A DNA stretch of 64,000 nt. Source: Ganoderma boninense. Its lineage: Eukaryota; Basidiomycota; Agaricomycetes; Polyporales; Polyporaceae. The stretch covers positions 3,632,313 through 3,696,312 of the forward strand of contig CM035313.1 of NCBI GenBank assembly GCA_002900995.3, read 5' to 3'. The translations under genes and the position numbers were made by a program. The notes beneath the pieces are model-generated. The model had not been told where the DNA came from, searched no databases, and was given only the letters and a program-made list of their open reading frames with translations. Positions within the stretch are counted from its first letter, which is position 1, and each line of letters opens with the position of its first letter. Positions 1 through 64,000 of the stretch are shown piece after piece.

Positions 1-2692
1 AGCGGCCTTCAACCGCTGCCGCAGCCTCGACTCCTCCTTGGCGGGCGAGCTCTGCGGCGTCACGGTGTCCTTCGTCGCGCCGTCCGACGGTGGAGGCGGC
101 AAACTTGCGAGGGAGGAGGATGTGCGATGATGGCTGGCTCCTGCGCCTGCTCCGCCGGCGGAGGTATCCGACAGCGCCTTGGTCGGGGTACGCGGCGACT
201 GCGACGGCGAGGTGGGAATCGCGTCCGCCACCGACTTCGACGCGGACACCCCCGCCGGCTGATGCTCGTCCCTCCGCACACCGAGCTCGCCCGGGCCGAC
301 AATCTCGATGGTCTCCGTGAGCACCGCGATGCGCGTCCACCTCCGGAACCGCGTATACTGCGCACACGCACGGTGAGCGTCCATCCCGCACACGACACAA
401 GAAAAAACCGACACGCGCGCGCACCTTGCCCATCCCGCCCTTGCAGCTCGCCCCCTCCCACTTGTTGTCCGCATACACCCACCCGTCCGGGTCCGTCGAC
501 GGCTCCTCGACCTCCTCGTCCTCGGCGCCCTGCACGTCCGCGCTCCCACTCGCGCCCGCCCCGTCCTCCGCACGATGTCCCTCCCCGTCCTTATCCTTCT
601 CCGCGCCGTGCTCCCCGAGGTCCACGCTCCCCGTCCGCATCTTCTTCAGGATCCGGCTCGCCCCCGCCGCAGCCGCGCTCTCCTCCTTCGGCTGCGGCAC
701 CGGCTTTTCCACCCTGCTCGCCCCCGCCGCGCCCTCGCGCCTGACGACGACGCGCCACTCCTCCTCCTCCCACCGCCACCGCGCGACGCGCTTCACACGG
801 CCCTTCCCGTCTGGCGTGAGCGTGTACGCGGTCGTCGCCGCGGGGAGCGTGAACGCGCTCGGGGGCGCTGCGGGCTGCTGCGAGACGGAGCACCACGACG
901 GGCGTTCGTTCGGGAGCAGCGCCGCCGTCCAGTCGAGCCCCATCCACCACCGCTGGTTCTCGTAAATCGTGAAGAGGAAGCGGAGCGACGCCTCCGGGAG
1001 CTTTTCCTTTTGTGCCGTCAGGGAGGAGACGGATGCGAGCTGGGCCTCCGAGTGTGACTGCGGCGAGCGCGGGACCGGGGGCAGTGGCTGGCCGGAGAGG
1101 ACGGACCATGCGCGGTAGGCGGCCCAGCGGATGTGGGCGCTGCGCCAGAGGGCACCGCGCACGACGGTGGCCCAGCGAGCGCGCCAGGTGAGGAGGAGCG
1201 TGCCGGCGAGGGCGAGGAGGATCCGGATCCGGACGGCATAGGTGAGGGCAAGGTAGGGGATGTAGACCACGGCGATAGAGCGCAGGAGGATGAGGGGACG
1301 GATAGTCGTGACTTGTGTGGGCGTGCGTCCGGGAATAGACAGGGAGGTGAAGAGGGTATGGATAGCAGTGAGGTCGGCGATTGCGCGTTGCAGGATGTCC
1401 TCAGTCACGGGGGGACTGGCGTGCTGGGAGGTTGGGTCCGGACGGAAGCGAAAGAGAAGGACGAACAGCACGAATGGGAACAGGTACCTAATGATTGTGC
1501 TTCATTAGCCATCGGAAGGGTGTGCAGGGTGATAAAACGCTAGTCTGGATTCCATCCGTCGTCTCCTAGTAGTAAGGAGCTCCGAGCTCGGAATGCCGGC
1601 CACGCATCGATGCCACGGGTTCAGAACTGCAAAACGAGGACGACGGGCGAGGAGAGAGCCGCTTGACCTGCACAATGCCCGAACTCGTCCCCCTCCTCTC
1701 CGACGAGATAAGTGGCGGCCTGCGGGAGATACAGCCACCTCGTTCTGACCTCGCTGGGAGTAGAAATTGAGTCGGTGAAAGCAAGGTACACACTCCTTCC
1801 ACCGACCCCTCACAACCCCGCCAATAAGTTAGCTGGTTCAAAGGAAGAACCGAACCCAGGAAACTTAGTTCCCTGGACTTATTGACACCCCAGAAATGAT
1901 AAAGAAATCCACGCAAGTTTCTACACTGTTTCCCGACATTCCAAAGGCCCATCTTCCTTCTCATGGGCGTTCCAAGATGTCTGGTGATTTTCGTACAGAT
2001 AGGTGAAGTCTATCGCTGCTCCGTGCGTCTCATCCAAGAATGCCTGCGTCAGCTATCCCTTGCCAATAGTCTGCCGGATGACGAACCCCTTGTAATGACG
2101 ACATGGACGTTCCCCATCTGCCTTCAGGAAGCTTCAGGCTCACGGGGATGCCAGGCAACGCGCATATAGCCAGGCCTCGACCGTTCCCAGTCATCGGATC
2201 GGGCGCGCAGCAGCCAGCTGGATAGCATACGAAGAGAGCCTCCCGGAGACATCGCCGCGGCGCGTCATGATTCAGAGGGATAGAGCTCGGACCGGGGTGG
2301 CCACCGACCTGTCTCCCAGAAATTCACCAGAAGTTTTGGATGCGTCCTCTCCCTTCTCTTTGTTTTCCCGATTTCCATTATGAGGTGCGCCCAGAACTGA
2401 TGGTGACGAGGCTGATACAGCGCAAGAATGTACGCAAGAATTAAAATTGAACTGGCACGGCTCACCTCAAGCCGAGTTCAGGGAGCAGGCAAAGCGCCCA
2501 CCACGAAGCCAGAAACAACGAAGAGTCTTCCCATGGCGCCTTCCATGCGAGCAGGTGGACAAGATATCGAGTTCTTGAGATAGCTGGTGCTAGTCCGACG
2601 AGGGTGGTGGTGAGAGGCGAGGGAAGGGTGTTGAGAAACTCGACGAGGGGCGCCGACTGGGCCGGACCAGAGTCGTCTGCGGGTTTAGACAT
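1..2692 (-). CDS. Pex24/Pex28-32-type peroxin with dysferlin domain (3' end off the window)
   Basis: Model: complement(join(<1..357, 425..1499, 2466..2692)). Integral membrane peroxin of the Pex24p/Pex28-Pex32 family, which acts at peroxisome-ER contacts and controls peroxisome size and number. Exon 1 encodes the typical N-terminal amphipathic/membrane part ending ASWWALCLLPELGL. Exon 2 continues directly with hydrophobic helices (YLFPFVLFVLLF, then LALTYAVRIRILLALAG). It then carries the dysferlin N-half (FLFTIYENQRWWMGLDWT, LLPNERPSW) and the C-half (DGWVYADNKWEG), joined across a 67-nt intron to YTRFRRWTRIAVL. Phases close (227+1075 nt = 434 codons before the last junction). The tail is low-complexity and still open at the window edge. 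Intron 1 is 966 nt, far above the 50-70 nt usual here. Start chosen at the ATG opening the conserved N-terminal exon. Family call is secure; which paralogue is not. Confidence 0.9.
1500..2465 (-). other. 966-nt intron of the peroxin gene
   Basis: The conserved peptides on either side (ending PELGL and starting YLFPFVLF) are contiguous in the family, so this stretch is spliced out. Donor GTGAG, acceptor preceded by CTAATGAAG. It has several open frames but I recognise no protein in any of them and see no clear terminal repeats. Confidence 0.7.
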
Positions 2693-4075
2693 GGGACAGA
2701 TAGAGCGCAGACCTAGAACTGAGTGAGTTCAGGTTGGGAGACCCATTGGTGAGAGCTGGACGAGGATGGGGGAGGAAGCAGAGTCGCACGACTCGCCGAG
2801 TGCGGCTCAAATCACAAGCTTCCCCGGGCCCCGGATTCGTGACGTATGCTCTCTGGCGCTTATGTTTCCTCTTCAGAAAATTATGTCAGCGGGAACAGAC
2901 GCCTACTTACTTGGGGACGTGCTGGCCGGGAGTCGCCGAACTGCCCTTGGTTTGTAACCGCCACTTGCACTGCAGGCAGCGCAACGTCATGTTTCTGGCT
3001 AGGTGTGCTTCATTGAACCGCTCAGCAGGGCATGCAGCCTTGAGACAGAAAGTTCTTCAATTCCGGACGATTCAGCGTAAGTGCTGCTATTAATTTTACC
3101 AAGGCTTTGAAGGCATGCTAACTAAATCTCAAGACCAAGCACATCCACCTCGAGCAGCCAGTGCAAAGTTGCCTCCTCTGGTTTTCACGTTTGACATAGT
3201 ACGATGAACAAACTTCGAACTCTTCTGATCCTCACCACCATCTGTGCAGGATGGCGTCCTCCTCCGAGGTCCCCATACCATCCCCGCCGCCAGGCGCGCA
3301 TTAGACATGCTCAACGGAGCGAATCCCATGCGCGTGTAGGTTGAATTTGCTTCTTCTTCTGTCGGATGCTGAAGACTTTGCTCACTAATTCCCAAGAAAG
3401 ATACCCTTCATCCTGGTAAGCATTCAGAATCACTCTCACGGTTTCTTCATGGCTCTAATCGTTCGCACTGCATTCTCTACGAAGTTGACTAATGGGGGCG
3501 GTGTAGGTGAGGAAGCGCGACAACAGAAACTAAGCTCTCAGCTTGGACAGGAGGTGTGTATGCATGCAGCCTCGCTCTAGTCTCACAACGATCCGTTTTG
3601 GGACGCATCCAATAAGGAAAAACGGCAAAGGGAGAGGACGCGCCCAAAACGTCTTCACGGAGACCCACGAGGGGCCACCTGGTTCAAGCTCCACAATATC
3701 TCTGCCCACACCCTGAACCGCGACGCGACGGTATGTCCAGGACGCTCTCCGCACACACCGGCCACCAGGCCGCTCGCGTCAGACCCGACCACTGGGAGCG
3801 GTTGAAGCTTGAAGCCTGGCTATATGCACATTGGTTGTCATGTGCTCCTGTAGGCGGACGGGAGCGACCACCTCGTCGCGGCACAGGGTGTGTCATCCGG
3901 CCTACTATGGGTCTGGTCCTCACGACGGGACGGGGGATGGTCGCGTACTGTTGCGATGGACATGTGGGTGGAAAGGGGAGCCCCCCACCCGTCTATGCGA
4001 AAGTTATCAGACGCCTAGGAGCACGCATGGGGAGCAGCGCAGGCGTTTCGAACGTTTGGAAAGCAGCGTGAAAAC
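2693..4075. other. Intergenic, no gene recognised
   Basis: About 1.4 kb upstream of the peroxin start. Only short open frames without family resemblance are present on either strand. I searched here for the missing DxD nucleophile exon of the downstream HAD-like gene and did not find one. Confidence 0.5.
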
Positions 4076-5614
4076 TTGGGGGTGGAAACTTCAAGTCCCG
4101 TCGTGAATTTCAGAGTGTTAAGGGGTCGAGATCCAAACCACCATCATAGCTGGCTATGGCTATGGCTGTGGCCTCAGCCATGGCCGGCCAGGCGCAGAAT
4201 CCTATCCCTTCCTTCCTTTCCTCACATGTCCCTGATCCTGAAACGTCTGCCGTGCCTTCTCGTTTCCCTCTGGATGCATCCCAAAACGGATGGACTCGAG
4301 ACCAGCCTTGCTCGACGTTCTTTCCTAACGGCGGACCCTCGGCAGATCCACGTCAACCAAATCGTTCAAGCCCACACCGTTCTCAAGTCGGTCGCCCACA
4401 AATACGCCAAAAAGCCGGTTCTCGTATTAGGCGGCCGCAACGACGTCATCCGCAAGGTCGCAGAAAGGTAGGGAGGACAACCAGTGCTATGCTTCGGATT
4501 TAACGGTGCGACAGCTACGGCTTCGAGCACGCATACACCACGCTAGACGTCCTAGCTTGGAAACCAGAGTAAAGACCCACACCACCAAGCCCCTCCTGCC
4601 CAGAACTGACGCCGCCGCGCCTAGGGCTTGGCCATTCCACGACCTCACCCCCGAAGAGCGTGCCTCCGCGAAGGTGTGAACCCATCCTCCCTCCCTCCCC
4701 CACCATATGCATATGACAGCGTTGATCCCCATCCCCCTCGTAACAATAGCCCGCGGACTTCTCAAACGTCCCGATTTCCGCGATCTTCGTCTTCCACGAC
4801 CCGCGCAACTGGTCGCTCGACATCCAGGTCATGCTCGACGTCATCCGCTCGCGTGGCATCATCGGCGGCCCCTACCTCGATGCTCACTCCCACAACGCGA
4901 GCGGCAGCAGCAGCGGTGACCCGGTGGAACTCGTGTTCTGCAACCCGGACATGCTGTGGAAGTCCGACTTCCCACAGCCGCGCATCGGCCAGGGCGCGTT
5001 CCGCGAAGCCTTTCAGGCCGTGTACAAGGTGCGTGTGTCGTCGTGTCCCGTCGAATGGGGTAATTCATTCCCAAGTTCTCCTTGCTAGGCCGTCGTGGGG
5101 AGCACGTACCCCTGCGTGCAATACGGCAAGCCGGAGAAGGCCACGTACGAGTTTGCGGCGCGTGTGCTGAGAGACCGGCTCGAGGAACTGAATGGCGGGC
5201 GGACGGTCGACATGGCAGACATGCCCCGCGTGTGAGTGCCCGGGGTCTTTACCGTTTACCATTACCGTTCACCGCCGCGCGCTGACATTGACGTGTGTTT
5301 CGATTTCGATGCTAGCTACATGGTGGGAGGTACGTGGCACGGCGCAAACTTTCACTGCGCATATACTGACGAAAGCATTAACAGATAACCCTGAGTCTGG
5401 TGCGTTTCTTGAAGGCCCATTTGAGCAAAAGTCGGGCACTAATATTCATGCAGACATCGCGGGCGCGAACGCCGCTGGATGGCCCTCGGTACTTGTCAAG
5501 ACAGGCGTGTACGAGCCCGCACGTGGTCCTCCCACGCATGAGCCTACCTACATCGCGGACGACGTCGAGGAGGCAGTAAGGTGGGCCATTGACAGGGAGA
5601 TGGGGCGAAAATAG
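4076..5614 (+). CDS. CECR5/HDHD5-like HAD-superfamily hydrolase, 5' part missing or degenerate
   Basis: Exons with closing phases: ..4467, 4515..4568, 4625..4673, 4750..5028, 5089..5231, 5316..5329, 5385..5399, 5454..5614. The protein matches the TIGR01456 (CECR5/HDHD5, yeast YKR070W-like) subfamily from its middle onward: NQIVQAHTVLKS, VLVLGGRND, AWPFHDLTPEE, IFVFHDPRNWSLDIQV, ELVFCNPDMLWKS, YGKPEKATYEFA, and HAD motif IV split over two micro-exons of 14 and 15 nt (MVGDNPESDIAGANAAGWPS). Family members begin with a FxFDIDGVL nucleophile motif and FLTNGGG. Neither is found in frame upstream, only the out-of-frame trace FFPNGG near 4318. The ATG at 4076 is in frame with exon 1 but the sequence before about 4330 has no similarity I recognise. 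Either a decayed, N-terminally truncated copy or a paralogue without phosphatase activity. Confidence 0.7.
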
Positions 5615-6132
5615 GAGCTACGTCAACGGGACGGACGAGACGACAGTAGACGCCACTATTGAACGCTTCGCTTCTATGCAGCTAGCTTGTAGAAACCTTT
5701 CTTTGGCCACAAGGTACGTTCGTGCACTCTTCATGCGGCGTTAGTCCTAACGACCACTGGCTCGTTTAGTTATTTTGTCTTGTCGTACAGAGCAATTGAC
5801 CGTGGCTTGTTTCGATGAGATCACTCTGTTGAATGCTTCCGGGGTCGGTGTCTCGGGCAGCACCCACTCGCGTCCCATGGCGCAATGCGCCACCAGCATT
5901 TGAGTGTAGCTTGGCGCGCCGGGGCCCGACACTCACTCGATTGCACCTTGGCTGTGGGTCCCGCATTGTGGGTGCGTCAACGAGGTCCGGTTGCGACATA
6001 TAAATCCTACGCAAGGTCGACCGTAGCCCCTCCGCCCCTCCACAGTCTCACCAGCCAGTCCTGCTCCCCTTCGTCGTCACTCACATCTCTCGTCAAAGCA
6101 CCCCCCCCCTCAATCTCTGCGTTAAACTCGAG
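5615..6132. other. Intergenic and promoter of the O-methyltransferase
   Basis: Contains the 3' flank of the HAD-like gene and a CT-rich stretch before the methyltransferase ATG. No other gene seen. Confidence 0.5.
5998..6005 (+). promoter_or_regulatory. TATA-box-like ATATAAAT upstream of the O-methyltransferase
   Basis: ATATAAAT lies about 130 bp before the ATG at 6133 and is followed by pyrimidine-rich sequence, a common fungal core-promoter arrangement. Motif match only. Confidence 0.4.
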
Positions 6133-8162
6133 ATGGCTGCCAACGATCACCAGGAGACCCCTCTTCTCTCCCTCCTGTCTGTGCTGACCACGTCCATCCA
6201 CACCATCGAGGACGAGCTCAAGACCGCCGGGCTGCCCCCGTTCACGCTGGACCCGCACTGGCACCCGCTCGACTCGCTCGACGGCGTCCCGCCTGCGCGG
6301 CTGCACGAAGCGCGGCGGGTCGCGATGGCCGCCGCGAACATGATCAAGGCCCTCGTGCAGGACGTCGGGACCGCGATGATGGTGGGCACACACAGTTTCA
6401 GTTTCATAAGTTAGCAGCCATCGGAAGTACGTAGCCACACTGATGGGGCACGCGCATGCGCGCAGGACATGTCCGTCAAGACGCTCGATCAGACGGCGTA
6501 CATGCTGACGGCGGACATCGACCTGCTGGACGTCTTCCGGACCGCGGACGAGAAGGCCGGCGGCCTGCACGTCGACGAGATGGTCGCGCGGCTCCCGAAG
6601 GGCAAGAAGGTCGACCCGCAGAAGCTCGGCCGCTCCCTGCGCCTGCTGAGCACCGAGCACTGGTACGTACGTCCCCGTCCTCGCACTCGTCTCTCACTCA
6701 CTGTCACTGCGACCGTGACCCCCCGCGCAGGTGGGTGGAGAAGTCCGCGGACGTGTTCGCGCCGCTGCGCTGGGCGCTGCTCAACACCCCGGGCACGCCG
6801 TCGCACGCGTGGGCGGACTCGTCGTCGAACGCAGCGCTCATCGGCAGCCAGGCGTTCGTCGCGCAGATGACGGACCCCGCCCAGCTCGCGCGCGACACGA
6901 TCGACGCCGCGCCGATCGTCCGCGGGCTCCACGCGCTCGGCAGCACGCACGTCAGGGACTTCTGGGGGTGGCTCGCGCAGGACCCCGACCGCCTCGGCGG
7001 GTTCGCGCGCAGCATGGAGGGGCTCGGTCGGTGTCGCACTTCTCTTCCTCTTCCCCTCTTCCACCTTCGACCTTCAAGCTGATTGAGTGCGGGCTCGGAT
7101 TCGGGCTGTGTGTGCGCAGGCTACATCAACCTCCCGTCGCTCAAGGCGGACTACCCGTGGGCGGCGCTCCCGCCCGAGACGACGTTCGTCGACGTCGGGG
7201 CGGGCCAGGGCACGGTGTCGCTGCACATCCTGCGGATGCTGTACGACGCGAACCCGACGCTCCGCGTCGTCCTCCAGGACCGCCCGCAGCACCTCCAGGA
7301 GGGCGAGAAGTACTGGGCGCAGCACCTGCCGCGCGCGATCCGCGAGGAGCGCGTCGAGTTCGAGCCGCACGACTTCTTCCAGAACAACCCGCGCACGGGG
7401 CCGAACACGGTGTACTGGTTCAGGTTCATCATGCACGACTGGACGGATAGGTGCGTGTGGGGTTTGAGTTGAGAGAGATGGGGAGAGGCTGTGCTCCTGG
7501 TTTGCTCCGAGTCAGGCTGACGGGAAATTTGGACGGGCAGCTATTGCATCAAGATTTTGCGGGCGGTGCGCGACGTGTGTCACGCCACGTCTCGGAGTAA
7601 GGGCGTTGGTGGTCTCCAGCCCTGTCGGTCTGATAACTATGCTCGTAGTTCTCATCTGCGACTGTGTCGTTCCCGAGGCGCCGCCAGCTGGGTCGGCGAC
7701 AAACGGAGTCAAGCTTTCGTTCGAGGATACTCTGAAATCCATTGATAACGACGCGGTGAGAGTTGCGTTCTTGGTGCTTAGACTCGCTGTGACATTTTAT
7801 CTACCTCAGCCCTACGCACCGATCGAAGCGCCGTACCCCCTTCCCCAGAACTTCGGCTTTGCTACAAAGGCTACGTACCGTACCGATATGGTGAGCTCGC
7901 ACCGCGCTGGTGTTCGTGCTCCCCACTCTGCACACGTATGCTTACGCCGTGTGAATTCCTCTAGCTCATGTACAACTCCTTGAATGCCCTTGAGCGGACG
8001 ACAAGGAATTTCGAAAAGATCGTCACTGGGTCGGGCTTCGTGATTTCCCGCATATACACGACCCGTGGGGCGTCCAGCAGTGCGTTGTCGTTTTGATAAC
8101 TGTCAATCTCCTTCGGTTCCACTAAACAGACCATCGCAGTCATCGAGGCGGTTCCCAACTAA
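6133..8162 (+). CDS. SAM-dependent O-methyltransferase, plant-type class II (COMT-like)
   Basis: join(6133..6381, 6466..6662, 6731..7026, 7120..7450, 7541..7596, 7649..7755, 7810..7890, 7965..8079, 8140..8162) = 484 aa, all phases closed. The N-terminal half is the helical dimerisation domain (residues 1-245). The C-terminal half is a Rossmann methyltransferase fold with the AdoMet glycine motif FVDVGAGQGTVSLHI (about 265-279), DRP after beta-strand 2, VEFEPHDFF, and the general-base motif FIMHDWTD (about 351-358). Fungal relatives methylate hydroxyls of phenolic or polyketide metabolites. The substrate here cannot be read from sequence. The acceptor CGCAG|TC near 8139 gives the family-typical ending SIIEAVPN. 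The nearest metabolism genes are the two FAD monooxygenases 13 kb away, so a cluster is not supported. Confidence 0.9.
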
Positions 8163-8390
8163 TTGTAGCTCGTCGTTGCCGTTTACCCACTGAGCTTCTG
8201 TCAACGTCTTCAATAGGAGAGCGGCTTGGAGTATGTATGGTGTGGATTAACAAAGGGCAGAGGATACATGCAAGAAATATGTCGACGTATACAGCGACTG
8301 TGCTCGTAGCCTAAACTTGAATGGAGTGCGCTTGGTGTGAGTTGGCGTAGTATTGTCTATACATAAGTTAGCAAGAGAATAGGAAGGTAA

Positions 8391-8484
8391 GTCACTTTGC
8401 CGGAGTGGTTAACGGGATCGCCTGCTATTCATAGCTGTCAGCGGTTGGGCTTTGCCCGCGAGTGTTCGAATCGCTCAGGTGACG
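8391..8484 (+). tRNA. tRNA-Ser(GCU) with a 12-nt intron
   Basis: 94 nt. Acceptor stem GTCACTT pairs with AGGTGAC (one G-U); D arm with AGTGGTTAA; anticodon stem ATCGC/GCGGT; long variable arm GGGC-TTT-GCCC typical of tRNA-Ser; T arm GAGTG-TTCGAAT-CGCTC. Anticodon GCT at 8424-8426 (decodes AGC/AGU). The anticodon loop is 19 nt instead of 7, so 8428-8439 is a 12-nt intron at the canonical position one base 3' of the anticodon. A Pol III stop (T6) follows at 8486-8491. Confidence 0.93.
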
Positions 8485-8485
8485 C

Positions 8486-8491
8486 TTTTTT
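8486..8491 (+). terminator. Pol III T-run terminator of the tRNA-Ser
   Basis: Run of six T one base after the discriminator base G8484. Confidence 0.75.
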
Positions 8492-8595
8492 GCAGCTTCC
8501 TGTCACCAAGGCGCCCGCGGCGTCCATGCTCTTGACTTCAACTTCGAGGACTTGACTCGCCACTTTTCTCTCACCAACTTCCCTCCCTCACGAAT

Positions 8596-10180
8596 ATGAG
8601 TGCCAAGTATGCGAACCTTCCGGATATCGTGCGTGGTTCTGCTGTCGTTTTTAACGCGATCACCCTCAACGTTGAATTAGGATACAGCCCCGGATGTTTA
8701 CGAGACGGAGGACGTCTTCCACGCTGCCCAGGATACCGTCAGTCTTCAACTATCCTGCCCCATTCATACCTGATTGATGGGTTTCGGTAGAAAGGCGACT
8801 CGAGCGATGACGAATCAGGCGCACCTGCCAGGGGTCACGGTCGAGGAAAGCAAGCAGAGCCTGCGGGGAAGGAGGAGTTGGACCTGAGCAGTGTGGATCC
8901 GGACGATGCATCGCGAAAGTTTAGGAAAGCCGAGAAGAGTGCGTATTTGCGTCCTTCATGGCTGTTATCCATACAACGCGGACCGTGTTTTGACTCAATG
9001 CAGAGCAACGCCGCCCCAGGGTGCAGTATGTCTACCCACCCTCGCCAAACGGCGAAGACCCATCGGGACCCCCTTCTCCCACCCAAGGCCCCGTCCCACT
9101 ATCCCAACGCCTGCGGCTCTTGCAGGCGGAGGTCGCCGCCCTCGAAGTCGAGCTCTCCGACCCCACGAACCCGCTCTTGCGGCAGGAGAAGGAGACGGGC
9201 AACGCAGACCCCGGTGAGCTCATCCGTGGAATGGTGGACGTGAAGCGGCGGATAGAGAAGATCAAGAAGGCGCGCGAAGGGCGGGGCAAGCTTGTGAGCG
9301 TCGTGCTCGGGGACACGACGGATGCGAACGCGGAGGACGACGATGTCGTGAAGGTGACGGCGGAGGACAAAGAGGAGGGCAAGCACGACTCGGAGGAGGC
9401 AGCGAAGACCGACGCCGCGCCGCCCAAGCCGAAGGAACCGCAGGCGAGAGACATCGCTGAGATGGATAGGCGCGTCGGCGAGCTCGAGAAGCTGGTCGGG
9501 TCGTCGAATGCCGCGCTGGACGAGGTGCGTCGCCGCTCGTCGCGTCTCTACCTCTGCTGCGCTCACCTCCCATGCAGCTCTCCCCGCTCCCGCCCCCGCT
9601 CCTTCCCCTCCTGACCCGCCTGCACGCGCAACTCACCCTTCTCACCCAACCCCGCCACATCGACTCCATCTCCCGGCGCATCAAGCTCCTCAACGCCGAG
9701 TTCGAGCGTTCGAACTCGAGCAACAGCCAAGCGCACCACGGCGCCCAGCGGCGCGGCACACACCACATCACCACGGGGGCGGGGCCCGCCTCGCCCGCCG
9801 TCGCGTCCCCGTCCTCCTCCTCGGCCGCCGGGCCCGCGCCCGCGTCGTCTGCGTCGTCCACGGCGCTGCAGGAGCAGCTCGCGCCGGTGCTCACGCGCCT
9901 CGCGCCGCTCCTCCCGCACATCCCGCACATCCTCACGCGCCTGCGCACGCTCTCCGCGCTGCACACGTCCGCCGCGGGCTTCCAGAAGACGCTCGAGGGC
10001 CTCGAGGAGGAGCAGCGGCGCGTGCATGCCGCGCTCGAGGACCTCCAGAAGGCCGTCGAGGGCGTCGAGGGCAGCCTCGCCGAGAACGAGAAGCTGGTCA
10101 AGGGCAACGTGCGGGAGCTCGAGGACCGCATCGACGGGCTGGGTCGCAGGGTGGATGACATCAAGGTGGGGATGAGCTAG
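8596..10180 (+). CDS. Dynactin subunit 2 (p50/dynamitin)
   Basis: join(8596..8628, 8681..8737, 8791..8938, 9004..9524, 9578..10180) = 453 aa. The N-terminus MSAKYANLPDI...APDVYETEDVF matches the extended N-terminal peptide of dynamitin that contacts the Arp1 filament (animal version: KYADLPGI...EPDVYETSD). The remainder is acidic and coiled-coil: LSQRLRLLQAEVAALEVEL, DIAEMDRRVGELEKLVG, and two C-terminal coils from HIDSISRRIKLLNAEF to VRELEDRIDGLGRRVDDIK. An Ala/Ser/Pro-rich loop (about 300-335) separates them. Length fits fungal dynamitins. Role: shoulder of dynactin, needed for dynein-driven nuclear and organelle movement. Starts 112 nt after the tRNA gene in the same direction. Confidence 0.93.
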
Positions 10181-10739
10181 AAGGGGCCCGCATGTGGCGC
10201 AGTAGGGGGGAGGGGGAGGGTGCGCTCTCGCTGCCGTTCATTGATACCATGCACTCTTCTATTCTTGTGGACGCAGCGTCTTACGGATCTAAACCACACT
10301 CTCGCGTGCCTCACTACAACCTCAGTCTACGGATGTTGTCCGTCGGATATGGTCATTCAAGGCCTGCCTTGGCGAGGCCGTACAACGGCTTCTTGACACT
10401 CTCCATTTTGTTGGTGGGTCCCTCCACCTTGTTTTCGAGCGCGCTCAGCCGCTTCTCCGTGTCGAATGCCCTTGGCCACAGCCCGAAGCGTTGCGCGTTT
10501 CCGCCGCTAATTGCCAGAAGATTTAGATGGCATTATTGATGAGTGCTGAAACAGCAGGCTGCGCGCCTCCAGCAGACTTTGACCGTTGTTCGCATTCAGT
10601 CTACTTTCTTGAAAACTTAAATCGCCTCTTACAGACCCAGAACCACGACAATGACCTAGCGATTGTGTTCTCAGACACGGCGCCGTAGCGACAGACGGAC
10701 ATCATTCATCCCAATGATTCATGTCGAGCATCGTCATCG
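10181..10739. other. Convergent 3' flanks, no gene recognised
   Basis: 559 bp between the dynamitin stop and the stop of the opposing EF-hand gene. Nothing recognised. Confidence 0.5.
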
Positions 10740-13700
10740 TCATCCGGTGCGCGCGTTGGCGAGTGCGTGCAGCAGCGTCGCGATCTGCTCCATCTGGCCC
10801 CGAAGCCCCACCATTTGCTCCTCCAGTGCGCCCAGCCGCTTCTCCGTGGTATCCTCCACGGGCCCTAGTACTACCTCTTCCAGCACCTCCATGCACCGGA
10901 CGAGGTTGTGCGTCGCAATATGATGCTCGCCTTGGTCAAACCCAGCCTCCTGCTCATCACACTCCCAGCAGATGAACGGCGTGGAGTCCTCTGTATCCAC
11001 AGTTGTCAGCAATACGACGTCGTGGGTCTCGTCGTAAATAACACACCTGGACAGTCTATGCAGTACAGGCATGGCCGAGATATTGGCCTCTTGCATTTGA
11101 GACAAGCCAGGGCGGGGACTTCGTCTTCTGGGTCCACCTCGGGAGACCCCATGCCCTCTTGTTGCCCAAGCGCGAGGTCTGTCTCTGCCGCAGTCGCAAC
11201 TCCAGGCTCGTCGTCCCGGTCTTGACCGCCATCCTCGCCGGCCATCTCCACATCTCCTTCCTGCACCTCCCCGAAGCTCGTCCAAAACTCGCGAGCGCGC
11301 CTCCGAAACTCCATCTCGTCCAGCACGCTCTTCGCGCGCTCGAGCCCGGCCTTCGCGTCGCGCAGGACGCGGCCGATCTCGCGGTGGTGCAGGATCGGCG
11401 CGCGGATCTTGACGAAGTCGTGCGTGGGGAGGTGCGGCGCCGCGAGGTCGTCGCGCGACTCGACCGTGCAGCCCACGCACGCGGGCTTGTCGCAGAAGTC
11501 GAACGTGAAGCGCAGGCCGCACTCCATACACACCACGCGCGTGCCGTAGATTGGCTCCCGGCAGCTGTGGCACCTGATCCCGCTGCAAGTGCAAGTGAGG
11601 GTCTGGGGCGTCAGCGCGTCGCCCTCGCCCTTCTCCGCATTGAAAAGGTAGAGACAGAAAGAGAGAAGGAGTACGTGCACTCACAAATGCGGCGGGACGG
11701 CGCGCTGCCTGTACTCCTGCCGGATGTAGAAGCACCGCACCTCGTCGAACGTCGACCGCTGCGCGAGCGCAGAGGCGCGCTCCGCGTCTTCGCGCGTTAG
11801 CTGGCTGTCCCCCTCCTTCAGGAGCAGCTCCAGGTACGCCTTGCGCCGGTCCCGCCGTTCCGCGAGGTACGCCCACGAGAACAGCCGCCGCCGCACCTGG
11901 TTGCGCACCGCTGTCAGCGCGTAGCTCCACAGTGCCGCGACCCTGTGCTCCGCGAACTCCTTCGGGTGCGGTCGGTCGACGAGGATCTCGGGCGGGACGC
12001 GCTTGAAGACGAACGTCCACGGCTGGTCGTCCTTGTCGTAGCCCCACCGGCCGGAAAGCGTCTGTGCGTCGTCCTCGAGCGTCGCGGTCCAGTACGTCTT
12101 TGGGATGCGAGCAGCGTATGTTTGTGTGAACGAGTACTCGACGGTGCCGTCGGCCCTGGTCGTATAGTCGCCGAGGATGTTGTAGTCCGTGCCATTTGCG
12201 CCGACCGAGCTCGCGCCATATGTCCGGGGGTCCACCGACGCGTGCAGGTAGAACGTGATCATGGGCGAGACGATGTTGTCCTCCGAGATCCGGATGCCGT
12301 TCCATCGTCCCAGACTGCAACCACAGCGGCGGAGAGAAAAGCACGCAGTCAGCCCAGACAAAACAAGGGAGTGGGCTTTCGTTGGAACACGTACACCAGT
12401 CGCACGGCTTGGTCGGCTGCTGCGTCGTTGCTCGTGGCTGAATCCTCCACCCGAGCGGGGTACATATCGTCGGCGGCAGAAGGGTAGTTCAGGAGCTTGC
12501 TGGCGTCGACGTCCTGGGCTTCCTTCGCGTCGTCGTACTCGACCTCGGCGAAGTCGCGTCCCCGCTGGTTCTCGAGCATCCAAAACCTGTCAAAGTCGTG
12601 CCAGTAGTCGTACTGTCACGGTCAGTCATCAGGGCGAGGCGCGGACTGGGACCATTCATATTGCGCGACGCACGAGCTCGCATGCGAATGCCCGAAATTG
12701 TGACCCTGGGTCCAATTTCTGTTGCTTGAATAGAGCTGTTACGAGGACAGGGCTGAATCAGTTGGACAGTATTGCGTCTCAGTGCCGACATACCCTCCAG
12801 ATCGTTGTGGCGTTCAGATACGGCATCAAGTACCCAGAGAATCGTGTCGGCGGAATCCCACAGCTCATCCTTGTGGATGAGCGTGTGCCGGCACAAGCGG
12901 AAGATCTCGAAGTCGCGACGAAGAAGGAGCCACAAGAGCGGGAATAGATGCTGCAGTACGTTTAGATCAGTGTTAGCAGGGAACCATCAGTCTACTCACC
13001 TTCTCAATCCGACCTGGTCCGGTGACGAGCAAAAGCGTGTCCATCGCGTCGATGTCGTATCTGACTGTTTCTAGCCCCTCGCGCAGGCGTTTTTCCTCGG
13101 CTTCGACGTAGCTCTTGAACCGGTCCTGGAGCGAGTCGGGCTGGTTCGTGTTGACGAAAGACAGGGTGAGGGTGGAGATCTTCTGCCAGACGGTCTGGAG
13201 GTACTTGTCGACGGCGGTGCGGTTCGCGGGGTGGATGTGCGGCCGGATTGCAAACATCTTCGCGCAGATGTTGACGATCATGTCCCTGTACTTCGTCGTC
13301 GTCATCTGCCATCCGATGGCCCAGTACGCCAGCCAGTGGGGGAGACTAGGGTCGATGATGACGGGATCAGTGAACTAGGTAAGTGGTATGTCCCATGCTC
13401 CGGAGAAGGCCAGACAAACCTCCACTCCTTCGGACGCGACGTAGTGAAATAATTCACTTCTTCGACGGTGATGAACCCTGACGCGTCGTCGTCGAACGCT
13501 TCCACGATTGCCTGAAGCCTACTGATGTTGATCCACTCCAACGCCCATTCGTCTTCGTCAGCCAGCCGGCTCTTGACGTTATCTGAAGGGGAGGCTTCGC
13601 GTTTGCGTTTGACCTGTTGTCGATAATAGTCACGCAGAGCAAGCACAAAATGGCGCGCCTTGACGTGGCCTGACCACCGCTGTGCAAAACGTCTCATAAG

Positions 13701-15266
13701 CAAGCTGGAGAGTAAGCGATACTGACTCGCCCACCATGTCCTTCCATATCTCATGGATGTCCTGAAAAGCGCGTTAGCTATACCAAACAGGAAGAAGATA
13801 AAGAACGTACAGGGTCGATAATCCTGTCGTGAGGACCCGCCGTCACGGCCTGGATGACACGATCACCTGCGTGGCTGACCACAGCCTCGACATTGTCCAT
13901 CAGAGCCTTGTGCTGCAAATCAAACTTGCGCTCAAACGCCTCCAGGTTCCTCTTTACGGCAGACTCGGGACTCTCGAACAGCTCATGCTTCACCGCGACT
14001 AGGTCGTTTCCATCCGCGTGTCCGTTATGCTGCTCCGCACCGTCCCGCCCGCCACTGCGTTTGTCCTGGTCGAGTGCCGTCGTAGGCCGGAACTTGAGCA
14101 GCTCCACCAGCGCGTCGTTGTCGCCCATCACGACTCTCGGCCCGCCCTTCTTCTCCACGAGCGCGGCGAGCTCCTGCTGCTCGGGCGACACGATCCGCGG
14201 GAAGACGGCGAGGAGGACGTCGATTTTTGCGTCGATCTCCTCGAGCTTCTTGTTCGCGTCGTCGACGCCCACGTTCACGTGGATCGAGAGCGCGAAGACG
14301 AACGCACCGCGGCGCTTCGCGAAGAGCTCGACGAACGTCTTGAGCCGGTCGTCCCAGCTCGAGCTCGCGATGACCTTCGTGAGCAGCTTCTTCTTCGCGT
14401 ATGTGTCGCACTCGTTGGCGCACGCCTTGATGTCTTCCGCCGTCTGCTTGATGAGCTCCTCCATCCGCGCCTTGATCGTCTGGCCGTCGGGTCCGACGCT
14501 CTCTGGGTCCTTGATGCCGCGCAACCTACATGACCATGAGCGCTGGTCAGGAGTACCAGGAAGGCTGAAGTGTGTATGAACGCACTGGAGCAGGGCCTCC
14601 ATCATGTCGCGCATCTCGACGAAGAGCATGCCGATCTTCTTGTCGTTGGCGCGGCGCTTCACGTCGAGCTCCACCACGACGCGAAAGGCACCGACGGCGA
14701 CTGTAGTGCCAGTGAGACTACTATGCCCTCCAATCGGATGCACAGGTTAAATACTTACTTCCGATGAATGGGTGGATTTGCGCAACGTCGTTCAACGCCT
14801 TGAGAAGCCCTGGAAGGCTGTCGACCAGCTTGTTGATGCCGTCCTTAACCGGCTGCATCAAGTCGCTGTCGTACGCCGGCTTCACCAGCTCTACGACGCT
14901 CTTCCCTGTCTCAACCTTATCCTGCATAGACTCCACCGCCTCGCCTGGCAAAATCTATCGTGAGCTTCGTCTTGAACAGCGGCCTGAGGTCAGGCATTGC
15001 TTACCAGCTTTATCGAGGGCTTTCCGCCGCTTCGAGCCTTCGTACTTCTGGACCGATGGCTCCGCGTCGCGGACTGCCTGGAAAGCTCCCTTGATGTGGT
15101 CCATAGCGTCGACCTTGCCATTCTCGTCCTTGCCATCCTGCGTTGCTGCGGAGGCCGACGCTTCCAATTCGGGCGCAGCGGTGCTCACGGCCGCCCCCGC
15201 GACCGCATCTGGAGATGGCGGGGCGGGACTGGGTGTCTTTGGGCGTTTGCTGAAGAATGACGGCAT
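10740..15266 (-). CDS. Large EF-hand / ZZ-type zinc-finger protein of agaricomycetes, function unknown
   Basis: complement(join(10740..10990, 11047..11582, 11685..12314, 12395..12612, 12674..12735, 12794..12950, 13000..13345, 13420..13679, 13735..13761, 13811..14525, 14586..14700, 14759..14944, 15005..15266)) = 1254 aa, all thirteen phases close. Order: Pro/Ala/Ser N-terminus; helical block (HPFIG...GAFRVVVELDVKRR...DTYAKKKLLTKV); EF-hand loop DDDASGFITVEE (about 499-510); helical block ending YDIDAMDTLLLVTGPGRIEK; beta-rich domain starting LGRWNGIRI; two Cys-rich fingers near 994-1030 (CHSC...CMEC...CDKPACVGC) and 1155-1185 (CLKCKRP...CIDC...CWECD); C-terminal coiled coil. I recognise this architecture as a multi-copy agaricomycete family with no assigned role. 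A Ca2+-responsive scaffold is only a guess. Exon 9 is 27 nt. Confidence 0.88.
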
Positions 15267-15996
15267 CGCCGAACTACCTATAAGCCCATACCGTTATGGT
15301 CTGCGCTGTCGGTAAGGAGGTCGGTACTTACTTACCAAGGCAGCAGGGGAAGAACGGGATGGTTGGAGGCCACTCGACAGGGCTGCGACTTACATATGCA
15401 TACCGCAAACGCGTCAAACAGACCGCAGAGATGGCGCGCGAGTTACGTGAGGTGTTCTGGAAGGAACCGCATTCGAGTCAGTACGGACGTACGGAGGGGA
15501 AATACTCGTAATGTATAAGGCCCATCAAGCTTAGGTGATAATCACTTTTAATTTGACATCGATTTGCAATGCAGTGAGTAGCTCGGCAAGCCCGAATCCG
15601 ACCTCCTCGGGAGCCAGAGTTCGAAACAGTTCTTTGCGGCAGCGTAGCCTCCTCCTTCTTGTTCCAGAAGTCCTCAGTCGTCTTCCAGACGGAGCTTGCA
15701 AGTATTTCCAGTTTCATTATACAGATAATAAGTACCAGTAGACGAGATGTCCCCGCAAGCTTGTCAACGCCTGGATGGCAACTTGCGACTTTGAAGACAT
15801 CAGACATGCGCCGGCCGCCAGCATAAAGCCTCAAGCACAAGTCCAGGACAGCGGAGCAAAAACAAACGAAGACGTAGAGTCTCACAGAACAATAGCGGGC
15901 TTCAAGAGATATACACTGCAAGCGGAGCAGCCTAACGATGAAAAGCGATCAAGACGAAACGAATGTGACCAAGCGTAAAGAAGCCAGCGCCGAGTC
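15267..15996. other. Intergenic, no gene recognised
   Basis: 730 bp between the start of the EF-hand gene and the stop of the aspartic peptidase gene. Short unrelated open frames only. Confidence 0.5.
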
Positions 15997-18305
15997 TTAG
16001 TCCGAGTATTGAGTGCTGGCCGCCTCCATAGGCTCCTTGAACCGCACGGGCGCGTACCGGCCGGGCCCGCCGCTGCTCGCTCTCTTCCCCCGCCGCACGC
16101 ACATCGTCACCACCACTGCAAGCAGCGCGACGCCGACGGCGAGGTTAGCCGCGAGCAGCGCGAGCACGACCTTGCCGTACTTGTCGCCCCAGCTCTCACC
16201 ACCATTCTCGCCAGAGTCTGTCGACGCCGCACCAGAGAGGTGCGCGGCGAGCGTGTCGGGGGCCTGTGTCGCCCCAGACGTTGCTGTTGTCGCTGTCGTT
16301 GTCGTTGGGGTGGTGGCAGGACCGCTTGTCGCTGTCGAAGTTGTCGCGGGGGTCGAGCTGGAGTGGCCCTCGTAGTACACGATGAGCGCCGGGTCGAGCG
16401 GGAGCGGAAGCTGCGACAGCGTCGCCGTGCGGTTCGCGTGGAACTCGTGCCACATCGTCGCACTGTCTGTGGTCGAGACCATCTGCACGAACGGGATGCC
16501 ATCTGGGTTCGTCAGGTTCCAGTCGCCGTAGTCGAAGCTGCAGAAGACGAGGATGACGAACGGATGCAGTCAGCCGCAGCTCGAGCCTGGGAGCGCGCAC
16601 CACACACGAGTTGAACAAGAACTCACGAAGCGTAGACGTTGTGCAGGAACGCGTCGGCGAGGATGATGTCGTAGCCATCGGCAGCCGTTGGTGCGATATC
16701 GAAGGACTGGAAGGTGTTAATGCATCCGGTGATCTCGTTGTTCCACTTCTCGTTGATGGACAGAGTCGCGGTCACCGGGAACGTCAAGTCCAGCGGGTGG
16801 ATGGGGAATTCCTGGCCGCTGCAAAGCCCACGCACGAGCACGCACGCCGTCAGCATACGTTCGAGACGCGCTCAGAACTAACTCGAACGTACCCAAATAC
16901 GAAGGTGACATTCGGGCTGTTGTCGCACGGCATCAGCCACAGCTCCGAGTCGTCGTCGTACACAGCCCCAGGCACGCTCCCATAGATCGCGGCAATAGCA
17001 GCCGCAGGCAGTGCCGGGAACGAGGAGCCCGTGTCAAGCGTGGCCACGATCTTTCCAGCGGGGACGTTCGCGACGACAGACTCATTGAACGCGAAGCTCT
17101 CCCCGTTCACGAGCATCGCGTCCATGGCGACGCTCCAGTGCTGCGGCGCCGCGCGGGGGAGCTGTGGCGCCGTCCCGACGTTATCATACCCCGTCGCGTG
17201 CGCCGAGATCACGAGAAGGCCGTCCGCCGTGTCCGCGAGCTCAGACGCAGGGCGCGTCAGCTGCACGTCGAAGCTGTTCCGGAGGGCGGGCTCCTGTGCG
17301 AAGAGTGCGGTCATGGGGGAGAGCGCGAGTGCGTCGGCAGCCTCGGCGCCCCACTCGTGCTGCACCTTGGCGTGGATCGCGCCCACGTCGAACGCCATGC
17401 CCAGGATCCCGTCGTAGCCCTTGAGGTCGAAGCCGTGCACGTCCGCCGTGGCTGCGACGTGCACGAATGCTGTGCGTGTGCATGTCGGGCGAGATGATCC
17501 AGCGGCGGGTCAGCAGAGATCCGAGAAAAGCGGATTGCGCGTACTTACCCTGCCGGTGGACGGTGAGCTCGCCTATCTTGAGATCGGCAAAGCTGATTTT
17601 CCCCTCGACATGGTTTTCTCCGTACGTCTCGGACGTCGCCAGGTCCGTCGTGTTTGTGAACTGCACGGGGGTGGTCCGCGCCGGGGTGGATCCAGAGATC
17701 GGAGGAGCCCGTGTCCAGCTGGACCGTAAAGTCTACACAGTGACAGAGGGAGACACGTCAGCTGGCTCCTGGTCCATCTCATTTGCTCATCGACCGGGAG
17801 TGGACGAGAACTCACTTTGCCCACCCAGCGTGATCTCGACCGCGTACCATACTTGGTCCGAGGTGTCCACGTCGAGGTTTTCGGCTGTGACATTGGCAGG
17901 CGGGTCGGCCCTTCTCGCGAGGCCAAAGCTAGACTCATACCGTCGACGATGTCCCTGTCCACTCGTAGTAGTGGTGGTGGGGCCCTTGCTCTCGAACTGA
18001 CGGCACGAATTGAGTTTGCCGGTACTGGAACAATAGGCCGAGAAGACCTCGCGGTCAGTCACATCCGCAAATTTGACCGCGAGGCTGCTGCAGTAGGACA
18101 GATATCGGCTGCAGTACGTCTTGTGGTCGAGGATGCTGGTGCAGGCAGTCTTCAACAGGCCTCTGCCCTTTGCGCATGACGGGGAGCGGGAAAGTTGTGG
18201 GTGGACCGTGAGGGGGACGGGGCCGCTGTCTGCGAGGACGCTCCCGGCGCCGAGCACCAGTAGCACCACGGTCGAGAGGAGTTGGAAGTGAGGAGAGGGT
18301 AACAT
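15997..18305 (-). CDS. Membrane-anchored A1 family aspartic peptidase with a frame break after the first active site
   Basis: complement(join(15997..16537, 16627..16818, 16893..17469, 17549..17732, 17816..18305)), about 660 aa. Signal peptide LLSTVVLLVLGAGSVLA; a Cys-rich propeptide-like region; first catalytic motif VQLDTGSSDLW (about 170-180); flap region; second catalytic motif VATLDTGSSFPALP; Ser/Thr-rich linker (TTPTTTTATTATSG); C-terminal TM helix VVLALLAANLAVGVALLAVV followed by a basic cytosolic tail. This is the yapsin/CtsD-like membrane-anchored layout. Directly after DLW (near 17690) the frame shifts: the continuation STPARTTPVQFTNTTDL is in another frame, and the summed exon length is 1 nt over a multiple of three. 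No intron can explain it, since no GT lies in the stretch. Either a null allele or a sequence error. The rest is intact. Confidence 0.85.
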
Positions 18306-19555
18306 TGGGAGCAAAAGACTGAGAAGGAGCGGGGGCGTAGCGAAGAACAAGCAAAGAGCGGATGTCAGCAAATGTACATGGAAAGACAAGTGCATACACG
18401 GTCATGATTAATGTTGGGCATATTCAAATGCGCACTGCGAGTCTTGGCGCACTCCGTTGCGTTGGGTGCGCCTCGACGTTTCGGGCCCGGCGTTTCCAAG
18501 GAACGCTAGGGAACGCTTTCCCATGACAGGGCGGTGCTGATGGACAAAGCATTTACAATTCAAAATAAATACCGGACGTCGATTGTGGGAAGATGCCATT
18601 TGTGGTGCAGACGATGGCATAACGATACTGTTCGAATTGAAATTATTTAGGCCCTGTCATACGCACGAGGACGGAGAGTTCAGTAGAATGATACTTCGAC
18701 CGGTATGAAAGAATCTGACGCACCACATGAGTATGGGCGTAGCGACGCTGGACGGTTGACAAGTTTGGCTGTGGGAGATTCGGCGACGATCCAAGGTCTC
18801 GCACTCGAGAGGGGAGAGGGCGGTCATCAGGCCGGACTTGAAATTTGCACCGGAATTTCAGGTCGCACCGCAAATGAGATAGCTTCCTCGAGGCATAAGT
18901 ACGTACGGCAGGAACCACATCCTGTGTGTTAGCCGCTGTCATCCTTGGACCCGAAGTCCCCGCAAATGCGGGTAAGAGAAGACAAACGCTCAGCACGCGC
19001 CAATTGCGGTGAGATAGGGAATGCGGTCGCGCGCCTCCAGGTCACCGGGGACAACAAACGCCGTGAAAGATCGTGCTCAGCCTCCCACGCGAATGCTCGA
19101 CAATTCAGGTTTGTCGCTGCGCAGGCGGCAGGACATCCAGGCAGTGCTCACAGATCTGCGGGCTCGGAGAGAGTATCGGAGACCGAGACTCCAGATGACA
19201 TGACAAAGCGACGTACGTACAGTCCACCAATGCTGAAAGGTACGGGGGGTGCCGGAGAAGTATGGCCTATGCTCCGAGTAGTACCTATGTGGGACCACCT
19301 GTGGACCGACACAAAATCAGAGTACTGTCAACCACATCCCTGCACTTGAATCATAGATCCTGGGCTGTCGGTGATTGCAGCGGGAAAAGCCGCTGTGAAG
19401 ACTGTCCCACTCATACGACGAAGTCGACAAGGCCGTGTCTCCAGAACCAAGCTAGCGACCATGACCCAAAAGCTGGTATACCGTGTTATTAGATGTCATA
19501 GGGATGCGAAACGAACCAGCGCCCCCGGGAAGAAGAGAATACTAAGAAATAGCGG
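18306..19555. other. Intergenic, no gene recognised
   Basis: Upstream region of the aspartic peptidase. Short open frames without recognisable similarity. Confidence 0.45.
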
Positions 19556-19739
19556 ATGGCTTCCCATCAGCCTTTGCGTCTCCTTACGAGAGGAGATAAT
19601 CTGAGAGTCGTCACTAGACACCAAGCTGGCGACACGTTTCGTTGGTCCTGCGCAGGCGCGCTCAATATCATCGTTTCCGTGCTGCCCGAGAGTAGCGTCC
19701 ATAGCCGACAGTTCGTGGGGCAGAAGAGATTCATGGTGG

Positions 19740-20085
19740 GGTCCAGCTGGCTGCGACCAAAGACACCTAAGGAACGGAAAGTCATTGTGCGGGCGAAGTG
19801 TAGGATAGCCCCGACAGCGCAGAAACTATTGACGCATATCCTCTTTGGATGCGAAGCAGAAGGACAGGCGAAAATATGGGAACTACTCACACAAGCCTGG
19901 AAACTCACTCAGCAGTCATCATGTACGCCCCGCTGGAGCAACGCTCTTGGGGTGATTTGCGCGGTCCTCAGAAGCGAGTTCGGGTTCGCTCCCGTGCATC
20001 GTAGCAGCGATGGACGATCCTCCGGTTTGATTTACCGCGCCTGACCTGGAAGCTGAGATGTGAACGCGATGTGCTGCCATCAGTT
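19740..20085 (+). mobile_element. Relic of a LINE-type retrotransposon C-terminus (RNase H region)
   Basis: Translated fragments follow the C-terminal part of agaricomycete RT/RNase H elements: a Cys-containing approach, then THILFGCEAEGQAKIWEL and AWKLT, and about 110 nt later LPRLTWKLRCERD, comparable to the family's HILxxCxAxGQxxxWxL ... HLIWKLRCERV. The last piece is in a different frame from the first and stop codons intervene, so it is dead. I see no RT domain upstream and cannot place the element ends. Confidence 0.6.
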
Positions 20086-21075
20086 CACAGCGCAGGAAGC
20101 ATTGAACCGATGTACACCACTGTTGTCGTTGGACAGATGAACGGTGGTCATCGCGGTCGGGACACGCTTCCTGAATTCGACCAATAATCTCGCTGAACCC
20201 CCCCCTCCCCCCGAAAAAAACGACGTACTTATTCTGTGTAAACACGTTTCGCTTGAGCAGCCTCCTGCAGGCCTACTCTCCATGCAGCATACGAAGTGAA
20301 GGCGTAAAGTGCTCTTCCTCGGAAGTTCGTGAGCAGGTCGAGGGCATCTGCGATGGATCACACACCTCAATGTTGAGCACCTTTTATTTTATTTTATTAC
20401 AAATTGAACTCACATTACGACTATTCCTCTGTGCCCATACTTCACGTATCATGTAGTTGAATTTGATGGGATCCCCGGCTGTACAGGAGCGATGGCGCAA
20501 GAGTTACGGCTGCGAGTCCAAGACCACAGGTGTATGCCAGCAAGGAGAAGCGTTAAAATCACGGGATAGTGTTCCAATGGCATGCAGTGAGGCCTGAGAG
20601 CCAGAGAAGAATACTACATATCGTTGAATACGGAGTACTAAAGTACCAGGTAGTGGCCAAGTAGCAGCGTGCGGGGAGGAAGTACAAGTAAGAAGGCCTT
20701 CAAATACTCAAGGCGCTAGATAAGACTAAAGCGATGCAAACATCGAACCCGAGTTCGTCCGATACTAGTAGTCCGCAAAGGTGCTGCCTGCTCTATGTAT
20801 ACTACTGTAAGTGGGATCAACGTCAACTCTGGCGACAACCGCGACTTCACCCCTAGAACCGAGAGCGCCTCCCTGGCGATGCCGCGGCCGGATGCACATA
20901 CGGGCACATAATCCAGGTCGTGGTATACACAACTAGCCAGAACACATACGACGAACCAAAAAGAGTCAGTCGACGGAGACTTCATTGGCAGCATAATGAC
21001 CCGGAGGGGAGGCAGAAACAAAACATGTACAGCGACGAAAGCGACCGAGCGACATGGGACATAACATCATCACGA
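20086..21075. other. Intergenic, no gene recognised
   Basis: Includes a C-run followed by A7 at about 20199-20220. No coding similarity seen. Confidence 0.45.
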
Positions 21076-23391
21076 TCAGTTCGGCTTGACCTCGGTCATG
21101 ACCGTGACACCGTACGGTGTCTTATGGCCCACCAGCTCCTCCAGCTCCTCCTCCTCCTCCGCATCGCCGTCGTGGAGGCTCCACCGCGCCATGCGCGACT
21201 GCAGCGCGCCCCACCGCACCCACCAGTCGTCCGCCTCGTCCTCGGGGTCCATCGCGTAGATGTCCTCAATAGCCGCCATCAGCTGCTCGCTCGACTTCGC
21301 CTGCACCGTCTGCTTCCCCTTGAGCGTCTCCAGGCCCTGGTCGACCTGCCGCACCATCTCCCGGTCGTGCGCGGCCGCGACCGACGGCGGGATCGAGATC
21401 GCGAAGATGTTGCCCGCCGCCCGTCTCATGACGTCCTCGACCCGCTCCTGTCGCACCTCCTGCACCGCCGACAGGAAGCTGTCGATCTGTTCCTTCCGGC
21501 TCAGGTGCGAGAATATGCGCCCGAGTGCCGCGGCATCGCCCGTCGACATCCCGAGCCCGCAGATCGTGCCCAGCTGGGGATCAGATGTGAGGCGAAGAGG
21601 AGGGGCGAATGTGACCGTGACACTTACGATGAGGGGATGCGCGCCTTCTCCGAGGACGATTAGCCTGCCGTCTGGGTGTACCCACTCCGGACAGGAATTG
21701 CGCTTGATCATGGGAACGCAGATAACTTTTGGCGCGCTCACCACGAGCTCTCGCAATCTGGGGATCAGAGCGCAAAAAACACGTGAGCATCAGGTAGGTC
21801 CTCCCTGCGCAGAGAAGACTGAACGGGCTCACAGCGGGTCCGCGTTGTCCATCATAGCCTTGATCTCCTCACTGTCCGCCTCCCAAATAGTTCCCGGCCG
21901 CCCTTCTCCGTAGGAAGGTCCGTACACGAACAACACGAACTCAGATTCCCCCGTTATTGGTTTTTTCTGGCGATCAAGCAGGTCTTGTATAAGCCATGCA
22001 CGTTCCAAAAATGTTGGCGACCTACGATTGGGCATCCGATCGCACTGAACTCTGCACCGAGCCATGTGAAGAGCTGTTCCCAAAATTTAGCAGTCAGCAA
22101 CGACAATGGGCCAAGCAACGACAACGACAACGACGGTCAAGCACGTACATTTTGCCGGAGCTTATCCCTGAAGGCTTCGTCCCGGATGTTATCGAGTGCC
22201 GAGTCTGGAAGCAGCATACTGGGAGAAGAGACTGATGGGTGAGCTGGTCCGCACATGTCGGGTAGAATCAGCGAGTGTCGGTCCCACGTACGCGTACAGC
22301 TGCATCCCTGTTGGCTCGCCGGTCTCACCCTCCCCCAACGCCTCGAGGACGGACGTCCTAGTCACCCAGCCCTTCCACAGCCACCCGTCGCAGCCGACGA
22401 GGACGTCTGCGTGCACGACCTCCCCGTTCTCGAGCGTGACCCACGGCCGTTCTCGGTGCGGGTGCACGCTGGCGACCTTCATCGGGGCGCGGATCGTCAC
22501 ACCGAGCTCGATGGCGGTTTCGGCGAGGATCTTGCGCAGCTCGAAGAACTGCGAGGAGCCGCGGGAAGCTCAGAGAAGGGCCGAGACCGTGACCGAGACC
22601 GAGACGACGGGTGGATACGCACGTGGATGCAGAGGAAGTCGCCCCCCGTCTCCCCAATCACCTCGTCTTCCCACTCGTGGCTGCCGTAGACTCCGCCGGT
22701 ATCGTCTGGATTCGAAAACACGTGCGGGGTTAACGTTTGAACAGCGAAACCCGGCAATGCGACGCCATCAGCATCTTTACACCTTTCTGAGCGCTCCTGA
22801 ACGACCCTGAGTGCCAGCGGAAGGGGCTTCGGGAGCCCTCAGAAGCTCCTGGCTCTAAGCCAGCTGTCCAGCAGCTGGCTTAGAGCCTTTGAGGGCCTGA
22901 GGAGGCATGAGACGCTTATGAGACGCCTCTTCAGGACGTCAAGGACGTTCAGGATACCCCCAGGAGGTAGTCAAGTTGCTGATGGTTCACCGTCGAGACT
23001 CACAAGCTGCGAATACGCTCCCCGTTGCCTTTACAGACACGTCCCTCAGCCGCTTCTCCAAACCCCAACGGTAGTATATCTTGGTCGAGTTTGGAGGTAG
23101 ACGGCATCCTGTATCGATGGCATTCTGTCGTCGTTGGAGAGGGGAGGCGTGTCAGCGTGGGATGTGTGGAATAAGGACCTGGATTGCGGCACGGACCGGT
23201 TCTAATAGCGGGAAGATGTCAAAGACTGTGACATTGTGGCCGGCACGACGGAGAGCAATAGCAGAGGAAAGACCGGTGATGGATCCGCCGATGATGATGA
23301 AATCAATGGGCAGAAAATCAGGGTGAAGCTGCCGCGATTGTGATCAGTATTGAAATGTAGATGTAGGATGGATGAGACGGTGGCGCACCAT
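21076..23391 (-). CDS. FAD-dependent monooxygenase (PF01494 type), paralogue 1
   Basis: complement(join(21076..21573, 21628..21757, 21833..21966, 22026..22073, 22149..22218, 22292..22548, 22623..22705, 23004..23124, 23197..23328, 23389..23391)) = 491 aa. The N-terminal dinucleotide fold IDFIIIGGSITGLSSA...AGHNVTVFD binds FAD. Further conserved blocks are GCRLPPNSTKIYYRWGL, DVLVGCDGWLWKGWVTR (DG motif) and LIVLGEGAHPL (in place of GDAAHP, contacts FAD ribityl/phosphate). The C-terminus is helical and acidic. Exon 1 is only the ATG; the donor GTGCG follows at once, exactly as in the paralogue at 24616-26687. Fungal relatives hydroxylate aromatics such as salicylate or secondary metabolites; substrate unknown. 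Intron 3 is 298 nt because of an inserted fold-back element; the matching intron in paralogue 2 is 63 nt. Confidence 0.88.
22795..22954. mobile_element. Fold-back (MITE-like) element inside a monooxygenase intron
   Basis: Outer inverted repeats TCCTGAACG (22795-22803) and CGTTCAGGA (22946-22954) bracket a perfect 16-bp palindrome, GGCTCTAAGCCAGCTG (22851-22866) against CAGCTGGCTTAGAGCC (22872-22887), with a 5-nt loop. Weaker pairing (GCCCTCA/TGAGGGC) extends between. It is absent from the corresponding intron of the paralogue, which supports insertion. No coding capacity. Confidence 0.6.
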
Positions 23392-24615
23392 CGCAATGTG
23401 CAAACGTTATGATCGTACGGGGAAAATGCAGTGGGGCTGTTCAGGGAACCAGGTGGCAGGGTGGCGGCTCAGAGAGGACGAGGTTGGAGGAGGAGAGAGG
23501 CGGGTTGGAGGGAGGCGGGGGAAGTTGATAAGGGCTGGGCCTCCACTGGGCCTGAGCCTGAGGGAGAAAGACGGAACGGCCGGTTGCAGCTGGCGTCGTG
23601 TACTGGCATCAATCCAGCCGCTGAACAGAAACTGTCAAGAGTTCATCTCCGATGAGTGTTGGATCGCTTCTTAGTGCGAATTCTGACATTTCTTGAGATC
23701 TATCGGCACGTTGTTGAAGTTTGTCGACCAACTCGGGAACGCTTATTTCTGGGGCTGCTACCGCCTGACCGCAGCCTAACGCCGCTTGAACTTTTACCAG
23801 AACTTACCGACCTTGGACAGTCTTGTCTTGGCGCCCCTCGTTCTGCTTTCATACGAGGAGAGAGGAGCATTATTTAAGATGTTGTGCGAGGTGCCAAGGG
23901 GGTGCCAATCAATTGGAGGTGAAGCCTATATTAGATAACACTAATGTAATCGCCCAGGCACCATGTCAGCGCCATGATTGTCAATGGGTAGAACGGTGAT
24001 GATCTGCGTACACACTGGAGAGTGTCCAAAATATGCAAGACCGATGCCTGGGCGTAAGTATACAGAAGAATAGTGCTCAGAGGGAGGCAAGGGAAGAGGA
24101 GAGCCTAGAGACAAGTTGCGGCAGAGACCCAGAACAGAATCACCTCGGAGACATCCGGAACGATTGGAGCGGGCGAGGCTCTCGGGGTTGGCGGCCATGC
24201 ACCATGACGTCTCTACAGGCGATCGTACAACTTAAAGGTGCAGTTTCCTTCTCAAATCTCAATCCTTGTTCCAACAAGAAACAAGCAAAGCCACCGAAGG
24301 CACCAGAAGTACCAAGGCTGAATGCATGTGAGTCCGTGCCCAGCGACACATGCGATGTAGCGTCTGAGTCTACGCACAACTCCTTAAATCCAACCGGTTC
24401 CAACACGGCGGGGTATACACACATAACACTATCCGTAAGAACGTCAGCGGAACGACTGACACAGCAAAAAATCAATATCGTGCAAAAACGTGCGAGGAGC
24501 AGACAAGGGACGACATGGAACTTGGCCAGAGCGCACCAGAGCGACGACGACGACGATAGCGACGAAAAGAAGAAGAGAAGAGAAATTCAGACAGCATGAG
24601 AACAAAACGTCAGTG
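23392..24615. other. Intergenic between the two monooxygenase genes
   Basis: 1.2 kb with no recognisable gene; holds the promoter of paralogue 1 and the 3' flank of paralogue 2. Confidence 0.45.
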
Positions 24616-26687
24616 TCATGCAGGGCCGGGCTCCGTCGTCACGACCGTGACCTGCTCCGCGACCGCGAACGCCGCCTCCCACCTCTTCCTCGCCTCCTCC
24701 TTCTCCTTCTCTTCTTCGTCGTTCTTCGGCGGCACCTCGCTCAGCCGCGCCGCCCTCGACTCGAGCGCGCCCCACTGCACCCACCAGTCGTCCGCCTCGT
24801 CCTCGGGGTCGTACGCGTAGATGTTCTCGACCGCTGCGACCAGCTGCTCGCTCGTCTGCGGCTGGATCCTCCGCTGGCCCTGCAGCGCCTGCAGGCCGTT
24901 CTCGGCCTGCCTGCTCATCTCGCGGTCGTGCGCGGCGGCGACCGCGGGCGGGATCGAGACCGCGAAGATGTTGCCCGCCGCGCGCCGCATCACGTCCTCG
25001 ACGCGCCCCTTGCGGATTTCCTGCACGGCCGACAGGAAGCTGTCGATCTGGTCTCTCCGCGTGAGGTGCGAGAACAGGCGGCCGAGCGTCGCGGCGTCGC
25101 CCGTGGACATCCCCAGGCCGTAGATGGTCCCGAGCTGGAGGATCGGGCCCCGCAAACGCATGAGACAAGGACGACTCGCAGGACGCGACGGCGATGCGGA
25201 CGACTCACGATGAGGGGGTGCGCGCCTTCGCCGATGACGAGCAGTCTTCCGTCAGGATGCACCCATTCTGGGCAGTGGTTCCGCTTTGGCATCGGGACGC
25301 AGCTGATGCTCGATGCACCCGCGGCGAGTTCCGTCAATCTGAGTAGGAGCAGCGGGCGGATGCGATTTCGCCGTCAGCATGTCTCCTGAATGTGCAAAGA
25401 TACGGCGAGCGCATACCGTGGATCAGCGTCGTTGATCGCCGCCAGCAACTCCTCACTGTCCGTCTTCCAGATCGTCTCCGTTCGACCGTTTTCGTACCGG
25501 GGCCCGTAGACGAATAGGACGAACTCGGGGGCCCGTGTTGTCGGTGCTTTCTGGAGATAGTCAGTTTCATAACGTCGTCCATGTTCAACGCGTATAGGGG
25601 ACTCACAATTGGGAACCCGATAGCACTGTATTCAGCACAAGCCACGTGAAGACCTTTCCCTATGGCCTCCTAGCCGTGAGTTTCATTGCTCAGCGAATAT
25701 CGTCGACTCGAGCACGTACGGTTTTTCGAAGCTGGCTCCTGAGGCCGTCGTCCTTGATGTTGTCGTTGTCTGCCTCGGGAACGATCACGCTGCCGGCCAA
25801 ACATGTAACTCACGGACGCATTAGAACGGGCGCGCATCCGGCGTACTTGAATATCTGCATCGCCGCAGGCTCCGCGATGTCGTCCAGCCCGAATGCATCG
25901 AGGATCGACGTCCGAGTGACCCAGCCCTTCCACGACGAGCCGTCGCAGCCGACGAGGACGTCTCCGTACACAAGCTCGCCGTTCTCGAGGGTGACCCATG
26001 GCCTTTCGTGGTCGGGGTGGACGCTGACCACCTTCATTGGCGCACGGATTTGAGCGCCGTTTTCAACCGCGGCCTCCGCGAGGATGCGGCGTAGCTCGAA
26101 GAACTGGATCCGGACAACGTTAGCAAGAGGAGGGGGACGGGTTCGAGGTCGCACTAGCGCACTCACATGCATACAGAGGAAGTCGCCGCCCGTTTCTCCT
26201 ATCACCTCGTCCTCCCAGTCATGTCCGCCGTAAACTCGGCCGGTGTCGTCTGTGTGCATAGACCCACATTCAGAACAGATGAATGGCATACGAGCGTGAC
26301 AGTCGGGCTCACAAGCTGCGAAGATATTTCCAGAGGCTTTGACGGAAGCCTCCCTCAGCTTCTCTTCTAAGCCCCAGCGGTAGTAAATCTTTGTGGAGTT
26401 TGGAGGCAGACGGCATCCGGCTTGGATGGGGTTCTGGTAATAAATAACGCGGGTAATAAGGGAAAGGGAGAGAGCACAAGAACGGAGGTTCTGACCTGCG
26501 CGAAGGGATCGTCGAAGTCAAAGACGGTCACGTTGTGACCTGCACGACGAAGAGAAATGGCGGCAGATAGGCCGCATATTGAGCCACCAATGATGACGAA
26601 ATCGATGGGTAGTAAGTCGGAGGACTGCAGACGGTTCCTGGAAGCATGAGCAGCGCATATGACAGACGGGCAAGGGCGACGCACCAT
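24616..26687 (-). CDS. FAD-dependent monooxygenase (PF01494 type), paralogue 2
   Basis: complement(join(24616..25134, 25209..25338, 25417..25550, 25607..25669, 25720..25789, 25847..26103, 26167..26249, 26313..26433, 26496..26624, 26685..26687)) = 502 aa. Same ten-exon structure as paralogue 1; exons 3, 4, 5, 6, 8 and 9 have identical lengths (121, 83, 257, 70, 134, 130 nt). FAD motifs: IDFVIIGGSICGLSAA...VTVFD, DVLVGCDGSSWKGWVTR, LLVIGEGAHPL. The C-terminal extension is Glu/Lys-rich. Exon 7 has lost one base relative to paralogue 1 (CTTGTG versus CTCGGTG) but an acceptor 15 nt further upstream (GGCTAG, ending 25670) restores the frame, so the gene can be intact. A tandem duplication, with the copies in direct orientation 1.2 kb apart. 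Confidence 0.88.
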
Positions 26688-28978
26688 CTTGGTTCGTTAG
26701 TGCCGTGAGTGAGCCCGAGTGACGGTAAAGTAGGATGCAAAGAGTGTAGCGGGGCGTAGTGGATGAATGGGGGAGGGAGGAGGAGGGAGGAGGAGGGGAG
26801 GCCTGAAGCTCGGAGTTCATCCAGAAAGAGACGAGCGGATGAACACCTCAAGAGAGACAGGCGATCGAACCAGATCCGATGAGAGCATCTTGGAGGGGAA
26901 TCTGAACAGATGACTGCTCGTCTGAGATCGATCGGTACGCTGTCGTCGACTTGTCGTCGTCGGTCTAGGCTTCGTCATACTGTATTCCCGCTGCGTTTCT
27001 TATGCCACCCTTCGACTCCACAAAGGTGACATAAATAGCAAGCTCCACCGGGGACCCTCCGCGGATATGCAAGTTCATCATGTTTCTGTTTCGTAGAGGG
27101 TTCAGTAAGGGCAAGGTGAGGGCAAGGCGAGTGGGTCGCATGTGTTGCAAGGCGTCGGAAGGAAAGAATCGAGCCTAGAGCGGATTAGAGGCACACGTGC
27201 TTCGACTTTAACCATTTGTTCCATGTGCTGAACTGGCTGCGAGTGGTCGCAGGTCGCGGCTCGGAAGAGAATCGTACTGTGGAATCTGAGTAGTCATCAT
27301 TGAAAAGTGACGTGTAACACGTCGTTCAAAATGGACTGCAGTTACTTACTGCACCGCCCTCGTGGAGGCGACCGTCATCGTACACCACCGCGATGGAGAC
27401 GCCCAATCCGGCAATCCACCCGCTCGGCATCTCCTCTCTCCCTTCCCGTTCGTAACAGCCGTGACAGGTAACGTACTAAGTGGAGGCCCGAACCACGCTC
27501 GATTTCACAAACCGCTCAGCCCACACGAGCTTCCGACTGACATTCCTCTCTTGGCGACAGCTCGAGTTTGCTGACGCCGTGAAGCCTTGTAAGTATCACA
27601 CCACTCGGCTCAAGATTCAGTAGACCTGACACACCCTATCATAGCCTATTGGCGACGCACCTGAGGGATAAGGAGTGCTCCAAGCGGCCAGTACAGTATG
27701 GTATGGGCGTGGAGCTCTTCGTGGCGAAATTGCTAAGCGAGACGGGGCCCGGGCGGCGTTCCTGAGAAGCAAAGACAATGCAGACCATCATTCATAATAG
27801 AGACCAGGATAAAGGGAAACGCTACCAGACGACGACGAAGTAACCGGCGGTTCCAGCTTCGAAAGTCGAATTTTATCGGTCGGTCGTTCCAAAGCACTGC
27901 AAGTATTCACTGGTCGACCATCTCTCCATCAGTTCATACCCCGCTAGCCTCGGCCATAAGTATCACTTGGGTCCTTCGCGAACGCTACTTACCCGCTGAG
28001 GAGCCCTTCGGACGTTACGTACATGGTCTGCATGTGAACTCGTCAGTCCGCACTCAATGCTCAATGCCCTGTGTTACCCACAGTTAGACCCGGGTAGCCG
28101 TACTGATATGCAAATGCCTGTCGACGCTCGTCATTCCGTCATTCCGAGCATCAGCTTCCGGGCTGTGATCGTCATATGGGCGCAGCACAAGTACCGGAAA
28201 TCTCAAGCTCACGCTACCGGTAAAGCCGGCAGCTATAGCTAGCCTATCGGGACTCGAGTCGCAGCGGTGAGTACACTAGAAGGATACATTCAAGGCTGAC
28301 GGAATATGAGTATTTACCTATGGGGAAGCGAGCCGTACCGACAGCCTGTTGCTTGTGACATGTACGTTGGGTCGGGACTGAGCAACTGAGTATGATATGT
28401 AAGTATGAGTACTGAGCTCGGAGTGGTTCTGATGTCTCCGGCTCTACCCGGCAGTGACCCACGATGCGCTGCAAGGTTTGCCTCGGGGCCATGTATCCCC
28501 GGGGATCTATATGGCATCTCGCGAGCCCCTAGGGCCTGCTCGAAACCCTATCTTCGAGTTCCACGGAAGCAATCGGTATCCGAGATCAGCGCTTCAGTCA
28601 TCGGTTACGTCGCTTCTGCTGCAACACACAAGTGAAACCCAAGCTTGTCACGTACTGAACGTTTGAATCGCCGTTGACAGTCGCAATACCAACACGCTTG
28701 CCGTCCGGTCGATTGTCGCGCTGAGAACAAGAACGCTGCAGCTTAGAAACGTTTTCTGGATTGCAGTACTACAACAAAGGATGCGGTTATCTGTTATGGA
28801 CAAGCATTTACGCGCGCAGAAGAAACAAGACGAGACAAGACGAGCATGGACTCACAAGAGCAAGAGACAGCAGCGCAACAGACAAGGGAAGCGGCTGCGA
28901 GCGGCCGAGGTAAACGGAAGAACCACGACCCTCCCGCTCGCGACTCGCCGCCGGTCCGCGTCATACCTACACCTGCAC
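26688..28978. other. 2.3-kb intergenic stretch, nothing recognised
   Basis: Largest empty stretch of the gene-dense part. Short open frames and several GTAAGT-like sites, but no peptide resembles a family I know. Could hold a noncoding RNA or a decayed element. Confidence 0.45.
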
Positions 28979-31900
28979 CTACACCTTGTACCCCTCTCTG
29001 CCACGCCGTGCGTCCTGCGCCCCTCCGCCCTGAGGCTGCTGGGATCCGCCTCCTCCCTCGTGCTTCGCGCCGATGCCGACCATGTGCTCGACCATCGCCT
29101 ACAACGAGAACAAATACCGTCAGTGAATAACAGCCAGACCAATCATGTAGACTCCAACGCACCTGCGCCTGGTCCCAATCCAAATCGTCCTCGCCCTCGA
29201 GCTCGACGTCCTCCTCGTCCTCGTCCTCCGGGTCCGGGCCGCGAGGGGGTATGCCCGCCTGGGGGACGGAGCTACCGCCGCCGCCCCACCCGGCCATGTT
29301 CATGCGCGCGGAACTGTCTGGATCTGGGCTCCTGCGCAGCCGACGTCAGCGAGCATGAGCGGGCCCCCGTGATACACACTTAGGAAATGGGGAACGGGAG
29401 AAGAACGCTCCAGATCTGGAGTCCACATAGAAATGGAATGGAATGCCCGAACGCCGACGCCAGGAGCGAGCGAATATCGCGCAGCGCGCAAGACGAGCGC
29501 GGCGCCCGCGCCCCTTCCCAGCCCTTCCCCTCCCCCTCCTCCCCCTGCCCGTCCTCCATGACTGCGGCGGTCCTCGCCCGCGCGGTTCGAATCCCAGCGC
29601 GAAGGGGGGCAAGTCCAAAGCTCGCCAGCAAAGCCCAAAAACCAACCCCGGAGCAATAACCGAACAGTAATGCATGCTTACCTGAGGCTCTCAAGCAGCT
29701 CCTTGTCCCTCTCCCTGACCGGGTCCGCAAACGCGACGCCGACCCGCGGCGTGTCCGCCTCCCCGTCGTCCCAGAACGAGCTCTCCCCGTCGTACGCCCC
29801 GTACGCGTACGCGTCCCCCCTCCCCCAGCCCCACCGCCGTACTGGACCTCCGACCCGTCGTCGGCGTCCATGCCCCACCGCCACCGGTCGCGCTTCCGCC
29901 CGTACTGCGCGCGCGGCGAGCCCAGGCCCAGGCGGTGGTCCTTCTGCGCGATGCGGCCGCGCCGGTCGCGCGGGAGCCCGGCCGAGAGGAACGAGGGCGC
30001 CCCGAGGCCGCCTGCGGTGCGGTTGTGGCGTGGGGCGAGCGACGCGAGGGGCGCGTGCAGCGCGCGGAGGAGGCGCATCACCGCGGACTCCCCTGCGCTC
30101 GGCTGCGGGGGCGGCGCGGTGAGGGAGAGCGAGACGAGGCGCTGCGAGCGCTGGGAGACCAGGACGAGCAGCCTGCGGGCAGGGACGTGAGCGAGAGAGG
30201 AAAGGAATGTAAAGGAGGGGAGAGAATGACGAGTGATACGTGAGAAAGGAGGTGCATACATTTGCTGCAGGCGCGCCTGCTGGCTTTCGGGCCCGGAGGC
30301 GTTGTCTTCCTTAGACATCGTGAGGCGCGCGTAGAGCCTCGGATAGAGTGGGAGGATGATGTGGTCGCGGAAGAGCACCAGGGCGAGGGCGCGAACGTCG
30401 ATCTGGGGTGTGGATGATTGGAAGAGGAGGTTGGACGTAGAGGCCTTGCCATTCTGCGTCGCCGTCGGGGAGGATGGACGGTGCGACTTTGGCATGCGAT
30501 ACAACGAGGAAAGTATGGGATCGGTCTGGAGGGGAAGTAGGGCCTGCAGGAGAGCTAAGCGTGAGCATGGCATTCGCACGCGAGAGATGTGGCGAGAACG
30601 CACGCCTTCGAGATAAGGTAGCACTCGACTCCAAAAGAACGTCCAGGTCTCGACCACGCGAGAGACCAGCTTCTCGTCCTCCACACCAGAGAGCTCGGCG
30701 TTGAGGGTAAGCATCCCGGTGGCGATGAGCTCGTAGGTATCATGCTCGAGGGTAGAGACTGCCTTGCCTGGTGCGACGGCGACGACGGTCGAGATATGAC
30801 GTTTGACAAGTTGATTCAGATCCTCGCTGGACGACGACAGACGGGCACGTCAATACCAGATCTGTCTCGAGAAAGAGACAACAGAGCAAGAGATCATGAG
30901 CACAAGAGGAAAGGGACTTACAGTTGGACCCTTAGTTTCTCGCGATTGAACAAGGGCAGGATGAGGACGTGGAGGGATGCCCATGGACTCTCGCCTGAGA
31001 GGGATGCGCTGATGCTGGGCGCAGAAGCGGGAGCCATGTTGACGGAGTGAGAGGAGGGAGTGGCGGAGAGACTGAGGGAGGGCGGGGGCAGTTGGAGGGA
31101 AGGGAGGTGGGCAAGGGTGCCCAGGCGGTGCATCTCGCGTGAGACAAGCTTTGAATCATAAGTGCGTGATGAGGAAGGCTATGTCGGGCGGAAATGGATG
31201 TGAGCTGGGACTCCGAGAAGATCGAGGGAAGAAAAGGACAGAATGAGGAAAATGGGCGGGAGGTTACGCAGGGGTGAGAGAAAAAAACAGCAAGATCGAC
31301 GGTGGGGGCCAGCACATGAGAAGACACGACGGGCAATGGCGGATACCGCCACCCGGAATATGGCTGTAACAGGACCGAGAATGGTCTCCTGCCACAGTCA
31401 TATTCCGATCCGCGATTTTGGGTAAGCGCCATATAGAACCGATAACAATCGATACTTATTCGCTTGTTACCGATGACAAAGTTGCATTGTTCTTTTGTTA
31501 ATGAGCGCTTTTGAAAATTCAGGTCCGGAATATGTCTGCGGCAGGAGACCAGTCCCGGTCATTTTACAGACATATTCCGGTCTGCGGTATCCGCCCCTGC
31601 CCGTCGTGAGATCAGCGGCACATATATTGCCACCCATGGTCAAGCGGTTACTGCAGCGAACATTTGGGATCAATGGAATGAAATATAGACATGGCCACAG
31701 CGCGCAGTTTTATGCTCAGGTCGGCGTCTTGGCGGAGCATCTTCTGACGCTGGAAGGAGATGGGAGATGCCTGACGATTGGTGGCGAAAAGCAGACGGAC
31801 CATGATGGGGGTGTTAGGGGAGCAGGCAGAAAAAGAACGAGTACGTTCTTTTCTCTTTGCCCTGCAGACCGTCTCCTAACCCCTCCCATCGTCCTATGCA

Positions 31901-33061
31901 CGCGTAGAGCAAGTCCGAGTCACGGCAAAGAGAATAAAAGGCGTTGCGCATGGAAAAGGATATTGATTGAAGCGCATATAGCCAGCCCGCAGGATGCGAT
32001 CATCGAAGTAGCATCACTCGCAAGGATGGAGGCGCGGGGCAACAGGAACAGGAACAGGAACGAAAAGGCAATCAAAAAAGAAGACACACCTTGGAAGGGG
32101 ATGTGTGGCCCTTGCTCTGGGGCGGGGGCGAAGTGGCCATCGGGGGCCCAGGAGGGGGAACGGGGGAGTGGGCGCGGTCGAGAGGGACGGCGGCCTCTCC
32201 GCGCGAGTGTGTGCGAGTGGGCAACAGACTGGATGGAATCGGGGACGTCGTAGAGCGGTAGTGGGGTGCGGCAGCAGCCAGGAAGGAGGTGGCGGCGAGG
32301 ACGGAGTGGGCGGCGGCAGCGAGGTGTGGGTGCGAGGGCGGGTTTGCGGGGGAGTGGGAGTGGGAGTGGGAGTGGGAGGTGGCAAGGAGGCCTGCCGATG
32401 ATTGGAGCATGTCGCCGAGGGCCAGGAATCCCAGACGCCGCGACGGCTGCTGCTGCTGGCCTGTGCTCTCTCCCCCCGGCTGGTCTCCCTTTCCCTGTCC
32501 GACGACCGCGTTCGCGTGGCCTGCGAGGCCGAGGGACTGCGAGAATGTGGGTGCAGTAGGCGAGTGAGGTTGCGAGACACTTCCTCCACGATGTGCCGCA
32601 TCGTCTGTCGGCGGTTGCAGCAGCCCCAGCGCACCGCCAGCGGGGACTGGGGCAGCAAAGCCGATGGCGAGACCAGTTGGGGCGGGTATCCTGGGAGTGG
32701 TATCGCCCTGGGACGATGAGCGGCGGGTTGGGCGAGCATCGTTGGGAGTCGATACCCGCCGGACGTGCGCGGAGCGGCCCGCCATACCGACGGCGATTTC
32801 GACGGGGCCGGCCAGCGTTGGATTGGAAATGGCCTCGCTTGCGTCACCGCCCAGCGCGCTGTGCGAACGATCGAAGAGACTCTGGGAGGACCAGGTCGTT
32901 GGCGGGAGCTGCGAGCAAGACCGACGGCGCGTTGTCGACGAGGACTTCGAAGCTGTCGCCACGGCGTCCAAGTCTAACCTTTTCTGCTGCTTGTACCCAC
33001 GTCTCTTCTCTCCGCCGCCTCTTCTCGCCTCTCCCCCTTCTCCCCGACGCCCATGCTTCAT
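28979..33061 (-). CDS. HbrB-domain TORC2 subunit (Bit61/PRR5 family)
   Basis: complement(join(28979..29098, 29163..29331, 29682..30172, 30260..30543, 30604..30826, 30922..31148, 32090..33061)). The N-terminus is long, disordered and Ser/Pro/His-rich. The HbrB core is HVLILPLFNREKLRVQL-EDLNQLVKRHIS, YELIATGMLTLNAELSGVED, ETWTFFWSRVLPYLEG, ALLPLQTDPILSSLYR, IDVRALALVLFRDHIILPLY, and RLQQMLLVLVSQ. The C-terminus holds ESSFWDDGEADTPRVGVAF and an acidic patch EDEDEEDVELEGEDDLDW. Members bind the TORC2 core and influence polarity and sphingolipid signalling. Exon 29682-30172 is one base short: its first part ends near SEVQYGGGAGGG and its second part (DAYAYGAYDGESS) is in another frame, at a C6-T-C5 run near 29815-29826. 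The 941-nt intron (31149-32089) hosts an inverted-repeat element. The start is uncertain: ATG 33061 overlaps the divergent Qri7 start, and ATG 32785 is an alternative. Confidence 0.82.
31325..31608. mobile_element. MITE-like element with about 90-bp terminal inverted repeats
   Basis: 284 bp. Left arm begins CACGACGGGCAATGGCGG; the reverse complement of the right arm begins CACGACGGGCAGGGGCGG. The arms stay alignable for about 90 bp (GGATACCGC, GGAATATG-CTGTAA, TGGTCTCCTGCC, CATATTCCG). Flanked by AGA on both sides, a possible 3-bp target-site duplication. No ORF that looks like a transposase, so non-autonomous. Sits in the large intron of the HbrB gene. Confidence 0.75.
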
Positions 33062-35600
33062 GTTCGCCTCGCCTCCCCCCGAACACCATCCTCCGTCCTA
33101 GCTTCCTCTCGCTCCTTCAGACGCTGCCGCAATCTTCGAGATGAAGGTCTTCTAACGCGCGACTTCACCGTGCTCGCACTGGAGTCTTCGGCCGACGACA
33201 CCTGCGCCGCCGTGGTCACCTCCGAACGCAAGGTTCTCTCCAATATTGTCGTAAATCAGCAGGCATCGTCAGTCCCTTATCTCCTCGCCTTCGCCCCGGC
33301 CCTCCTCATACGTACGAATCTAGCCTCGAACAGTATGGTGGAATTCATCCTTACGTCGCCTTACACGCCCACCAACGTCGAATGGCAAGTTCCCCGCCTT
33401 AGTCTTCCCCCCCGCGCCTCTCGCTCATTCATTTTGCCTAGCCAGGTGTCGTACAAAGGGCGCTCAGCGAAGCTGGCTTGACCGTTAATGAGATAGATGG
33501 TATCGCGTTCACCCGAGGCCCAGGTAATTACGTCTTCGACCCTTTCCTCTCGCCGCTTGTAGCTCACATCTAGCGTGCCAAGGTATCCCAGGGTGTTTGA
33601 GCGTATGCGGAAACGCTGCACGGACCCTTGCAGCCGCGCTCAACAAGCCACTCGTTGGTGTTCATCATATGGTATGTCCTCCGTTGCCTTTTTCTCCCGG
33701 TCATTCCGGAGTCGGATTACGGCGCGCATACGTCTTTGTATGCGCTCAGGTCCTGTTACGTCTTCGGATGAGATAGGTTCGGTGAGAAGGGCTCATTGAT
33801 CGAACGCGACCCTGCCAGCGTCCCGTCTCGAGCAATCACAGGAGCCCACGAAGTTGTTAGGCGTCGTCCCCGTGTCTGTGGGGGCCTTGAGCGAGGCGCA
33901 ATTGAGACGACGCCTTCTTCAAAGCAGATCGCTCCGCGTGACGCGGGCTACCGCAGCGCCAGCACCCCGCCCGTACAGAGCACGATCATGGAGTAGCCAA
34001 GTGAATTCCCCCATTCGAGGAGGACTTGTACCTTTTCTGTTCCATCTCCCAATCGGTGGCAGAGGACACTATTCATCAGACCCAGGCCGTCGCGCGAAAC
34101 CCATTCACGGAGATGAACAGTCCCCTCTCTTTTGGGACTTCGTGAGGCTGAGGATTCGACGGTTGTTCGCCGTGCTGTCATTAATGTTTACACTAGAGAC
34201 AGATCACCGCGGTTGTAGCTGACCACGTTCCTAGCCGTATGAGAGAACGTAGGATTCCGCGCTTGGCCAAAGTCGTAGTCATGGTTGAAGAACGTAACTC
34301 CTCCAGCGTGGTTTTTGTAGTGCGGACAGGACGATTCTGCCCTTCGCGACGTAGTCGTGTTTACAGCGCCGAGAGCGCGTTCTCGCGGGTTCCAGCTTCC
34401 CTGGAAGTGCTTAGTCTTCGTGTCGCCCCTGCTCTCATCGACATTTTGCCTATCGAGGTCATTGATATCGAGCCAATGTCTGGCGTTTGATGTCGGGAAG
34501 GTCTTCTCGAGACTCTTGGTCTTGCCAGGAGTCTAAGGGATGCCTCGATGATCTCAGGCCGGATACCTGGGCCCTCTGGGCTTGTAGATTGCTTGCAGGA
34601 CTTTCAACGGTAGTCGCTGAACCCGTCGAGCGTCCCACAAGATTCGCACACTGAACCGGCGGGGCGCGGCGTCTCTTCAAAATTATTCGAGTTATCGGTC
34701 TCTCACTGACATCCTCCTCCCCATTTTCAATAGCAAGCGCACGCACTCACACCCTTCCTCACCTCGCCCCCTTCATCGTGCCCCTCGTACCCGTTCCTCA
34801 CGCTCCTCGTCTCGGGCGGCCACACCCTGCTCCTCCTCGCGACGTCGCCAACGGCGTTCCGCATCCTTGCGACGACGGTTGACGAGGCGATTGGGAATGC
34901 CTTCGACAAGGTCGCCAAGATGCTGGAGATACCATACGAGGGAAAGGCCGCCGGCGCGGCGCTCGAGCGGTTCTGCGCGGGTCCCGACGACATCGAGGGG
35001 GAAGAGATAACAATGCCACGTACGATGAGGGGCAGGCTGGCGTTCTCGTACACGTCGCTCCACTCGGCCGTCGAGCGATTTGTACATGCGCAGGACGGTA
35101 TATTAGATGAAAGGGCGAAACTGGTTGTTGCGCGCGCCTTCCAGCGGACGGCAGTGGGCCAGCTGGAGGAGAAGATTGTATTGGGGATCCGCAAGTGTGC
35201 ACAGGAAGGGATAGCTGTGCGGAGTTTGGTCGTGAGCGGGGGCGTGGCGAGTAACCAATACTTGCGCGAGAGGTACATCGCCGTCGTCATCGGGTATTCG
35301 AATCGGTTACTGATCAGTTTGCATAGATTGCGGGTATGTTTGGACCAGGAGAGTCCGGACGAGGAGATCTCGCTGGTCTTTCCGCCGCCTTCGTTGTGTA
35401 CAGGTAGGTTTTTGAGTCCCGCAGTCGCTCATGAGGGCAAGTCGCTGACTTGCTGCTGTGTAGACAACGCTGCGATGATCGGGTGGGCGTCGATGCACCG
35501 GTTCATGGCTGGAGACACGGACGAGTACACGATCGAGTCGAGACCGAGATGGAGCCTGGAGGACTTGGAGCGCGAAGAGGCGGGACCTTCGCAGATGTAG
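33053..35600 (+). CDS. QRI7: Mitochondrial tRNA N6-adenosine threonylcarbamoyltransferase (Qri7/OSGEPL1, TsaD family)
   Basis: join(33053..33267, 33324..33384, 33442..33523, 33583..33671, 34734..35272, 35327..35403, 35464..35600) = 399 aa. Transfers the threonylcarbamoyl group from TC-AMP to A37 of ANN-decoding mitochondrial tRNAs. The N-terminus (MLHVRLASPRTPSSVLASSR) is basic and hydroxylated, as expected of a mitochondrial presequence. Then FTVLALESSADDTCAAVV (nucleotide fold), EQYGGIHPYVALHAHQRRMP, the metal-binding HxxxH in GVHHMQAHALTP (about 145-156), LVSGGHT, GNAFDKVAKML and SLVVSGGVASNQYLRER. The cytosolic Kae1 paralogue lacks the presequence. Intron 2 uses a GC donor (GCAAGT). Intron 4 is 1062 nt. 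The start overlaps the possible start of the divergent HbrB gene. Confidence 0.92.
33672..34733 (+). other. 1062-nt intron of QRI7
   Basis: Flanking coding sequence GVHHM / QAHALTP is contiguous in the family and includes the active-site histidines. Donor GTATGT, acceptor TTTCAATAG. Contains open frames with no recognised similarity; no terminal repeats found by eye. Confidence 0.75.
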
Positions 35601-36091
35601 ACCTAAAGAGCAAGTCATAAGTAAAGTAATAATTAGTAAAATACCAGCATGCTCACAACTATGTATGTTTGAGTATCTGACCAGGACTGACATCGACTCG
35701 CAGAAGGACCGTTTCTTTATGATTATCATCGTACAGGTGGACGTTATGTGAACCTGAATTAAGTTGAAAAGACATTTAGCGAAGAGCACGTCATTACTTG
35801 GCTTCAGTATATAGCTTGAAAGCTTTATTAATAGTTTCACAGTTGATTGGGACCTTATATGCGGCGGTAAGGAAAGCAGAGATGGGAAGAAACAGGTAAT
35901 GAGACACGGTGGGTCACGCGTGACGGAACGCGTCGGTCACCCGGCTGCTGCCAAAACGGGAATTCCACCTGCAACCCTTCCCACAACCATGATCCCCCCT
36001 TGCAAGTGTACGTGAAGGGGACGCGCGCCACCGTCTACTCTCCTTCGACCGCATCCACCACCGCCCCCACTCCTCTCCATCCACCGCTGCG
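35601..36091. other. Intergenic, promoter of the XPG-family nuclease
   Basis: 491 bp, AT-rich in the first half (3' flank of QRI7). No gene seen. Confidence 0.5.
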
Positions 36092-39000
36092 ATGGGCGTC
36101 CCAGGCTTGTGGGAGGTCCGTAATCTCCCCGACTTGCGTCGCCGAGCCTGTATTCACCGCGACCGCGCAGATCGTCAACAAGGCGAGCCAGACGCGCTCC
36201 GTCGCCCACCTCGCATTCGTCGACGGCTTCGAGAAGAACGAACACGGCACCCGCTCCCTCCGCGTCGGCATCGACGCCTCCCTCTGGCTCCAGCACGTGT
36301 CCACCACCCAATGGCTCAGGGACAAGAACCCCAACGCCGCCAACGCGCGCGGAACCCACGTCGGCGACAACCCCGAGCTCCGGACCCTCTTTTTCAGGCT
36401 CGCCAGGTGGTCGAAACTCCCCGTGACCCTGCTCTTCGTGTTCGACGGACGCGAGCGGCCCAAGGTCAAGCGGGGGAGCAGGATGGGCAAGAGCGGCTCC
36501 CACCCCCACGCGCGCGGGTTTAAGGAACTGATTGAGTTGTTCGGCTGGGATTGGCGCGAGGTGCGTGCTGCTTCTCATCGCCGGCAGTGTCGGGTCCTCA
36601 GCTGATCGTCGGGTCGCGTCGTGGGGAGCTAGGCGAGAGGCGAAGCAGAGGCCGAGCTCGCGTTCCTCAACCGAGTCGGGGCCATCGACGCGGTCCTCAC
36701 GGACGACATTGACTGCCTCATATTTGGGGCGCGCACGATTCTGAAAAAGTGAGTTCCCTTTCGCCTCTTGCCCCCTTCTGTCGCGCAAAAGCCCGGAGTC
36801 CGTGACTAGTGTCCTCTGCCACGCTTTTCCCCGGCGTTGAAACATATGAGCAGGTCCTTGCGACGAATCTGCCCCAAGATCCAGTCCCAGTTTGCACGGC
36901 ATCATTTACGTGACAACACCCAATTCAGCCACAAACTGCTCTGGGTGGTTAAGGTGCTTCTGACTCCTGTGTCCTCTGCTTCCGGATATCGCACTCCCCG
37001 CATGACCGACTATGGCTGCAAAAATGTAATCTCGCCGTTTCGCGAAAGACCTTTTTCGGTAGCGTCATAGGTCGATGCCGTTCGGCTACCTCTCCCTTCG
37101 CCTTCCCCCAACAGCTTCCTGCCATCTCAAAAGTACTAAACGATCAATGCAGCTTCAGCCTCAATCTCTCCGGTAACAAAGCCGACCCGCCAAAGGACAC
37201 CAACGGCAGAAACAGCATCCACCACGCCCGTGTCTACACCGCCGACGAGATCGAGCGGCATCCTGACGTCAAACTCACCCGCGGCGGCCTCATCCTCTTC
37301 GCCCTCATGTCGGGTGGCGACTACGACGACGTACGTCCCCTCATGGGTGTGATCCTAAGCACACGGACTTGAACTTGCATTTCCCCTTCGCAGGGTCTGT
37401 TCAGGTGCGGGCCGAGCATGGCGCACGCGATGGCGCGCCAGCGGTTTGGAGACGAGCTCGTCGCGGCGTACGAGCAGCATAACGGCGAAGGCCCCCGCTT
37501 CATCCTCTGGCTCGAGCAGTGGCGCCGCGCCCTGCAAACCGCGATCCGCGCAAACTCACAGGGCCTCATGGCGCGCGCCGCACCGCACTTTGTCATTCCC
37601 CCAGAATGGCCCAAGCTCTCCACCCTCGCGCTGTACGTCCGGCCCCTCACGAGCGCGTCCGCATCTGGCAACTCGCAAGGCGGGGGCGCACCGCGGAGTC
37701 GACGGCCGTTCGACCTGCCGGGGCTCGCGTGGTGGTGCGAGAAGCACTTCGAGGAGTGGGGGTACAAGTCTGCGCTGCTGAAGCGCTTCCACCACCAGCT
37801 CACGCACGGGCTCGTCCTCCACGTCCTCCGGCACGCCGCGCTCGAGGCGGACAGGCGCGAGAGGGACAGACAGGTCGCGCGCGGTAGCCGGCCCGGAGAG
37901 GCCAGCGTCCGCGGGCCCCTCCAGCCGCCGCCGCACGAGGGCGTCGGGACGTCGGCCGCGCTCGTCAGGGCCTGCCTTGCGCCCAAGATGCGGGGCGGTG
38001 GGTACGCGGCGCAGAGGAACGTCGACATGGAGGCCCTCAGACCGGCGTTCGTGAGGCCTGATACCCCGGAACCTGAGGACCGTAATAGGAGCGTCAACGG
38101 CGGTGGACTCGGACCCGGAGCAGCCGCTGGCATGGACCCTGTCGAGGAGACTCACCCGCTCGTCGTGGAGATCACGCGCACTCGCGAGCACGTTTCCACG
38201 GACAACTTGCTCGAGTATCGGGTCAAGGTGTGTCCGCGGCAGATCATGTCCATTGCGGAGTCTGGCGTTCGAGGCCTTCATCCTGAGCCGGGGCCCCGGA
38301 AGAGAACGGTGAAGTTTGTGGAGGATGAACCGGACGACCCGGATGCGGAGGGTGATGGTGACGAATATGAGGACGAGGGGAACGGCAAGCGAAAGAAGAA
38401 GCATGCAAAGAAGACGGACCTCAACGACGACGTGCTGTTCTGGATACCGGCCACCATCATGAAGCAGGTCCACCCTGCTTTGGTCCACGATTGGGAGCAG
38501 AGGAGGGGTAGAGGGGCTCGGGCAGGGGGTGCAAACGTGAACCCTGCGCCGAGGGCCAGAGCAGCCGCTATTCCTCACCATATAGCACCTGAAGTAAACC
38601 CTCGAGCTCTTGGCCCGGCCCCGGTTCCTCCTCCCGCTGCGGCGCCACCTCCTCTTCCACCTCCTCCCCCGGCCCCGCAGCGTCCTGGTCGAGGAAAGGG
38701 CAAAGCACGCGCACGCCGTAACGATGAGTACGACTACTTCACCATTAATCCGTTCGCATCCGCCTCACCGCCACGGCACGACTTCAACCCAATGGCTGAC
38801 ACATCGCTCCCCTTCCGCGTCTGCGGTTTCATTTTCTCTTGGCCAGACCCTGACGACCCGGATCACCTCATCGTGGATACAGAAGAGAGGGACGATCTAC
38901 CGACTATGGTGAACTACAAAGAGCTGGAAACCGCTGGCGTCTATGGCGAGTACGGCCCCCCTGCTAGTGCATCTCAGGGAGTACCGAGGACACAGGCTCG

Positions 39001-40246
39001 GGCGCGAGTGCCACCAGCAAGCTCTAGTGCGAGGCGCTCTGCAGCTGGGGCCCCACCGGCTCAACCTTCCGCCTCGGCATCCAGGTCAGACGACGCAGCG
39101 GCGGGCGTGGGCGTGGACTTGGACGACAATCTCGCGGCGATCGTGGCAGCGGCGTCTCAGCCAAGCGCCAGCGGAAGAAACCAGTCCCAGCGCAACGCCG
39201 CGCGGTCGAGGAAGAGAAATGGGAATGATTTCAATGGCAGTCAAAATGGCGACGACGACTTCGGACCGTGGGTCGAGCCCGAAGACGGTAGAAGAAACAG
39301 GTACAGCCTGCATGCCGCCGAGATCGACCGGCTGCTCGGAATTGGCGCCAACGGCGAGCCCATCCCAATACCAAAGCGGAAGGCGAAGGCTCGCGGCAGG
39401 CGAATCCGCGCGCCTGAGCCTCCTCCTCCTCCCACGACGAGCTCTGCTAGCGCGGAGAGAGGGAGGAATGACGGCAAAGGAAAGGAACGTGCCGACAGGG
39501 AGACTTCTAACGCGAAACGCAGGAAGACGGTGCATGAGGCCGTCGTGCAGCCGACACCGTCGTCTGCTGCCTCTCGCCCCAGCATGGGTGGATCCGCATC
39601 CACGTCTCGCAAGCAATGGCACGCTGAACCCCTGTTCTTGGAGCCGGACTCAGACTCGTCACGCTCGCCGTCGCCATTCAATGGTTTGCGGTCCTCGTCC
39701 CCCGCGCTTCCTCCCCCACTGTCCTCCTCGTTCCCTACCCCGTCTACCTCATGCTCGCTCGCCGAGCGTATCCCGCTGCCACCGTCGTCATCGCCGTGCG
39801 CTCCGAGGCAGCGTGGCCCGGACCTGGACGACGTGATCAGCATCTCAAGCGACTCGGAGGGCGAACCTATCGCCGACCATGATCGTCAAGCTCTGTCAGG
39901 CGACGAGTGGCTTCTGAACTTCCCGCCATTCAACGGTACCCCGTCCGTCTATAGCCAGCGAAAGGCGCGCCAGTCGCAGCACCCTCTCCGTGCGGCGCCC
40001 GCCGCTGACGTTAATACTCTTTCGGACGCCGAGGTCGATGACGCGATGGACCTGGACCCGGAGACGCTTATTGCTGATGACGTGCGGCGGGAGGTTTCCA
40101 CATCCTCAATGTCCGCTACGCCTCGGGCGCACCGCAGCGTCCCTCTGCGGTCTTCCTTCCTCAGCAACGCGCTCGACGTGAGCATGGAGGGCGATACGCC
40201 GGGAGACTTTTTCAGGGACGCTACGCAGGTGAGAAGGCTGAAGTAA
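36092..40246 (+). CDS. XPG/Rad2-family nuclease, Yen1/GEN1-like Holliday-junction resolvase
   Basis: join(36092..36115, 36171..36560, 36633..36748, 37153..37330, 37394..40246) = 1186 aa. Begins MGVPGLWE, as XPG nucleases do, with the free N-terminus at the active site. XPG-N carboxylate in LRVGIDASLWLQ; DGRERPKVKRG; XPG-I acidic cluster ARGEAEAELAFLNR...AVLTDDIDCLIFG (about 139-170); third acidic site SGGDYDDGL (about 230-238); then a helix-hairpin-like region. From about residue 380 the protein is disordered, with acidic patches, polyproline and many Ser/Arg stretches, and an RKKKHAKK-type basic run near 330 (possible NLS). FEN1 (about 380 aa) lacks such a tail, and EXO1 has a different start. 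Intron 3 is 404 nt. Role: cleaves Holliday junctions and flaps late in recombination repair. Confidence 0.85.
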
Positions 40247-41312
40247 TCCTATTATGTTATGTAGAAGTATTTGACTATTCGCGTGTGTTCATGTGACGCC
40301 TGGGTTACGTTTCATTGTGGTTATCGGTGCTATTACCGCGTGGCGCCATCGGATACGCTTTGAGTTTCTCGTCCACTCTAAGCACCAGAGCTGATCTGCA
40401 GTGGCCTTTTCTCTTCGTGCGATACCTTCACATTACGTTTCCCGCCCTCGACACCGCTATTGGACACCTTACCGCACTTGCCTGTTTGCCGTACTCCGTC
40501 CATTCTGGCAGAGCAGTTTTGTTACCTCATCGCTGCTTTCAGTGTACCTTTAGTTAATCTAATTTAGTACCCCTACGCCTCATAATACACGTCCATTCCT
40601 CCGTCGTTCTCGCCTGCTTCTCCACATGCCAGCGTCAAGATGGTAATACTGTAGCCAGGGATCTTCTCTCGCAGCCACCTTCGGGAATGGAAGATATATT
40701 GTAGGTCCATAGTGAGCTGGTTGTGGCCCGTGTCTGGCACTATTATGGGAGCCTTCCCTGCATAGCATCCTGGTAGCATTCTTGAGTTATACTTGGCGGC
40801 GGCATCGTTCAATCATGGGATGTGGGAGATTGGATGGGTTCAATACCACCGACTGCACCCTACTGATCGCTATGTGTTGTCTTCGAAAAGGTAGCGGACA
40901 AATTACAATGGAAGGCAATGCTAGAGGTGTGGTTTACGGCACGCCAAGGCTCGGATAGTGACCCCCGTGAGTGGAAGACGTTCATGTTCGCGAGCCTCGT
41001 CGCCCGTCGTGGGTATCATTTTCAGCCACGAATACTAGAAGTACATGAAACGGGAAAAGGCAAAGCACCAGGGAAAATAAACACATACTCGTGCTTCGTG
41101 CAAAAAGGTAAGTAAAAACTGGGCGTACAACCCAAACTGATCGTAATAACCATAGGATTTAGTACGCCCGCACTGCCGCCATAGGTAGTTAGTAAGTAAA
41201 TAGCACGATGCACGGCCGAACCCTATATTGGCGAAAGCGTCAAAGCAGGAGCACTGAGTACCGAGCAGCAACGAATCAACCACGATCTTCCCCCGTCCAT
41301 CCCGCCAGCCCG
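40247..41312. other. Convergent 3' flanks, no gene recognised
   Basis: 1066 bp between the resolvase stop and the amidohydrolase stop. AT-richer. Only short open frames. Confidence 0.45.
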
Positions 41313-44300
41313 TCAGATCGCGCCGTAGACCGGCTTGCCGTCGATGACGGTGGCGACGACCCTGGTATCGAGGACCTTCCGCGGGGCGATCGTCATGATG
41401 TCCTGCGAGAGCACGACGAAGTCGGCGAACTTGCCGGGCGCGATCGAGCCGAGGATGCCGTCCGTGAACGACGCGTACGCGGGGTCGATCGTCATCCCTG
41501 TGCCACGAGGAACAAAAAAACGACGACGCCGGTGCGATAAACGCGAGGGGGGCGAAACGTACGTCAGTTCACGCCGACTACATAGCTGTGGGAAAGCGCG
41601 ACGGGATCGGGGGGCCGCGAGCCACCGCTGCGAGCGCGACGAGACGGAAACGGCGGCCGCCTCGAGTGCACCGTGACAGGCTTGGGGAGAATGACGCACC
41701 TTTGAGCGCCTCTTCGCGCGTCATTCGCTGTTCGGGGAACCTGAGGCGCGCCAGGGTCAGTACACGGTGGGTACGCGGAGGCGCGGGACGACGAGGCGGA
41801 TAGCGAGAAACGCAAGGCGGTGTGTTCGGACGTCATACGGGCATCTGGCTGGTAGGAAGAGGGCCGGAGAAGCAAGTCCCGTGCGGGGGCCGGACGGAGA
41901 TGAAGAGCATGGGGGGAGTAGAGAAGGGGGACAAGGGGAGAGGCATAGAGAGAGATAGACATACCAGCCGCCAGGCCCGTGGGGGGACGTGCCGTCGGGC
42001 GATACGCGCGTAATGGCGGCGTAGAAGCCGGCGAGCGGGTTCATGTCTTCGACGGGGAAGTCCGAGCCGAGGGTGATGCGGGCGCCGTGGTCGATGATGC
42101 TCCGGAACGCGTACAGGCCTTTGACGCGCTCGGGGCCCTGGGCGAGGGAAGAGGGGGAAGGGGAAAGGATGGGCGATTAGTAGCAGTACCGGTGGGCATC
42201 ATGCAGAGTGAGATCGGGGTGGGGATGGGAGCGGAACGTACTAGACGGTCCTCGGCAAACCACATGTCACTGATTCTGCGAGGATGCAAAGGGACTGGGT
42301 TTCAGCGAGCACGCTCAGGGTCGGCGAGAAGCGAGAAGAAGGGCGCGCGATGCGCCGTACGGAGAAGGAGAGAGGACGAGAGAGTGTGTGTGCGTGCGGA
42401 TATGAATTAGCGATACTGACGCGTGGGTGGGCTGGACGCTCGCGATAACTGATCGGGACGGCGCGGAATGCAAAATAGCGGTCAGATGAGCGGGATACGC
42501 GCACCGTCGATTCGCGAAGGACGGCTTACCTCCGAGGTCGCCAAAGCGGGCCATGTCCTTCTGCGCCAAGATTTGCGCGTGCTCGAGGCGGGGGCGGAGG
42601 GCAGAGACATTTGCCTGTGCGAGAGCGGCCTCGAAGGCGTCGAGAACGACGCCGTTGGCGCGGTCGCCGATGGCGTGCACGTTCTGCGGCATAGGCGTTA
42701 GTTGGTCGCACATTCAGGTTCAGATTGAAATTTCGCTTTGGTTGTGAGTTCGGAGTTGGAGAAGGCCGTGGAAGCGCCATGCGGCAAACGCCAGACCGGC
42801 ACAGGGATGGGAGACGCAGTCGGAGGGTGCAAGGGACTTACGACTTGCCAGCCATCCTTCATGAATTTGGGGATGACCTCGTTCAAGGTCTCTGGGGCGA
42901 TCCGCATGAATCCGCGCGTCTCGGGGTTGTCAGCATAGGGCTCATACAACTGCTCGACAAGGTAGGCGCCAGGGCAAGATTAAAATGGAGAGAATCGTGA
43001 GTTGAATGATAACCGTGTGTGTATAGCCGCGAAATCGATCTCACCGCCGCACCGCCAGACCGGAGCGCGCCTAGAAAAGTGAGCACATGGGTTCAGCATG
43101 ATCACCAGGGCGTTTGAGGGCCCAGAACAGGGATCAGGGAGAGCCCACGAAGATGGAAATGGACTTGCCATCTGCGAATATCTTGACGCTGCGCACGCTG
43201 AGACGATTGTTGCCGGCGAGGATGATCTTCTCGAACGAGTCGCCCCAATATGCGGCGGTCTCATCGAAGTACTTCATGCCGTACACGCGAATCTATGAAG
43301 GCCTCGCTAGCGTCAGCCACAGGATCAGGGGCGCGCAGGGGGAGGATTGGGGCGTGCGGAGATGAAAAGAAGGCGGGTTCGCTCACCGGGAGCTGGGCGG
43401 ACTGGGCTTCTCTTCGGGAGCGGGGCGCAAACATTAATGGAGTGAGCGCTGCGTCCGAATCGACGCTCGAGGCAGGGAGGGCAGATGACCGACCTGCGGA
43501 AAAACTCGAGCGAGACGGGGTTGAAGCCCGCGTCATGCACGGACGTGAGGCCGACGCGGTGCGCGTCCTTGACGGTGGCGGCGAAGCGCTTTTGAAGCTG
43601 CTTGTAGGTGGGCTCTGGGCGGACGACGAGGTCCTGCGCGTTGTCCAGGAACACGCCTGATCGGGATCAGGAGGCAGAACCCGGTGCGGCGCCGCAGAGG
43701 CCCGCCGATAGAGTTCGATCGGGTCAGCGCAGGGGATCGAAAAGAAGCGGGCGAGGGTGCGCCGCCAGTGTCAAAGTAAGTAGACGCACCGGTGGGCTTC
43801 CCGAACGAGTCGCGCACGATCACGCCTCCCTCGACCTCGCTGGGAAGGGGTTCTATCGATTTGAGCACGGCAGACGAGACCCAGAGCGCATGTCCGTCCT
43901 TGCTCTGGAGCACTACTGGCCGCCCTGCTACGATCGGATCCGCCTCGAGCGCGTGCTGAGCGGAGAGTGGGCTACGTCAGTCAGTGCCAATGGGAGTGCA
44001 AAGGGAGGTTAGCTGTACGTAGGTGGGCCACTCTTCGAGTAACCACTTGGTGTGGTCCCAACCCCAGCCTTCGACGAATTTGGTCTTATCGTCGAGAATG
44101 TCTGGATCGGCAAGGATGTATGCCTTCACACGCTCGACGGTCTCTGTAGTGGGTGGGACGAGATGGTAAGGCGTCTCGCCGACGATTGAAAAACGCGCGG
44201 GATGCCGACCTGCAATGCTTGCCGTTCCCTCGAGCGGCATTTGTTTTGTCGCGCCATATTCGAGCACGTGTGTGTGCGAGTCTGTAGAGCGCGTCGAGAA

Positions 44301-44897
44301 GCGCAAGGGCGATTCGAAATTTCTGTATCAGACAGCGGGGTGTATCAAAGAAGCGAAGGACCTACCGCTCAAACCCGGGACGACGACTTGGCCTCGGGCG
44401 AGGTACCGGACCTGGAGCCGGTGAGAGGAGATCTCGCGCCAGTGGGCTTGGACACGATCTGTCGATGAAGGCAGTATGAGATTATACATTAACGTTGAGT
44501 TAAGGAGGGCGATCGGGATTCGGATTAGGGATGTAGTACGGGGGACGATGGATCACGCACCGAATGATCCGGAGAAGAGGAATTTGTCGCGGTGGACGAG
44601 GAAGCATTCGGGGCGGGGGTTTTCCGGGTGGACGGTATAGATCTGGTGTGCGCCTTCGCGGGAGCAGAGCGCGTAGGAGTCGGCAAGGGGCGCGGAGGCA
44701 GAGCGCGAGGGGCCAAAGGTGTGGTAGAGGTAGTAGGAGAAGGAGACGGAGACGAGGGCGAGGAGGACCTTGGCGGCGCGAGTGGTGGGCGGAGAGGGTG
44801 CGTGGGAAGAGTCGTGGGAGGGGGCGGGGGTGGACCTGGCAGGGGAAGGAGAGTTTCCAGGCGAGGCGCGTTTGCGGAGGTCTTGGGAGGGAGGCAT
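41313..44897 (-). CDS. TM-anchored amidohydrolase (YtcJ/NfdA-like metal-dependent hydrolase)
   Basis: complement(join(41313..41497, 41700..41740, 41965..42137, 42242..42269, 42421..42448, 42530..42683, 42842..42949, 43045..43070, 43169..43292, 43387..43411, 43494..43656, 43790..43955, 44019..44143, 44210..44281, 44366..44458, 44561..44897)) = 615 aa, all sixteen phases close. N-terminal TM anchor AAKVLLALVSVSFSYYLYHT after a cytosolic Pro/Ser stretch. Amidohydrolase landmarks: VVPGLSDSHTHVLEYG (HxH metal site), WGWDHTKW, LQSKDGHALWVSS, FADGALRSGGAAL, NVHAIGDRANG (metal-site His), LEHAQIL, ASVQPTHA, ITLGSDFPVE (Asp) and the closing beta-domain GSIAPGKFADFVVLSQD. Relatives hydrolyse N-formyl or amide substrates; substrate unknown. 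Four micro-exons of 25-28 nt and one GC-AG intron (donor GCAAGT at 43168). Confidence 0.9.
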
Positions 44898-45791
44898 GGC
44901 GAGGAGGAGAGGACGAAGGTGGGCGGTTGTGGGGAGCGGACCGGGAGGATTGGGCCTATAAGTAGGAAGAAGGAAGGAAGGGGAGCGATGAGAAAGCAGG
45001 GTCACGCTGACAGGATGTGGAAGGGGAGAGGAAGGGCGCGAGTAATGCGTCTAGGGCAAACAATCAAGCATGAGCCGTAGGCGGAGGGCACGGCAAGAGG
45101 AGAGGTGGCCAGCCGACAGTCCCCTCCGTGCCCTCTTCGCTTGGGTTCCAGCAGCCCGGCACATCATTACAGTCTGAGTAAGTTGGTAATTGGCGTAGCG
45201 CGCGCCTGCCCACTGCGGGCGCTAGAATGCGATGTACGAATGTTCGGGCGCTGGAGAGAGGGTCGGGTCAAGATCCACGCAAGAAGCGCGGCTAAAAAGG
45301 ACCAGGAGAGAGCACATGGCGTGCCAGAAACGAGGTTGGGAACTCGCGGTGCAGCACATCGGGCAGCTCTCGCACTGGCGGGGGACGGAGCCCTTTGAAA
45401 GGGAGACTCACCCGGCAGCTCCTGGTGGGAACGGGGCCAAGCACTGTAAAAGGACAGAACACTGCGCAGACTAAGAAGCAGACTAACCTCGTACAATCGA
45501 GCCCGCCTGCTAACCAGCCTCTGACCGCGCACACGAGTCTCAGTCAAGTTCGACGTACAGCCTCAGACGCCGAAACCGCGGGCTGCGAGATTGTGACTGT
45601 GACAGCACGTGGCACCGTCACAGGCCACGTCGGTGTCATGGCCGTGGCGTCATCGACGAGCCCATGTCCGGTGGCCCTAGCTTGAAACTCGGCGTGCTCG
45701 CCAGTCTCGACCCCGTCTTCCTCCCGCCCTCTGTCGGCCTCCGCCTCGTCGGCATCTGTCCTCGCTGTCCTTTGGCTCTCGCTGGTCCTCG
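44898..45791. other. Divergent promoter region (amidohydrolase / HRD1)
   Basis: 894 bp. No gene recognised; contains the ACGTG-type motif cluster listed separately. Confidence 0.5.
45601..45655 (+). promoter_or_regulatory. Cluster of ACGTG/GACGTGG-like motifs upstream of HRD1
   Basis: CACGTG at 45606, CCACGTC at 45625 (GACGTGG on the other strand) and GGCGTCAT at 45646, about 140-190 bp before the HRD1 ATG. GACGTGG is the core of the animal XBP1/ATF6 unfolded-protein-response element and HRD1 is a classical UPR target, so this may be a UPR site. Motif match and reasoning only. Confidence 0.3.
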
Positions 45792-48700
45792 ATGCCTGTC
45801 CACGATGTCCTCCGCCAGCGAGTCCAGCCTCTCACCGCTGCCGTCACCTCCAACAGGATCTTCCTCTACTCCGTCTTCTCCTCCTTTGCCGTCGCTGCCA
45901 CCATAGCCAACGCATGTCGTGCCCACAGCACCTTCTACTCCGTCTCCATCTATCTCGCAAAGAGCAGTCGCAGTGTCTTGGTATGCACCCCGTTTCATCC
46001 CCTCCTCCCTTTCTCCTCATGTCCTCTCCAGGTCCTTGCCAACTTCGGCTTCATCTGCGCTCTCCTCTTCGGTCGTCTCCTCCAGAACCTCTTCTTTGGT
46101 TCCCTCCAGCCCCGCGAGGTCGAAGTATGTTGCTCTACGCTCCGTTTCCTCGTCTGCTCCTTCATCGCCTCCACAGCGTCTCTACGACCAGACATGGATG
46201 TTCGTCACAGAGTCCCTCCTCGCCTTCACCATCTTCCGTGACGAGTTCGACGTCCCTTTCCTCCTCATGTTTGGTTTCCTCCTCTTCGTCAAGTGTTTCC
46301 ACTGGCTCATGGCCGACCGCGTCGAGTCCGTGCGTACACCGCCCATCTTCCCCACTAGCCTACTACTAACATTTCATTTCCTCTCTAGATGGATCAGACA
46401 AACTACCCAGGCCCTCCTACCCTCTTTCACGTTCGCGTCAATTCCCTCTTCCTTGTCCTCTGGGCCATAGACACCGTCATGTTTGTCTTCGCCGTCGAGA
46501 GCACCTTGACCCATGGCGTCGGAGGTATGGTCTTGTTTGCAAGCGAGGTACGCCACTCTTCGTCTCTGTCCATCTTTCAGACGACTATATGCGCTTCATA
46601 TGGGCTCCTGCACGCATGCGAGCCCCTGGAAATTAGAGCTTCTCCCTGAGCTGCGGCGTATACCGCTCGACCGTGAAACCTACGTTTAGTCGGTTAGAGT
46701 GCTCTGCGATCGTTCTCTCCATCCCTGGTAATGCTGCATAGCAAGCGAAATTAACGCACATCACTGTCCAGTACGCCATCCTCCTCGCAAGTGCTCTCAA
46801 CGCCATGCTCCGATACTTCCTCTCCATCCTTGACTTACGTAGGGCTCGCGCTCGCGGAGGCGAGAACGCACCTCCATGGGAAAACAAGAGCATGTACATT
46901 TTCTACATCGAGCTCCTCACCGGTGTGTCTCTAGTCCCACAGACCTCTCGGGCACCCTCCAAGCCCTACTCACGTCCCTGCCCTTGCGCTAGACTTCCTC
47001 AAGCTCGCGACGTACATGACCTTCTTCATGATCATCCTGACCTTCTACGGCCTGCCGCTCAACATCATCCGCGACGTCTTCGTCACCGCCCGGTCGTTCA
47101 TCACCCGTCTCCGCGCCCTTGTCCGCTACCACAACGCCACGCGCGACATGGATCGACGCTACCCCGACGCAACTGAGGCCGACCTTGCGGAGATGTCCGA
47201 TCGCACCTGTATCATCTGCCGCGAGGAGATGCAGTCGCGCTCCCCGCCCCAGCCGGGCCCAGCCGACCAAGGCGCGGACCCGGGGGCGACCGCGCCTGAG
47301 GGCGAGCAACCACAACAGCCTCCAGCTCCGCCTGCCGACGGCCCCAATATGACGCCCAAGAAGCTGCCATGCGGGCACATCTTCCACTTCCAATGCCTCC
47401 GCTCCTGGCTCGAGCGCCAGCAGAGCTGTCCGACGTGGTTCGTTGCATATTCTATTCAGCCGCGCGGGCATTCCCGTGCGCCGCAGAGCCAGAATCTGAC
47501 AGATTTGCATTGCCGTTTGCTTTTTTGCCTTTCTCCAGCCGCCGCACGGTGCTCGAGAACAACACGCCCAACGCAAACGCGAATCCAAACCAGGCTCAAC
47601 CCCGCGCTGCTCAGCCGCGTCCGGGTGCCGCTCCTGTCCCCGGGGCGCCCGTCGTACCGGGGCAACAACAGCAACAGCAACAGGCCGCGGCGAATCCCCT
47701 CGGATGGGTCGGACGGTTCTTTGGATTGCCCCCGCAGGTTCCGGCGCTCGATCCGCAGTTCCCGGGTGCACAAGCGCAAGCGCAGAGGCAAGGCCAGTTC
47801 GCGCAAGGCGCCGCACCTCTCAATCCGCTCTTCCAGCAGCAGCAGCAGCAACAGCCCAACCCAGGCTTGCGGTGGGTACCACGACCACCACTGCCTGGGC
47901 CCGGGCCAGCGCCGCCTCCACCTCCACCGTTTTACGATCCCGTGCACGGGTGGCAGCACCAGCAACAGCCACCTCAGCTGCAGCCTCCACCCGTTTTCAG
48001 GGGGTTCTATGGGCCAGGTCAAGCGTGGCAGCCGTGGGGAGCAGGAGAGCCTGGATGGTATGCGCCTCAGCAGCCACCACAACCACATCATCCACACCAA
48101 CACCAACAGCCGAACGTGCCCAACCAGACTCCGGACGTCCCAGCGCCGCCAGTGCCCACGCCGAGCGTGGACGTTGCGGATGATGACGATCACGAGCGCG
48201 CGCCAGCGCCAACACCTACCAGCCCTGGTGCTGGTGCTGGTGTACCTTCAGCAGAGCCGAGTACGCGCACCGATGCCGCTGCGTCAGCTCCTGTTGCTGC
48301 AGAGCCGGAACTTCCCAGCGATCCGAGGGCAGCTGCGACGCTCGCCGCGCTCAGGCGGCGCCAAAACGCGTCCGCGTCTCCTGCCGCTGCGACGCCAGGG
48401 CAGTCCACCCCCGCGCCAGCACCAGAGCTAGAGTCAGACAGCTCGGCTCGGGGCACGAGCAGGCACGGATCGGGGTCCAGCGCCAGCGCGACTGCCGCCC
48501 TCACGGCGAACGGCGCGACGCCGTCGTCCTCGTCTGCGTCATCTTCGTCGTCGGCTCCCCCCGCGCCCGACCGGAACAATCCTCTACATACACACGCACA
48601 TGGAGGCCTGCCACCGCTGATCCCGTTGTATGATACGAGCGTCGTCCAGCCGACGCGCGTCGCAGGAGCGAGCGCCGGATCGTACTTCGCTGCTCCATAC

Positions 48701-49204
48701 CTGGGCCCGTATCCGTACCCTTACGCTCCATACTACCACCACCACGCGCACGTCCACCGCCCTACCACCTCTACGGGTATGGGGACGGGGATGGGGCAGC
48801 TGCCGCCGACGCTGACGGAGGCGCAGCTGGCGCGGTTGGACGCGCTCACGCGGGAGGCGATCGACGAGCGGCTGCGCGTGCTCGAGGGCGTGTCTGGCGC
48901 GGTGTATCGCTGCGTGGAGGAGCTGACGCGTGTGCGGAGCGTGTTGCCGCCAGTGCGGGCTGCGACAGGTGCTGGTGCTGGTACGGCGGGCGGGAGGAGG
49001 CCTGAGGCTTCTTCGGCTGGGGAGGGCGATGTGGGGAGGAAGGAGACGACACCGGGTGCGGTGAACGGGGACGCGAGCACGAGCGCGAACGGGAACGGGA
49101 AGGCGGTGGATGTCAGTGTGGTCGCTGCGTCGAGCGAACGTGAGGAGCGGGCGTCGTCTGAGACGGAGAGCGAAGAGCTGGAAGAGTCGTTCGTCGTTCG
49201 GTAG
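45792..49204 (+). CDS. HRD1: E3 ubiquitin ligase HRD1/synoviolin (ER-associated degradation)
   Basis: join(45792..45980, 46032..46124, 46177..46329, 46389..46547, 46772..46922, 46993..47437, 47539..49204) = 951 aa. The N-terminal multi-helix membrane domain includes NRIFLYSVFSSFAVAATIANA, YDQTWMFVTESLLAFTIFRDE, LLMFGFLLFVKCFHWLMADRVE and MTFFMIILTFYGLPLNIIRDV. The RING-H2 finger is CIICREEM...LPCGHIFHFQCLRSWL...CPTCRRTV (about 318-402, last Cys completed across an intron). A Pro/Gln/Ala-rich cytosolic tail follows, ending in an acidic Ser/Glu patch. It forms the retrotranslocation channel and ubiquitinates misfolded ER proteins together with Hrd3 and Ubc7. The RING carries a Pro/Gln-rich insertion between the second and third metal ligands, as in fungal orthologues. 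Start is the ATG immediately before the first TM segment. Confidence 0.95.
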
Positions 49205-49471
49205 AGCCGTTAGGGACGGATTGAGCTGCTTGGATCGCGATCGTTTTTCGGAGTCGTGTTTCGAGGGATATTTACACGCTTGGCTTTGTGTGATTGTCGC
49301 TGTCGCACGCAGACGCACGCATGAAATGGAACGGATTTTGAGTCTGTACGCTGCGAAGAAAGTTGAGAGAAGAAATTATGGATGCATTAGCCGCTGCTAG
49401 CATAGCAGGGGCAAGAATTAATTTACAAGAGACTGGGGACAGGCAGGAAGTTTGACTCGGAGCATATCATA

Positions 49472-50461
49472 TCATGAAGAGTCGGACGGGGCGAGCAAAG
49501 CCTGCGCGCGCCTCCGTACAAGCTCCGGGTCCACGTTCGCCTTGTCGACCTGCGCGTAGAACGTCTTGAAGACCTGCCCGAGCGCGCGCTGCGGTGGGGC
49601 GCCCTTCGCGATCGCTTCCGTGATCTCGGGGCTGGTGATGACCGTCTGCAGGACGCGGTCGATGTCGGCCTCGGGGAGGAGTGGGGGGAGGAAGGCGGCG
49701 AGGAGGGCGGCTTCGTGCTGCTCTTTCTCGGCGAGATCTGGGCGCGAGGCTTTTTGGAACTCGGCTGCGGCGTCGGTCTTGGTATTGGATTGAGCGGGTA
49801 CGCATGCGACGCGCAGCGGTGAATGGGGGAGGATCGAGGGAGAAGGTAATGAGGGAGCGAGGGACGCGATGAGAGGTCGTGTTACGGCGAGGAAGCTAGG
49901 ATTGCAGGAGGACTGAGACTCACCCGTCGGGTTGTGGCTTTGCGGAGGATGCCAACTACGGTGGAGGGAGGCGCGACTCCGGACGCGGCTTTGTCTGCGG
50001 CGTATACTTCGGATAGCACAGACTGCATGCGCATTTGTAGCGCGGTGGTAAACGGAAATCAGACGATGGACATGGAAGAAGAAATGCATGACTGACGCGG
50101 ATGGTGATGGACTTTACGGTGTTCTTGGTCTGTACGACAACGGGCCCTGGGAGTTGGTCATTCACGCACACGATGTGGCCGAAGTGGTGCAGTCCGGCTG
50201 CGCACCTTCATCGCGTCCTTGAGTTCTGCCATGAGTCTCGCGCGGACATCTTCACGGATGGCACCACATGGTCTATGAGTGAAGGTTGAGATACGGGAGG
50301 TATGTGGACGTACCGCTGCTTGCTGCATCTGTGGATGCATGGCGGCACCCGGAGGTAGAACCAGAGGATGGGTGAGCGAGAACCGAACGGCTTGTGCGCG
50401 CGGCGGGAGAGCTGCAGAGAGAAAATCGGAGGGGCAGCAGTGAAAGAGGAGAGCGGTACAT
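49472..50461 (-). CDS. AIM41: AIM41 / YqeY-GatB-like mitochondrial protein
   Basis: complement(join(49472..49777, 49924..50022, 50097..50129, 50206..50249, 50314..50461)) = 209 aa. Basic, Ser/Arg-rich start MYRSPLSLLPLRFSLCSSP, consistent with mitochondrial import. YqeY core: DVRARLMAELKDAMK, TKNTVKSITIR, SVLSEVYAADKAASG, GILRKATTRR, FQKASRPDLAEKEQHEAALLAAFLPPLL and ALGQVFKTFYAQVDK. YqeY domains occur as the tail of GatB amidotransferase subunits; the free-standing fungal protein is known only by its mitochondrial-inheritance phenotype in yeast. The first junction was set at GTGAAG|AT (50250) because it keeps frame and gives a 64-nt intron. The third exon is only 33 nt. Shares a 307-bp divergent promoter region with the kinase-like gene. 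Confidence 0.88.
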
Positions 50462-50768
50462 GTTAGCGTCCTGGTCAAACGTTGTCACGACGCGCTGCCA
50501 CTGCCAGCGGCGTTCACGTGATCCTGCAGCCCGCGATGCGAGGATTCGGGAGGCTAAAGTTTACGTTCAAGTTGGGGTTCTCGGGTGTGGGCGTGGGTGC
50601 GGCGTGCGATTGCTCGTCGTCACTCAGACAGACCCACTCTGTGGCCTACCCCAACTGTGACCGTTCCGGCATAGGATTCAGTTGAGCGTGAAGGTAATCG
50701 TACCCCATTCTCCCTCGTAGCATGGACGTGGATGCTAATCAACACGGCGAATTTCACATATCACTAGT

Positions 50769-52836
50769 ATGCGCCCCGTTCTTTCGGCGTGTTCTCGATT
50801 GTCCTCCTTTGCACTCCGCTTCCAACCTTACCGCGTCTCCCTGCACAGAGCCTCACCTCGAAGACACATCCACTTCGACAAAGACACCCCATCCTCCGTA
50901 GTTGCAACTTTCCTTGAAAAGTCATTTCATGGACCAGACGAGGACATCCCGCTGTTTGACGTATTTCACCATCCGTTCGTCCCGGGAGACGTGTTCCAGT
51001 TCGGCGATGACGAGTTCCGCATCGAGCGCAAACTACGCCATCGCCTTCTCTCCAGGGTCTGGCTCGCAACGCACACAAATAAACAGTACGTCATCCGCCC
51101 GTCTTTTCGCTATCCAAGTTCGTTCAGACGGATTTGACATGCCGCTGCAAACGGTTGATGCCCTTTGCAGTAACCCCGTCCGCCGCGATCACAGGTTTGT
51201 CGCCCTAGAGACTTTCGACGACATGTTCTCCTCCAGGCTCTCTGTCGAACCGGAGCAAAATGACCACCTCCGCCACGTCCGCTACATCAAGGTCCGCCAG
51301 AACGAGGGCGCGCCGGGCTCCGAGTACTGCGATCGCGCCTTGCGCGTCTTCCTGGGGCCCCACCTCTGCGTTGTCAAGGAGCCCTGTGGCCCGTCCCTGG
51401 CGCGGATGCAGGAGGAGCTGCTCCATCGCAGCTTCACGCTCCCGGTTGCGAAGAGGATCATCAGGCAGACCCTGCTCGCCCTCGACTTCCTGCATACAAC
51501 CATGCAGCGGACACACCTCGGTTCGTCTCTCTTATCTTGACCCGGTATCGCTTGTCAGAGGGACCTGCGAGTCCCGCCGAGACCCATACATCAGATGAAG
51601 ACAATGTACTGGCGAGATTTGTGCTCTGATGGGCTTTATAAAATGCAGGCAGGCAAGTCAGGCCTTGTGACGTTTTACGACTACCTTTCCCCAGTGCCGC
51701 GCAGTGTGCATCATCTCCATCTTTACGACGCATTGTTCGCCATCTGGTAATGCACAGGGCGAAGTGTGTCGCATGTGGCCGTATAAAGGCGGCCTTCGAA
51801 GTCGCAATGCCTATCAGTTCTGTGTTTTATAGTTATATATAGTTTGCAACTGATATCGAACGGTCTCTGCTAGGCGTGAACGTCTACAACATCCAGGCTG
51901 CCTTACTTGGCCCACAGTCCATACTCGCGGCGAACATCCAGAGCGAGCTTGAAGCCTACCCTCCAGAGATTGTCTACCGCTCCTTCTGGGACCGGTTTCG
52001 TTCGCGACGCCCAGAGGGAGGTGCCACCAAGCTGGAGCTGCCGCAGCCACTCCCTATCTTCGGTCTCTCCCCCTCCTTGGAGAACCTAGAGATCCGACTC
52101 AGCCGCTGCGAATACGGTGCGTGTCTAGCCTAACTCCCTATTCCCGCATGTGCGCGCTGCTCCGAGTCGCCGCATGTTTACTGACTTGCGCTGGCATGCG
52201 ACTGCCCCGCAGCGTTGTCGGACAAACAACTGGAGAAGATAGCGGCCGAATCTGAGGCGGACGAGGTTGAAGCGAGTGCGCCATGGGGGTACGCCAAGTT
52301 TCATGCCCCGCTCCGCCTCGCCTCGCCTGAGGCGATCCGCGGGTCACCGCACCCGTACTCACCCCCGATTAACATCTGGGCCGTCGGCCACTTGGTAAGC
52401 ATGCGGCTCTCCTGGCCTCGAGTCGTTTCCAGTGCCAGCGCCACTATTGCGCCGCTGACGTTGTGGTGTCTTGGTATTGTATCCACAGCTGTTCCAGTGT
52501 CTCACAGGCAGCGAGATCGTCTACACGACTACACCCATTGACCTGGAGAGCCCCGTAGGTCCCGCATTCCCCTACTTTGGTGAGCATCGGTGTCCTCGCT
52601 TGTTTACACTATCGAGCAGCGGTGGCACCATCTGACTTTGCGCAGGCGAGCTCAACAGCCTGTGTGACATCCACACGCTAGAGAAGCATCTGCGGGGCTT
52701 CGCGCACATCAACGAAGAGATGAGCTACGGCGACATCCAGGCGACATGTGCGCTTATGTCGCGGTGCTTCCAGCCTGACCCTGCGATGAGGCCGACTGCG
52801 AAGCAACTGCTGGAAGATCGGTGGTTCCGGATGTGA
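50769..52836 (+). CDS. SRPK-like protein kinase fold lacking catalytic residues (predicted pseudokinase)
   Basis: join(50769..51085, 51171..51520, 51874..52116, 52213..52394, 52489..52579, 52646..52836) = 457 aa, phases closed. The N-terminus looks like a mitochondrial or unstructured leader (RFQPYRVSLHRASPRRHIHF). N-lobe: PFVPGDVFQFGDDEFRIERKL...SRVWLATH. C-lobe: RIIRQTLLALDFLH, APLRLASPEAI, PINIWAVGHLLFQCLTG and CFQPDPAMRPTAKQLLEDRWF, as in fungal SRPK-type kinases. Where those have HTDIKxxNI, this protein has THLGVNVYNIQ, so the catalytic Asp is Val. No DFG is present before the activation segment, and the beta-3 Lys position reads RFVALETFD without Lys. The exon 2-3 junction passes through the affected motif, so an unseen exon in the 353-nt intron is the main alternative; I found none there. 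Confidence 0.8.
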
Positions 52837-53233
52837 GGGGGGCACAGGTAGACCGTAGATGCGAGTAGACTAGTAGTGCCAGTAGAGCAGCGGTGTGGGG
52901 AGCCTTCATTGCTCCAGCGCCCCCGACCATGCACCATTCACATGATAATCGGCTTCACTGCGGATTTCGAGGGTAGGGAGCAGTGAGCGAGGCCTCTGCC
53001 CCGCGACAGCGCCTTCTCCCGACGCGTGCTCATGCCGCGGCGGCTCCCACAGTTAGTGTACCGGGCAGAATACTTTTGGCCCTTGGCAGATGGCAGAATG
53101 GCAAAACGGCAATTGCCAGGGCCGGCAAATACTGGCAAATTGGCAGCTGGTTCCCAATGCTCTCTGGCTGCAGGAAGTGCTGTAAATCGTGTCTTTGAGA
53201 GATGAGGAGCACCCCAAGTGCTTAAAGTTGCTT
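52837..53233. other. 3' flank, start of the repeat-rich island
   Basis: 53085-53150 has many TGGCA/TTGGCAGA-like short repeats. No gene seen. Confidence 0.45.
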
Positions 53234-53688
53234 ATTTATAGGGTGTAAAGTAGGGGGGTATGCAGGTTAGAGTAGGGTTAGAGCGACCATTTGGGCGAAA
53301 ATGTGCGAAGTGACGGTCGAACCGTCACTTCACCAAGGATCAGGCGCCCAAAATGATAAGCGTGGGAGCCAAAGATTGCGAAGTCACGGACAGACCGCGA
53401 CTTCGCATCACCTCAGGACGTGCCATGCCAACAATGTATCATCAATGTTAGGAAGCAGTATGTGTACCATGACATCGGCGGTGAATATATAAGTACAATG
53501 GCACCATAAGTTCGGCTAGCGGGAATCAAAGGACTCTGTGACAAATCAAACCAAAGTCACAATATGAAGCGGAATGAAACGACAAGATGATGAGAGAGTG
53601 TTTTGAGGGAGGGAGCAAGTATAGGAATGAAAAATCTGTGTGGAGAACAGGGTGTTTTAAAAGGAAAAGAAGGGGATAAAGAGGGTTA
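53234..53688 (+). repeat. Interspersed hairpin repeat, copy A
   Basis: Opens with TATAGGGTGTAAAGTAGGGG, then telomere-like TTAGAGTAGGGTTAGAG. Hairpin 1: GAAGTGACGGT (53307-53317) with ACCGTCACTTC (53321-53331), perfect 11 bp. Hairpin 2: TGCGAAGTCACGG (53377-53389) with CCGCGACTTCGCA (53395-53407), one mismatch. Nearly identical to 63282-63735 at a constant offset of 10,048 bp; similarity stops near 53688. Confidence 0.85.
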
Positions 53689-53764
53689 CATCAGGAAAAA
53701 AAAGCTTGCCTACATAAGCCTCTGTAGCCTACAGAGTTTTGTAGGCCGCGTAGACAAGTCTCGA

Positions 53765-54185
53765 TTAATAGGGTGTAAAGTAGGGGGGGATTTAGGTTAA
53801 GGCAGGGTTCGAAAGAGCGTAAACACAAAATGTGCGTGAATGCAGGGCACGCATTGATGAGAAAACAACCAAGCCATTGTCACTGTCACAGCACATGGAC
53901 AATACGCACATGTTCGGATATACAGCAATCACAAAAATGTCACATCTGCGGTTTAGCAAATGGACGGCTAACACGCACCACGCAATCGACGAAGTCATTG
54001 CCATTTAGCAGTGCGCCTGCCAACCAGCAAGTGCACATCAAACGAACACGGCACACGTTCACAACATGTCGGGAAACAGGTAAAGTGTAAATAGCAACAC
54101 ACGCCAGTCTACAATTACGTTCATACAGGAACGGTTACATGGGATTTACGATTGAATGGGAGGTTACATATTCAACGGGGTAAAG
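53765..54185 (+). repeat. Interspersed hairpin repeat, copy B (diverged)
   Basis: Begins TTAATAGGGTGTAAAGTAGG, shared with copies A, C, D and E. The internal hairpin is weak (ATGTGCGTG near 53830 with CACGCATT near 53848). The 3' boundary is not resolved; the end given is the next feature. Confidence 0.5.
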
Positions 54186-54899
54186 CTACTGCAGGCAACA
54201 TCCTGTACACAATGACGGAGAGCTTGATGTCAGGCTTGGGACGTTTTGACGTCTACTTGAAGTGATGTTCATAAAACTGTATTGAGTATAAGGAACGAAA
54301 GTCTGAGGGAAGAAAACAACGTACGAGTCAAGTTGCAGTTCCTCCGCATGCTGAGATCCTTGACGTGGGGACAGAGGCGCCCTGGAATACGACGGTGCTG
54401 GTCGCACAATCAGTGGCACTTGCATCAATTGCGAGGGAGGGGGAGGGACGATAACCCTATGGATGTGGACGACACGGGTTGGAGAGGAAGCAGGAATGGT
54501 TATGTTGATTGGCTCTGGGAGATGCGGAGGCAGGGGGAGAGGATGTGAAGGGACAGCAGCGCGGGGAGGAAGCTAGCGCATGGAAGGTAGGTTTCAAATT
54601 GGTACCGACAATACTTGAAGCAATGTACGTACATTATGAACAGCCAGCGTTCGAACTGCGCGATTGACATGGAGTTCCGGAGGAGGGGGCAGTTTCCAAG
54701 CAACATTTTGAGCAGCGCGTGATGACGCTGGTTGCTGGCTGTCCCGGGAGATGCAAGAACACGGACGAAGAGTGTCAGAGGACGATAAAGGTATTTCCGA
54801 AGGCATTTTAGCCAGAAGGGTGGAGGGTGGAGCTTGGTGCGACGTAGGAGTCGGGAGACTAGCAGGATCTGAGGGGTCGTGGTCTGGAAGGGAAGACAT
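54186..54899 (-). CDS. Small proline-rich protein, paralogue 1, function unknown
   Basis: complement(join(54186..54572, 54633..54899)) = 217 aa, one 60-nt intron in phase 0. Shares with the gene at 59278-59831, in the same order: a Ser/Asp plus PCSCI motif, WKLPPPP near the end of exon 1, LPPR...PLPLPP at the start of exon 2, and SPTRVVHIHRVIVPPPPS followed by MQVPLIV. Intron position and phase are also the same. No signal peptide, TM helix or known domain. The tail after PLIV is longer here and not conserved. Two copies with the same splice structure and conserved peptide blocks argue that it is a real gene. Lies between repeat copies B and C. Confidence 0.6.
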
Positions 54900-55728
54900 A
54901 GTGGCGGAGAGCGGTCAGTGTACAGCGGGGCATGGCTGGCGGCGCAAGTTCACTGACATATAACGAGGCATTCCGCCGGTTAAACTGCATCAACGGGAAA
55001 TAAATAATCCCGCAAACGTGAGAGACGTGCCCTTCCGTGAAGGTGTTCCGACGTACGTGGGAGGAACACTATTCTTGGCAGAAAATCACTTCAAGGAGAA
55101 GCGTTCGCTTGCTACGGTCACAGTTGCCGTTCTTGGAACCTATGAATTGAATGAAAATCCTTTGTCATGAACGTCGTCAGTGACACATGGGACGGAATGA
55201 CAGGTAACTGGGAAAAGCGTAGGTTGGCCTGAGCCTTGACAGTGGGCGTGGCATAGTTACCTACCCAACGTGGTCAGTCTAGGGCAAGTTCAGAGGAAGC
55301 CCTGCTGTGGGAGGCTACCGCACCGTTGGAGGGCTTTCTACAACGTGCGAACTAACAGCACAAACATAGCACGACCTGGCCCACGGGAGGGTGTGCGGCA
55401 TGTTTGGCTACCTACTGATAGCCGGCGGCCTAGACAGCGCCTCGTACAGAACCTCGCCGTCCGTGGGTGTCTCTGGACGTGCAACAGGTCGCCCACTGTC
55501 GAGTCTGCCATAGCGTTGAACCAGTCTCATCTGCGACTATATTCACAGTGTGTTATTTGGGAATACTTAGACGTGATGTGTGCCTAAAGTTGTATGGGCT
55601 ACTGAGTAAATCGTAGTCCCATGTTGCACCTGGAAGTTAATGCGTGCTGGAGCGCTAAATAGTACAATGTTGCGGAGGTCGCCAAACACTCGCCCAGGCC
55701 AACTCAAGCTTGGGTATGAACAGTGTAT
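54900..55728. other. No gene recognised
   Basis: 829 bp. One open frame (55270-55587) has no paralogue or motif I recognise. Confidence 0.4.
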
Positions 55729-56100
55729 ATTAATAGGGTGTAAAGTAGGGGGGGATTAGGGTTAGAGTGAGGTTCGGGTGAGATTTTTGGAGATTGTTGC
55801 GACATAGCGGGCGTACCGCTATGTCGCAAAAAGAGAGAAGGGTCGGGGATTATCAGGAACAGGAACGTTGCGACATAGCGGAGTGACTGCTATGTCACAT
55901 AGATGGGAGCAAGACTGCGTACCTGGCAAACTGGAATAATGGTGTGATAGCAAAAATGGCATTGGGCGTAGATGGTGACTGTCTAGAAAGGAAACTTAGT
56001 GAAGATGATAAGACAAAAGTGATGTGAATGCAGGTGGGATATGTAGTGAAGACAAGCATAAAGGAGTGTCGAACTGGGTGATGTCGACAGCTTTTTAAAT
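55729..56100 (+). repeat. Interspersed hairpin repeat, copy C
   Basis: Begins TTAATAGGGTGTAAAGTAGG and continues GGATTAGGGTTAGAG. Hairpin 1: TTGCGACATAGCGG (55797-55810) with CCGCTATGTCGCAA (55816-55829), perfect 14 bp, 5-nt loop. Hairpin 2: TTGCGACATAGCGG (55868-55881) with CTGCTATGTCACA (55887-55899). The 3' end is not resolved. Confidence 0.7.
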
Positions 56101-56500
56101 GAACTCATGAATTGTGTGTGAAAGCATAATTGAGACGGACATATGTAGCAAAGGGTCGAGATATCGAGAGAAGAAATGGAGCTATGTAAGACTTACTATG
56201 AATGAATTGAAATCTGAATGAGGGGATTAGGTAGGAGGAAGGAGTAGTGGCTAAAGAAGGATGGAATGAACGAAGCGGGTGGAGGGTACAAAGAAGGAAG
56301 GGTTATGGGAAGGTACAAAGGGGATGGACCCTAGGGTCGAGATAAACCCTACCCTAGGGTTTAAATCACTTAATATAGCTATTCTCGCGTCCTGACATAT
56401 GGTAATAACACAGTAACATTTTCAATGCACATTGCAGGTGGAACGGAACAACTCCAAGGACCGACGTAGCTAAGTGCAAGACATGCACACAGAGCACCGC
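56101..56500. other. AT-rich, purine-rich stretch without a gene
   Basis: Downstream of copy C. Contains ACCCTAGGGT palindromic pieces near 56329-56361. Nothing coding seen. Confidence 0.4.
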
Positions 56501-56508
56501 AGTAGGTG

Positions 56509-56728
56509 GCACTCCTGGAAGGCTGCACGCAGTGGGGCTGCACTACCGCAGGCAGTGCGGCACCCATGGTGTGCGGGCTATGCGGTCGGGCTTCCAGGAG
56601 CACCACTCTGAGTTCGAGTGTGCGTGCGCATGGCGGGTGTGTGCGGTCGGGCTTCCAGGAGTACTATCCTGAGTTCGGGTGTGCCTTCGCATCGCGGCTC
56701 TGTACTGACGGGCTTCTAGGAGGGCTAC
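56509..56728 (+). repeat. 61-bp minisatellite with an inverted partial unit
   Basis: About 2.4 direct units starting GCGGTCGGGCTTCCAGGAG at 56582 and 56643, with a partial third at 56706. The same core occurs inverted at about 56505-56525 (GGCACTCCTGGAAGG). Confidence 0.65.
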
Positions 56729-57213
56729 ATAGCAGAAGAGGTTCCAAGAAATAATTACATTTTTATGGCACATCATCTACACAACTACAACGTACAAACG
56801 AGCGATCACTGCGCGCAGGAGATATAGTACACGTCAAGTATTGTGAGGGACATCTCAATTACAATCGAAGCAGTTACCGCCGCCACAGAATTCGTCTTCC
56901 TCATCTGACTGCTGCTGGGCAACATCATCAACGACAGCAACGCTGGACATATACACGCTTCAAAATACCTCAGGTCAATAAAAGAAGGTGAAAGATGGAC
57001 GACGGGACGTACGCAGGGAATGGCAACATTCTAGGGGTATAAGGTGACTTATGTAGGGGTTAGAGGGACCCTTTTCGTAGACGTCGGCCCTTTTTCTCCG
57101 CGCAAGCACATGCCGTGCATCTGCGGGACACGTTTACACACAACTTTACCCACATAAATCTCAGCAGAAGCACTGACAGTGCATTCTCTGAGATGCCTCG
57201 GGCCATCTATTTA

Positions 57214-57467
57214 TTGCGCATAAGCACCAATGGTGCTCATGCGCAAAACATCCGACAAGACTACGTATGAGTATCTGCGCATAAGCACATTTAGTGCTTG
57301 TGCGCCCTTGTACATATGCATTCGACTGTCATAATTCCGCATGGGCACATATAGTGCTTGCGCGCAAAGAATATTCGTAGGCCACTCGCATATCCGCTTC
57401 TCGTAGCTATGTGTATGTAGGAAAACTGGACATTGACGGCGTGAAAGCACTTTATGTGCATCTGCGC
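57214..57467 (+). repeat. Array of four related hairpins (GCGCATAAGCAC type)
   Basis: H1 57214-57246 (TTGCGCATAAGCACCA / TGGTGCTCATGCGCAA), H2 57276-57305, H3 57337-57365, H4 57439-57467 (GCGTGAAAGCAC / GTGCATCTGCGC). Spacing 62, 61 and 102 nt. The sequences between the hairpins are unrelated. Confidence 0.65.
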
Positions 57468-57638
57468 AACAATTCTCTGACACTTTATTCCATAAATATT
57501 TGTTATGATTCTACGTCGCAGTATTCGCATCTACTACTTCAACGCACCGCCAACAAAGAATATTATCTTCGTTGACCCGCTCACCAAGCCATCCTGACCA
57601 CAAAGCAAGCGATACTGATGCACTGCCAATATTGCTGA

Positions 57639-58475
57639 TTAATAGGGTGTAAAGTTGGGGGTATTTAGGGTTAGATTGAGGTTCTGCTGAGAATTCTTTG
57701 AAAACGTGCGACATAGCGGTTGGACGGCCATGTCGCACCAATGCGAGATTGAAAAAAAACATGGCAAGCGCAGATCAACTGAGATCTGCGACATAGCGGA
57801 GCAACTGCTATGTCGCAAATGGAGGGAGGGTACCTAATTGTACATAGTGAAGTTGAGTGGGGGCATAGCGGATACAAGGATATGTTAGGGCACCAATAAT
57901 GATAACATCAAACTAAGACGTAGGTGAGAATAAGCAAGTGAAGTCAAAGACAACAATGTCAGACTTTGATGTGACGCAAAAATGCCATGCAGGCACAGTC
58001 AATGCCAGACAGTTCGATAATGGGTGACATTCAAGACATTAGAATGATAGCTGTGCAGAAGTAGGCAAGATATGTATATAGATGTATACATGGAGAACTG
58101 AACAGGAATTTATACGTAGTAGGAGAACACGATAGAGAACATGATGTGAATGTCCGTGGACGGTGAGTAGACAATTAGCGCGGGTAGCTAAAGATAGCGA
58201 GGAGAAGAGAACGAGGCCAGTTGTTAAGGAGATGCAGAAGCCCAAAAAGGAATAGTGTTGTTGGAGATGATGGGAGTGAGGAACTGGATCCCGGAGTGCG
58301 CTGGAAGGATGTATAGGTAGAGAAAAAACACAAGAGACAGCCCAATTGAAGCGGGCGAGAAATTGAGTCTCGAATGTGTGGGGATAGGGAGAAACAGTGG
58401 TGGGATAAGGGAGGAGAAATGGAGGGGAGGAGAGAACTGGGTAGAGGAGAGGCGTGCGGTGAATTAGAAGAGGAA
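57639..58475 (+). repeat. Interspersed hairpin repeat, copy D
   Basis: Begins TTAATAGGGTGTAAAG. Hairpin 1 at 57706-57738 (GTGCGACATAGCGG with GGCCATGTCGCAC); hairpin 2 at 57786-57818 (CTGCGACATAGCGG with CTGCTATGTCGCA). The distal end AGGCGTGCGGTGAATTAG (about 58449) recurs as AGGCGTTCGGTGAATTTG at the very end of the window behind copy E, which suggests a shared 3' terminus. Confidence 0.65.
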
Positions 58476-58580
58476 GCATGAGTACGTGAAGGGAGCCGAG
58501 TTAAAAATTTCAATGAGGCAGAGGTGGCGGGTCAAAAGGGTGAGGAGTGGGAGAGGGGTACGCACCTTTGCACGCCCAGC

Positions 58581-58742
58581 ATGCCCTCCATCATGCTCTC
58601 CGAGGAGGACCAGCTTGCCTATGACTCTCTCTCTGAACTCGTTTGCACTGTCACGCAAGGTCACAAATTCAAACCCACACCCATGGCCAAGGCCGTGGAG
58701 CGCGGCATGCCGCTCGGTATCTTCTCGCTGATGACAGAGGGG
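58581..58742 (+). CDS. 54-codon exon of an unknown protein, followed by a repeat array (fragment)
   Basis: ATG-initiated peptide beginning MPSIMLSEEDQLAYDSL and ending GMPLGIFSLMTEG, followed at once by a good splice donor (GTAAAAG) in phase 0. Soluble, charged helical character, no family recognised. No continuing exon found: the following 350 bp are a 50-bp tandem array and then the opposing proline-rich gene. Either a first exon with a lost or distant remainder, or a remnant. Confidence 0.4.
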
Positions 58743-58800
58743 GTAAAAGACTGCCCGTAAGGGTTAGGGCCATAAAATCACAAGGGTTGGGGGTCTGAAG

Positions 58801-59100
58801 TGCGCGGACGAAGGGACCAAGGGTCCGCGCCATGGTGTTCTGCACGGATGAGGCAGCCATCTGTCCGCGCGGACGACGGAGAGGGTTGTCCGCGCGGACC
58901 AGGTATTGGTGTCTCCGCGCGCACGAAGGAGAGGGCTGTCCGCGCGGACCAGGTATTGGTGTCTCCGCGCGGATGAAGGAGAGGGCTGTCCGCGCGGACC
59001 AGGCATTGGTGTGTCTGCGCGGAGCAGGTATTGGCCCGTCCGCGCCTACGAAGGAGAGGGCTGTCCGCGCAGACAAGAGAAAGGGACGTCCGCGCGCGTA
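58801..59100 (+). repeat. Tandem array of 50-bp units built on TCCGCGCGGA, array 1
   Basis: Units at 58881, 58931 and 58981 start GAGGG(C/T)TGTCCGCGCGGACC and end TCTCCGCGCG; degenerate units extend to both sides. Each contains the 12-bp perfect palindrome GTCCGCGCGGAC or a near copy. Confidence 0.85.
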
Positions 59101-59277
59101 TCAATGAAGCATGTGTGAAAAGAATATCAAAATATTGAAATGGAGATACATGTAGTATTCTACTGGAGACAGCATCGGCCACATAATGACTTGTCGTATG
59201 GTGAAGGCTCGAAAGTCACTGTGTGGTCGAGAGGGAGGTCGATGAAGCTGAGAGCGGAGTTAGTGTGATGCAGATAA

Positions 59278-59831
59278 TCATACGAAGAGAACGCACGAGA
59301 GGGCGGACTGGGGCGGGTACGTCTGCCTCGACGACGTACGAGGACGAGAGGGCGGGGGTGGTATGATGAGGGGCACCCTCATTATGGGAGATGGAGGAGG
59401 AGGGACGATGACCCTGTCGACGTGGATGATGCGTGTAGGAGAGGGAGAGCCGCTGGTCGAGTCATCGGGGAGAGCATGTTGAGGAGGGATAGGGAGAGGC
59501 TGCGAAGGGATGGGTGGGCGAGGAGGAAGCTGACAAGTGGACTTGAGGGTGGAGGAAGTGTGAGCATGGAAATGAGCTGATGACTTACTGTTTCCGCTGC
59601 GAAGGCGCGGGTGTGAAGGCACGCCCGAGTACCGACCAGGGAGGGAGGTGGAGGTAGTTTCCAGGTGACAGTTGGTTGAGAGGGCAGGGGAGAGAGATGG
59701 TCCGTGCTGGTGAAGATGCAGGAGCAGGGGCTGAGGACGTCTGAGGAGGGAGACGGGGTTGCTGTGTCGCCAGGCTGGGTGGGCTGGGCCTGTACCACCG
59801 CGGAGATGTTGGACACAGAGAGGGCAGACAT
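59278..59831 (-). CDS. Small proline-rich protein, paralogue 2, function unknown
   Basis: complement(join(59278..59529, 59589..59831)) = 164 aa, one 59-nt intron in phase 0. Blocks shared with paralogue 1: SSDVLSPCSCI, TWKLPPPP, LPPRPPIPSQPLPIPP, SPTRIIHVDRVIVPPPPS and MRVPLII. An upstream in-frame ATG at 59867 would add 12 residues. Lies between array 1 and the ParB-like gene and is transcribed away from the latter. Confidence 0.62.
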
Positions 59832-60821
59832 GTGAGCTGTGAGGGAGGGTATGCGGGGAGGAGGCAAGGGTTGACGATGTTAGTGTTGACGTGGAGACAG
59901 AACGAGAGTGTCCACTAGTCGGAAATCGGGTAGCGAAAGGATGTTTGTCCGGGCGTGGATCACAGAGAAGCAGTTAGTTACGTAGTTAATGAATGGCATG
60001 AGAAGCAAGGTATAAGCGATGAGAACGCAAATGTCATACTCAGCCTGGGCTCGGAGAAACAGTGTTTGCGAGGAGCAGGTTTGATTTTGAGAGGAGTGCA
60101 GGGCGATATGTGTGGAATAGTAGGACGAGCGCACCCAGTGCTAAGAGTGATGTCGAAAGATTGCGCAGATGAACGAGGTGCTGCTCCGCGCACAGTATAT
60201 GTGAGAGATAAACTATATGAGTTGTGATTGGCACAGTATGGATCAGGAGAGCTGCTATACATGCAAGTGTTACAGGGCATGGTGCGCGGACGGGCAGAAT
60301 GCGTGTGCGCGGAGGAAGACAGACACGAGTGAGTAGGGAAGGCAAGGTACCGAGGGAAGGGGAGGGACGATGTCATGGAGAAGATGTACAGCCACAGGGC
60401 AGGGAGAAGCAGAGAAGCGCGAGATGTAGCACAGCCACGAAGGGAGATCAGGTACCTGAAAGAAGCGCGGCGTAATTGATGGAGTGGCTGTGCAAGAAGA
60501 GGGGCGCAGATGCCATGCGAGAGAAAGTGCCTGATATGGGCGAGTCTCCCCGAGAATGCAAACACTGCCGAAACAAGACGAGAGACACCGAAGTAAAGGA
60601 CTGCCATGAGGCTGGGCAAAGGGCAAATTACAGGGAGGGGAGGGGGCTCGAGAGCGACGCTCTGATTCCCCCTTTCCTCCTCCCCTCACATCTCTTTGCT
60701 GCGATCCTCTTGATCGAGCGCGCAAACTCTGTATAAACGTCACCACCAGCGAACTAGCTTCGAGTGGTGAGTCTGATGCCGCTGGATAGGGAGACAAGTG
60801 CTTACTGGGGCGTGCGTAGCC
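59832..60821. other. Divergent promoter region of proline-rich gene 2 and the ParB-like gene
   Basis: 990 bp with no recognisable gene. Open frames on the minus strand here are compositional. Confidence 0.45.
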
Positions 60822-62876
60822 ATGGCTGGACGCAAGAAGTCGAAGGTGAGCGTAGCGTCGGGCGTACGAGCTATGTCGAGGCGAGACTGATGGCGGAGGG
60901 TTTGGATAAAGGGCAAGGACAAGGACAAGGTACGTCATGCGTTGCTTGAGCGGTGGTTACGCGAGGAAGGCGAGCGGATGCAGTGTGGCTGATTGCCGTT
61001 GGGTTGTGTAGGTTGCCGGTGTGCGAATCCCGAAGCCGGAGCCGGAGCAGATGGAGGAGAACCCCGAGGAGAGGAACACGAGGGAGAATCAGCAGGAAGA
61101 GGAGAAGGCGTTCTTCGGACGGGGCGTCCTGGACTTGTTGTCACCGCTGGCCGGCGTGACGTACAAACTCGGGACGTACAACCCGCGCGCGCTTCAGCTG
61201 CCGTCTGTGATGAGGCTGGTGCGGTCGTTCGAGGGTGTGGGGATGAACACGCAGGGGAATCCTATTTTCATCCACGTTGATGCGAAACACGTTGAGAAAG
61301 GTTCGTACATTGAGAAGAACGGCGACCTGACGGAGTGGGAGGGGATGGAGGCGATCAAGTTCAAGAAGCGAGCGGATGGGAAGCCGCTGGTTGTGCAGGT
61401 CATGTCCGGGGCGCATCGGATCGAGGCGATGAAGATCACGAAGGAGCGGCTGGAGAAGCTTCGCAACAAGAAGCAGGCGTCGATGGAGACGGCGGACAGG
61501 AAGCTTGGGGACGCCGGGTCTGAGAAGCAGCGCGAGTCGATGGACAAGTTGAAGGAGTACGTGAAGTCGCTGACGATCAAGCTGAACCGGATCGGGCGTT
61601 GGTGCGTGCTGATCTACGATGGAAGTGAGTGTTTACGCGGACGCACAACGGCGCGTTGGGCATGCGCTGACGGTGTTTGGGTATGTGACGCAGACGTCGG
61701 CAGCGCGAAGCTGTGGAACTACTTGTCTCAGAACGAGCATCTGCCCGTGTTGCGCGCGACGCCTGAGGAGCGTGTGTGGAACTACAAGGCGCAGATCGAG
61801 GCGGTCGTGGCGAGCTGGGACGACGACCACAAGGAGACGAAGGAGGCGCTTCCGAAGCCGGGCTCGGACCAGTGGCAGGCGCAGGTGGTGCGCAAGGTGA
61901 TGACGACGCAGCAGCAGCAGGCGTTCGCGCCGTCGTACCTCGTCCTGCAGCAGCACGGGTGGGAGATGATCCAGGAGATGGGGTACTTCCCTGCGCTGAA
62001 GAGCGGACGGCACGTCACCGTGAAGCTGCTCGACACGACGTTGAAGACACGCTCGCGCTCGAACAACCAGCCCAACGCGCTTGGTGGGGTGAGTGTGCGG
62101 GTCTTGGCTATGTAGTGTTGCGCCGCGCAGAGTGCAGGCTGCTGATGTGCTTGTGCTTGCAGTTGTGGAGTGCGATCGTGCGCGACAGGATCTGGCGGAT
62201 GCGCTTTATCGCGAGCTCGGCGCCGATGCCTGACCTCAGCGCTGAACCGGACGAGCTCACACAGGATGCGCAGATGATGCTCAACTACCTGACGGTGGTA
62301 CGGGACGACCCGCAACACCCGCTGCAGGTGCCGCAGTCACGAATCGACAAGCTGCACGGTGCCGACACTGTGTTCGACAAGCTCAGCCGGCGTCAGCAGG
62401 AGAAGCTGGTCGACGACTACTCGCGCCAGGTAGCGAAGGACTACGCTGCGTTCGAGGATCGGACGATGACCGTGGACCTTGCCGCGGTTGTCTTTGACGA
62501 CTCGGTGATGACGCAGATCGACCAGAAGTACGTGCAGCTCATCCAGCGGAAGAAGCTGTTGCTCTACATGGGGTTCAGTGACCATGCGGGGTGGCAGCAA
62601 GCGCTGCAGCAGTACAAGGCCGCGGTCGAGGAGATTTTGAAGAAGCACTGGAAAGGTCTTTCGCAGGAGCTGGGCGAGGGCGACGACGGCGACGCGGGTG
62701 AGGTCGACGAAGAGCGTGCGCAGATGTTCAGGGCGGTGTATTTCGCGGAGCAGCGTTACGAGTGGCAGAAGAAGCTCGTGGAGGCGGGCGACGGGTTCGA
62801 CGTGCCGTGGCCGACGAAGTCGTTTTTGGAAGACCTTCGGGACGTGCTCATGCGGTACGAACCCGCGATCCAGATG
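60822..62876 (+). CDS. ParB-like nuclease-fold protein, unknown function, 3' end unresolved
   Basis: Exons 60822..60845, probably a small 18-nt exon ending at the donor near 60930, then 61012..61624, 61694..62088, 62163..62876 with closing phases (about 590 residues visible). N-terminus basic (MAGRKKSK). The ParB/sulfiredoxin-like core reads VTYKLGTYNPRALQLPSV, RLVRSFEGVGMNTQGNPIFI and LVVQVMSGAHRIEAMKI, which follow the ParB order NPR ... GxxxPI ... GxHRxxA. The remainder is helical and charged, with NEHLPVLRATPEERVWN, AFAPSYLVLQQHGWEM and DFAAFED-like acidic blocks. Agaricomycete genomes carry similar uncharacterised proteins; no role is established. After the donor GTGAGT (62877) no further exon is found before the tandem array, so the 3' end is lost, beyond the window, or reached by intron read-through (stop at 63098). 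Confidence 0.65.
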
Positions 62877-62929
62877 GTGAGTGTCTTGTCAGTTATCGAC
62901 TGTTCCACATTTACCGCGAACAGACCATG

Positions 62930-63245
62930 TGCTCCTCTGCGCGGACAGATCACCGGCTCGTCCGCGCTGACGATGCATCTACTCGTCAGCGCGGACGATG
63001 CACCGGCTCGTCAGCGCGGACGGGGCACCGGGTCGTCTGCGCGGACAGACCATCGGCTCGTCTGCGCGGACGGGGCATACACTCCTCTGCGCGGATAGAC
63101 CACTGGCTCGTCAGCGCGGACGGCGCCACGGGTCGTCAGCGCAGACAGACCACCGGCTCGTCCGCGCGGACGGGGCATACACTCCTCTGCGCGGACAGAT
63201 CACCGGCTCGTCCGCGCGGACGGGGCATGCACTCATCTGCGCGTC
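62930..63245 (+). repeat. Tandem array of GCGCGGAC units, array 2
   Basis: Roughly 25-bp half-units alternating AGATCACCGGCTCGTC and GGGGCATACACTCCTCT between copies of (T/C)(C/T)GCGCGGAC; about a dozen cores. Shares the CGCGCGGAC core with array 1 but the spacers differ. Confidence 0.85.
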
Positions 63246-63281
63246 CAGGTCATTTGTATCGTGCCCACGATAACCGCGCTA

Positions 63282-64000
63282 ATTTATAGGGTGTAAAGTA
63301 GGGGGGTATGCGGGTTAGAGTAGGGTTAGAGCGACCATTTGGGCGAAAATGTGCGAAGTGACGGTCGAACCGTCACTTCGCCAAGGATCAGGCGCCCAAA
63401 ATGATAAGCGTGGGAGCCAAAGATTGCGAAGTCACGGACAGACCGCGACTTCGCATCACCTCAGGACGTGCTATGCCAACAATGTATCATCAATGTTAGG
63501 AAGCAGTACGTGTACCATGACATCGGCGGTGAATATATAAGTACAATGGCACCATAAGTTCAACTAGCGGGAATCAAAGGACTCTGCGACAAATGAAACC
63601 AAAGTCACAATATGAAGCAGAATGAAACGACAAGATGATGAGAGAGTGTTTTGAGGGAGGGAGCAAGTATAGGAATGAAAAATCTGTGTGGAGAACAGGG
63701 TGTTTTAAAAGGAAAAGAAGGGGATAAAAAGGGTTAGATCTGTAGGTGACAGGTATATGGAAGTTTGTTAGTGTGTGAATAGCGCGAGAGGAAAAACCTA
63801 CCGTCGACGAATGCGACAATATTGAAGTGAGAATGTGCACAAGTGAGAGAGAGTCAGGGAAATATATTGAAAAGCACTAGGGTGCATGACAAAGACAGAA
63901 GGGGCAAGAGGATAAGCAAGGGTAAGGAGGGACGCCGGGAGAGAGGGAGGATGGGACGACGGGAGAAGGCGTTCGGTGAATTTGAAGAGAAGTGTCTGAT
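63282..64000 (+). repeat. Interspersed hairpin repeat, copy E (runs to the window edge)
   Basis: Near-identical to copy A from its start to about 63735, with the same two hairpins (63355-63379 and 63425-63455). One visible change converts the hairpin-1 3' arm from CACTTCACC (A) to CACTTCGCC (E). Continues past the end of copy A and reaches the AGGCGTTCGGTGAATTTG terminus shared with copy D. Confidence 0.85.

Follow-up and report, generated by a model that had tools for sequence, protein, structure and literature searches.

The final 64 kb of C10, a contig in the Ganoderma boninense genome assembly (55.6 Mb in 74 contigs), referred to below as the window, carries a series of repeats in a single orientation, which raises the question of what these repeats are, and why the inverted repeats within them seem to keep pairing while their sequence changes. 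The original prediction was that pairing itself is under selection, as in a structured RNA or in a DNA hairpin read by a transposase or replication protein, with sequence conversion between the arms as an alternative.

Units and Their Joins at Contig Ends

The repeats begin with a head, ATTWATAGGGTGTAAAG, which marks the start of long multi-gene units of ~16 kb or more. A pattern search of the window with TATAGGGTGTAAAG and its one-mismatch forms finds this motif five times, each time on the plus strand, at 53237, 53767, 55732, 57641, and 63285, and the start ATTWATAGGG lies on the same strand at 53234, 53764, 55729, 57638, and 63282, which bears out the predicted five copies in one orientation. 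Read from the centromere side, the plus-strand units follow each other in the order A (53234), D (53764), B (55729), H (56302), C (57638), G (58732), and A again (63282).

The first A unit (53234–53692) consists of the head and the first ~459 nt, is distally cut at a point uncertain by a few nt, and has an upstream flank unlike that of other copies; it is 97% identical to the A unit at 63282, and the two copies are 98% identical over 300 nt. An inverted-repeat search finds two palindromes in it, the first with the form TGCGAAGTGACGG-N5-inverted arm (53304–53334) and the second at 53377–53407. Between this truncated unit and the D head lie 71 nt (53693–53763) with no match in the other sequences fetched. 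The copy at 53764 belongs to another family, D (53764–55728), shares 98% identity with the D unit that occupies the left end of C11, and is cut at the B head, where its precursor reads AT; the same search finds only one weak inverted repeat in it (53947–53977, 9/13). Comparison of copies defines the B unit (55729–56301) as the head and first ~573 nt, distally cut, with palindromes at 55798–55828 (TGCGACATAGCGG, 13/13) and 55869–55899. We rejected B as a complete 574-bp short element, as other B copies continue past that point. The H segment (56302–57637) has its own head, TTATGGGAAGG, and palindromes, TGCGCATAAGCAC, two of which, with a 5-nt spacer, lie within 57215–57306 (57215–57245 and 57276–57306); on C7, this segment comes after a B unit that is truncated at a different point. 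The C unit (57638–58731), again defined by comparison of copies and distally cut, holds two palindromes within 57707–57817 (57707–57737 and 57787–57817). The G unit (58732–63281, head TGACAGAGGGGGTAAAAGACTGCCC), likewise delimited by comparison, carries near its head an array of GCGCGGAC on both strands with a pitch of about 25 bp (58802–59095), followed by gene 2 (60822–62876, plus strand), with splice sites assigned by eye, exons at 60822–60845, 60912–60929, 61012–61624, 61694–62088, and 62163–62876, and a predicted ParB/sulfiredoxin-like domain in exon 3. A further array (62939–63221) lies in the intron after exon 5, homologous to array-bearing introns of units A and B, and it is inside this intron that the next A head cuts the unit. 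This last A unit (63282–64000; palindromes at 63352–63382 and 63425–63455) runs off the contig end.

Genome-wide, the exact head 13-mer occurs in 28 copies, compared to 0 for the reversed pattern, and the copy number is thus beyond chance. At a wider tolerance, we kept 35 of 55 head matches for families A to F, namely, 27 exact ones and 8 with one to three mismatches that were picked by eye from sequence and flanks. The 20 matches dropped, mostly interior, had two (1 match) or three (19 matches) mismatches; as the reversed pattern gives 60 matches at the same tolerance, three-mismatch matches are at chance level. An exact 13-mer on C8 at 2.63 Mb was also dropped for want of the G run. Of the 35 heads kept, 32 face the contig end closest to them, and 34 are found no farther than 131 kb from a contig end; when only exact 19-mer heads are considered, 24 of 27 read toward the nearest end. 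For G, where the 13 of 21 matches that start at the G head were counted, 11 of 13 read toward the nearest end and all 13 lie within 131 kb of one. The exceptions in orientation are on C4, C7, and C13, together with one G copy on C6. In the C4 case, a long TTAGGG tract closes the unit, with a run of N after it inside the contig (C4:4529369–4529526), so this scaffold piece is probably reversed.

Upstream of the heads, the flanks at the 30 loci compared are unlike by eye, with the boundary at ATTWATAGGG or a one-base variant. Downstream, similarity between copies runs for different lengths and then stops, and what lies beyond the stop, where inspected, is another head or TTAGGG repeats, with the exception of the 71 nt mentioned above and of one join that enters an assembly gap. 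For eight A–F heads, the uninterrupted form of the preceding unit (the precursor) is known from another copy, and at all eight of these joins a precursor copy reads AT exactly where the ATT of the head begins. As AT makes up 0.055 of the dinucleotides in 53001–64000, the naive chance of eight out of eight is about 8e-11. We note that, at the A-to-F join, one precursor copy reads AC and the window copy AT, and that, at the C-to-G join, one precursor stretch matched poorly (19/40) and the comparison was redone. Four G joins also share AT if the G head is read as A and then TGACAGAGG, a reading made after inspecting the joins and with an adjacent mismatch in one of the four. H and a family T, which begins TATCATATGAAACCC, join in like manner but not on AT.

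Truncated A (in two places), H, and G run straight into TTAGGG repeats, which form a long tract in the C4 case only and number about three in the other three cases. On C9 and C7, such short repeats lead into identical sequence, so these joins may reflect not a healed end but yet another joining family, one with telomeric repeats at its start. At two places, truncated A units are followed by a repeat family with the start TATCATATGAAACCCGGCCCC (L028 2373, in tandem in L028, and also in L035). Taking together the unlike upstream flanks, the end-pointing heads, the variable distal stops, and the AT at the joins, the units look to have been added to chromosome ends one after another.

Half-Sites and Pairing

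Each "hairpin" is made up of two 13-bp half-sites, TGCGnnnTnnCnG, facing each other across 5 nt. The fetched subtelomeric sequence, about 157 kb, contains 178 half-sites; these give 52 convergent pairs, every one of them with a spacer of 5, and no convergent pair with a spacer of 0–4 or 6–40 was found there. The genome contains 63 matches to the frame, which has 14 fixed letters, compared to 0 for the reversed pattern, and 48 of the 50 matches listed from these 63 lie within 131 kb of a contig end. Within the frame, the core triplet (positions 5–7) goes by family, being AAG in A, ACA in B and C, CAT in H, and others in D and E, and many palindromes of one unit share one core. The sites are spread over the unit, at the head, before gene 2, inside a gene-2 intron, and before and after gene 4. 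The intron before the xRxLDPL codons holds three palindromes in A, five in B, and the GCGCGGAC array in G (as read on C6, the copy at 62939–63221 in the window being truncated); in F, this intron is about 55 nt long and empty, and in one C5 relative it has no clear palindrome. That an array keeps its place in the gene-2 intron while its sequence differs, in three of five families or relatives, is suggestive but is not proof of a conserved position.

In the window, the two inverted repeats predicted in the first, third, fourth, and fifth copies are present, 71–80 nt apart and with the first stems as given, but only one of the eight matches at 13/13, and the others match at 11–12/13. Because the first and fifth copies are nearly the same sequence, the four copies provide two stem sequences rather than four independent ones. 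Between families, the arms do change together: across 15 palindromes, 87.7% of cells pair compared to 72.2% after shuffling, and 32 cells are changed on both sides, a number reached in 0 of 500 shuffles, compared to 11.4 after shuffling. These palindromes were hand-picked, across several families, from 117 on a list filtered for at least 9/13 complementary positions, and this filter favors the result. Among the 52 frame palindromes, which were found by frame alone with no complementarity required at the core triplet, the triplet is the same in both arms in 46 (29 of the 35 distinct sequences).

Within families, this joint change is not seen. Family B (19 sites, 18 distinct, taken from 22 C13 palindromes of which the other three are in the next unit) has no pair with a change on both sides, and 94.4% of its cells are paired compared to 95.0% after shuffling. 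In family A (14 sites, 13 distinct, with four from a second unit copy on C5 that are related to four on C8), 85.8% are paired compared to 88.2%, and there is one double-changed cell compared to 4.0. A separate count over the 22 C13 sites and the eight A sites on C8 agrees that pairing has no link within families: positions 9 and 10 vary within a family and are unmatched on the opposite arm, such that the arms of the eight A sites on C8 differ at position 9 in six and at position 10 in seven. The three within-family site sets overlap, with related copies that are not independent, and the complementarity filter left out some imperfect palindromes; since that filter favors pairing, the within-family negative stands despite it.

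Selection on pairing should show within a family, where pairing constraint is absent, and it is thus the half-site sequence, not the pairing, that appears to be held. This fits family-specific palindromic sites for a protein on double-stranded DNA rather than selected hairpins. Joint change of the arms is in excess between families and not within A or B, and the proposed DNA hairpin read by a protein loses its hairpin but retains its protein, as the reader of a double-stranded palindrome. Selected hairpins, whether of RNA or of extruded DNA, would account for arms that differ together between families, yet we consider them very improbable, as there is no compensatory change in B and less than in shuffled arms in A, and as structure by itself would not call for the common core seen in many sites of a single unit. 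A structured RNA is further disfavored by an Rfam cmscan search of 53000–64000 (E ≤ 1), which gave no family at gathering score and three weak microRNA-model hits (E 0.13 to 0.54). Arm-to-arm conversion, the alternative originally raised, is disfavored because the arms differ inside each family. More generally, palindromic protein sites can mimic hairpin covariation between families, and only a within-family test separates the two.

Genes Carried by the Units

On C13, the B unit extends for about 16.2 kb from its head and comprises a short gene 1, a long gene 2, and two or more additional genes. All of these read away from the head, and GT-AG introns are present in genes of the units. A second frame at 18.4 kb is 36% identical to B gene 1, so a related unit probably follows B on C13, to judge from this similarity; no head of the known types was found between the two. 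In unit A on C8, the domain exon of gene 2 is 48% identical to that of B, and the short gene before gene 2 has only a non-significant match to B gene 1 (E 0.69). Introns are present in the gene-2 copies of A, B, and G that were read. The relatives of genes 2 and 4 are found no farther than 131 kb from a contig end, or else on C14, a smaller contig.

Gene 2 encodes a predicted ParB/sulfiredoxin-like domain, and a Pfam search gave no family over the cutoff in three spliced proteins, 10 plus-strand frames, three database relatives, and 10 antisense frames. The B gene-2 exon has five relatives in the protein database and the gene-4 frame has six, one of them a Ganoderma leucocontextum hypothetical protein that is 60% identical; the G protein has none among 7989 candidates scored. 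The predicted structure of the 645-aa gene-4 frame is uninformative (pLDDT 38). These domain scans cover the parts of the units that were read, the B unit having been read without reaching a recognized distal end. Within that scope, no transposase was recognized, no ParA-like domain was found among the frames, the unit B frames contained neither a Rep nor a helicase domain, the G protein likewise contained no helicase domain, and there was no Pfam reverse transcriptase domain in eight B frames, two F frames, and ten antisense B frames. A genome search with PF00078 gave 150 scored matches of 305 candidates, some of them near contig ends (e.g., C12:3482 and C8:8151). At 121.4 bits, these score the same as many interior copies, and on this score, rather than on a tree, we took them for a common interspersed retroelement and set them aside as the enzyme of the units.

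Other elements were observed in the same regions. An exon of A-unit gene 2 (L040, reverse strand, about 5890–6480) contains a separate insert that resembles a transposon and has the inverted ends CTAAGGCTGAACGTAGGTC; behind the F head on C8 (L069 2650–7735) is a stretch of degenerate tandem repeats, about 5 kb long, in which RYSVPLPIRGRH-like frames occur; and a retroelement-like zinc-knuckle frame lies behind the second C13 unit (L072 from about 5600, C13 about 118600–122100).

Competing Explanations and Known Systems

Our preferred reading, which we hold with moderate confidence, is that the repeats are the heads of unit families that build out chromosome ends, and that their inverted repeats are palindromic protein sites, likely read by the gene-2 protein. 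A worn chromosome end with a terminal AT would be lengthened by copying that starts at a unit's head, with primer and template pairing over the AT; the template could be RNA, as in terminons, or DNA, either being compatible with such a step. The new distal end would then erode, be healed by telomerase, or take the next unit. The unit's own gene-2 protein would most likely be the reader of the palindromes, and by sitting on these sites it could mark, cluster, partition, or silence the unit. More tentatively, and at somewhat less than even probability, we suggest an end-building mobile unit that does without its own reverse transcriptase and marks itself in a ParB/parS-like way, with a family-private core at matching places (head, gene gaps, and one gene-2 intron) that coevolves with its own ParB/sulfiredoxin-like protein. 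To our knowledge, the telomere-attached mobile elements otherwise known are all run by reverse transcriptase. If our suggestion is true, units of ~16 kb or larger that stack head-first with no recognized enzyme, and in which family-specific palindrome arrays lie next to a ParB/sulfiredoxin-like gene, would represent another way in which chromosome ends are built, as well as an instance, rare among eukaryotes, of a selfish unit that marks itself.

The same joins could be explained by a telomere-attaching retroelement, in which the C-rich strand is the RNA, the head is its 3′ end, the chromosome end primes the cDNA, and a reverse transcriptase acting in trans recognizes the inverted repeats as 3′ stems of that RNA. 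The constant start of the head, the 2–3 nt overlap at joins, the distal truncation, the chains of units, and TTAGGG at some truncation points are all in its favor, as is the strand opposite the head, being C-rich and, at its 3′ end, telomere-like, a trait also of terminons (PMC6431247). The scanned gene frames and ten antisense unit B frames contain no recognized reverse transcriptase, however, 53000–64000 has no hammerhead match, the families lack an internal pairing constraint, and, given that the genes point away from the head, such an RNA would need to be their antisense; we consider this explanation possible but rather unlikely. Similarly doubtful is pure DNA repair, by subtelomere-to-subtelomere break-induced replication or microhomology end joining, with the heads as favored break or nick points. 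Here, the short overlaps, the join class that itself begins with TTAGGG repeats, and the introns present in the gene-2 copies of A, B, and G that were read fit, but the head starts at the same base on unlike flanks at 30 loci, which needs a site-specific cut. Helitrons insert between A and T and have a 5′ TC end, and a Helitron-like rolling-circle element with a defined 5′ end and the other end lost would thus match the AT found at the eight A–F joins, but not the units' own start, which is TT or TG after the A. The genome has 37 Helitron_like_N matches, and thus carries Helitrons, but these matches lie on many contigs and mostly far from any head, and, with neither Rep nor helicase recognized in the scanned frames of unit B, this origin is quite improbable.

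End-building units with palindromic protein sites, as we prefer to read these repeats, share features with several known systems. Endonuclease-deficient Penelope-like elements include the terminons of rotifers and the fungal Coprina, and terminon genes are co-oriented toward the attaching end; the genes here read away from it. MoTeRs are fungal telomeric non-LTR retrotransposons with truncated copies. Yeast Y′ elements are subtelomeric and multicopy, and parS is a 16-bp site. The telomere-linked RecQ helicases of Agaricus are also subtelomeric and multicopy (PMC7473861). The units resemble Y′ and RecQ in both respects, and differ in that the scanned frames of unit B and the G protein lack a helicase domain. 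Among the matches listed in open-license PMC, as judged from titles and abstract openings, nothing was recognized as these units, and the closest were terminons (PMC6431247) and FoTeRs (PMC12857005). The latter are telomeric non-LTR retrotransposons that are confined to fungal chromosome ends, have truncated copies, and are joined at telomeric repeats (PMC12857005). The units here likewise sit at fungal chromosome ends with truncated copies, as do FoTeRs and MoTeRs, but A–F join on AT in other sequence and, in what was scanned, have no reverse transcriptase. Terminons are giant telomeric units that are chained, truncated with telomeric repeats, and have a telomere-like attaching end (PMC6431247). 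Our units share the telomere-side truncation, the chains, and the telomeric repeats at truncation points; unlike terminons, they have neither a reverse transcriptase nor a hammerhead (the latter sought in the window copies, 53000–64000) in what was scanned, and they do have palindrome arrays and a predicted ParB/sulfiredoxin-like gene. It is in this last feature that they recall ParB–parS, with a predicted domain of that kind beside clustered palindromic sites, and they differ from it in sites of 13 + 5 + 13 bp, in the lack of a ParA-like domain in the frames scanned, in the introns of the gene, and in a binding that is putative.
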